Shown here: in pieces, positions 1 to 64,000 of the stretch | Position numbering within the stretch: position 1 is the first letter of the stretch | Layout: the number at the start of each line of letters is the position of its first letter | Assembly (NCBI RefSeq): GCF_006274605.1 | Contig: NZ_CP040846.1 | Location: 620,001-684,000, forward strand | Length of the DNA: 64,000 nt | DNA from: Thermococcus indicus | Lineage (GTDB): Archaea; Methanobacteriota_B; Thermococci; Thermococcales; Thermococcaceae | Direction of reading: 5' to 3' | Notes under the pieces: model-generated | Told to the model about the DNA's origin: nothing | The model's database searches: none | What the model saw: only the letters and a program-made list of their open reading frames with translations | Program-made: the position numbers and the translations under genes

Positions 1-642
1 AACACCTTCTCGCCCCTCGTCTTCAGACCGTTCAGGGCCGGTGCCGACCTGGTGGTTCACAGCCTCACAAAGTACGTAGCGGGCCACAACGACGTCCTCG
101 GCGGGGCAATCGTTTCGGGAAGCCCCGACATCGGGGAGCTCTGGCACTGGCGGAGGAGGCTCGGCTCCATAATCCAGCCGGTTGAGGCCTGGCTCACCCT
201 CAGGGGGATGAAGACCCTTGAACTTCGCTTCGAGAGGCAGAGCAGGAACGCACTTGCCGTAGCTGAGTTCCTGAGGGAGCACCCGAAGGTCGTAGAAGTC
301 CACTACCCGGGTCTCAAGGACGACCCGCACCACGAAACCGCGGAGAGGCTCTTCGAGAGGCCACTGTTCGGAGGGGTCGTGAGCTTTGAGCTCTCCGGAA
401 AAGCTGAGGCGGAGGCCTTTCTGCGCTCGCTGAGGAGGGTTTTCCCCTCTCCGTCCCTCGGGGGAGTTGAGAGCATAGCCTCTTACCCGACTAAGAGCGC
501 CGCCAAGACGATGCCGCCCGAGAGGAGGAAGCTCCTCGGAATCACCGAGGGTCTGATACGCCTTTCCTTGGGAGTTGAGGACGCTGATGAGCTGATTGAG
601 GACATTGACAGGGCTTTGGGGGGTGGTGGGGCTCAGGCTTAG
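1..642 (+). CDS. Trans-sulfuration PLP enzyme (cystathionine gamma-synthase/lyase family), 5' end outside window
   Basis: The C-terminal 213 residues of a Cys/Met-metabolism PLP enzyme; the reading frame is open at base 1, so the N-terminal half lies upstream. The Schiff-base lysine sits in the family motif VHSLTKYVAGH, followed by NDVLGG. Family members interconvert cysteine, cystathionine and homocysteine through PLP-bound intermediates in the cytoplasm. The following MetF-like and MetE-like genes overlap one another, so a role feeding homocysteine to methionine synthesis fits. Synthase and lyase activities cannot be separated from this fragment. The family call is secure; the exact reaction is not. 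Confidence 0.9.
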   Translation, partial: NTFSPLVFRPFRAGADLVVHSLTKYVAGHNDVLGGAIVSGSPDIGELWHWRRRLGSIIQPVEAWLTLRGMKTLELRFERQSRNALAVAEFLREHPKVVEVHYPGLKDDPHHETAERLFERPLFGGVVSFELSGKAEAEAFLRSLRRVFPSPSLGGVESIASYPTKSAAKTMPPERRKLLGITEGLIRLSLGVEDADELIEDIDRALGGGGAQA

Positions 643-1654
643 CTCTTGCCCAAAGGGAATGCTGAACGGCCCCTGCGGCGGGGCGCTTGGAGAGAGGTGC
701 GAGGTGGACGGGAGGATGTGCCCATTGCTCAGGAGACTTGAGGTTGAGGAGGCACCTTTCGAGGAGCACCCAGTGCTGAGGGAGATGGAGAAGCTCGTTG
801 AGGGTGACACCAGGCCCAGGGACTCGGCCTTCTGGAGGGGCCTTGAGCTCGGAAGGGCCCTAACGCTGGAGTTCCCCATCTCGGCGGTGAGGACCTGGGA
901 GGACGTCCACCTCGTGGTCGGCTCGGTGAGGGACGTTGATTTGCTGACCGTCCCGGATAATCCCCTTGGCTACCCCCACTTCGAGCCGACCGCCATGGCC
1001 CTCTATCTCAAGTCCCTCGGAAGGCCCGTCTGCCCCCACCTCACCGGCAAGGACAGAAACCTGACGGCCGTTGCGTCGGAGCTGAGAACGGCGCTTCTCT
1101 TCGGCTTCGAGGCGGTTCTGATGACTACCGGTGACTGGCCGGGCCTGAGCCTTCCGTCGAGGCCCGTCTTCGACCTCGACTCGGCGAACCTCATAAGGCT
1201 CGCGAGGCTCGTGTTCGCTGGAATCCTGCCCACGGGGGAGAGGTTTGAGGCCGACGAGAGGCCCCGCGTCCTCGGGACGATAAACCCCCACTACAGGCCG
1301 GCCCTTGAGGCCAAGCGCGTTTTGAGGAAGCTCGTGGCCGGGGCGGAGGCCCTTGTGACCCAGGTGGTCGCCTCGAAGGAGAGCCTCTCCAGGCTTAAGG
1401 AGGTCCTCCGCTCCGCCGGGGGAGACGTCCCCGTACTCGTCTCCCTCCTCCACCCGCTGACCGAGGAGCTCAGGCCGGCCCTCGAAAGGATGGGCATTCC
1501 TGCGGGAGATGAAGGCTTCGAGGAGCTCCTTGAGGAGGTGAAGACCCTGGACTTCGTTTCGGGAATCAACCTGATTGTCTTCTCCCGGAGCCTGGAGGGG
1601 TGGCTTTCCCTCGCCACTGATGCCGTAAAAACGACGAAGGAGGTGTTTGAATGA
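626..1654 (+). CDS. MetV-like cysteine domain fused to a methylenetetrahydrofolate reductase-like barrel
   Basis: About 342 residues. The first 35 residues hold a compact cysteine motif (SCPKGMLNGPCGG, then GERC and MCP) like the C-terminal domain associated with MetV/MTHFR proteins. The rest resembles the MetF TIM barrel, which reduces methylene- to methyl-tetrahydrofolate; Thermococcales probably use a modified pterin. GTG at 626 (or 623) is preferred because it gives only a short overlap with the upstream gene, and translation is probably coupled. The stop overlaps the next ATG (ATGA at 1651). Gene context, directly before two MetE-like genes, supports a methyl-donor role in methionine synthesis. 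Flavin binding was not established from motifs. A methyl-pterin binding protein without reductase activity is an alternative. Confidence 0.75.
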   Translation: MGLRLSSCPKGMLNGPCGGALGERCEVDGRMCPLLRRLEVEEAPFEEHPVLREMEKLVEGDTRPRDSAFWRGLELGRALTLEFPISAVRTWEDVHLVVGSVRDVDLLTVPDNPLGYPHFEPTAMALYLKSLGRPVCPHLTGKDRNLTAVASELRTALLFGFEAVLMTTGDWPGLSLPSRPVFDLDSANLIRLARLVFAGILPTGERFEADERPRVLGTINPHYRPALEAKRVLRKLVAGAEALVTQVVASKESLSRLKEVLRSAGGDVPVLVSLLHPLTEELRPALERMGIPAGDEGFEELLEEVKTLDFVSGINLIVFSRSLEGWLSLATDAVKTTKEVFE

Positions 1655-2580
1655 TAGTTCCTGCTTTGATTGGAAGCCTTCCGCGGCCTGTTTCGCTGGC
1701 AAAAAAGATTGAGCTCTACTCGATAGGGAGACTCGACGAGGAGAAGCTTGAGAAGGCCTACAGGGAGCACACGAGGAGGGCATTTGAGAGGCTGAGGAAG
1801 GCCAAGATAGGGGTGATAACCGACGGCCTCTACCGCTGGGACGACATCTTCAACCCGCTGATAAGGTTCATAGACGGCGTAGAAGTAAACGGGCTCTTCA
1901 AGTTCTACGAGAACAACTTCTTCTACCGCTCCCCGGTCGTGAGGGGCGAGCTCTCGCTGAGGGAGAACCCGATTCCAGAGTGGCTCAACATAGCCCTCGA
2001 CATAAAGGAAGACGTTTATCCGGGGGCGACCCTGAAGGCCGTCCTCCCTGGCCCGGTTACTCTGGCTTACCACTCGATTAACGAGGCCTACGAGAGCCTC
2101 GACGAGCTCGCTGAGGCCTACGCCGGGGTTTTGGCGGAGCTCATGAAGGAGCTACCGGTTGAGCTCGTCGAGCTCCAGGAGCCCGCCCTGGCCGCGGAGC
2201 TCTCAAGGGCCACGAGGGAAAAGCACGAGGAAGTCTCGCCCGAGAAGGCGAAGGAGCTCATAGAAGGCCTTGCGAGGGTGAAGAGGCTCTGGGTTGTCAC
2301 GTACTTTGGAACACCGAAGGTTCTTCCAGAGGGCGTAATACTCAACTTCGACCTCGTGGAGGGCTCACTCCCAGAGTCCTACAGGGGAGAGCTGGGAGTT
2401 GGCATAGTGAACGCGAGGGAAACCAGGATGGAGAGAAAGGACAGGCTCGTGGACAGGCTGAGGCCCATTCTCAGGAGGCACGGAAAGGTCTACGTAACGC
2501 CCAACACGCTCCTCGACTTCCTGCCCGAGAGCGTGGCCTGGAGGAAGCTCAAGCTCCTCGGAAAGCTCGGGGGTGAGTGA
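1651..2580 (+). CDS. MetE-like protein, N-terminal-half type, no zinc ligands
   Basis: A 309-residue protein opening with VPALIGSLPRP, the signature start of cobalamin-independent methionine synthase domains. It has the LQEPALA strand but lacks the HxC and NPDCG zinc-site motifs present in the next gene: the equivalent segments read VVTYFGTPK and NTLLDF. In full-length MetE the N-terminal half is a degenerate copy of the catalytic half and helps bind the folate. The likely role is therefore the non-catalytic partner of the protein encoded at 2582-3586. It starts at ATG 1651, overlapping the stop of the MetF-like gene, and ends overlapping the ribosome binding site of the next gene. Confidence 0.8.
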   Translation: MIVPALIGSLPRPVSLAKKIELYSIGRLDEEKLEKAYREHTRRAFERLRKAKIGVITDGLYRWDDIFNPLIRFIDGVEVNGLFKFYENNFFYRSPVVRGELSLRENPIPEWLNIALDIKEDVYPGATLKAVLPGPVTLAYHSINEAYESLDELAEAYAGVLAELMKELPVELVELQEPALAAELSRATREKHEEVSPEKAKELIEGLARVKRLWVVTYFGTPKVLPEGVILNFDLVEGSLPESYRGELGVGIVNARETRMERKDRLVDRLRPILRRHGKVYVTPNTLLDFLPESVAWRKLKLLGKLGGE

Positions 2581-2581
2581 G

Positions 2582-3586
2582 ATGGAACTGCCCATACTTC
2601 CGACGAGCATAATCGGGAGTTACCCGAAGCCAAGGTGGCTCCTCAGGATGTACAGGCTCCGCTCCCTGGGGAGGATTCCGGAGGAGGACTTCAGGGAAGC
2701 CGTTAGGGACGCGAGCGTCGCGGTCCTCAGGGAGCACGAGAGGGCGGGTATAGACATACCCTGGGACGGCGAGATGGGAAGGAGCGAGATGACCGAGCAC
2801 TTCACCGCCAAGATTGCCGGCTTCAGGTTCTACGGCCCGGTTAGGGTGTGGGGAAATGCGTACTTCAACAAAGCCTCTGCAGTTTCAAAGCTCGAATACC
2901 GCGAGCCCCTCGTCCTCGACGAGTTCCACTGGGTCTGGGAGAACACGACGAGAAAGATAGTCAAGGTTCCGATTACGGGCCCCTACACGATAGCGGAGTG
3001 GAGCTTCAACGAGTACTACTCAAGCAAGGAGGAGTTCGCCCCTGAACTTGCCAGAATCCTCAACAGGGAGTTCAAGCTCCTCGAAAAGGAGGGCGCCAAC
3101 TTCATACAGATAGACGAGCCCGCGATGCTCAACCACCCGGACGAGGTTCCCATTGCGGTCGAGGCAATAAACAGGGCCGTTAAGGGCGTTAGGGTGAAGT
3201 TCGGCCTCCACGTCTGCTACTCCAACTACTACCTCTTGGCCGACCACTTCGATGAGCTGAGGGTTTCCCAGTTCGCCCTTGAGTTCGCCAACAGGAACTT
3301 CAGGGACATGGACTTCCTGAGGAAGCTCACCCACCAGGAGCTCGGCTTTGGAGTTGTTGACGTCCACAACCCGAGGATCGAGAGCCCGGGGGAGGTTGCC
3401 AGGGCGATAAGGAAGGTTATGGAGTACATCGAGCCCGAGAGGCTCTACATCAACCCCGACTGCGGGCTGAAGCTCTTGGACAGGAGGATAGCCTACCAGA
3501 AGCTCGTGAACATGGTTAAGGGCGTTGAGCTCGTTCGTAAGGAGCTCGCGGGGGAGGGGAAGGAGACGATACCCTTCAGGAGGTAA
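2582..3586 (+). CDS. metE: Methionine synthase, cobalamin-independent catalytic half (core MetE)
   Basis: 334 residues, matching the C-terminal catalytic half of MetE. The expected zinc ligands are visible: His210 and Cys212 in GLHVCYS, Glu234 in ALEFANR, and Cys294 in NPDCGLK. The IDEPAM strand (about 177-182) is also typical. The reaction is methyl transfer to the zinc-bound thiolate of homocysteine, giving methionine. ATG 2582 is chosen because GGTGA lies five bases upstream; the GTG at 2573 is an alternative. The preceding half-size paralogue and MetF-like gene suggest a split MetE using a reduced-pterin methyl group; a corrinoid donor, as in other core MetE proteins, is possible. Confidence 0.88.
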   Translation: MELPILPTSIIGSYPKPRWLLRMYRLRSLGRIPEEDFREAVRDASVAVLREHERAGIDIPWDGEMGRSEMTEHFTAKIAGFRFYGPVRVWGNAYFNKASAVSKLEYREPLVLDEFHWVWENTTRKIVKVPITGPYTIAEWSFNEYYSSKEEFAPELARILNREFKLLEKEGANFIQIDEPAMLNHPDEVPIAVEAINRAVKGVRVKFGLHVCYSNYYLLADHFDELRVSQFALEFANRNFRDMDFLRKLTHQELGFGVVDVHNPRIESPGEVARAIRKVMEYIEPERLYINPDCGLKLLDRRIAYQKLVNMVKGVELVRKELAGEGKETIPFRR

Positions 3587-3590
3587 CGCT

Positions 3591-4667
3591 ATGATTGTGG
3601 TGAAGTTCGGCGGCAGCTCCGTGAGGTTCGAGCTCCCCTCGGCGGTCGAGCTCACCGAGAGGCTCTGGGATGCGGGCGACGTCGTCGTTGTTGTATCTGC
3701 GCTCAAGGGCGTCACCGACGCCCTCCTCGGCCTGGCCCGCGGGGAAGAACGCCTCGACCGCCTCGTGGGGCTCCATCGGGAGCACGCGGAGAGGCACGGG
3801 GTAGAGCCTTCGGTGCTCTCCCCCATTTTCGGGGAGCTGGAGGGCGTTTTAGCCGGTAGAGAAAAGTTCCCGTGCGGAGAGGCGTTCACCGACAGAGTGC
3901 TGTCCTTCGGAGAGTTGCTCTCGGCGAGGATTTTCGCCGAGGCGCTTAAGAGAAGGGGCCTTTCCGCCAGAATCGTCGAACCCTGGGAGCTCCTCGTGAC
4001 GGACGGCAACTTCGGCGACGCCAGCGTGGACCTTAAGGTGAGTGCCGGGAACGTCTCCCTCGTGGAGGAAGTTTTAGATGCCGGGGAGATTCCTGTCGTT
4101 CCGGGCTTCGTCGGGGGCTTCAACGGCATGGTGACGACCCTCGGGCGGGGCGGGAGCGACTACACTGCCTCCGTCCTCGGCAGGCTCCTCGGCTGGAGGG
4201 TTCTCATCGTCAGCCATGTGGACGGAATCTACACCGCCGACCCCCACCGCGTCGTATCGGCCAGGCTCATACCCTTCGTCTCAAGGGGCGAGGCCCTCGT
4301 GGCTTCCCGCCTCGGCATGAAGGCCCTCCACGAGAAAGCGGTCTCGGCTGGCGCGGAAATCCTTCTGGCCGGAATCAGGAACTGGAACGTTGGAACGGTC
4401 GTCGGTGAGAGGAGCTCGGGAATCCCCGTGGTGGTTCACCGCGTTGACGGTGAGTCCGCGGTCATAAGCGTGGTTGGGGTGGACTCGGTGCCCGGCTGGG
4501 ACGCGAGGGTCCGCTGGGAGGGGGGAGTTCCCTACGTCTCCCTGAGGGTTCCGCGCGCGAGGCTCGGTAGCTACCTCGTCAGAATCCACGACGCCGTAAC
4601 CGGCGGGCTCTTCGACGTCCGCGCGTTCCCGAGCCGGGCCGGCGGGGAGCTGAGCGTAAGCGCGTAG
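3591..4667 (+). CDS. Aspartate kinase
   Basis: 358 residues starting MIVVKFGGSSV, the N-terminal lysine/glycine motif of the amino-acid kinase fold; GRGGSDYTAS and HVDGIYTADP are the characteristic later motifs. It phosphorylates the side chain of aspartate, the first step toward threonine, methionine and lysine. ATG 3591 has an AGGAGGT ribosome binding site seven bases upstream. The protein is shorter than two-ACT aspartokinases; the last 70-80 residues form at most a reduced ACT-like region, so feedback control may differ. It is followed within ten bases by homoserine kinase and then aspartate-semialdehyde dehydrogenase, which confirms the pathway. Confidence 0.92.
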   Translation: MIVVKFGGSSVRFELPSAVELTERLWDAGDVVVVVSALKGVTDALLGLARGEERLDRLVGLHREHAERHGVEPSVLSPIFGELEGVLAGREKFPCGEAFTDRVLSFGELLSARIFAEALKRRGLSARIVEPWELLVTDGNFGDASVDLKVSAGNVSLVEEVLDAGEIPVVPGFVGGFNGMVTTLGRGGSDYTASVLGRLLGWRVLIVSHVDGIYTADPHRVVSARLIPFVSRGEALVASRLGMKALHEKAVSAGAEILLAGIRNWNVGTVVGERSSGIPVVVHRVDGESAVISVVGVDSVPGWDARVRWEGGVPYVSLRVPRARLGSYLVRIHDAVTGGLFDVRAFPSRAGGELSVSA

Positions 4668-4677
4668 GGTGTTGCCC

Positions 4678-5547
4678 ATGAAGGTTCGGGTACACGCTAC
4701 AATAGCGAACTTTGGGCCGGGGTTTGACGTCTTCGGAGTTGGCATAGGGGAGCCCTACGACGAACTCTCCTTCAGAGAATCGGACGAGTGGAGTATAAGG
4801 GTCGAGGGCTTCCCGGTGCCGGCCGACGAGACCAACGTAGCAGTTGTCGCCGCCAGGGCCCTCGCGAGGCTCGTTGGTGAAGACGTTCCCCTTGAGCTGA
4901 AGCTGAGGAAGGGGATAAGGCCGGGGAGCGGGCTCGGAAGCTCCGGGGCCTCTTCCTTAGCTGGTGCCCTCGCGATGGCTCGGGTTCTCGGCGTTGAGGA
5001 CGAGGGGTTAATCCTCAGGGCGGCGATGGAGGGTGAAAGGGCCGCCTCCGGAAGCGCACACCCGGACAACGTCGTCCCGGCCTACTACGGCGACTTCACG
5101 ATAATCTCCACGCCCCTCCACGTCGACAGGATTCCGGTTGATTTTAGAGTCGCGGTTGTCCTGCCCGAGGTGGAGGTCCCGACGAGGGAGGCGAGGAGGG
5201 CTCTGCCAGGGAAGGTTCCGATTGGGGACGCTGTGAGCAACGTGGCCCTCGCCGCTTCCCTCGTGAAGGCCCTGATTGAGGGGGACATGGAGAGGGCCGG
5301 CATGTTCCTTGACGACAGGATAGCCCTGCCATACAGGCTAAAACTGATGCCCTGGTACGGGACGGTCAGAAGGGCCGCCATGGAAGCCGGTGCTTGGGGC
5401 TTCTCTGTATCGGGTTCTGGTCCGGCGGTCTTTGCCCTCGGCGAGGACGTTGTTCAAATCGGGAAGGCCATCGTAGAGGCCTTCGAAGGGCTTGGAATTA
5501 GCGCTAAGGCCTACGTCGCGAGGGCCGGCGTGGGGGTGGTCCCGTGA
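4678..5547 (+). CDS. thrB: Homoserine kinase (GHMP family)
   Basis: 289 residues. The N-terminus reads VHATIANFGPGFDVFG and the ATP loop is PGSGLGSSGASS (about residues 82-93), both typical of GHMP homoserine kinases; the C-terminal SGSGPAVFAL motif is also present. It makes O-phosphohomoserine for threonine synthase. ATG 4678 is preferred to GTG 4669 because AGGGTG sits six bases upstream. The stop overlaps the GTG start of asd (GTGA at 5544-5547), indicating coupled translation. Confidence 0.93.
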   Translation: MKVRVHATIANFGPGFDVFGVGIGEPYDELSFRESDEWSIRVEGFPVPADETNVAVVAARALARLVGEDVPLELKLRKGIRPGSGLGSSGASSLAGALAMARVLGVEDEGLILRAAMEGERAASGSAHPDNVVPAYYGDFTIISTPLHVDRIPVDFRVAVVLPEVEVPTREARRALPGKVPIGDAVSNVALAASLVKALIEGDMERAGMFLDDRIALPYRLKLMPWYGTVRRAAMEAGAWGFSVSGSGPAVFALGEDVVQIGKAIVEAFEGLGISAKAYVARAGVGVVP

Positions 5548-6545
5548 GGGCCGCTGTCCTCGGCGCGACTGGCATGGTCGGGAGAACCTTCGTGAGGCTC
5601 CTTGAGGGGCACCCATGGTTTAAGGTCAAAACCCTCGTTGCCTCGGAGCGTTCGGCCGGGAAGCGCTATGGAGAGCTCGTTCCAGAGGCCCCGGAGGAGT
5701 TCAAAGAGTTGGAGGTGGTTTCGCTCTCCGATTTCCTTAGGGAGCCGGACGTCGACCTTGTCTTCAACGCACTCCCCGCTTCCGTCTCCGGGGAAGTTGA
5801 GGAGAAGCTGGCCGAGCGGGTTCCCGTCTTTACCAACGCGAGGGCCCACCGCTACGACGATGACGTGCCCATACTCGTCCCCGAGGTGAACCCGGAGCAC
5901 CTCAAGCTCGTCGAGCTCCAGCGCGAGGGGAGGGGCTGGGAGGGCTTCATAGTGACCAACCCCAACTGCTCCACCGCAATACTGACGGTCTCCCTCGCCC
6001 CCCTGAGGGAGTTCGGGATAAGGGACGTTAGAGTTGCCACGATGCAGGCCATCAGCGGGGCGGGCTTCTCGGGCCTGTCTGCCCTCGCCATCCACGACAA
6101 CGTGATTCCCCTCATTGAGGGAGAGGAGTGGAAGATTGAGAACGAGAGCAGGAAAATCCTCAGGAGGCTTGAGAGGAGCATAGTCCCGGCGGAATTCACG
6201 GTCTCTGCCATAGCGACGCGCGTTCCGGTTCTCCACGGCCACACCGAGGCTGTCTTTATTGAGCTTGAGCGCGGAAGCATCGATGAGCTGAGGGAGGCCT
6301 TCGAAAGCTTCGACCCCCTGAGAAAGCTCGACCTGCCGAGCTACGAGAGGCCGATAGTCTATGAGGAGGTGCCCCAGCCGAGGCTCCATAGGGAGAGGGG
6401 GAAGGGCCTAACGGTGACCGTTGGAAGGTTGGAGGAAAGCGCGAGGGGCTTCAAGTACGTCGTTACGGGCCACAACCTCGTGAGGGGTGCCGCCGGGGGC
6501 TCCGTGCTGAACGCGGAGCTCGCGAAGAGGCTCGGCTACATTTAA
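5544..6545 (+). CDS. asd: Aspartate-semialdehyde dehydrogenase
   Basis: 333 residues. The N-terminal Rossmann loop is VLGATGMVGRT, the catalytic cysteine lies in TNPNCSTA (about residue 138), and the conserved histidine region is RVPVLHGHTEA. It reduces aspartyl phosphate to aspartate semialdehyde with NADPH, between aspartate kinase and homoserine dehydrogenase. It begins with GTG overlapping the thrB stop. The operon ends here; the convergent trpB2 stop lies eight bases away. No homoserine dehydrogenase is present in the window. Confidence 0.93.
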   Translation: MRAAVLGATGMVGRTFVRLLEGHPWFKVKTLVASERSAGKRYGELVPEAPEEFKELEVVSLSDFLREPDVDLVFNALPASVSGEVEEKLAERVPVFTNARAHRYDDDVPILVPEVNPEHLKLVELQREGRGWEGFIVTNPNCSTAILTVSLAPLREFGIRDVRVATMQAISGAGFSGLSALAIHDNVIPLIEGEEWKIENESRKILRRLERSIVPAEFTVSAIATRVPVLHGHTEAVFIELERGSIDELREAFESFDPLRKLDLPSYERPIVYEEVPQPRLHRERGKGLTVTVGRLEESARGFKYVVTGHNLVRGAAGGSVLNAELAKRLGYI

Positions 6546-6553
6546 AAAAGAAA

Positions 6554-7876
6554 TCAGCCGAGGGCCGGGAAGTAATCCGGCTCGTAGTCCTCGAGCTTTC
6601 CATCGAGGTAGTCCCTGTAGCCCTTCAAATCAAGGAGGCCGTGCCCGCTGAAGTTGAAGAGGATTACCTCCTCCCTTCCCTCCTCCTTCGCCTTCAATGC
6701 CCTGTCTATGACGCCCTTAATCGCGTGAGCACTTTCAGGGGCCGGGATTATGCCCTCCGTTTTGGCGAACAGCTCGGCAGCTTGGAACACCTCGTTCTGG
6801 TGATAGGCGACTGGTTTCACTATCCCGTGGTTTATGAGAACACTGAGCGTCGGGGCGAGGCCGTGGTAGCGAAGCCCGCCAGCGTGAATCGGCGGGACGT
6901 AGTAGGTGTGACCGAGGGTGTGCATTTTCATCTTCGGTGTGTAGCCGCCGGAATCCCCGAAATCGTACCTGTAAACTCCCCGGGTCATTGTGGGGGCTGC
7001 CCTAGGTTCGACCGCTATGAACTCGTAGTCAGCATTTCCGCTCAGAACATCTCTAACGAACGGATACGCCAACCCCGCGAAGTTGCTTCCACCGCCGACG
7101 CAGCCGATTATGACGTCCGGTTCCTCGAACTCTTCCATCTGCTCCCTGGCTTCCAAACCGATGATCGTCTGGTGCATGAGGACGTGGTTGAGCACGCTCC
7201 CCAGAGAATAGCGGGCCTTCTCGTCCCTCAGAACGTCTTCAATGGCCTCACTTATGGCTATTCCAAGCCCGCCCGGATGGTTCGGGTCTTGAGCCAAAAA
7301 CTTCCTTCCTATCTCCGTCCTTTCGCTCGGACTGGGGTAAACCTCAGCACCGTAGAGGCGCATTATCGTCTTCCTGTAGGGCTTCTGCTGGTAGCTGGCG
7401 CGAGCCATGTAAACCCTAACCTTCAGCCCGAGCAAAGCCCCGGCCAGGCTTAAAGCCGTCCCCCACTGGCCGGCTCCGGTTTCCGTTATAAGTTTCTCAA
7501 TCCCCTGCTCCTTGGCATGGTAGGCCTGAGCTAGGGCCGTGTTTATCTTGTGGCTTCCGGTCACTGTGGCACCTTCATACTTGAAGTATATCTTAGAAGG
7601 TGTTCCCAGGGCCTTCTCGAGGTTGGTCGCCCTGAAAAGTGGGGTTGGCCGGCCGATCTTGGCGTAGAGCTCGCGAACCCTCTTTGGAATCTCTATGTAG
7701 CGCTCGTTGCTCATCTCCTGCTTTACGAGCTCCTCCGCAAAAATCCTCAGCAGCTTTTCCGGTTCCATGGGCTCATCGGTTTCCGGGTCGAGTGGAGGTG
7801 CCAGAGGTTCCGGAAGGTCCGGCAGTATGTTGTACCATTTCTTGGGTATCCTTCCATCCGGCAGAACGGCTTTCAT
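6554..7876 (-). CDS. trpB: Tryptophan synthase beta chain, TrpB2 type
   Basis: 440 residues, longer than ordinary TrpB (about 390-400) and with the N-terminal extension ([15 protein letters not shown]) that marks the TrpB2 subgroup. The PLP lysine is in TGSHKINTA and the phosphate-binding loop in [11 protein letters not shown]. It condenses indole with serine. There is no trpA or other trp gene nearby, so this is the stand-alone form thought to salvage indole or act on serine derivatives. ATG 7876 is preceded by GGAGGT at good spacing, and an upstream CATTAAAAG could be its TATA box. Confidence 0.93.
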
Positions 7877-7990
7877 TCTAATACCTCCATAGGGTCTTTT
7901 AATGGCTCTGAAGTTGAAGAAAAAGTCCCAAAGACGAGGGAATAATGAGCGTAAGAACTAACCTTGGAGCTAATCGGGTTCAAAAGACCG

Positions 7991-8089
7991 CCAAAAACAA
8001 TACCCCCTACTCAGGCCAAAAACAACCCCGTCCGAGAAGCGATAGGCTAACCAAAGGGCTCAGGTCAAGACATTCAAAGCCAAAAACAA
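7991..8089. repeat. Three copies of CCAAAAACAA in the trpB2 upstream gap
   Basis: The 260-base gap between trpB2 and the next gene holds the decamer CCAAAAACAA at 7991-8000, 8016-8025 and 8080-8089, with start spacings of 25 and 64 bases. No protein-coding reading here looks real. The repeats lie upstream of the likely trpB2 promoter but could be chance in an A-rich stretch. Confidence 0.4.
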
Positions 8090-8136
8090 TCACTCCTGTC
8101 AATCATGGTGCATCGAGTAAAGGGTGTCGAACCCCC

Positions 8137-9477
8137 TTAAATCTTTTTTGGTCGGGATATTGACGACAAGATGGCATTCACGCTTTTATAGTCCCCTCTA
8201 ACTGCCACGGCGACGAAATATCCTTCGCGTTCGATGCAGATTGAGGTCGTATTCCCCTCGGGGGTATCGAGCAGATAGCGGGCGTAGTGGCACTGCCACC
8301 CGGTTCCGTAAACGAGAATCGTCAAGGAGAGATTTTCGTCCAACTCAAACCTTCCGCCGGCGAGGGACCAGATAGCCGGTTCCGAAACTTGCCTTGGAGC
8401 AAAGTTTTCGCCGAGCTCTCCAGTTACTTCTAGTAAAACCTCCCCAGGCGTTTTCCATTCCACTCTTCGGCCGTTCTTAAGACCGCAGGGTGAAACCTCC
8501 TCTGCCGTTTTCTCGATCTCTCCGGCCTTCCCGCCAATCACGAGGATTTCTCTGTCCCTGAGGGCAACGTAGTAAGATTTCTCTCCCCTCGTCCAGAGCG
8601 ACCATTTGAATCTTTCGCCTTTCCCATCAAGCACCTTCACATAGCCGGTCCCCTTAAGCTCGATGCCGATGGCGGTGTATGTGTTCCCCACCCACTCATC
8701 CGGCCAGTCCTTTGGAGCGAACCACCCAACCCTGACACCACCCTTTTGGCTCCAGTTAAAGCGGTACTCCTCAAATGTTGGCGGCTCGCTCACGTTCCAG
8801 AGGTAGTCGTCGTGCCAGCGGAGTGCGAACCCCTTAACGCCCCTGCAGGGCCCCTTCGCCGAGACCACGGCGAGACCTCCGCCGAGAACCCTCGTCTTTG
8901 CCAGGTAGACGCATTCATCCCCCTTAGCGAATATGACATCCCCTATGATGTCAGAGTCCATCCCGTAGTTCTCTGCGAGTTTGATGTAGCCCTTCGATTC
9001 GACGCGCTCGATTGCTTTTCTGTAGGCTTCCTCCGCCTTTTGCATTGGCTCGTAGATGGTTACGAAACGGCCGACAACTGGAAGCTCAACCCTCACGGAT
9101 TTCCACGCAACTCCTCCAACGTGAATCGTCGAGTAGGCAACCGTTTCGTTGCAGGAATAGGTGAGCTCACCTTCGTTCAATGGCCAAGTGTCTTCCTCCC
9201 TTTCCCAACATCCTGTGGCAAAGTGAAGGCCGAACTCGACGTTGGGGGCCGTAACTGGTGGAGGCGCCATTAGGAGCATCAGGAGGAGAGCCGTAATCAG
9301 AAACGGCACGAGCATGCGGGGCTTTTTTCCGTAGTACCCCCTAAAAACGATCGGCGGAAGGAGAACGGCGGAGATGAACAGAACAATACCCAGAGTGAAA
9401 TGGGGCTGAAGGGCTAGCCAGGCAAAAAACGAGATGAGCACGGAAAAGGTGACGGAGATAATGAATCTTCTGGCCAT
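8137..9477 (-). CDS. Membrane-anchored protein with cysteine-containing ectodomain, function unknown
   Basis: 446 residues. Three hydrophobic segments occupy about residues 5-22, 27-46 and 55-72; the remaining 370 residues are polar and contain about seven cysteines (GCWE, SCNE, ECVY, PCRG, PCGL, QCHY, ICIE) that could form disulfides outside the cell. I do not recognise the family. ATG 9477 is preceded by GGTGGGTT. The gene is transcribed divergently from the DUF389 gene at 9595 and appears monocistronic. Confidence 0.75.
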   Translation of the reverse strand: MARRFIISVTFSVLISFFAWLALQPHFTLGIVLFISAVLLPPIVFRGYYGKKPRMLVPFLITALLLMLLMAPPPVTAPNVEFGLHFATGCWEREEDTWPLNEGELTYSCNETVAYSTIHVGGVAWKSVRVELPVVGRFVTIYEPMQKAEEAYRKAIERVESKGYIKLAENYGMDSDIIGDVIFAKGDECVYLAKTRVLGGGLAVVSAKGPCRGVKGFALRWHDDYLWNVSEPPTFEEYRFNWSQKGGVRVGWFAPKDWPDEWVGNTYTAIGIELKGTGYVKVLDGKGERFKWSLWTRGEKSYYVALRDREILVIGGKAGEIEKTAEEVSPCGLKNGRRVEWKTPGEVLLEVTGELGENFAPRQVSEPAIWSLAGGRFELDENLSLTILVYGTGWQCHYARYLLDTPEGNTTSICIEREGYFVAVAVRGDYKSVNAILSSISRPKKI

Positions 9478-9594
9478 AACCCACCCATAATTGTTACGTT
9501 TCTGAAGGTTATAAGTGCTACCATCGTTTCAAATTATTCTGAAGTGTCTCCACAAGGGTTATTAGTGATAAACCCTTAGCCCTTCCGATGGGCC

Positions 9595-10596
9595 ATGCTC
9601 CGGCTGGAAATCTACTGCGACGAGGGCGAGGGTGAGAAAGTCAGGGATGTTCTGACCAAGTGGAGCCTCCAGTTCTACGGCGAGGAGGTGCAGAGCAACG
9701 AACACCGGGCGCTCAAATTCACCGTTCTCGTGCCGGATTTCGTGATTAACGACGTTGTCGATGAGCTGATGAAGGCGGTGGATCTTAGAAGGGGGCACTC
9801 ATCGATAACCTGGGCCCCCGTCAGCGGGAAGTCCGTGAAGTACGCAAACTCGGTAAAGTCGCTCAAAAAGTTCAAGCGCCGCTGGAGTCTTGCCGCCATA
9901 GAGGGGCTCATCGAGAACGCCAACAGCGGGGCCCAGGTTGACCCGATTCAGCTCACCCTCGGTGCCGTTGCCTCGATCATAGCGCTCTTCGGCTTGATAA
10001 ACGACAGCATAGTGATGATAATCTCTGCCATGCTTCTCTCGCCGATCCTCGGCCCGCTCTACGGCTTCTCCCTCAACATAGTCATGGGCAAGGGCAGGGA
10101 CGCCCTCGATGCCGTTTCCTCAATCCTGAAGCTCCTCGGCGTCATATTCCTGTCGGCTCTCCTCGCCTCCCTGGCCCTCAGGTTTGCCGGCTCGATGCCC
10201 CTCGAACCAACCCACGAGATACTCATCCGCGGCGATTCCGGGCTGGTTTACATACTCCTCGCGATAATCCTCGGCTACGCCGGAATAGTTGCCATAGTGA
10301 GCAGAATCCCGGAGATCCTGGCAGGGGTTTCAATCGCCGCCGCGCTGGTTCCTCCGACGACGGTTATCGGGATATCCCTCGCGATGGGCTGGTGGGATGT
10401 TTTTGCCGGCTCTCTTGCCCTCACCGTGGAGAACGTTCTCGGCCTTCTCAGCGGCTCCCTCCTCGGGCTCTACGTCCTGAACGTCTCCCCCAGGATCTAC
10501 TATGAAAAGAGGGCTGCGAAGCTCTACACGAAGAGAACGATGCTGGTGCTGGCCATCATGCTTGCAACCCTCGTCCTTGTGGAGCTCCTCAGCTAG
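9595..10596 (+). CDS. DUF389 / TIGR00341-type membrane protein
   Basis: 333 residues. The first 110 form a soluble alpha/beta domain (LRLEIYCDEGEGE start). The rest contains about six membrane segments, with the conserved ISAMLLSPILGPLYG and AAALVPPTTVIG motifs of DUF389 proteins. Family function is not established; these are archaeal and bacterial inner-membrane proteins. Its TAG stop overlaps the stop of the convergent gene through a shared CTAG. Confidence 0.85.
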   Translation: MLRLEIYCDEGEGEKVRDVLTKWSLQFYGEEVQSNEHRALKFTVLVPDFVINDVVDELMKAVDLRRGHSSITWAPVSGKSVKYANSVKSLKKFKRRWSLAAIEGLIENANSGAQVDPIQLTLGAVASIIALFGLINDSIVMIISAMLLSPILGPLYGFSLNIVMGKGRDALDAVSSILKLLGVIFLSALLASLALRFAGSMPLEPTHEILIRGDSGLVYILLAIILGYAGIVAIVSRIPEILAGVSIAAALVPPTTVIGISLAMGWWDVFAGSLALTVENVLGLLSGSLLGLYVLNVSPRIYYEKRAAKLYTKRTMLVLAIMLATLVLVELLS

Positions 10597-11039
10597 GCCA
10601 CTTCGGTCTGCTCATAGATCGGCTTTCCCTGCCGGTGCTTCACCAGGAGCCCGTAGAAGAACTCCTTGAGGTCGGGCCCCATCTCATCGTCCATGAGCAG
10701 GTCCGCCCTGCCGGGATACTCTTTCTCCGCCCTCGTTATCAGGAGGGCTATGGCTGGTGTCAGCTGCCCGAGGAGGATTTTAACGAGCTCGGGGTAGGCG
10801 TCTTCGTCTATCTCCTCGTCAGCCTCCATGCCGAGGTACACCACGAAGCCCTTCATCTGGACGGCGAGGACGAATTCGTTCTCGCTCAGCTCGAAGAAGG
10901 AGAAGTTGTAGCCCTTTGAGTCGGTCCTCGCGAGAAGGACACCCCTTATTGAAACCGTCACGGGCTCCTCCTCGATCTCGAACACCAGGTCCTTGGCCAG
11001 TTCCCTCTGGGCTATTGCGTAGAGTTCCTCCATCGTCAT
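10593..11039 (-). CDS. Conserved small cytoplasmic protein, unknown function
   Basis: 148 residues starting [14 protein letters not shown], mixed alpha/beta, with no signal peptide or membrane segment. I do not recognise the family. ATG 11039 is chosen because AAGGT lies about seven bases upstream; a longer in-frame extension to 11615 runs antisense through nikR and is rejected. It ends convergently with the DUF389 gene, sharing four bases, and is divergent from nikR. Confidence 0.7.
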
Positions 11040-11120
11040 GGGGCTACCTTCTCGGGTTCGAATAAAAGGGTTTCGCGTCACGTTTTTAATGAGGACATCC
11101 AAAGGAATTACGGTGGTGTC

Positions 11121-11537
11121 ATGAAGATCACTCGCTTTGGCGTCTCCGTTCCCGACGAGCTGCTCGAGAGGTTCGACCGTATAATCGAGGAGAAGGGCTA
11201 CGTGAACAGGAGCGAGGCAATAAGGGACATGATGAGGGACTTCATAGTCCGGCACGAGTGGGAACAGGGTGAGGGTGAGGTCGCCGGCACGATAACCATG
11301 CTCTACAACCACGACGAGGCCGAGGTCGTCAAGGAGCTCCTCGACCTCCAGCACGACTACCTGAGCGAGATAATCTCCAGCATTCACGTCCACATGGATG
11401 AGCACAACTGCCTGGAGGTCATCATAGTTAAGGGCAAGGCCAACAGGATAAAGGAGATAGCGGACAGGCTGCTGAGCCTCAAGGGTGTAAAGCACGGCAA
11501 GCTGGTGATGACTGGGACTGGGAAGGAGCTGGTCTAG
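11121..11537 (+). CDS. nikR: Nickel-responsive regulator NikR
   Basis: 138 residues. An N-terminal ribbon-helix-helix ([29 protein letters not shown]) is followed by the ACT-like nickel domain with the ligand set [17 protein letters not shown] (His, His-x-His, Cys), as in characterised NikR. It binds operators when nickel is present and typically controls nickel uptake or hydrogenase genes; none is in the window. ATG 11121 follows GGTGGTGTC. The stop shares CTAG with the convergent NFACT gene. Confidence 0.93.
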
Positions 11538-13486
11538 CCCACAACCTCGACCACATCGCCGTTCCCGGGCGGCAGGGCGGACATTACGTCCTCCTCCCTT
11601 ACCCTGTAGCCCCACTTTTCGAGGATGCCCTTTATCCTCTTCACCAGCTCGCTCTTCCTGAGGGGGCCCGGGCGGATAACGATGTACCTGTCCGTGTGGG
11701 CCTTTATTGCATCAACCGGCGCGCAGACGACGAAGTCCTCGCCCTCGTAGTTGATTACACCGACGGCGAGCTTGAGAGGAAGCCCGTGGAGCCAGTTCCT
11801 CTTGCCGTAGACCATGAAGGCCCCCTTGCCGAGGTACTCGCCGCTGGGCGTCTGCTTGGTAACCTGGTTTGGATAGGCCCAGTAGGCGTCCTCGCTGTAA
11901 ACGCCCCTGCTCCATGCCTTGCTCATCGAAACCGCGAACTGGCAGGCCTCGAAGATTGTCTTCTCCCCCGCCTTCCTTCCGTCCTTTATTACGACGTGCG
12001 GGGCGCCGTAAACGTCTGCGTGGCAGTAAAGGTCGTTGTCGGTCATGTGCCTCTTTATGAGTATCTCGTTGGTGCCGGCGTCTTTGCCCGCCAGGACCAG
12101 AAAGCCCTCGCTCGAAACGAACCAGCGGAACTTCTCGAACCACTTCTTCTTTCTCCTCTCTATGCGCTTGACGTTCAGCTCCTTCTTGAGCTCCTCCTCG
12201 ATGAGCTTCTCGACCTCGTCGAGCTTCCGCTTAGTGTCCTCGTAGGCCTTCAGAGCTCCCTCGTGCTTGTGCCTGAACTTCTTGGCCTTCTCATAGTAGA
12301 GCTCGGCGTTTTCGCCTATGCTTTTGTTGAGGTACAGCCTGACCTTCTTCCCCTCAAGCTCTATCGTTACAGCTTTCTCCTTCGGGTCGGTTCCCTTCAC
12401 CATGAGCGCGACCCTGTTACCTGCCTTCTTGCCCTCCTCGATGCGCTTCTTGAACTCCTCCCAGCCGAGGGTCTCCGTCGCCTTCCTGAACTCCTCCAAA
12501 AGCCTCTCTATGAGGGAGTAGTTCGCGTAGATGAGATCCCCTATCTCCTGGTTGGCCTTCGCTCCTTCCTCGAAGCCCTTCAGCATCTCCTCCTGCTTCC
12601 TTAGCGTCATGAGGAGCTGTCTTTTCTTTGCTTCGAGCCTCTTCGTCTGCTCGATCCTCGCCTTCTCAAGGGTGATCTTGCCGAAGTACTCGTCGAGGGC
12701 CTCGCTGAAGGTGGTAAAATAGCGCTTCTCAAACCCCTCGTAGATTCTCAGCTCTATCGGAACGACGTCGTGCATGTTCCCGTCCTTGAGGACTATGTTG
12801 GCCCTCGGTTCATCGTTGAAGGTCCTGAGCATCGCCTCGTAGACCCTCAGCAGGTCGTCGTCGCTCAGCTCCTTAACGGGGGTCGTCTTGTCGAAGCCCG
12901 CCCTGATGGAAATCTCCTCCGCGTACATTCCGCCCATGTTGAGCTTCCTCGCCAAAGCACGCACTAGTTCGAGTTCTTCCTCCTCGCGCATGAGCTCGAT
13001 GAACCTCTCCCGCGTTACCTCGAGCGGGTTCTCCCTGGCGGGGGGAAACCTATAAGCGGCCTTCGGCATTATCCTTCTATCCTTGTACTCCTCGTAGCGT
13101 AACGCCGCAACGATTCTGTTCTCCCCGTCCACGAGTATCACGTTTCCCCTCCTGAACAGCTCGCCGATGAGGGTGTAGTCCCCAACGCGAATCTTCACTA
13201 TCCTGTCGAAGCCGTGCTGCTCTATGCCATCGATGAACCCGCCGCTGAGGTGCTTCCTGAGGAGCATAGTGAAGCTCGACGGCTGCTTCGGCGCCTCCTT
13301 CACGTAAGTTGTCACATGGAAGCGCTTCCCGGCCTGGAGGATTAAATCCTGTCTCCCCTCCTTTGTGCGGAGCTTTATCCTGATCTCGTCGCCGTCGTGG
13401 TAAACCTTGTCAACGCGAGAACCGATCAGCCATTGAAGTTCCCTCACTATGTAGCGGATATCAACGCTGCTCATCTCTTCCTTCAT
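11534..13486 (-). CDS. rqcH: RqcH/NEMF-type NFACT protein (ribosome-associated quality control)
   Basis: 650 residues with the NFACT-N domain first ([20 protein letters not shown]), a long charged coiled coil (about 280-440), and the NFACT-R domain ([22 protein letters not shown], about 450-560). The FDRIV motif after HG matches the Asp-Arg pair needed for tRNA handling in Rqc2/RqcH. Family members bind stalled 50S subunits and add C-terminal tails to incomplete chains. ATG 13486 has GGGTGA five bases upstream. Confidence 0.9.
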
Positions 13487-13525
13487 CCTCTCACCCGAAA
13501 AGAATAGGGTGAGGGGGTTAAAAGG

Positions 13526-13786
13526 TTAGAGCCTCAGGGCGAGGAGAACGAGGGCTCCGGCTATTGCCATGGATGCCCTCAGTGAATCGGTTTCCTCACC
13601 TTCAACGGCCTCGCTCAGAAGTCCAAAGGACAATCCAATGATACCGATGTCATACAGGATATAGGCCAGCTTTGTGAAACCCCGGGTTGGCATTGAGAGG
13701 ACTGAAAGCACCGCTCCAAGGAGGACAACTGCCAGCGCCCCTGCTATGAACCCGCTTCCGGTTCCGGTCAGCCCTTTCAGTCTCAT
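13526..13786 (-). CDS. Small three-helix membrane protein, unknown
   Basis: 86 residues with three hydrophobic stretches (about 12-32, 38-58, 70-86) and a Gly-rich start. No family recognised. ATG 13786 is preceded by GGTGAT at normal spacing, and composition fits the neighbouring genes, so I regard it as real. It lies 39 bases upstream of rqcH on the same strand and may be co-transcribed with it. Confidence 0.65.
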   Translation of the reverse strand: MRLKGLTGTGSGFIAGALAVVLLGAVLSVLSMPTRGFTKLAYILYDIGIIGLSFGLLSEAVEGEETDSLRASMAIAGALVLLALRL

Positions 13787-13913
13787 AGTATCACCGAGCT
13801 TTCTACGGGTTCGGAGATAAAACCTTTTCCATGCACATGCATGGTCATGATGACAACTCTGTTCCGGATAACGTTAAATACTCCAAGCTCGATAACACTC
13901 CCGGTGATACAGA

Positions 13914-16298
<2,385 letters not shown>

Positions 16299-16299
<1 letters not shown>

Positions 16300-17033
16300 C
16301 ACAGGAACGCGTGCCTGTTCCTGTAGAGTTCGACGAGGGAGCTGGCTATAAGGTATATCTCCACCGCAGAGAGGATGACGAGGAATATCAGGTATCCCTG
16401 CGCGAAGGATACGCTCTTCCCCAGGTGCTCCGCTATGGTGCTCACCTGATTGGGGTCACGCAGGGCACTCAGGGAATAGACTATTGCGTTGAAACCCACG
16501 ACCAGGGGAATGGGGGCCGAGGCGTAGGCCAGCAGGAGTCCGGTGTAGCCCCTCCTCTGAAGGGAGAGCATCGACAGGATTATCGGGATGGCCAGGATGA
16601 GCGCCGTTATAGCGAAGAACTGATTGAGATATGCCCCCGTCAGGACGAAGAACGACGTCATTCCAAAGATGTATTTCCGGTACGCCCTCTTCAGCTCGAC
16701 GAGCTTCTTGGGGACGAAGTCATACTCGGCCGACCTGGAATACAGGAGGACCCTGTTCACAGCTTTCAGGTAGTTCTTTTTGCCCTCTTTCTCTATGGCC
16801 TTGTCCGTGCTCATCAATTTGAGCTCCTTGGCTTTTTTGAAGAAGAACTCGGCCAGCTCCTCGTTGTCCTTCTCGACCCTTGATGCGACCTCCCGGAAGT
16901 TCCCCGCGGCCTCCTCCAGGGATTTCTTGACCTTCGTCTTCTCCTTTTCACTTAAGCTGCCGAGCCTCTCGATCTTTTCAAGGGTTGATTCGAGAACATC
17001 GGCAGTTTCGAGAAGTATTTTTTCGCTTTTCAC
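16299..17033 (-). CDS. Membrane protein with N-terminal coiled coil, unknown
   Basis: 244 residues. The first 120 are strongly helical and charged (coiled coil likely), followed by about four membrane segments (about 122-140, 145-160, 168-190, 210-235). The family is not recognised. GTG 17033 is preceded by a GGGGGG tract. The gene lies downstream of the NSS transporter and its 35-residue partner on the same strand, so it could be the last gene of that transcript. Confidence 0.7.
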
Positions 17034-17066
17034 CTATACCCCCCCAAAATGAGAAAGAAAAAGAGT

Positions 17067-17174
17067 TTAAGAGGCTTCCCCTCTTTCCGCCTTGAGCAGC
17101 TTGTTGATGCTCCAGCCCATCATGGCGAATATTGCCAGCCACGCTACCAGCATGTAGATTACCCAGCTTTCCAT
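17067..17174 (-). CDS. Small subunit of NSS transporter (MetS-like), 35 residues
   Basis: A 35-residue protein starting MESWVIYMLVAWLAIFAMMG, a single membrane helix followed by a basic tail (NKLLKAERGEAS). Such microproteins accompany bacterial NSS transporters such as MetP/MetS and are needed for their activity. ATG 17174 has a perfect AGGTGAT five bases upstream, and the gene begins ten bases after the transporter stop. Size, helix and position support the call; function in archaea is inferred. Confidence 0.82.
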   Translation of the reverse strand: MESWVIYMLVAWLAIFAMMGWSINKLLKAERGEAS

Positions 17175-17184
17175 TGCGATCACC

Positions 17185-18744
17185 TCAGACCCTTATGATG
17201 ACCTCGTTCTTCTCGAGCTCCTCGCCGTACTTGCGCTTGATGGAGTAGTAGCTCTCCACTGCACCGATGATCCACATGAAGATTATTGCCAGTCTGGCCG
17301 GCCACTCAAGGGTTGCTCCGACGAGGCTCTGGGCGGATCCTATCAGCGGTATCAGCAGGAGTATTGGGGCTATGTAGAGCAGTATCGGCTTGTACCATCC
17401 GGGGACTTTCATGTAGGCTCCCTGGTGCAGCTCCTTCCAGAAGTTGTCGGGCTTGAAGAGGTACACCGCAACTATGATGTCGAAGAGAGCCAGCAGCGTG
17501 AGCTGGAAGCTGACCCATGCGTCAACCTGGTCGAGGTAGCCGCTGATGTACACAACAGGAAGGCCCGCGATGAAGTAGAGCACGAGCACTACCCAGGTTC
17601 CGACCTTTCTCTTGATGTTGAGGTCCTCCTCGAGGAGGGCTGTGAGGTAGTTGTACATGGCTATGGCGGAGGTGAAGCCCGCGAACCAGAGGAGGAGGAA
17701 CCACATTGCTCCGAAGAGCTTTCCTATGTCGCCCATGCTGACGAAGACGTTGGGCAGGCTGGTGTAGGAGAACCCAAGGCCGAACTTCTGGCCTATCCAG
17801 GCGAGGGCCTCGTTCTTACCCTGCTCAAGGATCTCGGGCGGCACGATCTTGGGGGCATAGGCAGTCGCCAGCGGGACGGCGAGCGAACCACCAAGGACGA
17901 CCTCCGCGAACTCGTTCAGGGAAACCGTCGCGAGACCGCTGAGGGCGACGTCGTCATCCGGACCGAGGTAGCTGGCGTAGTTCTGGATGATACCCATACC
18001 AAGGGAGAGCGTGAAGAATATCTGTCCGGTTGCGGCAAGCATGACCGTCGCGAAGTGGTCCTTGAGGTACGCCCAGTTGGGGCTCCAGATGAACCTGAAT
18101 CCATCGATGGTGCTCCAGTTGGGGTCTATCGGCGAGCCGAGGACGAACACATAGCCGACCATTATGATGGCGAAGACGTAGAGGAGCGGCATCATGACCT
18201 TGACCCAGCGCTCGATACCCTTGCTGACTCCCTGTCCGACGGCTATGGCGAGGAGAACCACAGTTATGCCCCAGAAGAGCATGACCTGGGCGTGGTTGCC
18301 GAGGTAGTTGCCGAAGAACTCTCCGGTGTTCTGGCCGAAGTAGGCGCCCGTGGCGCTGAAGTAGGAGTAAGCCGCGGACCAGCCGATGAGGTGCAGGTAG
18401 TAGCTGTTCAGGAGAACGGTCAGTGAGAAGGCCAGCATTCCGCTGATAACTCCCCACCACAGTGCGCTCTTTGGTTTGACGCTCTCCCTAGCCATGAGAT
18501 AGTACGTGGGACCTAGGGTACCGTGACCATACTTTCCACCGTAGCGACCGGCGACCCACTCAATCCACATTACCGGTATTCCTAGGAAGAACAGAGCTAT
18601 AAAGTACGGCACCATAAAGGCTCCGCCACCGTTCTGGGCAACCTGCGTTGGAAACCTCACGAAGTTGCCCAGACCGACGGCGTTTCCAGCCATTGCTAAA
18701 ATCAAACCAATCTTGGTTGCCCATTGATCCCTCTGTTGTTCCAC
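17185..18744 (-). CDS. Sodium-dependent NSS/SNF family transporter
   Basis: About 519 residues with 11-12 membrane segments. The hallmark first helix GNAVGLGNFVRFP and NGGGAFMVPYF match LeuT/MhsT-type Na+-coupled amino-acid symporters. GTG 18744 is preferred because GGGGGTGA lies five bases upstream and it gives the short N-terminus usual for the family; ATG 18759 is an alternative. The substrate cannot be read from sequence. The paired single-helix subunit suggests a MetP-like amino-acid system. A possible promoter (CTTTTTATAG on the minus strand) lies near 18826-18836. Confidence 0.92.
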   Translation of the reverse strand: MEQQRDQWATKIGLILAMAGNAVGLGNFVRFPTQVAQNGGGAFMVPYFIALFFLGIPVMWIEWVAGRYGGKYGHGTLGPTYYLMARESVKPKSALWWGVISGMLAFSLTVLLNSYYLHLIGWSAAYSYFSATGAYFGQNTGEFFGNYLGNHAQVMLFWGITVVLLAIAVGQGVSKGIERWVKVMMPLLYVFAIIMVGYVFVLGSPIDPNWSTIDGFRFIWSPNWAYLKDHFATVMLAATGQIFFTLSLGMGIIQNYASYLGPDDDVALSGLATVSLNEFAEVVLGGSLAVPLATAYAPKIVPPEILEQGKNEALAWIGQKFGLGFSYTSLPNVFVSMGDIGKLFGAMWFLLLWFAGFTSAIAMYNYLTALLEEDLNIKRKVGTWVVLVLYFIAGLPVVYISGYLDQVDAWVSFQLTLLALFDIIVAVYLFKPDNFWKELHQGAYMKVPGWYKPILLYIAPILLLIPLIGSAQSLVGATLEWPARLAIIFMWIIGAVESYYSIKRKYGEELEKNEVIIRV

Positions 18745-18836
18745 AATATTCACCCCCATTCTTAAATGTCTGGATCATGGAACCCCTGTGTATGGCTTTG
18801 GGGCATTATGTATAGGGTAAGGCATTCTATAAAAAG

Positions 18837-19303
18837 CTTTCTAATAGTTTTTTTCGACAAAAGACGATTTACTTAAGCGTTAAACTGGGGCAGTTCCTTT
18901 CTCGTCATTTCTTTAATGTGTTGAAAAAACCTTAATTTCGGCTTTGGCATTATGGCAATTATAGTGTCCAGATACCACAGGATGACGAATCATTGTCGGT
19001 GCATTTCCATCAAGTATTTAACCCCGTGATGCTACCCCTGGGATGGTGCCCGATGATTGGAAGGAGAGTGAGCTGATGGGTGATGACCGACTTCTCGCTG
19101 AGGGCGCCTCATCCGAATCGTTCTGAGATCTGGTGGGTTCTGTTTTGGGTTCATTGATGCAGTTTTGTGTTCTCCAATGTATAGAAAATCTTGGATGTAC
19201 ATCCCTCTTTTTGCCCGAAGATTTCGGCAGGTTTTTTCTTTTCGCCGAAAATTTCCGTACATAACTTTTTGTTTGAAATCAACCGTTCTCCTGCCTCCTT
19301 TAT
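18837..19303. other. Long non-coding gap between NSS transporter and gdhA
   Basis: About 470 A/T-rich bases with no credible gene: the short open frames have poor composition and no ribosome binding site. It contains the NSS promoter region at its left edge, a possible stand-alone hairpin RNA (19041-19114), and otherwise only T-rich tracts, before the gdhA promoter. Confidence 0.6.
19041..19114 (+). ncRNA. Candidate hairpin RNA with C/D-like boxes
   Basis: The segment is closed by a seven-pair stem, GGTGCCC (19045-19051) with GGGCGCC (19102-19108), extended by GGAT/ATCC at the ends. Inside are GATGA (19052-19056), CTGA (19073-19076), GTGATGA (19080-19086) and CTGA (19098-19101), in the order and spacing of C/D' /C'/D boxes. 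A weak TATA-like GTATTTAA (19013-19020) lies about 25 bases upstream. The closing stem leaves no room for a normal kink-turn bulge, so a guide RNA is uncertain. Confidence 0.3.
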
Positions 19304-19319
19304 CGAAAGGTTTATATAT
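19304..19319 (+). promoter_or_regulatory. gdhA promoter (BRE and TATA box)
   Basis: CGAAAGG followed by TTTATATAT is a near-consensus archaeal BRE-TATA pair. Transcription is expected to start near 19343, which implies a leader of about 165 bases before gdhA, unusually long for this group. Confidence 0.8.
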
Positions 19320-19344
19320 GCAAAGGTCGTAGAGGACATCGCAA

Positions 19345-19505
19345 CATCTAGAGCCATAACCCCAATCCGACTTTGCCGGTAGGGGTAACGGGCCGAAGAC
19401 CCGGCCTGCGGACCGAGCCGAAACCGGTGACGGGAGTAGGGGATGGGTCCGCAAACCGAACCGCATTCCACAGCGGGGAGGAGGTCAGCGAAACCTGAGG
19501 TGGTA
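19345..19505 (+). promoter_or_regulatory. Structured 5' leader of gdhA
   Basis: A GC-rich leader inside an A/T-rich intergenic region. Consecutive helices are visible: ACCCC 19359-19363 with GGGGT 19382-19386; GGGCCG 19390-19395 with CGGCCT 19402-19407; GCGGACC 19408-19414 with GGTCCGC 19446-19452; CCGC 19461-19464 with GCGG 19473-19476; and TCAG/CTGA just before the GAGGTGG ribosome binding site. It could be a cis-regulatory RNA for glutamate dehydrogenase or a separate stable RNA. No known riboswitch class was recognised. Confidence 0.5.
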
Positions 19506-19508
19506 AAG

Positions 19509-20768
19509 ATGGTCGAGATTGACCCCTTTGAGATGGCCGTTCAGCAGCTCGAGAGGGCTGCCCAGTTCATGGACATAAGCGAAGAGGCCCTCGAGTGGCT
19601 CAAGAAGCCCATGAGGATTGTTGAGGTCTCAGTTCCGCTCGAGATGGACGACGGTTCTGTTAAGGTTTTCACCGGTTTCCGCGTTCAGCACAACTGGGCC
19701 CGCGGTCCGACCAAGGGTGGTATAAGGTGGCACCCGGCCGAGACCCTCAGCACCGTTAAGGCCCTCGCCACTTGGATGACCTGGAAGGTTGCCGTTGTTG
19801 ACCTCCCCTACGGTGGAGGTAAGGGTGGTATCATCGTTAACCCGAAGGAGCTCAGCGAGAGGGAGAAGGAGAGGCTCGCCAGGAACTACATAAGGGCCAT
19901 CTACGACGTCATCAGCCCGTACACCGACATTCCGGCTCCTGACGTTTACACCAACCCGCAGATCATGGCCTGGATGATGGACGAGTACGAGGTCATCAGC
20001 AGGAGGAAGGTCCCGAGCTTCGGTATCATCACCGGTAAGCCGCCCGGAGTTGGCGGTATCGTCGCCAGGATGGACGCCACCGCCAGGGGCGCTGCCTTCA
20101 CCGTCCGTGAGGCCGCCAAGGCCCTCGGCATGGACCTCAAGGACAAGACCATCGCCATCCAGGGTTACGGTAACGCCGGCTACTACATGGCCAAGATCAT
20201 GAGTGAGGAGTACGGCATGAAGGTCGTCGCCGTCAGCGACAGCAAGGGCGGCATCTACAACCCGGACGGCCTCAACGCCGATGAGGTCCTTGAGTGGAAG
20301 AGGAAGAACGGCAGCGTTAAGGACTTCCCGGGAGCCACCAACATCACCAACGAAGAGCTCCTTGAGCTCGAAGTCGACGTCCTCGCCCCGAGCGCCATCG
20401 AGGGTGTCATCACCAAGGACAACGCCGACAAGATCAAGGCCAAGATCGTCGCCGAGCTCGCCAACGGTCCGACCACCCCGGAGGCCGACGAGATCCTCCA
20501 CGAGAAGGGCGTCCTCATCATACCGGACTTCCTCTGTAACGCCGGCGGTGTTACCGTCAGCTACTTCGAGTGGGTCCAGAACATCAACGGCTTCTACTGG
20601 ACCGTCGAGGAGACTAGGAAGAGGCTCGACGACAAGATGACCAAGGCCTTCTGGGACGTCTACAACACCCACAAGGAGAAGAACATCCCGATGAGGGATG
20701 CCGCCTACGTCGTCTCAGTCCAGAGGGTCTACGACGCCATGAAGCACCGCGGATGGGTGAAGAAGTGA
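19509..20768 (+). CDS. gdhA: Glutamate dehydrogenase
   Basis: 419 residues, the standard length for thermococcal GDH. The catalytic lysine lies in PYGGGKGGI and the dinucleotide loop in [22 protein letters not shown] binds substrate. It interconverts glutamate and 2-oxoglutarate plus ammonia, usually with NADP, and is very abundant in these archaea. ATG 19509 follows GAGGTGG; the in-frame extension back to 19443 is leader sequence. Codon choice is strongly biased (GCC, ATC, GTC, AAG), fitting high expression. Confidence 0.97.
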
Positions 20769-20808
20769 TTTCTTCTCCCTTTTCTCTTACTCCCCTCTGC
20801 TCTTAACA

Positions 20809-21168
20809 TCACCTCTGTTTCTGAGGTGTCATCTTGTAGAGCCTTCCGATGGCCTGAACCGCGGCCGCCACCATGACACCCGTAAGCACCATTCCCAGTA
20901 TCGGGAGAACAACGGCACAGACGAGCTTTCCCCAGGGAGTTTGAGGGGTCATGTCACCGTAGCCCACCGTGAATGCTGTTATGAACGCAAGGTAAACACC
21001 GCTTCCGAGGGGCATCTTCTCCCAGAACGAGAGTAGCACTCCGAAGAGCGCTATCGTCCCAAACAGGCCGAGGAGTATGCCCTTGACGTAGTAGAGGACC
21101 CTCAAAAATTCATGGAAAAAAGTGCGGAAGCTCACGAGCTCGACCTCAAGGTCGTCCAGCTCCCCCAT
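20809..21168 (-). CDS. Two-helix K+ channel pore protein
   Basis: 119 residues with two membrane helices (about 28-48 and 84-108) flanking a pore loop with the selectivity filter TVGYGD. This is the minimal Kcs-type pore domain; it has no RCK/TrkA regulatory domain. It would form a tetrameric potassium channel in the membrane. ATG 21168 follows GGTGTGAG, and it starts three bases after the stop of the P-loop/deoxyribosyltransferase-like gene, so the two are an operon and the partner may supply gating. Confidence 0.9.
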   Translation of the reverse strand: MGELDDLEVELVSFRTFFHEFLRVLYYVKGILLGLFGTIALFGVLLSFWEKMPLGSGVYLAFITAFTVGYGDMTPQTPWGKLVCAVVLPILGMVLTGVMVAAAVQAIGRLYKMTPQKQR

Positions 21169-21171
21169 GGC

Positions 21172-22335
21172 TCACACCTTCGCCCAGTACTCCTTCTCCT
21201 CAACCATAGCCCTTATCATCTCGTCCTCGTCCCGGAACATCGTCCTCCGCGAGGGGTTCTGCATGCCGTAGAACTCCATGAACGGGCTTGGGCGGCGCTC
21301 GAACGGATAGTAGAGGTATATGGCAGCAAGCGTTCTGTACGCTTCCGCCATCTCGCTGATAACGCCGGCGGAAACGCCTTCCGCGTAGTGGTAAACCGCT
21401 ATGGCCTTGCTGACATCGACGAGGTTGAAGTCCCTCTCGACGAGCTGGCGCCTGAGGATGTCGGTCGCCTGCTCTATATCCCCCCTGTCAAGCTCCTCCA
21501 CCTGTTCGCCGTCCAGGAGGTGCTTGATTCTGATGCGCGTTATTGTGGGGTCTCTGTTGACCTGGGCGTCGTATTCAGCAACGACCCACCAGTCGTCCAG
21601 TGCACCAGGGTCCAGGACGGTAAAGTGCTCGCTCAGCTTGTCGTAGAAGCCCCTGACGCGGTGGTAGTACTCCTCCTCGTGGCCGGTCATGGGGTAGCTG
21701 AGATAGACGAGCGGTTTTTCGGCCTCGTGGAATATCAGGTCGAGGAAGACCCCGTAGGGGTGTCTTATGCCGAACTGGAGGATGTAGCGGACCTCAATGC
21801 CTTCCTTCTTCAGCTCGTGTATCAGGGTCTTGACGTGGTTTATCGCATCCTCGCGCCACATGACGAGGGTCGTCAGCTTTATGTTCTCTGGATTCTCGCC
21901 GAAGCGCTCGAACCACTCCGGGTCGTTGATGATGCGCCTTCTGACCGATAGGACGTCGTCGAGGACTATTATCACACGGTTCGGCCTCAGAAGCTTCAGA
22001 TTGCTGGTGGTGAATCCTATGACGCTTCCACTTCCCCAGCGGAAGAGGCTCGGCGTTGAAACGAGATGGAACTTTTCCCCGCTTTCGTCTATCTCCTTTC
22101 TTATTCTATTGAAGGCCTCGTCCCGTATCTCGTTCATCAAATCCTGGTGGCTTATGGCGAAGTCGAGGACGTTCTTCCTCGTTATCTTGACGCCCAGCTC
22201 CTTTCCGACCTCCCTGATGTAGTCGAAGACGTGGTAGTAGGCGTAGCTCTCCCCGTCGGCGAGCTTCAGCGCCTTGGTTATGTACTCGTCGCGCCCGTTG
22301 AGGGGCGGCCCGGTTAGGAGTATTATCTCTTTCAT
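21172..22335 (-). CDS. P-loop kinase-like protein fused to a nucleoside deoxyribosyltransferase-like domain
   Basis: 387 residues. The N-terminus has a modified P-loop, TGPPLNGRDE (about 8-17), and an adenylate-kinase-like alpha/beta domain with a V-IIVLDD strand. From about 210, YLSYPMTG, DVSKAIAVYHYAEG and SAGVISEMAEAY resemble the substrate strand and catalytic-Glu helix of nucleoside 2-deoxyribosyltransferases. This suggests a nucleotide-processing protein; the substrate is unknown. ATG 22335 follows GGGGTGGTGAA. It is the first gene of an operon with a K+ pore protein and is divergent from psmB. The second-domain assignment rests on short motifs only. Confidence 0.6.
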   Translation of the reverse strand: MKEIILLTGPPLNGRDEYITKALKLADGESYAYYHVFDYIREVGKELGVKITRKNVLDFAISHQDLMNEIRDEAFNRIRKEIDESGEKFHLVSTPSLFRWGSGSVIGFTTSNLKLLRPNRVIIVLDDVLSVRRRIINDPEWFERFGENPENIKLTTLVMWREDAINHVKTLIHELKKEGIEVRYILQFGIRHPYGVFLDLIFHEAEKPLVYLSYPMTGHEEEYYHRVRGFYDKLSEHFTVLDPGALDDWWVVAEYDAQVNRDPTITRIRIKHLLDGEQVEELDRGDIEQATDILRRQLVERDFNLVDVSKAIAVYHYAEGVSAGVISEMAEAYRTLAAIYLYYPFERRPSPFMEFYGMQNPSRRTMFRDEDEMIRAMVEEKEYWAKV

Positions 22336-22361
22336 TTCACCACCCCGCTGCATCTAAAGGG

Positions 22362-22403
22362 CCATTTTGGACGAAACCTTTAAATACTATTCCCCTAAAA
22401 TGG
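22362..22403. promoter_or_regulatory. Symmetric divergent promoter, P-loop gene and psmB
   Basis: A palindromic TATA core, TTTAAA (22379-22384), lies between divergent genes and is flanked by the inverted repeat CCATTTT (22362-22368) and AAAATGG (22397-22403), centred within one base of the TATA core. Start sites near 22355 (minus) and 22410 (plus) would suit both genes, so one element may serve both directions. Confidence 0.45.
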
Positions 22404-22453
22404 CGTTGTAGGGGTTCTTCTGTTCTAAAAACATACCAGCAGGGGTGTTGTAA

Positions 22454-23065
22454 TTGACTGAAAAGCTAAAGGGAACGACTACGGTCGGCATTGTATGTAA
22501 GGACGGCGTAGTCCTGGCAGCGGACAGAAGGGCATCGCTGGGCAACATGGTGCTCTCAGAGAACGTTACCAAGGTCTTCTGGATAGACGACCACCTGGTC
22601 CTGGCCGGTGCCGGCAGCGTCGGCGATATTCTCAGCCTCGTCAGGCTTCTGAGGGCCGAGGCCAAACTCTACCGGGCCAAGGTGGGTAAGGAGATGAGCG
22701 TTAAGGCCCTCGCGACCCTGACTTCTAACGTGCTTCACGGGAGCAGGTTCATGCCGTACTTTGGGTGGTTTCTCGTAGCGGGCCACACCGGAAAGCCCGG
22801 GCTTTATTCGGTGGACATGGCCGGCGGGGTTACCGAGGACAGGTTCACGGCCGCCGGCTCGGGCATGGAATTCGCCTTCTCGATACTTGAGGCGGAGTTT
22901 AAGGAGGAGATGACTCTGGAAGAGGGCGTTAAGCTCGCGCTCAAGGCAATAAAAGCCGCCACCAGGAGGGACGTCTTCACTGGCGGTGGAGTTACACTCG
23001 TTACCGTCACGGATGAAGGATACAAAGAATGGAGCGAGGAGGAACTGAAGGGTCTTCTGGAATGA
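22454..23065 (+). CDS. psmB: Proteasome beta subunit
   Basis: 203 residues. A short propeptide ends at Gly before the catalytic threonine (KGTTTVGIV); Asp, Lys and Ser of the Ntn-hydrolase site are in [12 protein letters not shown] and GSG motifs. It forms the proteolytic inner rings of the 20S particle. The start is TTG 22454 with GGGGTG six bases upstream; no ATG fits. It is followed ten bases later by fttA, probably co-transcribed. A second beta subunit is usual in Thermococcales and must lie elsewhere. Confidence 0.94.
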
Positions 23066-23075
23066 GGTGATACCG

Positions 23076-25022
23076 GTGATAAGAAGAGAGACCTTCGTCG
23101 AGGATATACTACGCGACATAAAAGCTGTAATAAGCCAGATGGTTCCGCCAGAGGCAAGGATAACCGACGTTGAGTTCGAGGGTCCCGAGCTGGTCATATA
23201 CGTCAAGAACCCGGAGGCTATAATGCGGGACGGGGAACTGATAAAGAACCTCGCCAAGGTTCTTAAAAAGCGCATAAGCGTCCGCCCCGACCCGGATGTT
23301 CTCCTCCCACCGGAAAAGGCGGAGGACATGATAAAGGCCCTGGTTCCGGCAGAGGCGGAGATAACCAACATAAGCTTCGACCCGTCCGTCGGTGAGGTCA
23401 TCATAGAGGCCAAGAAGCCGGGTCTGGTTATCGGGAAGAACGGCGAAACCCTGAGGCTCATAACCCAGAAGGTTCACTGGGCGCCGAGGGTCGTCAGAAC
23501 CCCTCCGCTCCAGAGCCAGACCATCTACTCGATAAGGCAGATACTCCAGGCGGAGGCGAAGGACAGGAGAAAGTTCCTCCGCCAGGCGGGCAGGAACATA
23601 TACCGCAAGCCGGAGGTCAAGAGCGATTGGATACGCATAACCGGTCTGGGAGGCTTCCGTGAGGTTGGAAGAAGTGCCCTCCTTGTCCAGACCAACGAGA
23701 GCTACGTTCTGGTTGACTTCGGTGTCAACATAGCAGCTATGCGCGACCCCAAAAAGGCCTTCCCGCACTTTGAGGCCCCGGAGTTCCGCTACGTCCTCGA
23801 CGCGGGCCTCCTGGATGCCATCATCATAACCCACGCCCACCTTGACCACAGCGGAATGCTGCCCTACCTCTTCCGCTACAAGCTCTTCGACGGGCCGATA
23901 TACACGACCCCCCCGACGAGAGACCTGATGGTTCTCCTCCAGCAGGACTTCATCGAGATTCAGAAGATGAACGGTGTCGAGCCCCTCTACAGGCCGAGGG
24001 ACATCAAAGAGGTCATAAAGCACACGATAACCCTCGACTACGGTGAAGTTAGGGACATAGCCCCCGACATGAGGCTTACCCTTCACAACGCCGGCCACAT
24101 ACTCGGCTCTTCCATAGTGCACCTCCACATAGGCAACGGGCTCCACAACATAGCCATAACCGGCGACTTCAAGTTCATCCCGACCAGGCTCTTCGAACCG
24201 GCAGTGAGCAGGTTCCCGCGCCTTGAGACCCTCGTCATGGAGTCCACCTACGGTGGAAGCAACGACTACCAGATGCCCAGGGAGGAGGCGGAGAAGAGGC
24301 TCATAGAGGTCATCCACCAGACCATCAGGCGCGGCGGAAAGGTGCTCATTCCAGCCATGGCCGTCGGTAGGGCGCAGGAGATAATGATGGTACTCGAGGA
24401 GTACGCAAGGATAGGCGGCCTCGAGGTTCCGATTTACCTGGACGGTATGATATGGGAGGCGACTGCCATACACACCGCCTATCCAGAGTACCTCAGCAGG
24501 CACCTGCGCGAGCAGATATTCCACGAGGGCTACAACCCGTTCCTCAACCCGATATTCAAGAGCGTAGCCAACTCACGCGAGAGGCAGGACATCATAGACT
24601 CCGGCGAGCCGGCCATAATCATAGCCACCTCGGGCATGCTCGTCGGCGGACCGAGCGTCGAGTACTTCAAGCAGCTCGCCTCGGATCCGAAGAACAGCAT
24701 GGTCTTCGTGAGCTACCAGGCGGAGGGAACCCTCGGAAGGCAGGTGCAGCGCGGCCTCCGCGAGATACCACTCGTCGGAGAGGGCGGAAAGACGGAGGTA
24801 GTCAACGTCAACATGGAGGTTCACACCATAGACGGCTTCTCCGGTCACGCCGACAGGAGGGAGCTCATAAGCTACATAGCCCGCCTAAGGCCCAGGCCGG
24901 AGCGCGTCATAACCGTCCACGGCGAGGCCCACAAGTGCCTCGACCTCAGCACGAGCATACACAAGAAGTTCGGCCTCTCAACGCGCGCTCCGAACAACCT
25001 CGACGCCATAAGGCTCAAGTGA
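23076..25022 (+). CDS. fttA: Archaeal CPSF1 / FttA, transcription-termination ribonuclease
   Basis: 648 residues with two N-terminal KH-type domains (about 1-180, including GLVIGKNGETLR), a metallo-beta-lactamase domain with the HAHLDHSG zinc motif (about 250), and a beta-CASP domain ending VHGEAHK. In Thermococcus this factor cleaves nascent RNA and terminates transcription. GTG 23076 is preferred because GAGGTGAT lies just upstream; GTG 23067 would add three residues. It is one of the most conserved archaeal proteins. Confidence 0.96.
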   Translation: MIRRETFVEDILRDIKAVISQMVPPEARITDVEFEGPELVIYVKNPEAIMRDGELIKNLAKVLKKRISVRPDPDVLLPPEKAEDMIKALVPAEAEITNISFDPSVGEVIIEAKKPGLVIGKNGETLRLITQKVHWAPRVVRTPPLQSQTIYSIRQILQAEAKDRRKFLRQAGRNIYRKPEVKSDWIRITGLGGFREVGRSALLVQTNESYVLVDFGVNIAAMRDPKKAFPHFEAPEFRYVLDAGLLDAIIITHAHLDHSGMLPYLFRYKLFDGPIYTTPPTRDLMVLLQQDFIEIQKMNGVEPLYRPRDIKEVIKHTITLDYGEVRDIAPDMRLTLHNAGHILGSSIVHLHIGNGLHNIAITGDFKFIPTRLFEPAVSRFPRLETLVMESTYGGSNDYQMPREEAEKRLIEVIHQTIRRGGKVLIPAMAVGRAQEIMMVLEEYARIGGLEVPIYLDGMIWEATAIHTAYPEYLSRHLREQIFHEGYNPFLNPIFKSVANSRERQDIIDSGEPAIIIATSGMLVGGPSVEYFKQLASDPKNSMVFVSYQAEGTLGRQVQRGLREIPLVGEGGKTEVVNVNMEVHTIDGFSGHADRRELISYIARLRPRPERVITVHGEAHKCLDLSTSIHKKFGLSTRAPNNLDAIRLK

Positions 25023-25047
25023 GGGCCAGGATTGAGAAGTGGTGAAA

Positions 25048-26379
25048 ATGAAGGTCCGCTGTCCTAGCTGCGGGCGCCTCTATTCTTCCCTTATTCCCCC
25101 GAGTTGCTCCTGCGGGGAGCGTCTGGAGATATCCTACGATTACGAGAAAGTTGATCCTTCCAGGTGGCGGAACCGTGAACCGGGCGTCTGGAGATACAGG
25201 GAGCTTCTGCCGGACGTCCCCGAGGTCGTGAGCCTTCGGGAGGGGGGCACGCCCCTCATAAGGGCCAAACTCGGCCGCGAGCTTGGACTCAACGTCTTCA
25301 TCAAGGACGAGACCAGGAACCCCACCGGCTCTTTCAGGGACCGTCTCGCGACTGTCGCAGTCTCTTATGGCCTCCCTCACGCAGAAAACGGCTTTGTGGT
25401 GGCGAGCAATGGGAACGCGGCAGCTTCCCTTGCCGCGTATGCCGCAAGGGCTGGCAGACCCGCCTACACCGTCGTGCCAAAGCTCGTGGAGCAGGGCAAG
25501 CTCAATCAGATAGTGGCCCTCGGGGCGAAGATCATAAGATACGGGGAGAGCGTGGACGAGGGCATAAGCTACGCGGAGGGGCTCGCGGAGGGCAAGGGAC
25601 TCTACAACGTCACCCCCGAGAGCAACCTCGTCGGTCTGGAGGGGCAGAAAACGCTGGCCTTCGAGCTCTGGGAGGATTTGAACCCGACGCACGTGATAGT
25701 CCCGACCGGAAGCGGCAGCAACCTCTACAGCATCTACAAAGGCTTCAGGGAGCTCATCGCGGTGGGTGCGGTTGAAGAGATGCCGAAACTGATCGCCGTT
25801 CAGGCCGAGAAGTGCTCCCCCATAGCAAGCGAGGTGCTGGGCGTTGAGCCGCGGGCCGAGCTGACCAAGGCGCTGGCCCTGTATGTGAAGAGCCCCGTCA
25901 TGAAAGAGCTCGCCCTGGATGCTATACACGCCAGTGGGGGGACCGCTGTTCTCGTCGGCGAGGACGAGCTTGACCTGGGGCAGCGGCTCCTTGCAGGGGA
26001 GGGGATATTCGCGGAGTACGCCTCCTCGGTTATCGTCCCGGCACTCCTCAAACTGGCGGAGGAGAATTATTTCGAACGTGACGACAGGATAGCCCTTATA
26101 GTGACAAGTTCAGGCCTCAAAGGGCATTACTCCGAGAGCAGGGAGAAGTTCAGCGTCGGCGGAACCAAGCTCGAGATACTGAAGCTGCTGAGCGGGAGGA
26201 GCATGTACGGCTATGAGATATGGGAGTCACTGGAGAAGCCGCTCAAGTACCAGGCCGTTTACCAGCATCTGCGCGAGCTCGAGAGCATGGGGCTTATCGA
26301 GGAGACCCACAGAAAGGGGAGACGGGTCTATTACGGGCTGACGGAGAGGGGCAGGAGGTTCCTCGAGACCCTCGGGTAG
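25048..26379 (+). CDS. Threonine synthase-like protein without the PLP lysine, fused to a PadR-type winged helix
   Basis: 443 residues. An N-terminal zinc ribbon (CPSCG, CSCG; 5-24) leads into a fold-type II PLP domain like threonine synthase: NPTGSF (91-96), ASNGNAAAS and PTGSGSN. The family sequence GSFKDR, whose lysine holds PLP, reads GSFRDR: residue 97 is Arg (AGG, 25336-25338). Residues about 367-443 form a PadR-like winged helix (LLSGRSMYGYEIWE, AVYQHLRELESMGLIEE, GRRVYYGLT). I infer a ligand-sensing transcription regulator derived from the enzyme. ATG 25048 follows GTGGTGA; the gene is 25 bases downstream of fttA. Catalysis by another residue cannot be excluded. Confidence 0.82.
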   Translation: MKVRCPSCGRLYSSLIPPSCSCGERLEISYDYEKVDPSRWRNREPGVWRYRELLPDVPEVVSLREGGTPLIRAKLGRELGLNVFIKDETRNPTGSFRDRLATVAVSYGLPHAENGFVVASNGNAAASLAAYAARAGRPAYTVVPKLVEQGKLNQIVALGAKIIRYGESVDEGISYAEGLAEGKGLYNVTPESNLVGLEGQKTLAFELWEDLNPTHVIVPTGSGSNLYSIYKGFRELIAVGAVEEMPKLIAVQAEKCSPIASEVLGVEPRAELTKALALYVKSPVMKELALDAIHASGGTAVLVGEDELDLGQRLLAGEGIFAEYASSVIVPALLKLAEENYFERDDRIALIVTSSGLKGHYSESREKFSVGGTKLEILKLLSGRSMYGYEIWESLEKPLKYQAVYQHLRELESMGLIEETHRKGRRVYYGLTERGRRFLETLG

Positions 26380-26424
26380 AAAGGTTTTAAAGCCCCTTTT
26401 AAAAGCTAGTCGTAGGTGAAGAAT

Positions 26425-26793
26425 GTGAAACTGGCCATCGAGCATAAATTTTCACTCACGGTTTATCTATGGGGGATCATCACGGGGCTAATCAGTGGAA
26501 TGGCCGCGGCCAAGATACAGTACGGGTGGCTCATAGGCCTGGCCCTGTACTTCGTCATCGACAGGTTCGTGCTCGCGGTCATCAAGGGACTGCCGCCAGA
26601 GATACCGGATGAGAGGGCAGTGCTCAAGAAGGCTTTCTGGGGCTGGGCGCTGTTCTGGCTCTACTTCATGATGCTCAGCTATTCACTCATGGTCGGCTTT
26701 ACCCCGCAGTGCTACTCCAATCAGAGCCTGCTGTACAAGATGGTGGTGAACGGAAACGCCACCGTGACCTGTAACCTGACTCCGGTGGGGTGA
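26425..26793 (+). CDS. Small membrane protein, unknown
   Basis: 122 residues with three likely membrane helices (about 12-30, 36-55, 72-95) and a C-terminal tail with two cysteines and NxS/T sequons. Family not recognised. GTG 26425 has AGGTGA five bases upstream. It ends four bases before the rpiA ATG, so the two are probably co-transcribed; a TATA-like TTTTAAAA lies near 26397. Confidence 0.65.
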   Translation: MKLAIEHKFSLTVYLWGIITGLISGMAAAKIQYGWLIGLALYFVIDRFVLAVIKGLPPEIPDERAVLKKAFWGWALFWLYFMMLSYSLMVGFTPQCYSNQSLLYKMVVNGNATVTCNLTPVG

Positions 26794-26797
26794 TCCT

Positions 26798-27481
26798 ATG
26801 GAGGAACTCAAAAGATCCGTCGCGAAGGAGGCGCTGAAGTTCATCGAGGACGACATGATAGTCGGCCTCGGCACGGGTTCGACCACCGCTTACTTCATAG
26901 AGTACCTCGGCAAGCTCATCATGGAAGAGGAACTTGAGGACGTCTACGGCGTCCCCACCTCCTATCAGGCCAGGCTCCTCGCCCTCGAGAACGGTGTTCC
27001 CGTTGTCGGCCTGGACGAGGTCGATGCGATCGATATAGCCGTCGATGGCGCCGACGAGGTTGATCCCCACCTCAACCTCATCAAAGGCCGCGGCGCTGCC
27101 CTCACCATGGAGAAGATAATCGAGTACAGGGCAGGGACTTTCCTCGTCCTCGTTGACGAGAGCAAGCTCGTCGAGAGGCTCGGCCAGAAGGTTCCAGTTC
27201 CCATCGAGGTCATCCCAGCAGCCTGGCGCGCCATAGCCGAGGAGATAGAGGTCTTCAACGCGACGGCAGAGCTGAGGATAGCGAGCAAGAAGGACGGGCC
27301 GGTCGTTACGGACAATGGCAACTTCATCCTCGACGCCAGGTTCCACCGCATAGACGACCCTCTTGACCTTGAGATAGAGCTCAACAACATCCCGGGCGTC
27401 GTTGAGAACGGCATCTTCGCGGACATAGCCGACATAGTCCTCGTTGGCACGAGAGAAGGCATCAAGAGGCTCGAGCGCTGA
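26798..27481 (+). CDS. rpiA: Ribose-5-phosphate isomerase A
   Basis: 227 residues with the RpiA motifs GLGTGSTT, DGADEVDP and KGRGAALT, plus the ESKLVERLG segment. It interconverts ribulose 5-phosphate and ribose 5-phosphate, supplying nucleotide synthesis through the ribulose monophosphate route used in these archaea. ATG 26798 is preceded by GGGGTGAT. A T-rich tract (27482-27500) follows and may terminate transcription. Confidence 0.95.
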   Translation: MEELKRSVAKEALKFIEDDMIVGLGTGSTTAYFIEYLGKLIMEEELEDVYGVPTSYQARLLALENGVPVVGLDEVDAIDIAVDGADEVDPHLNLIKGRGAALTMEKIIEYRAGTFLVLVDESKLVERLGQKVPVPIEVIPAAWRAIAEEIEVFNATAELRIASKKDGPVVTDNGNFILDARFHRIDDPLDLEIELNNIPGVVENGIFADIADIVLVGTREGIKRLER

Positions 27482-27681
27482 GGTTTTTCTTTTCTGTTCT
27501 GGTTCTTCAGGGATTAAACCCGTCACGGGGAGTTAACGGAACGGTTTGTGCTTTTGAGGAGGCATTCCCGAAGGGTTCATTCTCAAAGTCTGGCCCTAAA
27601 ACACGTCCAAAAGAAGCCATTCCAAGTGTGCACTGAAAAAGAGCCCTCTCAAGCCGAACTATGGTGGTGCAAAATTTTGTA

Positions 27682-27759
27682 TGGCGCCCGGGTCGGGATT
27701 TGAACCCGAGTCACGGGAGTGACAGTCCCGTATGATGGGCCTGGCTACACCACCCGGGC
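27682..27759 (-). tRNA. tRNA-Asp (GTC)
   Basis: The acceptor pairs GCCCGGG/CCCGGGC enclose a full cloverleaf on the minus strand with T-loop GTTCAAATC and anticodon loop CTGTCAC, giving anticodon GTC. The 3' CCA is encoded (27684-27682). It begins five bases after the 5S rRNA and is almost certainly processed from the same transcript. Confidence 0.96.
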
Positions 27760-27764
27760 GTTTG

Positions 27765-27889
27765 AGTGGCCGGCGGCGTTCCCGGTTTTCCGCCCCCTCT
27801 CGGAGGGCAGTACTCCCGGGATCGCTGGCGGGCTTAACTTCCGGGGTCGAAACGAGACCGGGTGTGACCCCGCCGCTATGACCGCCGTA
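27765..27889 (-). rRNA. 5S ribosomal RNA
   Basis: The minus strand from 27889 reads TACGGCGGTCATAGCGG and continues with GGAAGTTAAGCCCGCCAGCG and GTACTGCCCTCCGAGAGGG, ending GCCGCCGGCCACT. This is the archaeal 5S core, with complementary ends. The 16S and 23S genes are not adjacent, as usual in Thermococcales, where 5S with tRNA-Asp is a separate unit. Confidence 0.96.
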
Positions 27890-27913
27890 CCGCTATTGAC
27901 CTCCAGACTTGGG

Positions 27914-27928
27914 TTTATAAATTTTACG
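27914..27928 (-). promoter_or_regulatory. 5S rRNA-tRNA-Asp promoter
   Basis: On the minus strand CCGTAAAATTTATAAAC carries a perfect TTTATAAA TATA box (27914-27921), 25 bases upstream of the 5S 5' end, with BRE-like CCGTAAA before it. The tRNA-Pro promoter has almost the same sequence. Confidence 0.8.
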
Positions 27929-28124
27929 GTTTAGTCACAGGGCCACGGCTGGATGTTTTTCAACACCACGCACCTGTGATGTTCAGGGAGGGCCCTGCGG
28001 ATTTCCCAAAATCCCTTCACGATGGAGGGCAGATTCAGCCGACACCCATCGGGTTAAAGGAAGGGCCCGGAAGGTAAACCCTATATACCTCCACACCCAA
28101 GATGGCGGAACAGGGGTGATAGTA

Positions 28125-28772
28125 ATGGGACTGCTCGAAGACAAGGCACTCGTGGAAGCGGCCCTATTCGTTTCTGGAAGGCCATTGAGCGTCAAGGAGC
28201 TCTCAAGGGCGCTCGGTATAAGGTCACTCGACTACCTGGAGAAGCTAATCGAGCTTATAGCGGCCGAGTATACCGAGAGAAAGAGCGCCATAGAGGTCGT
28301 CAGAGTTCTGGGGGACAAGTACGTTATGCAGGTGAAGCAGGAGTACAGTCAGCGCGTCGTCCATCTGATGCCCAGACCGGACCTACGGACGGGCGAGCTG
28401 AAAACCCTCGCTCTCATAGCCTATCTCCAGCCGATAGAGCAGAGCAAGGTGGTAAAGCTCCGCGGGAGCCAGGCGTACGAGCACATAAGGAAGCTCCTGG
28501 AGATGGGGCTCATCTATGCAGAGCCGTACGAGCGGACGAAGCTCCTCGGAACGACGCCGAAGTTCGCCGAGCTCTACGGATTCCCCGAGAACGACCCCAA
28601 CATAATCAAAGAGGCCTTCAGGAAGGTGGTTCACGCGGAGTACAGCGACCTCATAGCGAAGCTCGACGGGAGGGGCAATGAAGAGTCCGGGGAATCCGAA
28701 GAAAGTCCGGGTGAAGTCGCGGGGGTCGGAGAATCCGGCGGTGGCGAAACGGTTCCTGAGGCTGAGGAATGA
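28125..28772 (+). CDS. scpB: Segregation and condensation protein B
   Basis: 215 residues with two winged-helix domains: LVEAALFVSGRPLSVKELSRAL at the start and LALIAYLQPIEQSKVVKLRG in the middle. ScpB works with ScpA and an SMC protein in chromosome organisation; neither is in this window. ATG 28125 follows GGGGTGAT; CTATATA near 28080 is the probable TATA box. The last 35 residues are acidic and low-complexity (Gly, Glu, Ser). Confidence 0.9.
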   Translation: MGLLEDKALVEAALFVSGRPLSVKELSRALGIRSLDYLEKLIELIAAEYTERKSAIEVVRVLGDKYVMQVKQEYSQRVVHLMPRPDLRTGELKTLALIAYLQPIEQSKVVKLRGSQAYEHIRKLLEMGLIYAEPYERTKLLGTTPKFAELYGFPENDPNIIKEAFRKVVHAEYSDLIAKLDGRGNEESGESEESPGEVAGVGESGGGETVPEAEE

Positions 28773-28907
28773 GCCCTTGGCCCTTAAATCCCCCTATTTC
28801 CACCCACTGGGAGAAAACAGGGCCTGTTTCTCGAAAAATCCCTTCAGGAGGGGGTTTGGAGAAAGGTTTAAATACCCGAACCCACAATTACCATTAAGGT
28901 GAGTGTT

Positions 28908-29981
28908 ATGGGAGTACTGACAAAGGAGCAGATTATCGAGATGATCAAAGGGCAGAAGGGCCTTTCGAGGGATGAAATCGAGGAAAAAATATCCCAGATA
29001 GCGGTCCGTGATGGCATTTCAGAGCACGCCGCGGCGGTTGTGCTTGCCGAGGAGCTCGGGGTTAACCTTGAGGGAAGGGAGGAGCTCCTCCACATAGCCG
29101 ACCTCGTGCCCGGAATGACCGGCGTTAACGTCGTTGCGAGGATAATGAGGAAGTACCCGCCGAGGGAGTACAAGAAGAGGGACGGCTCAACCGGCCACGT
29201 GGCTAACCTCATAATCTACGACTCAACGGGCAAGGCAAGGCTCGTTCTCTGGGACAGCCTCATCACCAAGTACTACAGCGAGCTCAACCCAGGAGATATC
29301 ATCAAAATAATCGACCCCGGCGTGAGGGAAGGCAGGAACGGGATAGAACTCCACGCCAACTTCAGGACGAGGATAATCCCGAACCCGGAGGATCCGAGGG
29401 CCGATGAGATACCCCCGCTCGAGGAGGTCAGGAGCTACAACTATCAGAGGAGGAAGATAGGCGAGCTAATGGGAGGGGAGAAGTTCGTCGAGGTTCGCGG
29501 AACCGTGGCGAGGCTCTACCGCGTGACGGTCTACGACGCCTGCCCGCAGTGCAGGAGGAAGGTGGACTACGACCCGACCACGGAGTCTTGGATATGCCCG
29601 GAGCACGGCGAGGTGAAGCCCACGAAGATAACCATAGTGGATTTCGGCCTCGACGACTCGAGCGGTTACATAAGGACGACCCTGTTCGGAGACGATGCCG
29701 CGGAGCTGATAGGCCGGGACCCAGAGGAGATAGCTGAGAAGCTCAGGGAGCTTGTTGAGAGCGGTTTGACCCTCAGGGAAGCCGGAAGAAAGCTCGCGGA
29801 GGACGAGTATTACTACCTGCTGGGCAGGGAGATAGTCGTCAGGGGCAACGTCGTGGACGACAAGTTCCTGGGACTCATACTGAAGGCCTTCGGCTGGGAC
29901 GAGGTCGATCCGAGGCGCGAGATAGCCAGGGTGAGGGCCGAGCTGAAGAGGGCCATAACGGAGCTTGAGGGTGGTGAGTGA
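28908..29981 (+). CDS. rpa41: Replication protein A, 41 kDa subunit
   Basis: 357 residues: N-terminal region, OB fold (VNVVARIMRKYPPREY; ARLVLWDSLITKYY), and a zinc finger CPQCRR...CPEHG within a second OB-type domain (about 195-260). It is the large single-stranded-DNA-binding subunit of the archaeal RPA heterotrimer used in replication and repair. ATG 28908 has AAGGTGA six bases upstream; GTG 28899 is out-competed by spacing. TTTAAATA near 28868 is the promoter. It is the first gene of the RPA41-14-32 operon. Confidence 0.95.
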   Translation: MGVLTKEQIIEMIKGQKGLSRDEIEEKISQIAVRDGISEHAAAVVLAEELGVNLEGREELLHIADLVPGMTGVNVVARIMRKYPPREYKKRDGSTGHVANLIIYDSTGKARLVLWDSLITKYYSELNPGDIIKIIDPGVREGRNGIELHANFRTRIIPNPEDPRADEIPPLEEVRSYNYQRRKIGELMGGEKFVEVRGTVARLYRVTVYDACPQCRRKVDYDPTTESWICPEHGEVKPTKITIVDFGLDDSSGYIRTTLFGDDAAELIGRDPEEIAEKLRELVESGLTLREAGRKLAEDEYYYLLGREIVVRGNVVDDKFLGLILKAFGWDEVDPRREIARVRAELKRAITELEGGE

Positions 29982-29982
29982 A

Positions 29983-30360
29983 ATGGAGGAAGTCAGGTTC
30001 AGGCGCAGAAAGCCCGCCGTCGAGAGGAAGATAGGCGAGATACGCGACGACGATACGAGGATTTCACTCATCGGCAGGGCGTTTAAGGTCGACAAGATGG
30101 ACTACACCTTCTGGCTCGACGACGGAACCGGCGTCATACTCATAGAGAGCGAGGAGAACGTCCTCCCCGCGGAGGGCCAGGTGGTCAGGGTCATAGGGCG
30201 CGTGATAAGGAACGAGGAGGAAACCCACATCTACGGCGAGGTCGTTCAGGACTTCAGCAACGCCGACCTGGAGGCCCTGGAGGAGATAAGGGAGCTCGAA
30301 AGAAAGGTTCTGCCCAGGGTTGAGGGCATCGTGGAGTTCTTCGGGGGTGAGGAGATATGA
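29983..30360 (+). CDS. rpa14: Replication protein A, 14 kDa subunit
   Basis: 125 residues forming a single OB fold (ISLIGRAFKVDKMDYTFWLDDGTG, VRVIGRV). It is the small RPA subunit, which bridges the larger two. ATG 29983 begins one base after the rpa41 stop, with GGTGAGTG upstream, and the 3' end overlaps the rpa32 ATG by four bases, giving tight translational coupling. Confidence 0.93.
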   Translation: MEEVRFRRRKPAVERKIGEIRDDDTRISLIGRAFKVDKMDYTFWLDDGTGVILIESEENVLPAEGQVVRVIGRVIRNEEETHIYGEVVQDFSNADLEALEEIRELERKVLPRVEGIVEFFGGEEI

Positions 30361-31166
30361 AGAAGCGCCTGCCAGCGAGCAGGGTCTATATCAGGGACAT
30401 CATCGACGGCTACTACGTCAGGAGTGAGGGCGACTTCGAGCCGAACTACCTGATAACCAAGGACGCCCGAAAGGTTTACCGCGTCAAGGTTGTCGCCACG
30501 GTCGTCCGCGAGCCGGTGATAAGCGAGGACGAGACCTACGGCAAGCTCCAGATCGACGACGGGACCGGAACGATATGGGTTCTCGGCTTCCGCGACGACA
30601 CGCGCTTTGTGAGGCTCGTGAAGAAGGGCGACCTCGTGCAGATAATCGGAAAGGTCGGGGAGTGGCGTGAGGACAAGCAGATACTCGTTGAAGGAATAAC
30701 CAGGGTCGAGCCCAACATGTGGATACTCCACCGCTTCGAGACCCTCAAAGAGAAGGTTGAGCACGCAAAGAAGGCCAGAATAGCCTTTGAGATATACGAC
30801 AAGTACGGCATCACCGCGAAGGCAAAGGTCATCGCCAAGAACCGGGGCGTGAGCGAGGAGATGCTGATAACGATAGACGAGCTCTACACCATGATGCTTG
30901 AGCAGAGGAGCACGGAGGAAGCTCTGTTTGAAGAGGAGGAAATCATCGAAGCCGAAGAGGCCAAAGAGGAGAACCCTGAGCTCGAGAAAGCTAAGAAAGC
31001 AGTCCTCAATCTGCTCCAGGAGAAGGGCAAGGCGCTCTCCCACAAGTTCATCGTCAAGAAGCTCTCCTCCGACTTCGATGAGGAGCTCATCGAGGACGCA
31101 ATCACCCAGCTCCTCGCGGATGGGGAGATATACGAGCCGGAGATAGGCTACTACGAGCCGCTGTGA
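30357..31166 (+). CDS. rpa32: Replication protein A, 32 kDa subunit
   Basis: 269 residues: an N-terminal OB fold (about 25-125; YGKLQIDDGTGTIWVLGF), an acidic linker (about 180-210), and a C-terminal winged helix (VLNLLQEKGKALSHKFIVKKL) expected to contact partner proteins. It completes the RPA trimer. ATG 30357 overlaps the rpa14 stop. T-rich sequence at 31169-31185 follows and probably terminates the operon. Confidence 0.94.
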   Translation: MKKRLPASRVYIRDIIDGYYVRSEGDFEPNYLITKDARKVYRVKVVATVVREPVISEDETYGKLQIDDGTGTIWVLGFRDDTRFVRLVKKGDLVQIIGKVGEWREDKQILVEGITRVEPNMWILHRFETLKEKVEHAKKARIAFEIYDKYGITAKAKVIAKNRGVSEEMLITIDELYTMMLEQRSTEEALFEEEEIIEAEEAKEENPELEKAKKAVLNLLQEKGKALSHKFIVKKLSSDFDEELIEDAITQLLADGEIYEPEIGYYEPL

Positions 31167-31211
31167 GCTCTTTCTCTTTTTAGTTCTCCCGGAAAATAGA
31201 AGAAGCGGGAG

Positions 31212-31592
31212 TCAGTACTGCTCCCTCATCGTCCTTATGACCGGGTCGTGGATGAGCGTCGAGGTTATGCTGTCCACCATGCGGAAGAACTCGTCGCGGC
31301 CCTTCTCAAGGGCCATGTTCTCCAGCCTTATCAGCTCGCAGCTCGAGCCGAGAATCCACTTGCCGAGGAGTATCTTCTCCCTGTTCCCCTTTTTGAGATC
31401 CAGCCTGGCGAGGCCGTAGGGTATGTCCGCGGTCCACCAGTTGGCCCTGAACGTAACGCTCCAGCCGGCACTCTCCACAGCCTCAACGAGTTTCTCAAGG
31501 GTCACCCCCGGCCCGTGAGGCGTTTTGAACGTAACGACGGTCCAGAGACCGTCCCCCTCAAGCGCACGTGAGAGTTCATCCTTAAACTCCAT
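31212..31592 (-). CDS. Conserved hypothetical protein
   Basis: 126 residues, MEFKDELSRALEGDGL start, soluble alpha/beta, rich in Trp (VTFRANWWTADIPY). No family recognised. ATG 31592 is selected because GGAGGTGA lies five bases upstream. It follows the prenyltransferase gene on the same strand after 31 bases, so co-transcription is likely, and converges with the RPA operon. Confidence 0.7.
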   Translation of the reverse strand: MEFKDELSRALEGDGLWTVVTFKTPHGPGVTLEKLVEAVESAGWSVTFRANWWTADIPYGLARLDLKKGNREKILLGKWILGSSCELIRLENMALEKGRDEFFRMVDSITSTLIHDPVIRTMREQY

Positions 31593-31623
31593 GAACTTCA
31601 CCTCCAGTTTTGTTTCTCATGGT

Positions 31624-32454
31624 TCAGACCAGCGCCGCAATCAGGAAAGCCATCACGGCGAGGAATATGCTCACCTTCAGCAGCTTCTGGGAGCTGTGGG
31701 CCGCCTCCCTATCCTGGGAGCGAAGTATGAGGTATGCTGCGTAGAGGATTACAAGGTCAACCGGCACCATCGCGTAGTAGCCGAGACCGACCCCCGCCGT
31801 TATCGGGAGGAAAGAGGCCACCACCGTCAGCACCGCGAAGGCCGCACCGAGGTAGGCCGCGTTCCTCTTCCCCCACACTATGGGCAGGGTCCTGGCACCC
31901 TTCGCAAGGTCACCTTCAACGTCCTCGATATCCTTTATAACCTCGCGCGCCACGTTCACCAGGAAAGCGCACACCGCCAGGTAGCCGGCCAGGCCGAGGT
32001 GCTCAACGGAGACCGCACCGTAAAGCGGCGTCGCACCGGTCAGGGCCGCAACGACAAGGTTGCCGACGAAGGGCAGAGGCTTGAGCTTCCAGGCGTAGAG
32101 GAACATGGCGGCGTACGCCACAAGGGCCAGCAGGAAGGCGTAGACGTTTATCATGTACGCCAGCACCAGCCCCACCGCGAAGAGCAGCAGGGAGTAGTGA
32201 AGCGCCGTTCTCCTGTCCATGGCGCCCCTGGGGAGCGGCCTGTCAGGGCGGTTTATTTTATCTATCTCGTAGTCGAAGTAGTCGTTTATGGTGTTGCCCC
32301 CGGCGCACCCCAGGGTGACCACTAGGAAGACAAGGGCCGTCGTCAGGGCGTCGGGGAGGTGACCAACCGCCACGATCGACCCAAGGATACCCACCACTCC
32401 GGCCAGGGCACAGTTGTGGGGCCGGGTTATCTCGATGAAGGCCTTGAATTCCAT
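31624..32454 (-). CDS. Digeranylgeranylglyceryl phosphate synthase (UbiA family)
   Basis: 276 residues with about eight membrane segments. The two Asp-rich motifs, NDYFDYEIDKINRPDRP (about 58-74) and DIEDVEGD (about 175-182), coordinate magnesium and the prenyl diphosphate. In archaea this enzyme adds the second geranylgeranyl chain to glycerol-1-phosphate, making membrane lipid precursors. ATG 32454 follows GGTGAG at five bases. Length and motifs favour this over a heme or quinone prenyltransferase. Confidence 0.9.
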   Translation of the reverse strand: MEFKAFIEITRPHNCALAGVVGILGSIVAVGHLPDALTTALVFLVVTLGCAGGNTINDYFDYEIDKINRPDRPLPRGAMDRRTALHYSLLLFAVGLVLAYMINVYAFLLALVAYAAMFLYAWKLKPLPFVGNLVVAALTGATPLYGAVSVEHLGLAGYLAVCAFLVNVAREVIKDIEDVEGDLAKGARTLPIVWGKRNAAYLGAAFAVLTVVASFLPITAGVGLGYYAMVPVDLVILYAAYLILRSQDREAAHSSQKLLKVSIFLAVMAFLIAALV

Positions 32455-32498
32455 TAGGCTCACCTAATTCGATTAGGTTATTGACTTAAAAATCTTTG

Positions 32499-33566
32499 CT
32501 ACAGCTCCTCCCGCCTGAGGAGACCAAGTTCCTCACCGTTTTCAAGCACCTGTATACGGCCAAAGCGCAGTTCTGCCGCATTCTCCACCTCTTCCTGGGA
32601 TAGGGGGGTGAGGACCTGAGCCTTCATTCCGCTGAAGTTTATCCACTTCAGTATGCCAACGCCCATACAGAGCCCCTTCCCATCTATGAAACCCACGAGA
32701 AGGTTGCTCAGTCTCTCAAAATCTATGGCGTGGAGGGAATGGCGGGCGTACTGCCTCGAAAAGCCCTCCGCATCGACCTTGACGACGGTGTAGTGCTCCC
32801 CCTTCCACCCGGCCACCACGAGCCACTTGAAGAGCGTGGAGAGCAGTTCGCGCTCTTCCCCCTTCAGGGGCCTGCCGCGGAAGAGCTCCGTGCCCCCAGG
32901 AATCACCTTCGTCAGATCCACCTCAACGGTCTGGGAGTCCGAAAAGTATGCCCTCCACTTCTCCCGCCGGACCTCCCTGCGTTCCCGGCGGGAGTGTTCC
33001 CTCGCGGCGGGGCTGACAGAGAGAGTGACGACTTCACCGTACGGGGCGAGGACCTTTCGCAGGTATTCCATCTCCCCAGCCCGCTCAAGCAGAACGATGA
33101 GGTCCGGCCTAACGAGTTCGGCTTTGAGGCGCTTCAGCTCGGCCCCCGTTCCCGTGACGAAGCCGGTAGTGTCTATCAGGACGACGTCCGCCTTTTCAGC
33201 GGCGATGTCCGTGAGCCTCTTAACCCCCACCGCCATCTCACCGATGTACTGGCCGGGGGTGGTCGTCCCTATGAAGTAGTGAGCAAAGCCCTCGAGCTCG
33301 CTCGGACTGGAGAACGGCCCGTCTACGAAGGCAAGGCTGACCGTCGCTGGCGGGAGGATTCCCTTCTGACCAACGTCGCTGTCCACAATCGCGACCCTAA
33401 GACCCCTTTCAACCAGGCCGTTGGCCAGGAACGTGAGGAGCGTCGTCTTGCCGCTGTCGGTTCCCCCAACGAGCATAACCCGAAGGGGTCGGTCTCTGGA
33501 GGACAGTTCATCGAGAAGGACAAAACGATCCTCAGGGACATCCGTGGTGTATCCCGCCTTGTTCAT
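32499..33566 (-). CDS. Polynucleotide 5'-hydroxyl kinase, Clp1/Grc3 type
   Basis: 355 residues. The Walker A loop VGGTDSGKTTLL (about 37-48) is followed by DSDVGQKG and the lid region; VLIDTTGFV is the Walker B strand. Archaeal Clp1-like kinases phosphorylate 5'-OH ends of RNA and DNA, probably in RNA processing or repair. ATG 33566 fits homologous length, although its ribosome binding site is weak; longer in-frame extensions look like non-coding upstream sequence. Confidence 0.85.
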   Translation of the reverse strand: MNKAGYTTDVPEDRFVLLDELSSRDRPLRVMLVGGTDSGKTTLLTFLANGLVERGLRVAIVDSDVGQKGILPPATVSLAFVDGPFSSPSELEGFAHYFIGTTTPGQYIGEMAVGVKRLTDIAAEKADVVLIDTTGFVTGTGAELKRLKAELVRPDLIVLLERAGEMEYLRKVLAPYGEVVTLSVSPAAREHSRRERREVRREKWRAYFSDSQTVEVDLTKVIPGGTELFRGRPLKGEERELLSTLFKWLVVAGWKGEHYTVVKVDAEGFSRQYARHSLHAIDFERLSNLLVGFIDGKGLCMGVGILKWINFSGMKAQVLTPLSQEEVENAAELRFGRIQVLENGEELGLLRREEL

Positions 33567-33736
33567 GGGAGCAGGTTGGAAAGAGAAATTAAAAAGATAA
33601 CTGCGGCACATCCGGAAACGACCCAGAATCTCGAAGGGGAGCCAACGACCCCGGCTGGGATACGAAGCCCGAGAAGGAAAGGTCAGAACATGTACAATGA
33701 AAAGACTTATAAGATATGTTATATGCCACAGAATAT

Positions 33737-33763
33737 AGGCCAACAAAAATTTGACATTGGCCT
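33737..33763. promoter_or_regulatory. Inverted-repeat operator candidate upstream of the Lrp-like gene
   Basis: AGGCCAA (33737-33743) and TTGGCCT (33757-33763) form a seven-base perfect inverted repeat with a 13-base A/T-rich spacer. It lies about 25-50 bases after a possible TATA box (CTTATAAGA, 33706-33714) and 59 bases before the start codon, a position suited to self-repression. Confidence 0.5.
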
Positions 33764-33821
33764 GGAAAATCGTTGGTTTAATAAATGTGTAAATAAGAAT
33801 CATGCAAAAGGAGGTTTAAAA

Positions 33822-34286
33822 ATGGAGGAGAAGGCCACCCTTACCCCGAGGCAGATCAAACTGCTCAGGAAGTTCCACGAGGAGGGCAAGACCATAGAGG
33901 TCCACACCGTTGAGAAGACCCAGGACGAGCTTGCGGACGAACTCGGGATAACCAGACAGGCCCTCAGCAACCACCTTAAGGTGCTTAAAGAACTCGGCTA
34001 CATAAGAACCGGGAGGGGCTTCATAGACCTAACCGACAGGGCCCTTGACCTTCTCGGCGAGAAGAAGGGCGATGTGTTTGTGTTCGTGAGAATAGAGCCC
34101 ACGAAGAGGAGGCAGGTTTACGAGGCGATAAAGAAGCTCAAAATAAAGAAGATATACCGCGTCACCGGCGACATAGACCTCATCGTTGAGGCAGACAAGA
34201 CCCGCCTCGATGAGATACTCGAGGAGATATCCTCACTCGACGGCGTCAAGGAGACCATCACCCACATCGTTCTCGAGGTTCTCTGA
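33822..34286 (+). CDS. Lrp/AsnC-like transcription regulator
   Basis: 154 residues: N-terminal winged helix (TQDELADELGITRQALSNHLKVLKELGYI) and a C-terminal RAM-type alpha/beta domain (VFVFVRIEPTKRRQ, IYRVTGDIDLIVEA). Such regulators assemble as dimers or octamers and sense amino acids. ATG 33822 follows AAAGGAGG. Its last 54 bases overlap the 3' end of the convergent engB gene. Targets are unknown; the inverted repeat in its own leader region suggests autoregulation. Confidence 0.88.
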   Translation: MEEKATLTPRQIKLLRKFHEEGKTIEVHTVEKTQDELADELGITRQALSNHLKVLKELGYIRTGRGFIDLTDRALDLLGEKKGDVFVFVRIEPTKRRQVYEAIKKLKIKKIYRVTGDIDLIVEADKTRLDEILEEISSLDGVKETITHIVLEVL

Positions 34287-34862
34287 CTCCGTTTCCGTGG
34301 AGGGCCGCTTCCTGCCCTCCCCAAGCTTCTTCTCCATGAGCTTCCTCAGCTCAAGGAGGTTCTTTCCGAACTTGGCGGATATCGGTATGAACGTCTCGGG
34401 CACCTCGACGTAGGGGACGCCGAACTTCTCGGCGAGAAAGTTTATGGTCTTCTGGATGTTCCTTATCTTGTCCATCTTGTTGACCGCGACTATCACCGGA
34501 ATCCCCAGCTCCCTCAGGAACTGGTAGAACTCCACGTCTATCGGTATCTCCCCGCGCTTCTCCCAGCGCTCTATTATCTCCGGGGCAGCCTTGCCATCAA
34601 CAACCAGAACCGCCAGCTCTATCCCCTCGGCGTTGTTCTCGATGAAGTGAACTATCTCGTCCTTCACCCTCTCCTGAACCCTTTTCGGCACGCCGCTCAT
34701 GAAGCCGAAGCCGGGCATGTCCACCACCAGCTTTCCGCGCCAGTTTATCTCCACCGGCTTCCTGGTAACCCCCGGCCTCTTGCCCCTCTTGACCCACTTG
34801 CCGGTCAGGCGGAAGATGAGCGTGCTCTTGCCAACGTTCGAACGTCCCACGAATATTATCAT
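34233..34862 (-). CDS. engB: EngB-type ribosome-assembly GTPase
   Basis: 209 residues with G1 GRSNVGKST (about 6-14), G3 DMPGFG and G4 NKMD (about 123-126). EngB/YihA proteins assist large-subunit assembly. ATG 34862 has GGTGA five bases upstream, against GTG 34871. The C-terminal 25 residues are charged and overlap the convergent Lrp-like gene. Confidence 0.92.
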   Translation of the reverse strand: MIIFVGRSNVGKSTLIFRLTGKWVKRGKRPGVTRKPVEINWRGKLVVDMPGFGFMSGVPKRVQERVKDEIVHFIENNAEGIELAVLVVDGKAAPEIIERWEKRGEIPIDVEFYQFLRELGIPVIVAVNKMDKIRNIQKTINFLAEKFGVPYVEVPETFIPISAKFGKNLLELRKLMEKKLGEGRKRPSTETESENLENDVGDGLLDAVE

Positions 34863-34955
34863 CCCTCTCACCGTAAGCGATGAAGTTCTTTCGCCTTATA
34901 AGCCTTGGCGGAAAAGTTAAGTATGCCAAGGTACAAGTCACTCCGGTGGTGTTTT

Positions 34956-35612
34956 ATGGTAGAGGGTAGTGAAGCTAAAGCCAACCAGCTCATCAACAAA
35001 TTCGTCATATCCCTGACGGATGGGAAGATACTGGGTTATGTCACCGATATAAACGTCGAGGTTGAGGGCGACCAGTTCTACTTCATCCTCAAGATGAAGG
35101 AAGTGGAGAACCTCGGTAAGGGCCAGAGCATGTTCTCCAGCGAGAGGAAGCTCAAGATAAGACCGAGCGATATAGTCAACGTTGGTCCTGACGTCATAAT
35201 CCTCGGAAACGGCAAAGTCCCGCCCCTCAGGGAGATCGAGAGGCTCAACCAGATAGCCGAGGAGTACAACGCCCTGGTGCGGGAGCTCGAAGCCAAGGAA
35301 AAGGCCATTGAAAAGCTCAGGGAGGAGAACTATGGTCAGACCAAGCAGCTGGACGAGCTCCAGCGCGAGCTCAGGAAGCTACAGATAATGAAGGAGGACT
35401 TCGAGCACCTCAAGGAGCAGCTGGTGAGGCAGGAGGGCCAGCTTGAGATGGCCAAGGAATACATACGGCTCCTGGAGGGCCTCAGGCACGACATAGACAA
35501 GATAAAAGAGGACGTTGACAGGCTCCTGCAGACCCAGCTGGAGGAAGTTGTTAGGGGAATAATCAACGAAGAGCTGAACGCAAGGGGATTAAAGAAGACG
35601 AGCTTCATTTAG
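34956..35612 (+). CDS. PRC-barrel plus coiled-coil protein (CdvA-like architecture)
   Basis: 218 residues. The first 85 resemble a PRC-barrel (ISLTDGKILGYVTDINVEVEG, IRPSDIVNVGPDVIILG). The remaining 110-130 form a nearly unbroken coiled coil with heptads (LEAKEKAIEKLREEN, LDELQRELRKLQ). This order matches CdvA of crenarchaeal cell division, though PRC-barrels occur in many proteins and Thermococcales divide with FtsZ. ATG 34956 follows GGTGGT, and CTTATAAG at 34894-34901 is a TATA box. Its stop overlaps that of the convergent Sec61-beta gene. Cytoplasmic; function unknown. Confidence 0.75.
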   Translation: MVEGSEAKANQLINKFVISLTDGKILGYVTDINVEVEGDQFYFILKMKEVENLGKGQSMFSSERKLKIRPSDIVNVGPDVIILGNGKVPPLREIERLNQIAEEYNALVRELEAKEKAIEKLREENYGQTKQLDELQRELRKLQIMKEDFEHLKEQLVRQEGQLEMAKEYIRLLEGLRHDIDKIKEDVDRLLQTQLEEVVRGIINEELNARGLKKTSFI

Positions 35613-35779
35613 CTGAAGAGCTGCGGGCCAAAGGCGTGCAGGAGTATCTCCAGGGCCACGAGTATGAGCGTCACCGCAATGACGCCCCTCGGACTTATCT
35701 TTATCGCCCTGGTGTCCTCGTCGAAGAACCTCATGAGACCGGCACCGGTCGGGGGAAGTGTGGTCTTCTCCTTTGCCAT
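35609..35779 (-). CDS. secG: Preprotein translocase Sec61-beta / SecG subunit
   Basis: A 56-residue tail-anchored protein: MAKEKTTLPPTGAGLMRFFD, the conserved PRGVIAVTLILVALEI segment, and one membrane helix (about 33-50). This is the archaeal Sec61-beta, the third subunit of the SecYE protein channel. ATG 35779 follows AGGTGAGAG, and TTTATATAT on the minus strand near 35815 is its promoter. The length and motif make the call secure despite small size. Confidence 0.93.
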   Translation of the reverse strand: MAKEKTTLPPTGAGLMRFFDEDTRAIKISPRGVIAVTLILVALEILLHAFGPQLFS

Positions 35780-35898
35780 TTTCTCTCACCTCTTAAAGGA
35801 GGTAGGGTTCTCCAATATATAAAAAAGTTGTGATTGGTGGCATCGGGAGTCCCGCCCCATGCCGGAGTATAGTTTGCAAACATCAAGATTTTTGATGA

Positions 35899-35912
35899 CA
35901 ATGTTTATATAA
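35899..35912 (+). promoter_or_regulatory. TATA box of the structured-leader transcript
   Basis: GACAATGTTTATATAATAT carries a strong TATA box (TTTATATA, 35904-35911). The start site should fall near 35936, immediately before the interlocking inverted repeats, so the transcript would begin with that structure. Confidence 0.75.
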
Positions 35913-35943
35913 TATAAGGACGAGCATCCAAACAGCAGGTTCT

Positions 35944-36013
35944 GTCTGGGTGAATCCCAACCGGAGCGCCCGGAAGCCAGCGACCCTTCTCACCCAGCGG
36001 CGCTCCGTCTGGC
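35944..36013 (+). promoter_or_regulatory. Leader RNA with two interlocking perfect inverted repeats
   Basis: CTGGGTGA (35946-35953) pairs with TCACCCAG (35990-35997), and CGGAGCGCC (35962-35970) pairs with GGCGCTCCG (35999-36007). The order A-B-A'-B' is a pseudoknot or a two-state switch, because A' and B' are one base apart. A competing small hairpin CCGG/CCGG (35961-35964, 35970-35973) sits inside A-A'. The direct repeat GTCTGG occurs at both edges. It lies between a strong promoter and the gene at 36054. No known riboswitch class matches. Confidence 0.6.
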
Positions 36014-36053
36014 AAAAACGTATGAAATTTTGTCAATATTTGGGGGTGTTAGT

Positions 36054-36368
36054 ATGGCGATGTTCCTAGTCACCCACCGTTGGTCGGATGAAGAGGCCAT
36101 CGTGGCGGCAAAGGAAGCTGCTGACTTCTTCAGTAAGGTCAAGCTCCCGGAAGGCTTCGAGTTCGTGGCATCGTACAACTTCGACGGCGGCGGCTACACA
36201 ATATGGAATGCCCCAGACAGGGAGGCCCTCGAGAAGCTCCTCGAAAACATAGAGACACCAACTTTCAAGAAGAACATGGAGATTACCGAGATCGTTCAGA
36301 GCTATCCGCCAACGGTTGAGTACACCGTGAGGCTGTGGTACTGGATCCACCGTCTTGGCAAGGGGTGA
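36054..36368 (+). CDS. Small alpha/beta protein (DUF3303-like), unknown
   Basis: 104 residues, MAMFLVTHRWSDEEAIVAAKEAADFF, then PEGFEFVASYNFDGGGYTIWNAPDREALEKLLE. The pattern of one strand, helix, two strands and helix, and the phrase about expected values (GFEFVASY.. GGGYTIW), resembles small ferredoxin-fold proteins such as DUF3303. No enzymatic motif is visible. ATG 36054 follows GGGGGTG. It is monocistronic and has a 118-base leader containing the interlocking repeats, which implies unusual regulation. Confidence 0.75.
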   Translation: MAMFLVTHRWSDEEAIVAAKEAADFFSKVKLPEGFEFVASYNFDGGGYTIWNAPDREALEKLLENIETPTFKKNMEITEIVQSYPPTVEYTVRLWYWIHRLGKG

Positions 36369-36480
36369 GCTCTACCCCTTCAAATTTCAGGAGGAAACTT
36401 TTTAAAGGCCAAACCACAGCGCTCACTGGATAAGGGGTTTACCCAATGAATCCCGCTAATGACATAGGAGGTGGGAGGAA

Positions 36481-36858
36481 ATGGCGACCTTTAAGCTCGT
36501 TATATCCAACCCGAAGAACGGCATAGCCAGGCAGGTCGAGATAAGCGGCGAAGAGGCCGAGAGACTCATAGGAAAGAGGATTGGAGAGGAGATACCGGCG
36601 AGCGAGCTCGGACTCAACCTCACCGAGATATTCGGCGAGGAGATTCCGGGCGATGCCAAGCTCAGGATAACCGGCGGAACCGACAAGGACGGCTTCGCCA
36701 TGAGGCCCGACGTCCACGGCCCGAGGAGGGTCAAGATCCTCGTCTCCAGGGGCCCCGGCTTCAGGCCCAAGGAGAGGGGTGAGAGGAGGAAGAAGACCGT
36801 CAGGGGCAACACCATCAGCCCCGAGATCGTCCAGATCAACATGAAGCTCGTCTTCTGA
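36481..36858 (+). CDS. rps6e: Ribosomal protein S6e
   Basis: 125 residues, [34 protein letters not shown] start and the [25 protein letters not shown] motif typical of archaeal S6e (small subunit). ATG 36481 follows GGAGGTGGGAGG. CTTTTTAAAGG near 36399-36409 is the promoter. It is upstream of the aIF2-gamma gene, which has its own promoter. Confidence 0.96.
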
Positions 36859-36964
36859 GCTTCCTCCTTTCCCAAACTTATTGCTCTTCTATCCCGCTCA
36901 ACTTCTCTCCATCGAGGTAACCTTAATAAATGTCCCCGCGGTCTAATCTTAGGGGTGTGAGAAG

Positions 36965-38197
36965 ATGGCAAAGAAGAAGGAGTTTAGACAGGCTGAAGTT
37001 AACATCGGAATGGTTGGTCACGTTGATCACGGTAAAACGACACTCACAAGGGCCCTGACCGGTATCTGGACCGACACCCACAGCGAAGAGATGAGAAGGG
37101 GTATCACAATCAAGATAGGCTTCGCCGACGCGGAGATGAGGAAGTGCCCGAGCTGCGGAAGGTATTCAAGTTCACCGGTGTGCCCGTACTGCGGCCACGA
37201 GACCGAGTTCGAGAGGCGCGTTTCCTTCATAGATGCCCCCGGACACGAGGCGCTCATGACCACCATGCTCGCGGGAGCATCTCTCATGGACGGCGCGGTT
37301 CTCGTCATAGCCGCCAACGAGGGAATAATGCCCCAGACCAGGGAGCACCTCATGGCCCTCCAGATAGTCGGGAATCAGAACATCGTCATAGCCCTCAACA
37401 AGATCGAGCTGGTTGACAGGGAAAAGGTCATCGAGAGGTACCACGAGATAAAGGAGTTCGTCAAGGGTACGGTTGCCGAGAACGCCCCGATAATCCCGAT
37501 TTCTGCCCTTCACGGCGCGAACGTTGACGTTCTCCTCGCGGCGATAGAGGAGTTCATACCGACCCCGAAGCACGACCTCAACAAGCCGCCCAAGATGCTG
37601 GTTCTCAGGAGCTTCGACGTCAACAAGCCAGGAACCAAGCCCGAGAAGCTCGTCGGCGGCGTCATCGGAGGTTCGATAATCCAGGGCAAGCTCAAGGTTG
37701 GCGACGAGATAGAGATTCGCCCCGGCGTTCCCTACGAGGACCACGGCAGGATAAAGTACGAGCCGATAACAACGGAGATAACCTCCCTCCAGGCGGGCGG
37801 AAAGTTCGTGGACGAGGCTTATCCGGGCGGTCTGGTCGGCGTTGGAACCAAGCTCGACCCGTACCTCACCAAGGGCGACCTGATGGCCGGAAACGTCGTC
37901 GGAAAGCCCGGCCAGCTCCCGCCGGTCTGGGACGACCTCAGGCTTGAGGTTCACCTCCTCGAGCGCGTTGTAGGAACCGAGGAGGAGCTCAAGGTCGAGC
38001 CGATAAAGAGGCGCGAGGTTCTCCTCCTCAACGTCGGAACCGCGAGAACCATGGGTCTGGTCACCGGCCTGGGGAAGGACGAGGTCGAGCTCAAGCTCCA
38101 GATACCGATATGCGCGGAAGTCGGCGACAGGGTCGCCATCAGCAGGCAGGTCGGCTCAAGGTGGCGCCTCATAGGCTACGGCTTCATAAGGGAGTGA
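36965..38197 (+). CDS. Translation initiation factor aIF2 gamma
   Basis: 410 residues. GTPase motifs [10 protein letters not shown] (G1), DAPGHE (G3) and NKIE (G4); a zinc knuckle CPSCG...CPYCG (about 60-77) is inserted in the G domain, then two beta-barrel domains. It binds initiator Met-tRNA and delivers it to the small subunit with aIF2 alpha and beta. ATG 36965 follows GGGGTGTGAG; CTTAATAAA near 36925 is the TATA box. Confidence 0.97.
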
Positions 38198-38232
38198 ACC
38201 CTCTTCTTTTCCATTAACCTTCGGTGAGACTG

Positions 38233-38649
38233 ATGCCTGAAAGACGGGAATGGCTGGTGATTCCGGACACGAACTTTCTCCTGGTTCCGGGGCAGTTCGG
38301 TGTCGACATAATCGGCGAGCTGAACAGGGTTCTCGACGTGAGGTTTAGGATAGCCGTCCCAAACGTCGTCCTCCAGGAGCTGGATGTCATAGAGAGGAAG
38401 TCCAGAGGGAAAGATTTGCTCGCCATCAGGATGGCCAAAAAGCTCGCGGAGAGGTTCGAGGTCGTTGAGATGGGCCGCTTCGGTGAGAGGCCCATAGACG
38501 ACCAGATCTTCGACTTCGCGGTGAAGAACGAGCGCGTTATAGTCTGCACCAACGACAAGGGTCTGAAGAGGCGTCTCCGCGAGAAAGGCGTTCCTGTCGT
38601 CTACCTTCGCTCGAAGAAGATACTCGAGCTTGAGGGCATGCTTGGGTAA
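38233..38649 (+). CDS. PIN-domain protein, FCF1-like
   Basis: 138 residues. Acidic PIN residues are in VIPDTNFLL, LQELD and PIDDQIFDFA / CTNDKGLKRRL. The form resembles the archaeal homologues of Fcf1/Utp24, rRNA-processing nucleases, rather than VapC toxins, and it has no antitoxin gene. It follows aIF2 gamma after 35 bases, in the position usual in Thermococcales. ATG 38233 has GGTGA five bases upstream. Confidence 0.85.
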   Translation: MPERREWLVIPDTNFLLVPGQFGVDIIGELNRVLDVRFRIAVPNVVLQELDVIERKSRGKDLLAIRMAKKLAERFEVVEMGRFGERPIDDQIFDFAVKNERVIVCTNDKGLKRRLREKGVPVVYLRSKKILELEGMLG

Positions 38650-39069
38650 TCAGACAGTAACTATCTCAAGAAAGTCCACCCTTTCAAAATCTGAGTCAAA
38701 GGTGGCGATTTTTTCAATGCCCTCAACCATACACGTCAATACTATGATGGCATCGTTCGGCAGGAGGCCATACCGGGAGACCACGCTGAGAAACTCCCCA
38801 ATGGAATAGGAAGGGTTCAAAAGCGTAAAGCCGGAGAGTAGTTCCTCAACGGGAGAAATGTCAACATCGAGCTTTGGAAGCTTCTTTTTAAGACTGTAAG
38901 GTCCCAAACCTGTGGCCAGTCTCAGGTATCCATACGTAACCTCGGAGAGCACTACAGAGTTGATGACTCCCTCAACATCTCCCGACTCAGCGAGCAGTAT
39001 GAGAGAGCGAGCCTTCTCGTCGCCTCCAAAAAATTTAAGGAACACATTGCTATCAAAGAACACCTTCAT
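38650..39069 (-). CDS. vapC: VapC-family PIN toxin
   Basis: 139 residues with the PIN acidic quartet in FFDSNVFLKFF (Asp6), LSEVTYGYL, LPNDAIIVL and FDSDFE. VapC proteins are ribonucleases that target tRNA or rRNA. Its ATG lies inside the 3' end of the antitoxin gene (17-base overlap), a standard VapBC layout. Codon use is more A/T-rich than in neighbours, which suggests transfer. It ends directly against the PIN gene at 38649. Confidence 0.9.
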   Translation of the reverse strand: MKVFFDSNVFLKFFGGDEKARSLILLAESGDVEGVINSVVLSEVTYGYLRLATGLGPYSLKKKLPKLDVDISPVEELLSGFTLLNPSYSIGEFLSVVSRYGLLPNDAIIVLTCMVEGIEKIATFDSDFERVDFLEIVTV

Positions 39070-39241
39070 TCTCTATCTCCTCGATAACCTCTTCAACACG
39101 CTCCCTTTTGAACATCCCAAAGTACTTACTAATCCGTTCAGGCTTTTTGAGTACGATGATTACCTCTTCCCCCTCTTTCAGGTCAAGCTTTTTTTCAGGA
39201 ACCAGCACACCATGCTTGTATACTGCCCGGACACTTTCCAT
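39053..39241 (-). CDS. vapB: Antitoxin of DUF104 / AF2212 type
   Basis: 62 residues: ESVRAVYKHGVLVPEKKLDLKEGEEVIIVLKKPE is the DUF104 signature, a short beta-barrel DNA-binding head, with a helical C-terminal arm (REVEEVIEEIE-like) for toxin binding. ATG 39241 follows GTGGTGG. AATAAATAC on the minus strand, near 39280, is a likely promoter. The pair is probably autoregulated. Confidence 0.88.
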   Translation of the reverse strand: MESVRAVYKHGVLVPEKKLDLKEGEEVIIVLKKPERISKYFGMFKRERVEEVIEEIENEGVL

Positions 39242-39342
39242 AACCACCACATTCCTCACTTTATGTTCGTTGTATTTATTGATTTCGACTGAAAACGGCA
39301 ATCCTTAAAACCCCCTCTTCTCCATGCCTTTGGGTGAAAAGG

Positions 39343-40113
39343 ATGTACACGGAGGAAGAGCTGCTGGGCGAGATTAGGGAACTCCTCGGCGACGAGGAGC
39401 TCTACGGGCTCTACGAGAGGGCATTCAGGGAGTACCACTACTACTTCGAGACGACCAACTACATCGTTCTGAACGTCTACGGCTTCAACGACCACGGGCC
39501 GATCCACGTCCTGCTCACGACGAGGCGCGCGCTGGAGCTCCTGAACATCATCAGGAAGTTTGGAATCGGGACGACGGCCGAGAAGCTCGGAAAGCCCTTC
39601 AGGTGGAGCAAGTTCATAGTGGCATTCGGAGCGCTGTTCCACGACACCGGGAACATGATACACAGGATAAACCACTACCAGTTCAGTGTTCTCCTGGCGG
39701 AACCGATAATAGATGCCCTCGTGAGGGAATTCGAGATGGACGACCCGCTCCTCCTCAAGGCCCTAACGCTGAACGCCATCTACACCCACGATGAAGCCGT
39801 TCCGTGCACGACCATAGAAGGCTCGCTCGTTACGATAGCGGACGGCTGCGACATGGAAGCGGGAAGGAGCAGGCTGGTTCACAAGAAGGACAAGGTCGAC
39901 ATCCACGCAGTTTCAGCTCTGGCCATCGAGAGGGTGGAGATAAGGGAAGGAAACGAGGAGCAGCCGATACTCATCGAGATATGGATGAAGCATCCCGCCG
40001 GAATCTTCCAGGTGGACGAGATACTGACGAAGAAGGTCAAGAGTTCCCTCCTGGGCGGGAGGGTCAGACTCAGGATACACACAGGCACCGAGGTAATGGA
40101 GAAGGTTATTTAA
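39343..40113 (+). CDS. HD-domain phosphohydrolase
   Basis: 256 residues. The metal-binding HD motif is in FHDTGNMIH (about 106-114), with HINHYQ-like and VTIADGCDM later in the fold; GPIHV gives the first histidine. HD proteins hydrolyse phosphomonoesters or nucleotides. The substrate is not predictable. ATG 39343 has GGGTGA five bases upstream. A strong TTATTTAAT just after the stop is the promoter of the next gene. Confidence 0.82.
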   Translation: MYTEEELLGEIRELLGDEELYGLYERAFREYHYYFETTNYIVLNVYGFNDHGPIHVLLTTRRALELLNIIRKFGIGTTAEKLGKPFRWSKFIVAFGALFHDTGNMIHRINHYQFSVLLAEPIIDALVREFEMDDPLLLKALTLNAIYTHDEAVPCTTIEGSLVTIADGCDMEAGRSRLVHKKDKVDIHAVSALAIERVEIREGNEEQPILIEIWMKHPAGIFQVDEILTKKVKSSLLGGRVRLRIHTGTEVMEKVI

Positions 40114-40134
40114 TCCCCCACCGTTTCTTTATCC

Positions 40135-40782
40135 ATGCTGATCGAAGCCTACCGCGACCTGAAGTACCTCCTCAACAGGGGCTACCGGAAGAGCTATGCC
40201 CTCGAGTTCGTGGCCAACCACTACAGGCTGACCAAGGGCGAGCGCTACCTCCTGGCCAGATGCGTTTTTTCAGACGAATGGATAGAAGAGGTGGAGAGAA
40301 AGCTTCTGAGGCCGGAAGAGCTCGGGGGCAGGGTTCTAGCGGTTGACGGCTTCAACGTCCTGATAACACTCGAATCGCTCCTCGAGGGAAAAGCTATCCT
40401 CTGCGAGGACGGGCTCGTGAGGGATTTGAAGTATCAGGGAAGGTACAGACTCAACGAAGGTACGGAGCGGCTCCTCGGCCACCTTGCCCGTGCCCTCGAT
40501 GGACTGGACATTGAAAAGGCCGTGTTTTTCTACGGGAAGAACGTCCCCGGGAGCGGGGAGGTGAAGAGGCTAACGGAAGAAGCCCTCATCCGGGAGGGGG
40601 TTCAGGGAGAAGTAAGACTCGTCAAAAGCCCCGACTTTGAACTCAAGGCCTTCGAGATCGTCGCAACGGCCGACATCGGGATCATCTCGAAGATCCCCCA
40701 CGTCTTCGACCTGGCCGCGTACGTGGGAAGGCTCGCCGGATGGGAGGCGGGCGGTTTCTTTGAAATCCTGGGAAAAACGTAA
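40135..40782 (+). CDS. DUF434-domain protein
   Basis: 215 residues. The N-terminal DUF434 part (LIEAYRDLKYLLNRGYRKSYALEFVANHYRL) is followed by a PIN-like or nuclease-type fold (VLAVDGFNVLITLES, KSPDFELKAFEIVATADIGII) with conserved aspartates. Archaeal members have no assigned role. The ATG has no ribosome binding site and sits 25 bases after TTATTTAAT (40105-40113), so a leaderless transcript is likely. Confidence 0.8.
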   Translation: MLIEAYRDLKYLLNRGYRKSYALEFVANHYRLTKGERYLLARCVFSDEWIEEVERKLLRPEELGGRVLAVDGFNVLITLESLLEGKAILCEDGLVRDLKYQGRYRLNEGTERLLGHLARALDGLDIEKAVFFYGKNVPGSGEVKRLTEEALIREGVQGEVRLVKSPDFELKAFEIVATADIGIISKIPHVFDLAAYVGRLAGWEAGGFFEILGKT

Positions 40783-40930
40783 TCAGAGAGATATTGACAT
40801 TCAGATGGCCTTTTTAGAGCTACAAAGCCGTTTGAAGCCTTGGAAAATTTTTAATAGAGTCATGTAGAAGGTAGGAGTATATTCCGCAGTACCCGCTTTC
40901 CTTTCTTGGCGGGTGACGGAGGAGGTTTGC

Positions 40931-42052
40931 ATGAGGAAAACCAAAGCAATCCTGCTGGCACTTCTGATAGCCAGCATGGTCCTCACCAGCGGCTGTATGG
41001 GCGAAGAGGCCACCACGGGCTCTCCCTCCCCCACGACGTCAAGCCAGCCGTCAGCGAGTCAGCCCGAAACCACTACAACGCAGGAGCCCTCAACCTGGGA
41101 GATGAGAGTAGTCTGGAGCGCTGACACCACGGGAATACCCTTCATGGACATGAGCCCGGACGGAAGCCTCTCAGCCGCTATAGACTGGAACCGCGGTCTT
41201 TTGTACTTAGTCAAGCCGGACGGGAGCAACAAGACCCTGAACCTAAGAAGGGACGAGGGCGAAATACAGCCGGTGGTTTCGAGCGTCGCCGTGGTTGGAG
41301 ACCAGGCCTGGGTTCTGGCGTCCTACGGAGGGTTCGCAGGGATAAGAATCTTTTCATGGAATGGTTTTGTCGGCGAGGAGAGACGAGGGGGAGCCGGCGC
41401 GGTTGCGGATTACATGCTCCGATCGCCGAGCGGAAACCACGTCTGCTACCTGGTGACAGTATCCCCCACGGAGCAGGAGCTCCACTGCGACGGGGAAAAA
41501 ATCACGCTCGCACCCGATGATTACGACCTCAAGTCCGTCTCGGACTCCGGGCTCGCCGTTCTGTCGGAAAAGGAGAGGGCGTTCGTCTTCAAGGACGGAA
41601 GGAGAATCCTGACGTTCAACACGAGCAGGGTACTTGCTTACCGCGATAAACTGCTGGTGAGCGAGGATGGGAAGCTGAGGATTTTCTCCGAGGACGGAAA
41701 GTTGCTGGCCGAGGGGAACTATCCATTCGACCAGACGGTACTGCTCAGATGGACTCTGATTCCCACCGGAAGATACCTGCTCCGGCACGAGCCCTTGGGG
41801 GACACCCATGTACTCACGTGGAACCTCACGGAGGTAGGAACCATTCCGGGCTTTCCCTACTTCGCCAACGAGGACTTCGTAGTTACCGCCAAAGACGGTA
41901 TTATTCACTGCTACTCGCTCGACGACTTCCATGAGGTCTTCAACGTTAGGGTTCCGGGAGATTCACTCGGCTACATAAAGCTGAGCGACGACGGAAAGGT
42001 GATGCTCGTCTCGGGGGAAACGGGAGGGTTTTGGCTCTATGCCAAAGATTAA
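40931..42052 (+). CDS. Secreted lipoprotein, beta-propeller-like
   Basis: 373 residues with a signal sequence and lipobox (LTSGCMGE), a Ser/Thr-rich stalk (about 25-60), then a repeated beta-strand domain with DMSPDGSLSAAIDWN and SDSGLAVLSEKERAFVFKDG repeats that suggest a propeller. It would be anchored outside the membrane. No enzymatic motif is visible. ATG 40931 follows GGAGGAGG. The next gene encodes another lipoprotein with its own promoter. Confidence 0.8.
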   Translation: MRKTKAILLALLIASMVLTSGCMGEEATTGSPSPTTSSQPSASQPETTTTQEPSTWEMRVVWSADTTGIPFMDMSPDGSLSAAIDWNRGLLYLVKPDGSNKTLNLRRDEGEIQPVVSSVAVVGDQAWVLASYGGFAGIRIFSWNGFVGEERRGGAGAVADYMLRSPSGNHVCYLVTVSPTEQELHCDGEKITLAPDDYDLKSVSDSGLAVLSEKERAFVFKDGRRILTFNTSRVLAYRDKLLVSEDGKLRIFSEDGKLLAEGNYPFDQTVLLRWTLIPTGRYLLRHEPLGDTHVLTWNLTEVGTIPGFPYFANEDFVVTAKDGIIHCYSLDDFHEVFNVRVPGDSLGYIKLSDDGKVMLVSGETGGFWLYAKD

Positions 42053-42114
42053 CACCCAAAATTTAAATAGTCCAAACATGTATTTAATATAAGAAAAGAA
42101 GGAGTTGAGAAGAT

Positions 42115-43218
42115 ATGAAGAAATTTGGAACTGTTCTTGCAGTTTTCCTGGTACTTTTGATTTTTGTCAGCGTTAGTGGATGTCTCGGAGGCGGGGGAGA
42201 GGAGAGCCCCACGACATCTGAGTCCCCCACCGACACGGGAAGTCACACCACCAGCGCGGGAACCGGCGGGGGAGGATACAGCACGACGGAGAGCCCGGGC
42301 GGAACCACAACCGAAACCGAAACGGAAACCGGTACATCGGAGTACGCATCATGGATGAACCCGTGGGACGCATACAACCCGATCCAGATAGACGGCGAGC
42401 AGTACCTCATAACCTCCATAAAGTACAAGCTCAGGATAAGGACCGAGGAAGGAGGCCCGATCTACGAGTACGAGGTTGAGAAGAGCAGGGGGCCGACGAA
42501 GATACACGTTTACGGCAACAAGATAGACATGGAGACCGGAGAGCAGGAGAAGGCGGACCTGGGAGAGTTTGAGGTTTACGAGTACTACGGAAAGATCACC
42601 CCGATAAACGCCGAGTATATGAACGGCACCTTCGAGTACCGCCTCTGGGTGATCGAAAGGACTTCCGACACTGACACGTTCTTCCTGTTCCCGTCACTGG
42701 ACTTTCTGACCCTCTACGCATCCCTTTACGCGGGCACAGGCAACGCCGTTGGGGTATGGATGAAGTACGGGGACCAGGTTTTTGAGTTCTACAACCCGGC
42801 AGCCGTCGGTGAGACGGGCGTGGCCCCCTACCAGGAAGGGGACATGAACATGCTCTCGAACATCGCCGACATAGAGTCCATATACATGAGCTGGTACGGG
42901 TTCTACAACTTCGGTTTCTGGACGGCCCTCGAGGACGAGAACATCTACCAGGAAACCACGGGCAGCTGGGGAGTGATGGGCTACCAGTACAACTACGAGG
43001 TGAATCCGGACGGGACAATGACCCTTGGAGGCAAAGACTTCAAGGTGTCGAAGGTCTCGTGGACGTACACCCTCGGGAGCATTACCGGCCAGGGTGAGGC
43101 GGTCCTCGCGGCCAACCTTCCGGTGCCGATAGAGGCCAAGGGAGTCTTCATCGAGCAGGGAGGGGCCAACGTCTTCACCCACGTCAAGATCGAGGACATC
43201 GGATTCGAGAAGGTCTGA
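42115..43218 (+). CDS. Secreted lipoprotein with Thr/Gly-rich stalk, unknown
   Basis: 367 residues: signal sequence with lipobox (VSGCLGGG), a low-complexity stalk rich in Thr, Ser, Gly and Glu (about 28-78; TETETETGT), then an ectodomain rich in Tyr and Trp (WMNPWDAYNPIQIDGEQYLI). Probably a cell-surface binding protein or S-layer-associated protein. ATG 42115 follows GGAG; ATTTAAATA (42061-42069) is the TATA box. No homologous family is recognised. Confidence 0.78.
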   Translation: MKKFGTVLAVFLVLLIFVSVSGCLGGGGEESPTTSESPTDTGSHTTSAGTGGGGYSTTESPGGTTTETETETGTSEYASWMNPWDAYNPIQIDGEQYLITSIKYKLRIRTEEGGPIYEYEVEKSRGPTKIHVYGNKIDMETGEQEKADLGEFEVYEYYGKITPINAEYMNGTFEYRLWVIERTSDTDTFFLFPSLDFLTLYASLYAGTGNAVGVWMKYGDQVFEFYNPAAVGETGVAPYQEGDMNMLSNIADIESIYMSWYGFYNFGFWTALEDENIYQETTGSWGVMGYQYNYEVNPDGTMTLGGKDFKVSKVSWTYTLGSITGQGEAVLAANLPVPIEAKGVFIEQGGANVFTHVKIEDIGFEKV

Positions 43219-43279
43219 GCCCTCCAACCCTTTCACTTTTCAGGCAAACTTTAAATCTTTCAAGGGATACTTTTCTATC

Positions 43280-43921
43280 ATGTTCGGCGAGCACGAGCTC
43301 AAGACCCAGTTCATCAAAATCATGGACAAAAAAATTCATCTCGTTGAGGAATCCGAGGATAAGATCCTCTACCGCCGGGATGGGACGAGGGTTCTGATAA
43401 AGAGGGGAAGGGGAAAGTTCCTCATCCTTCCGGCCCCTGCCGAGGGCTATGGTGTGAAGTTTCTGTTCATAAGGCTCACCGAGAGGATCGCCATCCCCCC
43501 AAAGGAACGGCTAACGGGGTACCTCTCCGCCCCGATCGACATCTCGGTGAGGAGCGGCGACCTAGAGATAGACCGCTTTACCGTGGGGCGGGAAAAGTAC
43601 ACCCTCTACGGCGAGAAGACGGTGGGGGTCATAGCGAGGTACCACGAGAGCGACTTCTATGAAAAGCCCCCTGATTCCCCCGGGGTGGTGAAGCTCGTCA
43701 TCAGCAACCCCACGGAGAGCTGGAGGATGGTGGAGAGGATAGTGTTCCCTATAAGGAACAGCGTGATGTTCTACGAGGAAAGTAAAGCCTACTACCCACT
43801 CATAATCCTGCTGACGAAGGAAATCTACGAGGTGAACAACACGGGGAACCCCCCGGACGGGACGCTGAAGCCCACCCATGAGGCCGAACCGCTCCCCAAC
43901 TTCAGGATGAGGTGGTCGTGA
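43280..43921 (+). CDS. DUF432 protein
   Basis: 213 residues, mostly beta, with PAEGYGVKFLFIRLTERIAIPP and KTVGVIARYHESDFYE, as in the archaeal DUF432 family found beside small-conductance mechanosensitive channels. It is likely cytoplasmic. The ATG has no clear ribosome binding site and lies about 25 bases after CTTTAAAT (43249-43256), so it may be leaderless. Its stop overlaps the ATG of the mscS-like gene by one base. Confidence 0.8.
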   Translation: MFGEHELKTQFIKIMDKKIHLVEESEDKILYRRDGTRVLIKRGRGKFLILPAPAEGYGVKFLFIRLTERIAIPPKERLTGYLSAPIDISVRSGDLEIDRFTVGREKYTLYGEKTVGVIARYHESDFYEKPPDSPGVVKLVISNPTESWRMVERIVFPIRNSVMFYEESKAYYPLIILLTKEIYEVNNTGNPPDGTLKPTHEAEPLPNFRMRWS

Positions 43922-45024
43922 TGACTGCCAACAACACCACAACGGCCCCATCAACCTCGCCGGCGCCGATTCAGATAGACCTCAGCCTGCTGACCCTCGT
44001 GGAAGCGGCGGTAATAATATTCGGTATGATAGTCCTCGGAAGGATAGTCAGGAAGATCATCATCAGAAAATCAAAGGAAACGAGCCTGACCTGGATAATC
44101 AACGAGGACACGGCGGATATAGTCTTCAGGATGTTCGTGCTCGGGGGCATCATATGGGCCCTGTACCTGCTCGGCATAATGAGCTACGGGCTGGGACCGA
44201 CCACCGTGGGCAACATAGCCTTCGCGATGGGCTTCTTTTACTTCTCGTACCTGATAGCGAAGAAGTCCAAGGACTACATGATAATGAGCTCGGGGAAGAA
44301 GGCCAGGCCCGAGACGATAGTCAAGGCGAAGGTCTTCTACTACCTCTTCATAACCATCGCCTTCTTCATGGCCCTGAGCTTCGCGGGAGTGAGCACTGAA
44401 CTGAGCGCCCTGCTGGCCGCGGCCGGAATAACGGGTATCGTCCTCGGTTTCTCCGCCCAGACGGTCGTTTCGAACTTCATCTCCGGCGTTTTCATGTACT
44501 TCGACAAGCCCCTGCTCATCGGTGACCAGGTCAAGATAGGCGAGCTGGAGGGCGTCGTCGAGGACATAAGGATACTCTCGACGAGAATAAGGGCCTGGGA
44601 CGGAACGCTCATCAGGATACCGAACGAGAAGCTCTTCAACAGCAACATAGTGAACTTCATGCGCTACCCGGTCAGGCGCGTGGATGTCAACATCGGCATA
44701 GCCTACGCCGCCGACGCCGAAAGGGCGGTGGAGGTGATAAAGCGCGTTCTCGATGAAATCCCGCTCGTCCTCGTTGAGCCGGAGCCGCTGGTTTACGTGG
44801 ACCGGCTCGACGACAGCTCGGTGGTCGTGGCGATAAGGGCCTGGGCGCCCAGCGAGAAGTGGTTCGAGGTCAGGACGAGGATAATCCACAACGTCAAGAG
44901 GGCCCTCGACGAGGCGGGAATAGAGATACCGTTCCCGCAGAGGGTGAACTGGTTCGCCAACGAGCTGAAGATCAGAATCGAGGAGCCGCCCAACAAATCG
45001 GGGGAAAACGGGGAGGGAGCTTAA
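43921..45024 (+). CDS. MscS-family mechanosensitive channel
   Basis: 367 residues: three or four membrane segments (about 18-38, 62-85, 90-108, 138-165), the pore helix region SALLAAAGITGIVLGFSAQT and the beta domain GDQVKIGELEGVVEDIRILSTRIR. It releases small solutes when membrane tension rises. ATG 43921 follows GAGGTGGT. Co-translation with the DUF432 gene suggests a functional pair. The stop overlaps that of the convergent methyltransferase gene. Confidence 0.92.
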   Translation: MTANNTTTAPSTSPAPIQIDLSLLTLVEAAVIIFGMIVLGRIVRKIIIRKSKETSLTWIINEDTADIVFRMFVLGGIIWALYLLGIMSYGLGPTTVGNIAFAMGFFYFSYLIAKKSKDYMIMSSGKKARPETIVKAKVFYYLFITIAFFMALSFAGVSTELSALLAAAGITGIVLGFSAQTVVSNFISGVFMYFDKPLLIGDQVKIGELEGVVEDIRILSTRIRAWDGTLIRIPNEKLFNSNIVNFMRYPVRRVDVNIGIAYAADAERAVEVIKRVLDEIPLVLVEPEPLVYVDRLDDSSVVVAIRAWAPSEKWFEVRTRIIHNVKRALDEAGIEIPFPQRVNWFANELKIRIEEPPNKSGENGEGA

Positions 45025-46355
45025 TCCCCCTTCTTTTCAATCAGCGCGTAGAAGAACCCTATCGTCCGGTGCCTGTGGGGCCAGGCCCTCATGGTTCCGA
45101 GAAGGAAACCCGGATCGTAGGGACCGTTCAGGGGCACCAGCTCGGCATCATCGTGTCTCCCCAGGAACCACCTCACAACCTCCTCGTTCTCCTCGGGGAG
45201 CATGGAGCAGGTGGAGTAGAGTAACCTTCCCCCGGGCTTCAGAAGCCTCCAGGCACTTTCTATGAGCTCCCTCTGAAGCTCGACGACCTTCGTAATGTTC
45301 TTCTCGCGGAGGCGCCACCGGAGCTCGGGGTTCTTCGCTATCGTTCCGTCGCTGGTGCATGGCGCATCGAGCATCACCCTATCTGCGATCTCCTCCCCCA
45401 GCATGCCGGGGGCCTTCCTTCCGTCCGCCCTGATGGTCTCTGCAATCTCAACGCCCGTACGCTTGAGAACTTCGCGCATGCGTTTTATCCTCGCTTTATC
45501 GACGTCGAAGGCGTAGATTTTCCCCTCTTTTTTCATCAATTCCGCCATGTGGGCCGTTTTTCCACCGGGGGCGGCGGCAAGATCCACGACCGTTTCTCCC
45601 GGCTCTGGGGCCAGCAGTAGAGATGCAACCGCTGCCGCCTCCTCCTGGGCAATCGCCCAGCCCTTGTTGAAGAGCCATTCCGGGTTGAATGGGTCGAGGA
45701 TGCGGATGACCGTAGCCACTCTCCTGCTCCTCTCGTACCGGACGTTCTTTTTCTCCAGGTAGTCTTCAACGTCCTCGACTGTGGTCTTCAGGAGGTTGAC
45801 GCGTATGCTCGTCGGCAGGGTCTCGTTGAGGGCCCCGAGCAGTGCCTCCGCCTCGTTGCCCAGCAGTCCCCTCATGCGCCGTATGAACCACTCCGGAAAC
45901 AGGTAGTCCCACTTCAAACGCTTCTCATCACTGTCGATGACGGGCATGTACTCGAGGATCCTCGGCAGGAGGTCGTAGTAGTAATAGCCGACGTAGGGAT
46001 GGGTTCTCTTCGACAGAAACTGGGCGAGGCCCTTCAGATGCCCCCGCGTCTTTTCGCCGGGATCCCTAAAAACGGCCACCTCAACGGCCACCCTGAGCGT
46101 TGCCCTCAGCCAGGGATCGAGGATGAGGGGCGAAACGCCGACGAGCTCCTCGATTATCTCGTCTATCAGACCGAGCCTGCGCTGGATGGAGTAAAATATG
46201 CCCGTCAGCTTCGAGTTCTCCCAGCCCTCGATCCTGTACTTTGCGAAGGCCTTTCTCTTGGCGCTCTGGCTGGGCTTGATTTCCTCCCCGAGCTTGACCG
46301 CCTCTATGAGTGCATACAGCTGTCTGTCGCTTAGTTTTAATTTGGCCACGTTCAT
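45021..46355 (-). CDS. NSUN/RsmB-type RNA cytosine-5 methyltransferase
   Basis: 444 residues: N-terminal NusB-like or PUA-like helical domain (about 1-150), then the Rossmann methyltransferase with AAAPGGKTAHMA (SAM loop), DAPCTSDGT and YSTCSMLPEENE, giving the two catalytic cysteines of the NOL1/NOP2/sun group. It forms m5C in rRNA or tRNA; the target is not defined. ATG 46355 is the probable start. Closest functional analogues are NSUN6/RsmB proteins. Confidence 0.88.
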   Translation of the reverse strand: MNVAKLKLSDRQLYALIEAVKLGEEIKPSQSAKRKAFAKYRIEGWENSKLTGIFYSIQRRLGLIDEIIEELVGVSPLILDPWLRATLRVAVEVAVFRDPGEKTRGHLKGLAQFLSKRTHPYVGYYYYDLLPRILEYMPVIDSDEKRLKWDYLFPEWFIRRMRGLLGNEAEALLGALNETLPTSIRVNLLKTTVEDVEDYLEKKNVRYERSRRVATVIRILDPFNPEWLFNKGWAIAQEEAAAVASLLLAPEPGETVVDLAAAPGGKTAHMAELMKKEGKIYAFDVDKARIKRMREVLKRTGVEIAETIRADGRKAPGMLGEEIADRVMLDAPCTSDGTIAKNPELRWRLREKNITKVVELQRELIESAWRLLKPGGRLLYSTCSMLPEENEEVVRWFLGRHDDAELVPLNGPYDPGFLLGTMRAWPHRHRTIGFFYALIEKKGD

Positions 46356-46415
46356 CCTCCACCATTACCTGGGGAGACCGGCATATATCGCTTTCGCCCG
46401 AAAAGTGGGAAAGAA

Positions 46416-47366
46416 TTACACAGACCTGCTGGGCCTGAGGACTTCTATGAGATCGGGTTCGATGGCGCCGTTCGCCTCCCACATACGAAGAAGGAGGTCG
46501 GTTTTCCCGATAATGAACAGGAGAAAGAGGGCATCCTCGCCACGTCCGTCACTCAGGAGCGACCTGACCGCATCCAGAGCCTCCTCATGCCTGGAACTGT
46601 AGTAGGAGAACAGCACGTTCTCCAGATTCTTTCTGACCTTTCCCGCCCTGGTACGCAGGAAGACGTTTTCTTCCCCTGTTTCAACCGCCCGGAGCAGGGA
46701 AGTGAAACGGACGAGCCGTCTCATCATCTCCGGTGTCGTGTGGAACTCCAGAACCTCCTCGAGGAAGTCGATTCCGAGCTCGATCATCAGGGCGTTGCCG
46801 CTCGAGATCAGCGCCGCCATACTGGCCGTCAGGAACTCCCAGTAGCCCGCAATCGTCCCCATGTTGAGGAGAACGCGGAGACCCAGGAGCCGCGTCCACA
46901 GGGAGCCCGAGAACACGAGGGAACGAACCTTTGAGAGCCCATCTTTTCCAAGGGGCGGCACCTGCACCCTCTCAAAAAGGTCGAGTATTGAGAGGCAGGT
47001 CAGGGTATCCTCCCCCGCCACCACTTGAGCCGCTGCGTCCAGAAGCACAAGGAACCGCTCCTCGTCGAGGGGGGTGTTCTCAAGGAGAGGCGTGAGAACC
47101 TCCAGCGCTCTGTAAACGACCCTGGGATCCTCATCGGTGAGCCTGCTGGCCAGGGACATGAAACCCTGACTCAGTATGAGCGTCCTAACACCCGTATCCG
47201 AGTCCTCAAGAAGCTTTCCAATGGCCATAAGGGCTCGAAGGCGGACGGTGCTGTCATCATCCTCCAGCAATCCAAGAAGTGACATGAGCGCATGATCGTC
47301 ATCGTTTGCGATATTGATTACATCCATAGCCCGCCAGGATGTTAGTATCTCCTTAATTTGATCCAT
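46416..47366 (-). CDS. HEAT-repeat-like all-helical protein, unknown
   Basis: 316 residues, nearly all helical, with repeats of about 40 residues such as DDDSTVRLRALMAIGKLLED and DEDPRVVYRALEVLTPLLEN, typical of HEAT or armadillo-like solenoids. It has no catalytic motif, so it is probably a protein-binding scaffold. ATG 47366 is preceded by GGGTGGGTG. Longer in-frame starts lie in the promoter. Family otherwise unknown. Confidence 0.78.
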   Translation of the reverse strand: MDQIKEILTSWRAMDVINIANDDDHALMSLLGLLEDDDSTVRLRALMAIGKLLEDSDTGVRTLILSQGFMSLASRLTDEDPRVVYRALEVLTPLLENTPLDEERFLVLLDAAAQVVAGEDTLTCLSILDLFERVQVPPLGKDGLSKVRSLVFSGSLWTRLLGLRVLLNMGTIAGYWEFLTASMAALISSGNALMIELGIDFLEEVLEFHTTPEMMRRLVRFTSLLRAVETGEENVFLRTRAGKVRKNLENVLFSYYSSRHEEALDAVRSLLSDGRGEDALFLLFIIGKTDLLLRMWEANGAIEPDLIEVLRPSRSV

Positions 47367-47426
47367 ACACCCACCCCCTATTCTACCCACAATAAATTGA
47401 ACGTCATCCAATATATCGTTTTCGCT

Positions 47427-48038
47427 TTATGTTCTCTCGAGTCTATAAATGTCCACCAGAACCCTTTCCAGTCTCTTCCTGTGGAAGAAGAACTGGGCTG
47501 GAATCTCAAAGGGGAGCGTTATCCTGTGGGTTATCTCGAAACCGGCGTCCCCAACAAAAGCCTCTATGAAACGCCTCACCTCGGGTTTGGCCAAGTGTAT
47601 GGAATAAACAACATCGCTCACTTCAAAGGCCTTGAGCAGAAAAGGCCTGTCCGCGTGGGGGTTCTGGCTGCCGAAGGGGGGGTTCATCACAACCGTGTCC
47701 ACCTTCCTCTCAAAACGGGAGACCTCGGAGTGAATGAACTCGATGCACTCCTCCATACCAAGGGAGCGGGCGTTTTCTCTCGCGATCTCAAGCGCGGTTT
47801 CGTCCACCTCAACGGCGTAAACCCCCGCGGCACCAAGGAGGCAAGCACCGATGGAAAGAACACCGGTTCCCGCACCCAGGTCCCCCACGACCCTTCCCTC
47901 AATGTCCCCCAGTGAATGGGCCAACCAGAGGAGCTCCGCGGCGACGTTCCCTGGAGTTCTGTATTGTTCGAGCTCGGGTTTGGGATTTCTGAAACCCTCA
48001 AGGCGGGAGAGGGCAATCGCGAGGTGCTTCTTCCTCAC
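47427..48038 (-). CDS. METTL5-like N6-adenine RNA methyltransferase
   Basis: 203 residues. SAM-binding GDLGAGTGVLSIGA (about 52-65), acidic strand VYAVEVDE and catalytic NPPFGSQ (about 118-124), followed by KPEVRRFIE and HRKRLERVLVDIY. METTL5-type enzymes methylate an adenosine in small-subunit rRNA. GTG 48038 overlaps the dph2 stop (GTGA), so the two genes are coupled. Confidence 0.87.
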   Translation of the reverse strand: MRKKHLAIALSRLEGFRNPKPELEQYRTPGNVAAELLWLAHSLGDIEGRVVGDLGAGTGVLSIGACLLGAAGVYAVEVDETALEIARENARSLGMEECIEFIHSEVSRFERKVDTVVMNPPFGSQNPHADRPFLLKAFEVSDVVYSIHLAKPEVRRFIEAFVGDAGFEITHRITLPFEIPAQFFFHRKRLERVLVDIYRLERT

Positions 48039-49069
48039 TTCCCACCACCGTGGAGGGCTATGCCGAGGGGCTCGTCTTCCTTCCGCCCCACCCCGAGTAT
48101 CTCGTCGAATTCGTAATCCTCGCGCAGGCCCAGGAGTATCTCGACCTCCGGCGGCGTCAGTACCGGCTTCCTCCAGTTCTCGTAGTCGTCTATCGGGACG
48201 CGCGGGCAGGCAACTACGACGTACGCATCGAAGTCGAAGCCCTCGAGGGCAGGGTAGCTGATGTGGTTCATGGCTATAAGCCTCGCGTACTTCCCGTGCT
48301 CGCGGAGGAGTTTAACGATGCGCTTCGCCTCGGCTAGGCGGAGCTGGCCTTTCTTGGTGCTCGTTATCACGCCAAAACGCTCCGCATCCATGGCCTTTGC
48401 TATCTGCGCCCAGCGTTTTCTGATGAGCCTTTCGGCCTCGTTATCCATCCAGATGGCATCGCCGGAGTATGGGTTTACCGCGAGGGTTGGCTTCCTCGTC
48501 GCCAGTGCAGCCCCCAGGGGGTGGAAGTAGCCGGCTCCTATGAAGAGAACCCCCTCGGCATCCACCTTCGCCGCGGCAAAGTTACAGCCGAGAATCTGGC
48601 CCGGCCAGCTAACGCGGGAGTCCCCTTTTCCTATGATAACTTCAAAGCCGTGTTTTTCCAAAAACGCCCTCGCCCGCTCAAGCTGGTGAATATGCTGGGC
48701 GGTCGTGACGAGGGCTATCCTCCTCCCCAGCTTTTGTACCTCGTCAAGGTTCTTCTCGAGTGAGGGAACCACATCAACGTTCGCAAAGGCGGGAACGAAT
48801 ATCGCCGGAACCTCCAGATGGAGCATCATGTACGAGTGCCCCAGGTGTATCAGCGCGTCGCAGCCGAGTAGCTTCGCTTCCTTATCTGCAGGGTCGCAGG
48901 CGCCGTAGTTGATGTCGCCGCTTATTATGGCCTCTATCCCGTTCCCCTCAAGAAAGTCTGCTAGGGCCTGGGCCTCGCGCTTCAGACCCTCGGGCGTCTG
49001 AATGAGCACGCGCTTGGCGTTTAGCTCTCGCAGCTTATCCAGTACCTCTCGCATCGAAACCTCGTGCAT
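48035..49069 (-). CDS. dph2: Diphthamide synthesis protein Dph2 (radical SAM-like)
   Basis: 344 residues. Three cysteines lie in conserved positions: NYGACDPAD (about 59), GQILGCNFAA (about 163) and VVACPRVPID (about 287); in the Pyrococcus enzyme these hold a 4Fe-4S cluster that cleaves SAM to a 3-amino-3-carboxypropyl radical. It starts modification of the histidine on elongation factor 2. ATG 49069 follows GGCGGTGG. In-frame sequence upstream to 49258 is the divergent promoter region. Confidence 0.94.
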   Translation of the reverse strand: MHEVSMREVLDKLRELNAKRVLIQTPEGLKREAQALADFLEGNGIEAIISGDINYGACDPADKEAKLLGCDALIHLGHSYMMLHLEVPAIFVPAFANVDVVPSLEKNLDEVQKLGRRIALVTTAQHIHQLERARAFLEKHGFEVIIGKGDSRVSWPGQILGCNFAAAKVDAEGVLFIGAGYFHPLGAALATRKPTLAVNPYSGDAIWMDNEAERLIRKRWAQIAKAMDAERFGVITSTKKGQLRLAEAKRIVKLLREHGKYARLIAMNHISYPALEGFDFDAYVVVACPRVPIDDYENWRKPVLTPPEVEILLGLREDYEFDEILGVGRKEDEPLGIALHGGGK

Positions 49070-49239
49070 CTTGCCCACCGCCGACAGTTGGGCGGAACCC
49101 TTTAAATCACCATCGATTCGCAGAATTGTACAGCACCTTGGTGAACCTAAAAGTACATTATCAACCATAGACGTGCAACCGAAACTCTTATTAAACATTA
49201 CTGCACTAGATTTTCTGCAATGCGTTGGAGGTGCTACAA

Positions 49240-49821
49240 ATGAGGAAGGTTGCTGCAATCCTGGGGCTTCTCTTCCTGGCCGCGATGCTGAACCCCGTTG
49301 CGGCCTCCAGCAGCAAGGACGACGCCAACTACTGGCACCCCTATCCGTGGAACGTCGTCTCCGGCGACATCGTCATCGGCCACAACCCCAACAGCGATAA
49401 GTTCATACCCGGATACTGGACGCACACGGGAATAATCGCATACTACGACAGTTATTACGGGGAATGGGTCGTTATTGAAGCCTGGGAATCTGGAATAAGG
49501 ATGGTCCTTCTCTCCGACTTCCTCCGCAGATACGACACAGTTGCCGTTCTGCGCGTCGCCACCAGCGATTACGTCAGGCAGAACGCGGTTTACTTCGCCT
49601 ATCATCAGCTGGGCAAGCCCTACGACTGGGGCTGGTGGACGAAGCAGGTTTACGGCGACAGTTACTACTGCTCTGAACTCGTGTGGGCGGCGTACATCGC
49701 CGCGGGCGGCCCGGACATCGACGCGAACCCCGGCTGGAGCTGGACCTACGCCAACGGGGTTGCCCCGCAGGAAGTTTACGACGACGGCGACACCTATGTG
49801 ATATACTACCACTCGGTCTGA
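49240..49821 (+). CDS. Secreted permuted NlpC/P60-like cysteine hydrolase
   Basis: 193 residues with a signal peptide (KVAAILGLLFLAAMLNPVAAS, cleaved near residue 22). The domain is of the YiiX/YebB permuted type: WTHTGIIAYY gives the histidine, YYCSELVW the nucleophile cysteine, with GDIVIGHN before. Such enzymes cleave amide bonds, in bacteria often in peptidoglycan, which archaea lack, so the substrate here may be a peptide or lipid amide. ATG 49240 follows GGAGGTG. It is divergent from dph2. Confidence 0.84.
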   Translation: MRKVAAILGLLFLAAMLNPVAASSSKDDANYWHPYPWNVVSGDIVIGHNPNSDKFIPGYWTHTGIIAYYDSYYGEWVVIEAWESGIRMVLLSDFLRRYDTVAVLRVATSDYVRQNAVYFAYHQLGKPYDWGWWTKQVYGDSYYCSELVWAAYIAAGGPDIDANPGWSWTYANGVAPQEVYDDGDTYVIYYHSV

Positions 49822-49909
49822 TTTCCTCCATTCTTTTTTCCGGGACAGAAATCCTTAAATATTCTAAAGCAGACAATACCTCGAAGTTCGATGCATCGGG
49901 GTGATTAGT

Positions 49910-50248
49910 ATGGACGGCATCATCATAACGACCACCGAAAGCCTGCCAGGGTACAGGGTGGTCGAGGTAAAGGGCCTCGCGAGGGGCGGCATAGTCAGGG
50001 CCACCCACGTTGGCAGGGACATAATGGCCTTCTTCAAGAACCTCAAGGGCGGAGAGGTGCAGGAATATACTCAGATGCTTGCCGAGGCCAGGGAGGAGGC
50101 TTTGAGGAGGATGAAGCTGCACGCCGAGGACATGGGGGCAAACGCAGTTATAGGGGTTCGCTTCATGACCTCAGCGGTGGCATCGGGCATGGCCGAGATA
50201 TACGCCTACGGCACGGCGGTGGTCGTTGAGAGGATCGAGGAGGAGTGA
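49910..50248 (+). CDS. YbjQ-family (DUF74) protein
   Basis: 112 residues, DGIIITTTESLPGYRVVEVKGLARGGIVRATHVGRD, with EYTQMLAEAREEALRRM helix and GANAVIGVRF strand. This matches the YbjQ/UPF0145 fold, a pentameric protein sometimes called heavy-metal-binding but with no proven role. ATG 49910 follows GGGGTGAT; CCTTAAATATT (49853-49863) is the TATA box. It is first in a series of closely spaced membrane genes. Confidence 0.9.
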   Translation: MDGIIITTTESLPGYRVVEVKGLARGGIVRATHVGRDIMAFFKNLKGGEVQEYTQMLAEAREEALRRMKLHAEDMGANAVIGVRFMTSAVASGMAEIYAYGTAVVVERIEEE

Positions 50249-50250
50249 GC

Positions 50251-50956
50251 ATGTACCTCCTTCCGTTCCCCATCCTCGGTGGGCTGCTGGCGTGGGCAAC
50301 GCTCTACTTCCTGGGCTTCGAAAAGCAGAGGTGGGGAGAGTTCGCCCTCGGTTTAGCGGCGTTTTTCATAGCGATGATTATCCAGAGCCCCATCCAGCAG
50401 CTTCCGCTCCTCGGAATTGGAATAAAGTCCAACGCCGACGTTATAGCGAGGGGAACCGCGTTCACCATAGGTGTTTCGATATGGCTCGGTCTCATCGCTG
50501 GAACAGTCCAGGAGGGGGCAAAGTACCTCCTCGTGAAGGGGAAGAGCCTGAACACCGGCCTGTTCATGGGGCTGGGCTTCGGAATAACGGAGGTCTTCGT
50601 TATAGCCGGGGCCGCCCTGGCGGGGGCCCTGGCCACGGGGGAACCCCTCGACGTCCCCCACGAGCGCGGCACTGCTCTCGATGGTGGAACGCTACTTCGT
50701 CGTCCTCTTCCACGTCGGAACCGGGATATACCTCGCGTACGCCTACAGGGAGGGATTCGGAAAGAGCGGCCTTCTGGCGGTGATAGGAATCCACACCGCT
50801 ATGGACTCAATGGCAGCCTATTACCAGCTCACGAAAAGCGAGCCGGTAATGTACGCGGTAGAGTTTATAACCGCCCTCGCCGCACTGGGATTGCTGTACT
50901 ACACTATTCCAAAGGCAAAGGTCGAGCTCCCGAAGGAAGAGGAAGCCCTGTGGTGA
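50251..50956 (+). pseudogene. YhfC-type intramembrane protease gene with a frameshift
   Basis: Two overlapping frames give one membrane protein. Frame one runs from ATG 50251 (MYLLPFPILGGLL) through QEGAKYLLV to GALATG; it then loses sense. The frame one base later continues NPSTSPTSAALLSMVERYFVV, HVGTGIYLAYAYREG, GIHTAMDSMAAYY and ends at 50956. Together they look like a full YhfC-family glutamic-type intramembrane peptidase of about 234 residues. The switch lies at the five-G run 50637-50641; removing one base restores the frame. It may be a sequencing error, a recent mutation or programmed slippage. Confidence 0.75.
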
Positions 50957-50961
50957 GCGAC

Positions 50962-51321
50962 GTGCTGGTGGACAGGAAGGAGAAAGCCCTCAAGAAGCTG
51001 AGAAAGGACCTCCGCTCCGGGCTCTACTCGTACCTGGTGCTCCTGCTCCTGGAGAGGGAGGAAGAGCTCCACGGCTACGCAATACGGAAAAGACTGGAGG
51101 AGCTCAGCGACGGCAGGATAGTCCCAAGTGAGGGGGCACTCTACGACATCCTCAAGAGCCTCAGGAAGAGCGGGCTTGTCCAGGACACCTGGGCGGAGGT
51201 CGGGGGGAGGCCGAGGAAGTACTATTCCCTGACGAAGCTGGGCAGGGAAGTGCTGAGCGAGCTGAGGATGGAGATAGGCGCGATAATGGAGACGCTTGAG
51301 AGGATGGAGGGCGATGGGTGA
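50962..51321 (+). CDS. PadR-family transcription regulator
   Basis: 119 residues: LRSGLYSYLVLLLLEREEELHGYAIRKRLEELSDGRIVPSEGALYDILKSLRKSGLV is the PadR winged helix, followed by a dimerisation helix (ELRMEIGAIMETLERM). GTG 50962 is chosen from GGTGA spacing; GTG 50953, overlapping the protease stop, is also possible. It sits between two membrane-protein genes and probably regulates them. Confidence 0.85.
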   Translation: MLVDRKEKALKKLRKDLRSGLYSYLVLLLLEREEELHGYAIRKRLEELSDGRIVPSEGALYDILKSLRKSGLVQDTWAEVGGRPRKYYSLTKLGREVLSELRMEIGAIMETLERMEGDG

Positions 51322-51435
51322 TGGGCACGAGGGAGGGGTCTGCCCTCAATCTCAGGAGGATGAAAGGCGCTGTGGGGTTCTCCTTATAGCCGCCGTTCTC
51401 ATAGGGATTTACCGCATGATTACAGGTGGCGTGAA
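51321..51435 (+). pseudogene. Possible broken small membrane protein
   Basis: ATG 51321 overlaps the padR stop and encodes 22 residues (MGTREGSALNLRRMKGAVGF, then Ser-Leu) to TAG 51387. The frame one base earlier continues IAAVLIGIYRMITGG and ends at 51435. Adding one T in TCCTTATA (51381-51388) would give a single-helix protein of about 41 residues. The overlap with padR and the hydrophobic continuation support this, but the piece is short and could be chance. Confidence 0.3.
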
Positions 51436-52175
51436 TGGGCGGGTATGAGCTCCTCAGAATCCTCTGGGCGGCCTTCATCGGCCTCGGCATAATCGCCGCG
51501 GGAGTTCTTACCCTCACCTCAAAGGGTGAGCCTGGAATAGGGTTCAGAATAGGCTACACCTATATTTCGGAGAGGGCAAGGAGAAAAGCCAACCGCGTTT
51601 CAGGGATTGGAACTATTCTCACCGGGGTGTTTCTTATAATCCTCTCCCCGTTTCTGACGTTCGCATGGCTGGCGGTTGTCCTGCTCCTGGGCCTTGGGAC
51701 AACCATATTCCTCGCCTATCTGACTGCAAAGCGCGAGTACGAGCTTGAGGAGCTCTCGAAGGAAGTCCCCAAAGGACCGGGGAGAAAGATAGAGCCTCCC
51801 GATCTAAAGGTATACATTGGTCTCCAGGCGGTGTTTCTCGGGATTTTTGCGCTTTTCTCCACAACGGGAAGCGTTTCAAAGGAAACCACACTAATCCTCG
51901 GTGGGGCGCTCCTTCTGCTCCTTGCACTGACGGTTCTCGCATCTCGTCCGCTGGTTTTCCAGCTGGCGCCCGGTTTCTCCGGAATCATGGCGCGGAAGTT
52001 CGCAAGGGCGCTGACCATTGTCTCAGGTTTAATAACGGCGGAGGTTGCCTTAGCGGCACTCGGTTACGAACTGGGTCCGCTTGGCATCGTATTCCTTCTC
52101 ATAATCTCACTCGGTGTTATCTTCTACGCAGCATTCACGGCCCTAACCGGAGCATATGAGGAGGGTTACTATTAG
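51435..52175 (+). CDS. SdpI-like multi-pass membrane protein
   Basis: 246 residues with about seven membrane helices. The segment GFRIGYTYISERARRKANRVSG after the first helix resembles the motif between helices in SdpI/YhfL proteins (GIRTPWT..S...W...NR). SdpI gives immunity to a killing factor and signals to an autorepressor in bacteria; here the role is unknown. ATG 51435 follows AGGTGG. It is at the end of the YbjQ-protease-PadR cluster and its stop overlaps the convergent Tfx-like gene. Confidence 0.65.
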   Translation: MGGYELLRILWAAFIGLGIIAAGVLTLTSKGEPGIGFRIGYTYISERARRKANRVSGIGTILTGVFLIILSPFLTFAWLAVVLLLGLGTTIFLAYLTAKREYELEELSKEVPKGPGRKIEPPDLKVYIGLQAVFLGIFALFSTTGSVSKETTLILGGALLLLLALTVLASRPLVFQLAPGFSGIMARKFARALTIVSGLITAEVALAALGYELGPLGIVFLLIISLGVIFYAAFTALTGAYEEGYY

Positions 52176-52564
52176 CTTTCAAGGGCCTTTATCAGCTCCT
52201 TCCTATCGGGCTTTCTGATTATTCCCACCTCAACGGCGTGCTCAAGCACGTAGTCGGGCAGATTCTCCCCGAAGAATGCCCTTACCCCCTTACCCGGGAA
52301 GTATAAGACGTAAACTCTAACGGTCTTATCGGGGCACCTCCCCCTCGCGACCATGAAGCCTTTCTCTGCGTTCACCCTCGCGATTTCCCAGGAGAAAACC
52401 TCTGCGAGACCTAAAAAGGCCTCAAAAAGCTTCATTCGGGCATCTCTCAGGGCCTTGTTCACGGCCTGGCGTGAGATTCCCAGGGCTTCAGCTATCTCGA
52501 CCTCGCGCATTCCCCTGGCCCTCATCAGCCAGACTCTCTCCATGCCTTCAGGAAGTTTGAACAT
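52172..52564 (-). CDS. Tfx-like helix-turn-helix regulator
   Basis: 130 residues. Sigma-r4-type helix-turn-helix: GMERVWLMRARGMREVEIAEALGISRQAVNKAL, then a C-terminal domain (FGENLPDYVLEHAVEVGIIRKPD) like that of the archaeal regulator Tfx. ATG 52564 follows GGGGGGAGTGA and overlaps the upstream gene by 17 bases, so expression is coupled. It is the likely candidate to bind the palindrome ahead of this operon. Confidence 0.75.
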   Translation of the reverse strand: MFKLPEGMERVWLMRARGMREVEIAEALGISRQAVNKALRDARMKLFEAFLGLAEVFSWEIARVNAEKGFMVARGRCPDKTVRVYVLYFPGKGVRAFFGENLPDYVLEHAVEVGIIRKPDRKELIKALES

Positions 52565-53249
52565 TGAAGTCACTCCCCCCAAGTGATTTTAGGAAAACAT
52601 CCAAGGTATCCTGGTCGTCAAAGGATATCAAAAACTTTCCCCGCGAGGTTCTCAAAACGACGTAATCCTTCACATAGTGGTTGAGATACGTGAAAACCAG
52701 TGCAATCTCAACTGCAACAACCATGGCAAAGTCAACGGCAGCGGGCACTACCAGCCACAGGAGAAAGCCAAGAATCATAGGCAGAGCCAAAAGCGCCATG
52801 CCAATGGACTCGTTTTCAAAGGGCAGGATGAGGAGCAGGAGATACACAAAAGAAACCAAAAATAGGACAGTGTAACCTGTGTAATCTCTGCTTGGATGGG
52901 TCAGCACAACAAGGATGGAAAAGCATGCCGTCGATAGCACAAGCAGGAAAAACGGGGGGAACTCCCCGGCAAGCGAAGTGGCCCTTAACCTGCGGATTAC
53001 CTTGACTTCTTCTATCTCATCCAAGTGGATTTCTCGGCTCATTCGTCCGAAGAGATACCGAAGCCTAAGGACTCCGTCTTCAATCTCAACGGATGTTCCC
53101 CATGACATCGCAAGGAACAGCCAACCTGCAATGCCAACCCAAAAGGTTTCCAAAACCAAGGGTGCGACTACAAAGAACACGAATCCCAAGGCCAGCAAAA
53201 GCAACTGTGGCCCCGACGTGTTCATTGGGGTTGCTCCCCTCAGTTTCAT
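52548..53249 (-). CDS. Membrane protein with PH-like domain, unknown
   Basis: 233 residues with two early membrane helices (about 12-45), a short beta-rich stretch (VEIEDGVLRLRYLFGRMSREIHLDEIEEV, about 50-80) like a bacterial PH domain, then four more helices. ATG 53249 follows AAGGTGGT. It is cotranscribed with the Tfx-like gene. Arrangement as membrane protein plus small regulator suggests signalling, which is inference. Confidence 0.7.
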   Translation of the reverse strand: MKLRGATPMNTSGPQLLLLALGFVFFVVAPLVLETFWVGIAGWLFLAMSWGTSVEIEDGVLRLRYLFGRMSREIHLDEIEEVKVIRRLRATSLAGEFPPFFLLVLSTACFSILVVLTHPSRDYTGYTVLFLVSFVYLLLLILPFENESIGMALLALPMILGFLLWLVVPAAVDFAMVVAVEIALVFTYLNHYVKDYVVLRTSRGKFLISFDDQDTLDVFLKSLGGSDFNVQTS

Positions 53250-53260
53250 CATCACCACCT

Positions 53261-53282
53261 TGTCAACCAATGTAGGTTGACA
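53261..53282. promoter_or_regulatory. Perfect palindromic operator candidate
   Basis: TGTCAACC-AATGTA-GGTTGACA: two perfect eight-base arms with a six-base spacer. The minus-strand promoter (CGAAAGG BRE, CTTAAATAT TATA at 53285-53293) places the start site around 53262, so a bound dimer would cover the start of the membrane-protein/Tfx operon. A second TATA (ATTTAAATA, 53304-53312) serves the plus-strand gene. Confidence 0.65.
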
Positions 53283-53343
53283 AAATATTTAAGCCTTTCG
53301 ATGCATTTAAATAATTTCATGCATTTCTATCCGTGGTGATGCC

Positions 53344-54138
53344 ATGTCCCTTGAGGAGCTGTACCGCTATGCTAGGGGGTATATGGAGCCGGGCAATGAG
53401 GGGGCGAGAAAAAGGTTCAGGGAACTGGCGGAGTTCTTTGAAAAGCTGGAGCTTCCCAGAGGGGGAAGGATCCTTGACCTGTGCGCCGGTACCGGCATAG
53501 TCGGAACCGCGGCGGCAAAGGCAACGAACGCCAAAAAGCTAACCCTCCTCGACGCCAGGGCCGAGGATTTGGAGCGGGTTCACGAGTGGATTGAACTTGC
53601 CGGACTGGACATCGCCCCGGCGAAGGTTCGCGGGGACGTGAGGGAAGCGGCGAAACTCGTTGGAGAGCACGAGGTCGCGCTCCTCTTCGGCAACACTATG
53701 ATACACTTCGATCCCTTCGATGCGGTGAGGATATTCGCCAACGTTGCCTTAGCGCTGAGCGAGGACGGAGTTTTCCTCATCGAGGACACCGACAGGGTTT
53801 ACAGGATATTATACGGCATCGGCTACAAGGAGTTCTTCGTCGAGAGCAAGGGAGAAGACCACACCCTCGCCTCCGTCCACGAGGGATACGACGTCAGAAG
53901 GGGGACGTTCAAAAGGACATATTACCTGCTGCCGGGCTTCAAAAAGGTGGGCGAGTTCGACTTCCACCACTGGGACCTGGCGACCCAGCTGGCGATCGGG
54001 CGGATATTCTTTGGGGAGGCCAGACTGATACGGCCGGGGGAGCACGGATTCACGCGCGTGGGGGACGTCCTCTACTTCAAACGTCCAAGAAAGGACATCG
54101 CCGCGCTCGTCCTCGATGACTTCAGCGGTCCGCGCTGA
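53344..54138 (+). CDS. SAM-dependent methyltransferase, substrate unknown
   Basis: 264 residues with SAM loop ILDLCAGTGIVGTAA (about 42-56), LTLLDARAEDLERV, and FGNTMIHFDPFDAVRIF. A class I methyltransferase of the small-molecule type; the C-terminal part (TFKRTYYLLPGFKKV) is beta-rich. ATG 53344 follows GGTGAT; the promoter lies between it and the divergent operon. The 3' end overlaps the convergent gene by 17 bases. Confidence 0.82.
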   Translation: MSLEELYRYARGYMEPGNEGARKRFRELAEFFEKLELPRGGRILDLCAGTGIVGTAAAKATNAKKLTLLDARAEDLERVHEWIELAGLDIAPAKVRGDVREAAKLVGEHEVALLFGNTMIHFDPFDAVRIFANVALALSEDGVFLIEDTDRVYRILYGIGYKEFFVESKGEDHTLASVHEGYDVRRGTFKRTYYLLPGFKKVGEFDFHHWDLATQLAIGRIFFGEARLIRPGEHGFTRVGDVLYFKRPRKDIAALVLDDFSGPR

Positions 54139-54511
54139 ACGCTATCTCTATCTCCTGTCCCGTGTTCCCATTCTTTACGACGAGATACTGGGCCCCCTCC
54201 GAGGTGGTGAGGTTCAGGTTAACCTCCGTCACGTTCTCCCAGCGGAGGACGACGCTGCCAGCGGTGACGTTCTCAAAGTAGCCGGATTCGGAGGTGACGA
54301 TGTAGACGGAGAAAGGGTGCTCCGCCCTCACGTGCCCCGTCACGTGGGAGCCCGCGGGAAGCCGCTCGGCCTGAAGTGCGCCTGCTCCAAAGTAGCCCCT
54401 CTGATACGATGCGCCGGGCAGTAACACCGCGGCATTGGCGACCAGTCCCACGCCCAGTACCACCAGCAGGAGAACCCCCACAGGGATGTAGCCCCTGATT
54501 TTCGTCACCAT
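54122..54511 (-). CDS. Membrane-anchored extracellular protein, unknown
   Basis: 129 residues. One N-terminal helix (IPVGVLLLVVLGVGLVANAAV) and an outer beta domain (SHVTGHVRAEHPFSVYIVTSESGYFENV, LRWENVTEVNLNLTTSEGAQYLVV). The pattern resembles small beta-sandwich domains found with archaeal surface proteins. ATG 54511 has only a weak AGGA upstream. No family recognised. Confidence 0.68.
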   Translation of the reverse strand: MVTKIRGYIPVGVLLLVVLGVGLVANAAVLLPGASYQRGYFGAGALQAERLPAGSHVTGHVRAEHPFSVYIVTSESGYFENVTAGSVVLRWENVTEVNLNLTTSEGAQYLVVKNGNTGQEIEIAFSADR

Positions 54512-54741
54512 TACTGTCCTACGGCTTTTGTTCTTAAAACCCTTTCGAAACCGGCCTCCAAACAGAAAGCGGAGCCCCCACAGAGCCCCATTTATGCAAA
54601 ATCTCCAACATACACCGCCCCACCACTGGAAAATCCCGAACCCGCTAGCAGATATATTGGTCACTTTCCAAAAAATGGGGTTTTGTGATCAGAACAGTAC
54701 GATGATGCAGCATACAAATACGGAAGAAAAGGGAGATGTAA

Positions 54742-55536
54742 TCACAGGGCGTAGTGCTCGGGGCGCCTGTCCCTGAAGACGTCGTTCATCTCGTTGAGCT
54801 TCTTGTTCCTTGCCATCCCGAGGTCTATCTCGACAACGGTCGCCTCCTCCTCATCCTCGCTCCCCATCGCCAGCACTTCGGCCCTCGGCGATGCTATCGT
54901 GCTCTTCCCGATGAACCTCAGTCCAAACTCCTCGCCGATCCTGTTGGCGGTTATCGTGTAGACACGGTTCTCCAGGGCCCGTATAGGCATCGCCCTGGGA
55001 GCGTAGGGCATCACCAGGTTGCTGGGGTGGGCTATGATGTCGGCCCCCTTGAGGGCGAGCGTTCTCGCGGACTCCGGGAAGAACCAGTCGAAGCATATCA
55101 TGACGCCGACCTTTGCGATCCCGAGGTTGAAAACATGAAAGCCCAGATCCCCCGGCTCGAAGAAGAGCTTCTCACGGTAGAAGAGGTGAACCTTGCGGTA
55201 TTTGCCTATATATCCGCTGCCTAGTGGGCCGGTAACGACCGCGGAATTGTACAGCCTCCCCCTCTCGTCCTTCTCCGCGGTCCCCGCGACTATGAAGACC
55301 CCGAGCTCTCTGGAGAGCTCCATGAGGAACTGGGTCGTGGGTCCGTCGGGTATCTGACCCGCGACTTCCAGAACCTCCTCCCTGCTCCTGAAGTTGTAGC
55401 CCGTGTCAAAGAGCTCCGGAAGGACGACCAGCTCTGCACCTTCGTCGGCCGCGGCACGTATAAGCTCCTCGGCTTTCGAGTAGTTCGCCTCCGGTTCCAG
55501 AAAAACAGGTTCCATCTGAACGTAGGCCACCTTCAT
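54742..55536 (-). CDS. Carbon-nitrogen hydrolase (nitrilase superfamily)
   Basis: 264 residues with the Glu-Lys-Cys triad: LPELFDTGY (Glu about 42), KYRKVHLF (Lys about 113) and ICFDWFFPE (Cys about 147). The size and sequence agree with the thermostable Pyrococcus abyssi nitrilase, which hydrolyses small aliphatic dinitriles; amidase activity is possible. ATG 55536 follows GGTGAT. It is monocistronic. Confidence 0.92.
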   Translation of the reverse strand: MKVAYVQMEPVFLEPEANYSKAEELIRAAADEGAELVVLPELFDTGYNFRSREEVLEVAGQIPDGPTTQFLMELSRELGVFIVAGTAEKDERGRLYNSAVVTGPLGSGYIGKYRKVHLFYREKLFFEPGDLGFHVFNLGIAKVGVMICFDWFFPESARTLALKGADIIAHPSNLVMPYAPRAMPIRALENRVYTITANRIGEEFGLRFIGKSTIASPRAEVLAMGSEDEEEATVVEIDLGMARNKKLNEMNDVFRDRRPEHYAL

Positions 55537-55540
55537 GCCA

Positions 55541-55835
55541 TCACCGTTCGGTGTTTGGTTGAGGAGTTGATAAGGTTAGCGGGTGGATTTCCGGGAAGCA
55601 TGTCGCAGCAACAGTATGTAACTCACCCCAAACGGTACCAAAACAGGATTGCGATATTGAAGGCAACGCATACATACTGGCAACCATTTTAAACTCCCCG
55701 CTTGCCATAACAAGGATGCAAACATGCGAGAAATTGAAGAACCGGAAACCCGCTCTCCCGTTCCGTTTTCCCCGCTTACGGGTGTCCATGAACCTTTTCA
55801 GCCGTACGAAAAGTACCTACCCTTCCCCACGGAAA
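55541..55835. other. Non-coding gap between nitrilase and rpl41e
   Basis: About 350 bases separate the nitrilase start from rpl41e. There is no credible gene: the only plus-strand frame has no ribosome binding site. It holds the nitrilase promoter area on the left (TTTTAAAC region near 55690 may be a promoter for either side), and the rpl41e promoter on the right. Confidence 0.6.
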
Positions 55836-55861
55836 AGCTTAAAAAGGAACCTCCGGAGCTA

Positions 55862-55887
55862 ACCCCTGAGAGAAACTCAGGGGTGAT
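55862..55887 (+). promoter_or_regulatory. Hairpin covering the rpl41e ribosome binding site
   Basis: ACCCCTGAG (55862-55870), loop AGAAA, CTCAGGGGT (55876-55884) is a perfect nine-base hairpin; the 3' arm contains the first bases of the GGGGTGAT ribosome binding site (55880-55887). Closing it would block translation. A TATA-like GCTTAAAAAG (55837-55846) may place the start within or just before the 5' arm, so an operator palindrome is the alternative. Confidence 0.55.
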
Positions 55888-55891
55888 GATC

Positions 55892-56005
55892 ATGAAGAGG
55901 CGCCCGAGGAAGTGGAAGAAGAAGGGAAGAATGAGGTGGAAGTGGATCAAGAAGAGGGTCAGGAGACTCAAGAGGCAGCGCAGGAAGGAGCGCGGACTCA
56001 TCTGA
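55892..56005 (+). CDS. rpl41e: Ribosomal protein L41e
   Basis: A 37-residue, extremely basic protein: [20 protein letters not shown], continuing to [10 protein letters not shown]. This is the complete archaeal L41e of the large ribosomal subunit, often missed because of its size. ATG 55892 is preferred to 55886 from spacing to GGGGTGAT. The next gene begins 35 bases after its stop. It carries a hairpin over its ribosome binding site. Confidence 0.92.
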
Positions 56006-56040
56006 TGCTCCTCCTTTTCTCCACCGTTTTCGGTGGTCCC

Positions 56041-56691
56041 ATGTACTCTTTTAAGGACTTCGAGAGCCTCTCACTGGAGATTGAGACCTCCCGCGGGAGG
56101 ACGCTTCTTATTGCCGACCCCCACATAGGTTTCGAGCTGTCACGCGGGCTGAGGGTAAGAACGCGCTTCGAGGAGCACCTGGCGGAGTTCATCGCCGGAA
56201 TGGATCCTGACCTTCTCATAATCCTCGGCGACCTGAAGGAGCCAATAGGCCTGAGCTTCACGGTGAAACGCCTCCTTATGGGCTTTTTCTCGAGCCTCAG
56301 GGGAATCCCGACAGTCATAACGAAGGGAAACCATGACGGGAGGATAGAGGAGGTCGCCGGGAAGTTCCCCCACGTCGAGGTGACCGACCACCTGCTGGTG
56401 GACGACAGGCTCTTCCTCCACGGCCACACAGGACTGCCGGGGGTAGAGTTCGAGGAAGCGTACCTGGGCCACATCCATCCCGCGTACACCCTCAAAAGGG
56501 GCGGCGTTTCGAGGAAGATAAAGGTCTTCGTCCGCTCCGGAAGGTTCCTCATACTGCCAACGATAAACCCGTTCATAGAGGGCTTCAACGTGGGGGAGGG
56601 GATAAGGATGGTGCCGTTTCTGAGAGGGGTTGACTCGGTGGAGCTGTTCCTCCCGGAGGGAATTTACCTGGGCAGGGTGGACCTCCGATGA
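56041..56691 (+). CDS. Metallophosphoesterase (ICC/YfcE-like)
   Basis: 216 residues. Metal ligands are visible in LLIADPHIGFE, ILGDLKEP, TKGNHDGRIE, LHGHTGLP and LGHIHPA, the calcineurin-like set. Archaeal members are phosphodiesterases of unknown target. ATG 56041 follows GGTGGT. It lies just downstream of rpl41e. Confidence 0.88.
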   Translation: MYSFKDFESLSLEIETSRGRTLLIADPHIGFELSRGLRVRTRFEEHLAEFIAGMDPDLLIILGDLKEPIGLSFTVKRLLMGFFSSLRGIPTVITKGNHDGRIEEVAGKFPHVEVTDHLLVDDRLFLHGHTGLPGVEFEEAYLGHIHPAYTLKRGGVSRKIKVFVRSGRFLILPTINPFIEGFNVGEGIRMVPFLRGVDSVELFLPEGIYLGRVDLR

Positions 56692-56776
56692 TGCTCCAAA
56701 CATCGCGGGCAAAGTTTATAACCCGTATGAAAATAATCCTTCATAAGTGGGAAAGTGGGATTGTCAGGTGAGCGGG

Positions 56777-57121
56777 ATGAGTGATGTCTACGAAAAGCTT
56801 GAGGCGCTGCTTCGTTCCCTTGGGGTTAAAAAGACCGAGCTGAGGATTTACCGGCTTCTGCTCGACAAGAAGGAGCCTATGAGGATAACCGAGATACAGA
56901 GGGAGCTCGGGATAAGCGAACGCTCGGTCAGGGAGCACGTTCTCAGCCTCTACAGGAGGGGCATTCTGAGGAGAACCCTCATCGAGCAGGGCTGGCTCGG
57001 CTACACGTACAGCGCCGTTTCCCCGAGCGAGGTCCTCGAAAACATCAAGCAAAGCCTCGTAAAGAGAATAAACGAGCTGGAGCAGGAGCTGAAAAGCGGC
57101 TCCAAATCCAGCAGGAACTAA
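56777..57121 (+). CDS. Winged-helix regulator (TrmB-like N-terminal type)
   Basis: 114 residues: KKTELRIYRLLLDKKEPMRITEIQRELGISERSVREHVLSLYRRGIL is a winged helix as in TrmB-type regulators; the C-terminal helix (NIKQSLVKRINELEQELK) would dimerise. The sugar-binding domain of TrmB is absent, so it is a small DNA-binding protein. ATG 56777 follows AGGTGA. Targets unknown. The stop overlaps the end of the convergent peptidase gene. Confidence 0.82.
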   Translation: MSDVYEKLEALLRSLGVKKTELRIYRLLLDKKEPMRITEIQRELGISERSVREHVLSLYRRGILRRTLIEQGWLGYTYSAVSPSEVLENIKQSLVKRINELEQELKSGSKSSRN

Positions 57122-58806
57122 GCCCGCTCCACGATCCCCGCTGCCTCAAGGATTCCCACGAGCTTTTCCAGCTTTTCTTCATCGATTTCCCCGTATTCCT
57201 CCCTGAGCGCCTCAAAGGCCCGCTCCCTGGGAAGTAGTTCCGCGAGCATCAGCAGTTCATGGAGATGCACCAGAACCCGCCGGTCCCGGGTCAGTGAACC
57301 GAATTCCTCGGCGAGCTTTTCATCGGCCTCCCTTATGAGGCGCTCCGACAGTAATCCCCTGACCTTCCATCTCAGCCAGGGCTCCGGCTCAAACCTGTGG
57401 CCGCTCTCAATGCCCAGGAACCGCGAGTCCCTGGCGAGGCCGGTCATCACGAGGCGCTCAACCTCGTCAGTTTTTCTCTCCCTCGACAGCTCACCAAGGT
57501 ATTTCATGGCGTATCCACGGGCAAAGCGCTGGAGCTCCTCCCCATCACCCTTCGCAAGGGCCAGGGCGGTCGCGAGGACGGCCCTCCCGATGACCTCAAC
57601 GCTCTCCCTGCTGACCTTGTCGATGGTGTCCCCGCTGGAGTGGTAGAAGCGGTCCGGCCAGGTTATGGGCATCGTCCCCGGGATTCCGAAGAAGTTGAAG
57701 ATATCGTGGTCGCTGCCCATCTCGTACGGGAAGCTCTTCAGTCTGAGCCTGGGCAGTGGGCTTCCTGAGAAGCTTTTTCCGGCCTCGTTCGCCAGGTCTA
57801 GGTAGTACTCGAGTATCCCAGAGATCACAGAGAAACGGGAGACGGGCGTTCTCACCAGCATTATCGTCGAGCCGGCCCTGTCCGGACTGCCTGCAACCAT
57901 GTCGAGGTTTATGGCCGCGTAGTACTTTTCTAGGTTGGCGTGGCGCTCGATGAAGGCCTGCGTTCCGTAGTACTCCGGAACCCAGAGAAACGCGAAGCCA
58001 AAGCGGAATGAATCGTCGTAGAGACGGGACAGAACGCGCGCCAGCTCCATCAGCATCGCGCTGCCGCTCGCGTTGTCGTTGGCTCCGGGCTTCGGGTGAC
58101 AGATGTGAGCGGTGAACAGAAGGAACGGCGGCCTCCCAATTTCAGCGTAGAGGATCGGAAGGACCTGGCGCTCGTTTATAACCGTCTCAACCTCAATCCT
58201 CGCACTCACGCTCTCCCCGGAGTTCAGCTTTCCGATGATCTCCCTGGCCAGGGTCTCGGGGACGGCCACCGCGGGAATCCTGGCCCATTCAAGGTCGTCC
58301 TTCGTGAGGAAGAGCCCTATGTAGGGCACCTCTTCCCCGGTACCCTCACGGTAAGCTATGAAGCCGACCGCCCCCACCTCGTTGGCCCTGCGGTATGCTT
58401 CCCTCCACTCGCGTCCCACGAGGACTATCCTGCCCCGTGCTTTTTCCCAGTCCTCCTCCCGGACAACGTGGACAACCTCCCCCTCGGCACTCCCGCCGGG
58501 GGAGTGGGCCATGACCACCAGGAGAGTGTCCGCTGTGGTCAGGGTCCTGCCGAGAGCCTCAACGGCACCCCTAACGACGTCCCAGGCTATCGGCGACTTG
58601 AGCGTCAGGTACCTGCTCTCACCGTCGTAGACTTCTTCGTAGAGGTTCGCTTCAACCCCCCAGATGCGGAGTTCCTCCAGTATGAAGCGGACCGCCTCAG
58701 GGAGCTCCTTCGAGCCCTGTATGCGGTGGAACTGGCTTATCTCAGCGATGTAGTGCAGCACGTTGTTCGGATCAAAAACCCCGGCTTCCTTCAGGAAACA
58801 TCTCAT
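57118..58806 (-). CDS. M28-family metallopeptidase with PA-like insert
   Basis: 562 residues. Zinc-site motifs: HICHPKPGANDNASG (His and Asp), WVPEYYGTQAF (Glu) and MGSDHDIF; a PA-like insert (about 120-190) carries GAVGFIAYREG. M28 enzymes are aminopeptidases or carboxypeptidases. No signal peptide is visible, so it is likely cytoplasmic. ATG 58806 overlaps the upstream stop by four bases (ATGA), making it the last gene of a three-gene operon with a KaiC-like ATPase. Confidence 0.87.
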   Translation of the reverse strand: MRCFLKEAGVFDPNNVLHYIAEISQFHRIQGSKELPEAVRFILEELRIWGVEANLYEEVYDGESRYLTLKSPIAWDVVRGAVEALGRTLTTADTLLVVMAHSPGGSAEGEVVHVVREEDWEKARGRIVLVGREWREAYRRANEVGAVGFIAYREGTGEEVPYIGLFLTKDDLEWARIPAVAVPETLAREIIGKLNSGESVSARIEVETVINERQVLPILYAEIGRPPFLLFTAHICHPKPGANDNASGSAMLMELARVLSRLYDDSFRFGFAFLWVPEYYGTQAFIERHANLEKYYAAINLDMVAGSPDRAGSTIMLVRTPVSRFSVISGILEYYLDLANEAGKSFSGSPLPRLRLKSFPYEMGSDHDIFNFFGIPGTMPITWPDRFYHSSGDTIDKVSRESVEVIGRAVLATALALAKGDGEELQRFARGYAMKYLGELSRERKTDEVERLVMTGLARDSRFLGIESGHRFEPEPWLRWKVRGLLSERLIREADEKLAEEFGSLTRDRRVLVHLHELLMLAELLPRERAFEALREEYGEIDEEKLEKLVGILEAAGIVERA

Positions 58807-59234
58807 TCCTTATCACCCAGATGGAGCATTTTGGGAGGTTTAACAAACCTCAGGCTGTCAAGCAGGTCGGGGGGCATGAGAATCCGCGTCGTTTCAATGA
58901 ATCTGGCGAACTCAACGCGCATCCTTTCCTCTTCGGTGCGCTCTTCCTCCGGAGGGGCGGGCTTAAGGGGTTTTTCTTCCCGCTCACCCTCGATCCTGCC
59001 CTTCTCAATGAGACTTAAGTGTATCTCCTCCTCGCGCCTTTTGGCACCTTCAACCCTGCCCCTGCCATATGCTTCCTTGACCAGCTGGTACACGCCCAGT
59101 TCCTCAGCGCGAGCGTACAGATCCTCCTTTGTGCTCCTTACCCATTCCGCCCAGTCACTGTGCCCCTTGTACCCCACGAAGTACCCGAACTCGTAGGCCT
59201 CTTTCACGAGCCGTTTTGCATCCTGCTTCCCCAT
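58803..59234 (-). CDS. Helical charged protein, unknown, in KaiC-like operon
   Basis: 143 residues with repeated helices (RLVKEAYEFGYFVGYKGHSDWAEWV and QLVKEAYGRGRVEGAKRREEE are internal repeats), then an acidic, proline-rich region (about 85-105) and a short tail (PPDLLDSLRFVKPPK). No family recognised. ATG 59234 is nine bases after the KaiC-like stop and its stop overlaps the peptidase start. Likely a partner or regulator of one of them. Confidence 0.72.
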   Translation of the reverse strand: MGKQDAKRLVKEAYEFGYFVGYKGHSDWAEWVRSTKEDLYARAEELGVYQLVKEAYGRGRVEGAKRREEEIHLSLIEKGRIEGEREEKPLKPAPPEEERTEEERMRVEFARFIETTRILMPPDLLDSLRFVKPPKMLHLGDKE

Positions 59235-59243
59235 GGTACCACC

Positions 59244-59957
59244 TCAGAACGGGGCCTCCGGGTAAACCCTGATGCCCTCCTCCGTAAAGCGTATTCTTTT
59301 CAGGTTGCTGTCGTGGGGAACCCCACGCATTTTGAGAACCTGCAGCGCCCGCACCATCTGGAAGTTGCGCATGAAGTGGTGAAGGACGATAACACCATCT
59401 GTGAGATAATACTCGTCGGTGTAGCTCTCGGAGCTCATCATCTCCGAGGTTATGAGTGTTGTTACGTCGAGTTCATGAAGCTTGCGCATGAGCTTGCCCA
59501 GCGCCATCCTCTTGTTCTCAGGATCCACCACTGAGTACTCCAGTGAGTTGAATGAATCTATGACGACCCGCTTCGCTTCCTCTTTGCGGATTATCTCCAG
59601 CAGGTACTTTATGAGTTCGTCCCAGGCGAACTTTCTGCCCGCCCCGAACAGAATCTGTCCAAAGTCGTTGAAAACAATCTTCCCGGCCTGTACATGGCCG
59701 AGCAGCCCGAAGTTGTAGCGGAGCATATCTTGAGTTATGAGCTTGGGATTCTCAAACAGAGACACGAAGAGACCCTTCTCCCCGTTTTTCACCCCGCTCA
59801 TCAGGAACTGGATACCCAGGGTTGTCTTACCGCTACCGGGGGGGCCGACAACGAGGTAAACCCGCCCCGGAAGAAACCCTCCCCCGATTAGATCATCCAG
59901 TCCCGGGACACCGGATGGGGCCCTGTCGAGGCTCTTAAGGAGCTCACCAACGTACAT
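59244..59957 (-). CDS. KaiC-like RecA-superfamily ATPase
   Basis: 237 residues. GVPGLDDLIGGGFLPGRVYLVVGPPGSGKTTLGIQF contains Walker A (about 36-43) and RVVIDSFNSLEY is Walker B. A single-domain KaiC-type protein, found in many copies in archaea, often for signalling. ATG 59957 follows GGAGGTGAG. It is first in the operon with the 143-residue and M28 genes, a layout that suggests regulation of a signalling or proteolytic process. Confidence 0.88.
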   Translation of the reverse strand: MYVGELLKSLDRAPSGVPGLDDLIGGGFLPGRVYLVVGPPGSGKTTLGIQFLMSGVKNGEKGLFVSLFENPKLITQDMLRYNFGLLGHVQAGKIVFNDFGQILFGAGRKFAWDELIKYLLEIIRKEEAKRVVIDSFNSLEYSVVDPENKRMALGKLMRKLHELDVTTLITSEMMSSESYTDEYYLTDGVIVLHHFMRNFQMVRALQVLKMRGVPHDSNLKRIRFTEEGIRVYPEAPF

Positions 59958-60053
59958 CGGACTCACCTCCCGCTGTGTAATAAACTGAGGATATATTTAA
60001 GCATGTGGGCAGCTAAATTGGAAAAAGAACAAACCCTTGCAATCGCCACAAGC

Positions 60054-61112
60054 TCAGCCCCAAGTCACGTGCCGGTTAACGAGGAAGCGGACGATGAAGG
60101 AAACCACTATGCCGATGAGGTTTGCGATGAGGTAATGCATGCCCAGATAGACAAGACCCGCGTAGATGGTCCACTGCACAACTGCACCCGTGAGTGCGGC
60201 GACGTGGAAGGTGGCGAGCCTCCTCCAGAGGGGCTTTCTCTTGAGGTCCCTGAAGGTCCAGAGGTCGTTCCAGGTGAAGTTGTTGAGTATCGCCAGTTCG
60301 GTCGCCGGGATGTTGGAGAGTATCTTGTCCCAGCCGAGGAAGTTCACAAAGGCCCACAGAAAGCCCTCGTTCACCACGACGCCTGAGAGACCGACGAGGG
60401 TGAACTTGATGAGCCGGTCAAGCTCGCCCTCCCAGCGCATGAGCCTGTAAACATGCTTGAGGTAATTCACCATGGTCTTCGTTCCCAGTTTGCTCTCGCC
60501 GGCGTGCCTCAGGCCAAAGGTGAAGGGAACCTCCTGGACTTCCCTGTATCTGCCCTTTATGAGAATCTCCATGAGTATTTTGAAGCCTATCGGGTTGAGC
60601 TCGGCCCCCTCAAGGACCTCTCTCCTGAGGGCGAAAAAGCCGCTCACCGGGTCCTTAACGTCCCTTATCTTTGGAAGCGCCAGGCGCCCTATCATTATCG
60701 CGCCCTTTGATATGATCTTCCGGTACCAATACCAGTTCCTAACACCGCCGCCTGGAACGTACCTGCTCGCTATGGCAACGTCGGCTCCTTTTTCAATGGC
60801 GTTTAGAAGCTCCGGGATAACCTCAGGAGGGTGTTGCAGGTCAGCGTCCATAACGACGAAGACGTCGCCGGCGGCTTCTTTGAAACCTCTGATAACCGCG
60901 GAGGAGAGTCCCTTTTCCTCCGTCCTGCGGATAACTTTCACAGGGTACTTTGCCGCCAGGCTCCTGGCGAACTCCCAGGTCCCATCGGGGGAGTCGTCAT
61001 CAACGACGATGATTTCATACTCGTAATCCTTAAGCACCTGGTTTATCCTTTCAAAAAGCTCCGCAAGGTTGTCCCTCTCATTGTACGTCGGGATGATTAC
61101 AGAAACCTTCAC
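60054..61112 (-). CDS. Dolichol-phosphate mannose synthase fused to GtrA-like membrane domain
   Basis: 352 residues, identical in length to the structurally known Pyrococcus furiosus enzyme. GT2 motifs: VIIPTYNERDNL, VDDDSPDGT, DADLQHPPE and ASRYVPGGG; interface helices; then a GtrA-like C-terminal domain of four membrane helices (about 225-350). It makes Dol-P-Man from GDP-Man for N-glycosylation at the membrane. GTG 61112 is the chosen start (GGAGG upstream). TTTATAAA at 61151-61158 may be its promoter and that of tRNA-Pro. Confidence 0.93.
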   Translation of the reverse strand: MKVSVIIPTYNERDNLAELFERINQVLKDYEYEIIVVDDDSPDGTWEFARSLAAKYPVKVIRRTEEKGLSSAVIRGFKEAAGDVFVVMDADLQHPPEVIPELLNAIEKGADVAIASRYVPGGGVRNWYWYRKIISKGAIMIGRLALPKIRDVKDPVSGFFALRREVLEGAELNPIGFKILMEILIKGRYREVQEVPFTFGLRHAGESKLGTKTMVNYLKHVYRLMRWEGELDRLIKFTLVGLSGVVVNEGFLWAFVNFLGWDKILSNIPATELAILNNFTWNDLWTFRDLKRKPLWRRLATFHVAALTGAVVQWTIYAGLVYLGMHYLIANLIGIVVSFIVRFLVNRHVTWG

Positions 61113-61144
61113 CGCCCTTCCCTCCGGTGCACCTGAATACATCC

Positions 61145-61160
61145 GTAAACTTTATAAACA
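61145..61160 (+). promoter_or_regulatory. tRNA-Pro promoter, palindromic TATA
   Basis: CCGTAAACTTTATAAAC places a perfect TTTATAAA (61151-61158) about 28 bases before tRNA-Pro. Its palindromic form, and the DPM synthase start 39 bases to the left on the minus strand, suggest bidirectional use. It closely resembles the 5S promoter. Confidence 0.65.
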
Positions 61161-61186
61161 CTGCGAAGTCCTTAAGAGCGGGCAGT

Positions 61187-61264
61187 GGGGCCGTGGGGTA
61201 GCTTGGCCTATCCTTCCGGCTTCGGGAGCCGGGGACCCGAGTTCGAATCTCGGCGGCCCCACCA
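61187..61264 (+). tRNA. tRNA-Pro (CGG)
   Basis: Complete cloverleaf: acceptor GGGGCCG/CGGCCCC, anticodon stem CCGGC/GCCGG with loop TTCGGGA (anticodon CGG), T-loop GTTCGAATC, and encoded CCA at 61262-61264. No intron. It shares a palindromic promoter with the divergent gene to its left. Confidence 0.96.
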
Positions 61265-61385
61265 GATTCCAATGTCTTCTAGTTGGTGTTTCACTTCGGA
61301 GAAGGAAGCATGTTGCAAAACTTTGCGAAGGTTGGGTTGCAGGGCAAAGCTTATAAAACCCCTCTGCGGTTATCCCATCGGACGT

Positions 61386-61463
61386 GGGCCGGTAGCTCAG
61401 CCTGGTTAGAGCGCGGGGCTTTTAACCCCGTGGCCGCGGGTTCGAATCCCGTCCGGCCCGCCA
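61386..61463 (+). tRNA. tRNA-Lys (TTT)
   Basis: Cloverleaf with acceptor GGGCCGG/CCGGCCC, anticodon stem CGGGG/CCCCG and loop CTTTTAA (anticodon TTT), T-loop GTTCGAATC and encoded CCA (61461-61463). TTATAAAA (61350-61357) is the promoter. No intron. Confidence 0.96.
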
Positions 61464-61582
61464 GCCCAAATTCATTAAACGCATTTCTGCCATCGCTTCA
61501 TCTACTGGGGTTCTTCTGTGTTCATTTGATTTATACCTAAAAGAGTGCTACTATCCAAACCAAGAAAAGGATTAAGGGCGGT

Positions 61583-62251
61583 TCAAATCCTGATCGGCGC
61601 ACCGAAGGCCCTGTCACCGGCATCGCCTAGGCCCGGGAGTATGTAGCCCTTCTCGTTCAGCTCCCTGTCTATCGCGGCCACGAATATCTCAACGTCCGGG
61701 TGGGCCTCCTTTATTCTGCTTATCCCCTCCGGCGCTGCCAGAACGCCAACTATGACGTAGCGCTTGGCATCCCCGTACTTCTTGACCTCCTCGAGAACCT
61801 TGATGAGGGTTGAGCCGGTCGCTATCATGGGGTCGGCTATGATAACCGTGTCGTCCGGCTTTACCTGGGGTACCTTAACGTACTTCATCTCTATCTCGAA
61901 CTTGGGGGCCTTGCCGCGGGAGGCGGATACGATGCCGACCCTGGAGTGGTCGAGAACCTTGATGAGGCCCTCCATGAGGGGTATGGCCGCGCGGAGAACC
62001 GTGATTATGATGACGTTGCGCCTGTCCTTTATCAGCGTTCCCTCGGTTTCTTCGAGCGGGGTCTTTATGGGGACCTTCTCGATTTCCATGGTCTTCGTCA
62101 GCTCGTAGGCCATGTAGCGGCCGAGCTTGACGAGGCCCTTCCTGAAGGCTATCGGCCCGGTTCTCTCGTCCCTGAGCTCCGTCAGTATCTCCATGATGAA
62201 GGGGCTGTCCTCAAAGGAGTAAACACCTTCCCAGCGTCCGTCCCTCTTCAT
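61583..62251 (-). CDS. upp: Uracil phosphoribosyltransferase
   Basis: 222 residues. The PRPP-binding motif is [17 protein letters not shown] (about 130-146); the C-terminus [17 protein letters not shown] is the uracil-binding flap. It makes UMP from uracil and PRPP for pyrimidine salvage. ATG 62251 follows GGTGAGAG. The gene is next to, and co-directional with, the MATE gene (69-base gap). Confidence 0.94.
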
Positions 62252-62320
62252 GCTCTCACCGAAACCCCTTCGGTGGGGGGTTTATTAGGCTTCCGTCTGC
62301 CAATTCAACCCCATAATGTA

Positions 62321-63754
62321 TCAGTTTTTTGACTGATCCTCGATGATGCGCATCATCCAGGTGCCGCGCAGGAACCAGGCAAGGGCCACTATCGCCGCTA
62401 TGAAGTTGCTCATTCCCATGCCGAAGAACACACCTTTGCTCGTGAAGTCGAAGAGCTCCGCGAGAGGTATCGTGATTCCCAGGACTGTGATGGCCCCTAT
62501 GTAACCGAAGGCGTAGCTGAGGGGAATCCTCAGTCCCCAGAGGCGGAATATTCCAAGGGCCATACTCTTCTTGGTATGGCCTGCGGAGCTGAAGGTTCTG
62601 TTCACGACTATGAAGATGCCGTTGAAGAATGGCACGGAGATCAGGAAGTACTTGAGAACCACCGCGCTCTCTCTGATGACCGCTGGATCGTTAAGGAAGA
62701 ATCGGAATATCTCTACTCGGAAGGCACCTATCACAAGAACCGCGAGGCTCGCTATGGTAAAGTTTATTACCATCGTCCTCTCCGCTATCTTCTTTGCCCT
62801 CCCGTAGTTCTCCGCCCCGACGTTCTGGGCTATCATGGTTCCCATCGCCATGCTTATACCCCTCGATATGCCCGTCAGGAAGTTCACAAGGCGGGTGGTT
62901 ATGGTGTAGGCCGCGTAGGTAACGTCGCCAAAGCCGAAGATGATTCTCGTGAGTATAACGAAGCCGAAGCTGTTTGCGGACTGGCCTATACTCGAGGGGA
63001 GGCCGACTCTGAAGAGCTTTCCGTAAAATTCGAAGTCCGGCCTGAGGCTTTCGAGGCTCAGGCTTATTCCAACGCGGTCCGTGAAGAGGAGGTAGAGTCC
63101 AATGGCCGCTCCGACGACGTTGGCTATGACGGTCGCCAGCGCCACCCCGGCCACGCCGAGCTCAGGGAAGCCCAGCCAGCCGAAGATGAAGAGGGGGTCC
63201 AGGGCTATGTTTATCAGCACGGTGAGGAGCGTTATCTTGACGGGCGTCTTTGTGTCGCCCGCGGCCCTCATGAGGGCACCAAAGGCCATGAACGCGAAGG
63301 AGAACGGCAGTCCAAGGAAAACTATGGTGGCGTAGGTCAGGGAGTAGGGGTACACGTTCTCGCTCACGCGCATAAAGTGGAGGGCGTAGGGGAGGATCAG
63401 GAGGGCTGTCACAGCCGTCGCGACCGAGAAGAACGTCATGAGTGAGTAGAGCGCCCCCGCGGAGCGGTTGGCCTTGTCGTACTCTTCCGCTCCAATGTAC
63501 TGACCGACGAAGGCGAAGCCAGCGGTTGTGAAGCCCATCCCGAGGGCCATCAAAGTGCCTATTATCGGCCACACGGTTCCGGGGGCGGATAAGGCTTCCC
63601 TGCCGAGCTTCCCCAGCCAGAAGGTGTCCGTTATGTTGTACACCACCTGAACCAGGTTGTTTACTATGAGCGGTCCCGCGAGGATGAGGAGGGTTTTCTC
63701 TATCGGGCCATTCAGTATCTGGTCCCTCATTCTCTGGATTTTCTCGCCCTTCAT
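62321..63754 (-). CDS. MATE-family efflux transporter
   Basis: 477 residues with about twelve membrane helices in two related halves (GPLIVNNLVQVVYNITDTFWLGKLG start, VGLPSSIGQSANSFGF second half). MATE proteins exchange cations for drugs or metabolites. Closest in form to the Pyrococcus transporter of known structure. ATG 63754 is used; GTG 63760 is alternative. Not obviously linked to upp. Confidence 0.92.
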   Translation of the reverse strand: MKGEKIQRMRDQILNGPIEKTLLILAGPLIVNNLVQVVYNITDTFWLGKLGREALSAPGTVWPIIGTLMALGMGFTTAGFAFVGQYIGAEEYDKANRSAGALYSLMTFFSVATAVTALLILPYALHFMRVSENVYPYSLTYATIVFLGLPFSFAFMAFGALMRAAGDTKTPVKITLLTVLINIALDPLFIFGWLGFPELGVAGVALATVIANVVGAAIGLYLLFTDRVGISLSLESLRPDFEFYGKLFRVGLPSSIGQSANSFGFVILTRIIFGFGDVTYAAYTITTRLVNFLTGISRGISMAMGTMIAQNVGAENYGRAKKIAERTMVINFTIASLAVLVIGAFRVEIFRFFLNDPAVIRESAVVLKYFLISVPFFNGIFIVVNRTFSSAGHTKKSMALGIFRLWGLRIPLSYAFGYIGAITVLGITIPLAELFDFTSKGVFFGMGMSNFIAAIVALAWFLRGTWMMRIIEDQSKN

Positions 63755-63793
63755 CTTCACTCAGACCGCAATCGAAACGCTGCTATAAAAGGT

Positions 63794-64000
63794 TTATGAT
63801 TTTTCCTGGCCGCAGATTGTCCTCAAAAACGTCCTCAGGAAGTCAAGCCCACCCCCATGGTTGACCACTCCCGGATGAACCGAGAGGTAGAAAGGAATCC
63901 CCTCCTCAGATGCTTTCCTGTAGTCATGGAGGGCGACGGACAGTCTGTCGTCCACCTGGTTCTCACCTATGTACCACGTGTACTCACGGTTCCATATCCT
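63794..64000 (-). CDS. C-terminal fragment, probable polysaccharide-deacetylase-like protein
   Basis: The last 68 residues of a protein whose start lies beyond the window. The segment RLSVALHDYRKASEEGIPFY, then VHPGVVNHGGGLDFLRTF, resembles the final helices of polysaccharide-deacetylase (NodB)-type or DUF2334-type barrels. The frame is open to base 64000 and ends TAA at 63794. Assignment is tentative. Confidence 0.5.
   Translation of the reverse strand, partial: RIWNREYTWYIGENQVDDRLSVALHDYRKASEEGIPFYLSVHPGVVNHGGGLDFLRTFLRTICGQEKS

Follow-up and report, generated by a model that had tools for sequence, protein, structure and literature searches.

A protein of 443 aa, encoded on the forward strand at positions 25048..26379 of the window (stop codon included; 25048-26376 without it), is probably an archaeal PdxR-like regulator of vitamin B6 supply, most likely a repressor, which is built upon a catalytically dead fold-type II enzyme that would sense PLP. 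The window is the whole stretch of 64,000 nucleotides of Thermococcus indicus DNA that was analysed, and the features of this gene that are given below by position lie on its forward strand. This reading is based upon comparative sequence evidence of three kinds, viz. the residues lost and kept in the enzyme-like domain, a predicted operator in the promoters of pdxS (PLP synthase) and of a gene for the S component of an ECF transporter (the S gene), and the genomic neighbourhood of the regulator in other archaea.

An enzyme fold joined to a winged helix

The N-terminal part of the protein resembles threonine synthase (TS). A zinc ribbon formed by Cys5, 8, 20, and 22 (25060..25113), in which these residues are invariant or nearly so across 64 orthologues, precedes a TS-like fold-type II PLP domain (PALP; residues 61-353, 25228..26106), which is matched by Pfam PF00291 with 222.6 bits. 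A PadR-type winged helix follows at 26161..26373; its match to PF03551 covers residues 377-440 and scores 39.3 bits versus a cut-off of 27, and its helices and wing are present in the AlphaFold monomer model. This model (pLDDT 84.9) agrees with solved threonine synthases, and the linker ahead of the winged helix (residues 356-371) is of low confidence in it. The NCBIfam model NF004170, with which the window protein scores 747 bits, names this whole architecture 'threonine synthase'; with the thrC model TIGR00260 it scores 135.6 bits, which is under the cut-off of 167.1. An earlier note, made from the DNA letters without database searches, had described this gene as encoding a Lys-less TS pseudoenzyme joined to a winged helix, and its reading of the frame, the length, the NPTGSF, ASNGN, and GSGSN motifs and the AGG triplet at codon 97 was confirmed, as were both domains by Pfam.

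Enzymes of the threonine synthase type require the Schiff-base Lys of the GSFKDR motif. In the window protein this residue is replaced by Arg97 (25336..25338), as is seen from both the codon and the alignment of orthologues. Arg is present at this site in every Thermococcales orthologue that was read except one (L069, with Lys), which supports the reading of the earlier note, and because six different codons encode it in these species (AGG, AGA, CGC, CGT, CGA, and CGG), Arg itself must be under selection. A separate TS with an intact Lys (SFKDR), which the same note had suggested looking for, is found elsewhere in this genome at C1:2108389-2109447 and scores above the TIGR00260 cut-off; a third PALP protein is encoded at C1:589607.

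Residue counts were obtained from an alignment of 122 rows, consisting of 100 members fused to a winged helix and 22 non-fused TS-like proteins. At site 97 the fused members contain Arg (73), Lys (10), Leu (5), Thr (4), Ile (3), Met (2), Ser (1), Val (1), or Ala (1), the hydrophobic residues being found in a distant subgroup, whereas all 22 of the non-fused proteins have Lys. The Arg that contacts the substrate phosphate in TS, which we take to be R160 of the Tth enzyme, is present at the aligned position in 20 of the 22 non-fused proteins and in none of the 100 fused members, those with Lys included; the window protein has Gly196 at this place (25633..25635). In contrast to these losses, the residues equivalent to PLP contacts are retained by nearly all of the 100 fused members, viz. 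G221 (99) and G223 (100) of the PLP-phosphate loop GSGSN (25708..25722), N123 (98) of the SNGN loop (25405..25416), T353 (95), and K358 (100). As judged from these residues, the fused family is composed of pseudoenzymes, in which the cofactor pocket is kept but catalysis and the phosphohomoserine site have been lost. It is thus highly improbable that the protein has remained a PALP-family enzyme whose winged helix serves for assembly only; the NF004170 label and the 10 Lys-bearing members are in favour of such an enzyme, but 90 of the 100 members have a residue other than Lys at the Schiff-base position, and even the members with Lys lack the substrate-phosphate Arg. Of the ligands that the earlier note had put forward (an amino acid, phosphohomoserine, or PLP), phosphohomoserine is rendered unlikely by the complete absence of this Arg, while PLP is favoured as discussed below.

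The family that is mislabelled in this manner spans the Thermococcales, Bathyarchaeia, Desulfurococcales, and Asgard archaea. Orthologues were detected in more than half of the 61 genomes from the genus to which the window belongs and in almost all of the remaining Thermococcales, and a scan of named genomes and 397 Thermoproteota genomes revealed full-length fused members in the Bathyarchaeia, Desulfurococcales (Thermogladius), Njordarchaeota, and Lokiarchaeota. The presence or absence of the regulator was scored for each genome by profile searches, and some of these assemblies are incomplete. A sister family (G061-G064), showing 41% identity to the window protein, also has Arg at site 97. 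In a tree constructed without this site, the fused members were separated from the other proteins (SH-aLRT 95) and the Lys-bearing members were nested among them. The fused proteins of these archaea are likely an old family of B6 regulators, in which an early loss of Lys would have given rise to a reversible, non-covalent PLP sensor that is an independent counterpart of PdxR. Two Thermoproteota matches (L164 and L165) score like members from the Thermococcales, with one in-frame TGA read through.

A predicted operator at pdxS and the S gene

The promoters of pdxS and of the S gene in those Thermococcales that possess the regulator (regulator-plus genomes) contain a predicted operator, TTCAAGTT-NN-AACTTGAA, which is 16 bp long with 14 scored positions. 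The site was found in the S promoter, after which a whole-genome search with the operator core yielded the match at pdxS. Of 66 pdxS promoters that were compared, a site scoring at least 11/14 is present in all 44 from regulator-plus genomes versus one of the 22 from regulator-minus genomes, the latter promoters having scores of 8-10 apart from this single, marginal case at 11. The site is located at the TATA box or just downstream of it, and many genomes have a second one. Similarly, the S-gene promoter carries the site in 30 of 34 regulator-plus genomes, the sites being weak in the other four (L270, L277, L291, and L293), versus 0 of 10 regulator-minus genomes that have kept the S gene. In random 150-nt windows the score never exceeded 10 (0/3000), and the 13 zero-mismatch sites detected across 14 regulator-plus genomes all belong to either pdxS or the S gene. 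The genome of T. indicus itself contains sites at C1:75851 (S gene, one mismatch) and at C1:398456 and 398480 (pdxS, two mismatches each). By the pdxS tree, the presence of the regulator must have changed at least three times; as these genomes are related, p-values are indicative only. Taken together, the distribution of the predicted sites indicates that the regulator controls genes for both B6 synthesis and uptake.

Some individual genomes are also informative. In G083, the genome of a natural Lys variant, pdxS and the S gene are each preceded by an operator, and hence the loss of Lys is not what defines a B6 regulator. In G040 (73% complete) the pdxS operator is present and the regulator was not detected. 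The regulator gene is apparently frameshifted at two loci, L074 (G098) and L083 (G036), and the first of these genomes retains operators at both target genes. One further site in the T. indicus genome (C1:1014872, one mismatch), close to where an uncharacterized ORF begins, was set aside, as the number of such sites is similar to that for a reversed-pattern control. No site indicative of autoregulation by the same operator was found in 52 Thermococcales regulator loci. In several regulator-minus Thermococcus genomes, an imperfect palindrome of the TTCAAATCNNNATCTGAA type follows the pdxS TATA box and might serve another regulator that has taken over (upstream of pdxS in L324, L325, L231, L326, L340, L241, L242, L229, and L331).

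The action on DNA that the earlier note had proposed is very probable, but its suggested target, a threonine/methionine operon at 1-6.5 kb, was not upheld: this operon has no operator, and the best 16-mer of the whole window scores 10/14, which is equal to background. The targets indicated by the operator and the gene neighbourhood are instead pdxS and the S gene, both of which are located outside the window.

The recognition helix of the regulator is predicted to be KYQAVYQHLRELE (26248..26286), within which Q402, A403, Q406, and H407 do not vary among 64 orthologues, whose identities are as low as 41%. Its core, QAVYQH, is common to the sister family, and in three genomes of the latter a related palindrome, TATACAAGTATTTYCTTGTATA, is present directly 3' of the S-gene TATA box. 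As the operator has been assigned by co-occurrence, the palindrome might be bound by another transcription factor which the presence of the regulator gene merely tracks. This is very unlikely, since the regulator has a winged helix of its own whose near-invariant recognition helix occurs in two lineages with related operators, and since it is housed in the S-gene operon in other phyla. Binding of the palindrome by the regulator itself is therefore preferred. In the distant group with hydrophobic residues at site 97, where the regulator and S genes are divergent, another palindrome of the AGCCTATATATAGGCT type is present in several intergenic regions; four of seven regions have at least eight paired bases, whereas 60 shuffled draws gave 0.7 on average and never more than 3. 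For the Bathyarchaeal members no common operator was found, the inverted repeats upstream of them being inconsistent.

Association with an ECF S component

Outside the Thermococcales, a gene for an ECF-transporter S component (PF07155) adjoins the regulator gene in 63 of 99 loci. The two genes are usually co-directional and separated by a median of about 50-70 bp, and the pair is observed in the Arg, Lys, and hydrophobic subgroups. In the Thermococcales, the regulator is mostly found directly after aCPSF1/FttA, away from the S gene. The closest solved chain to the S component is the S chain of 4HZU (HmpT; E 2.7e-16 for the S protein of T. indicus), from which the extracted substrate was pyridoxamine (PMC4860826). 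The S protein of T. indicus, as read from the alignment, keeps Trp76, Tyr120, Asn140, and Gln143 of HmpT and differs from it in having Asp for Glu41 and Lys for His84, in its archaeal origin and in that its role in transport is a predicted one. Riboflavin, the cargo implied by the Pfam name of PF07155, is disfavoured by the match to HmpT and by the operator in common with pdxS.

An S orthologue is present in all 52 regulator-plus Thermococcales genomes of at least 90% completeness, and no near-complete Thermococcales genome is missing both the S gene and pdxS. In the Thermoproteota, pdxS is absent from 65 of 71 regulator-plus genomes versus 138 of 326 others, and the pair in these species therefore looks like a salvage transporter together with its regulator.

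Several other arrangements were observed. An AIR-synthase-like gene (related to ThiL/SelD/HypE) comes after the S gene in L098, L099, L110, L112, L113, and about 24 more Bathyarchaeal loci. A glutamine-synthetase-like gene is located on the opposite strand near the regulator in L152, L156, L164-L167, L202, and L204, and in L152, L156, and L164-L167 a gene that by eye is Lrp/AsnC-like is found between them. In Thermococcus (L274:4449-5945) the S gene comes after the gene for a class-III aminotransferase, which is a PLP enzyme, and the operator is located in the interval. Lastly, one clade of the Bathyarchaeia has the regulator in divergent orientation to a canonical TS gene that retains the Lys, the two often being less than 300 bp apart (L100, L101, L106, L107, L111, L117, L161, L179, L180/L208, L185, L188/L209, and L210-L213).

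The SxGN loop holds the substrate carboxylate in fold-type II enzymes. Its retention here, together with the divergent thrC of the clade just mentioned, would suit a regulator of the same B6 genes whose ligand is an amino acid, e.g. threonine, or an adduct of PLP with an amino acid. We regard this as unlikely, for the regulon is one of B6 supply, the threonine/methionine operon is without a site and the thrC neighbour is confined to a single clade. PLP itself is favoured as the ligand, because the PLP cup is kept and the regulon concerns B6.

A proposed counterpart of PdxR and its significance

In the mechanism that we propose, the TS-like domain with its kept PLP cup would bind free PLP reversibly, and this binding would set the winged helices of a dimer, which would recognize TTCAAGTT-NN-AACTTGAA beside the TATA box of pdxS and of the S gene, the latter encoding an HmpT/PdxU-type ECF S component for predicted B6 uptake. 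With an ample supply of PLP, the regulator would block both promoters. Repression by promoter block is the simplest reading, because the site lies between the TATA box and the start codon. From these comparisons we infer PLP as the ligand, a dimeric state, repression rather than activation, and B6 as the cargo of the S component.

PdxR, a bacterial MocR factor of the GntR family, appears to be the nearest known system in function. Its regulon includes pdxST and B6 transport, and Archaea are said to lack MocR factors (PMC5320631). Both PdxR and the window protein are enzyme-derived, PLP-linked regulators with a wHTH, and in both the regulon would consist of PLP synthesis and B6 transport, the comparative evidence in this case being the predicted sites in the promoters of pdxS and of the ECF S gene. 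However, PdxR consists of a fold-type I aminotransferase domain with an N-terminal GntR wHTH, whereas the window protein has a fold-type II PALP domain that has lost its Lys and a C-terminal PadR wHTH. With ThrC it shares the fold-type II structure, the zinc ribbon, the PLP-phosphate loop, and the Asn and Thr contacts, but it differs in the absence of the Schiff-base Lys and the substrate-phosphate Arg, in the added wHTH and in its predicted B6 regulon. Although its DNA-binding domain is above the PadR family cut-off, this domain is placed behind an enzyme fold and the ligand-binding helix of PadR was not identified in it. By its sequence, the protein would thus be placed outside both MocR and threonine synthase.

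In the open-access literature we found neither a published archaeal B6 regulator nor a description of the TS-wHTH fusion as a regulator. According to a survey of how Bacteria and Archaea make PLP, most prokaryotes have no identified B6 transporter (PMC9997740). The present work proposes for archaea both a regulator of B6 and a transporter for it, and it indicates that the 'threonine synthase' labels assigned through NF004170 are wrong. The 16-bp operator is immediately testable in the genetically tractable Thermococcales. Additionally, the family would provide a natural example of the conversion of an enzyme into a sensor, for which its Lys-bearing variants may serve as controls.
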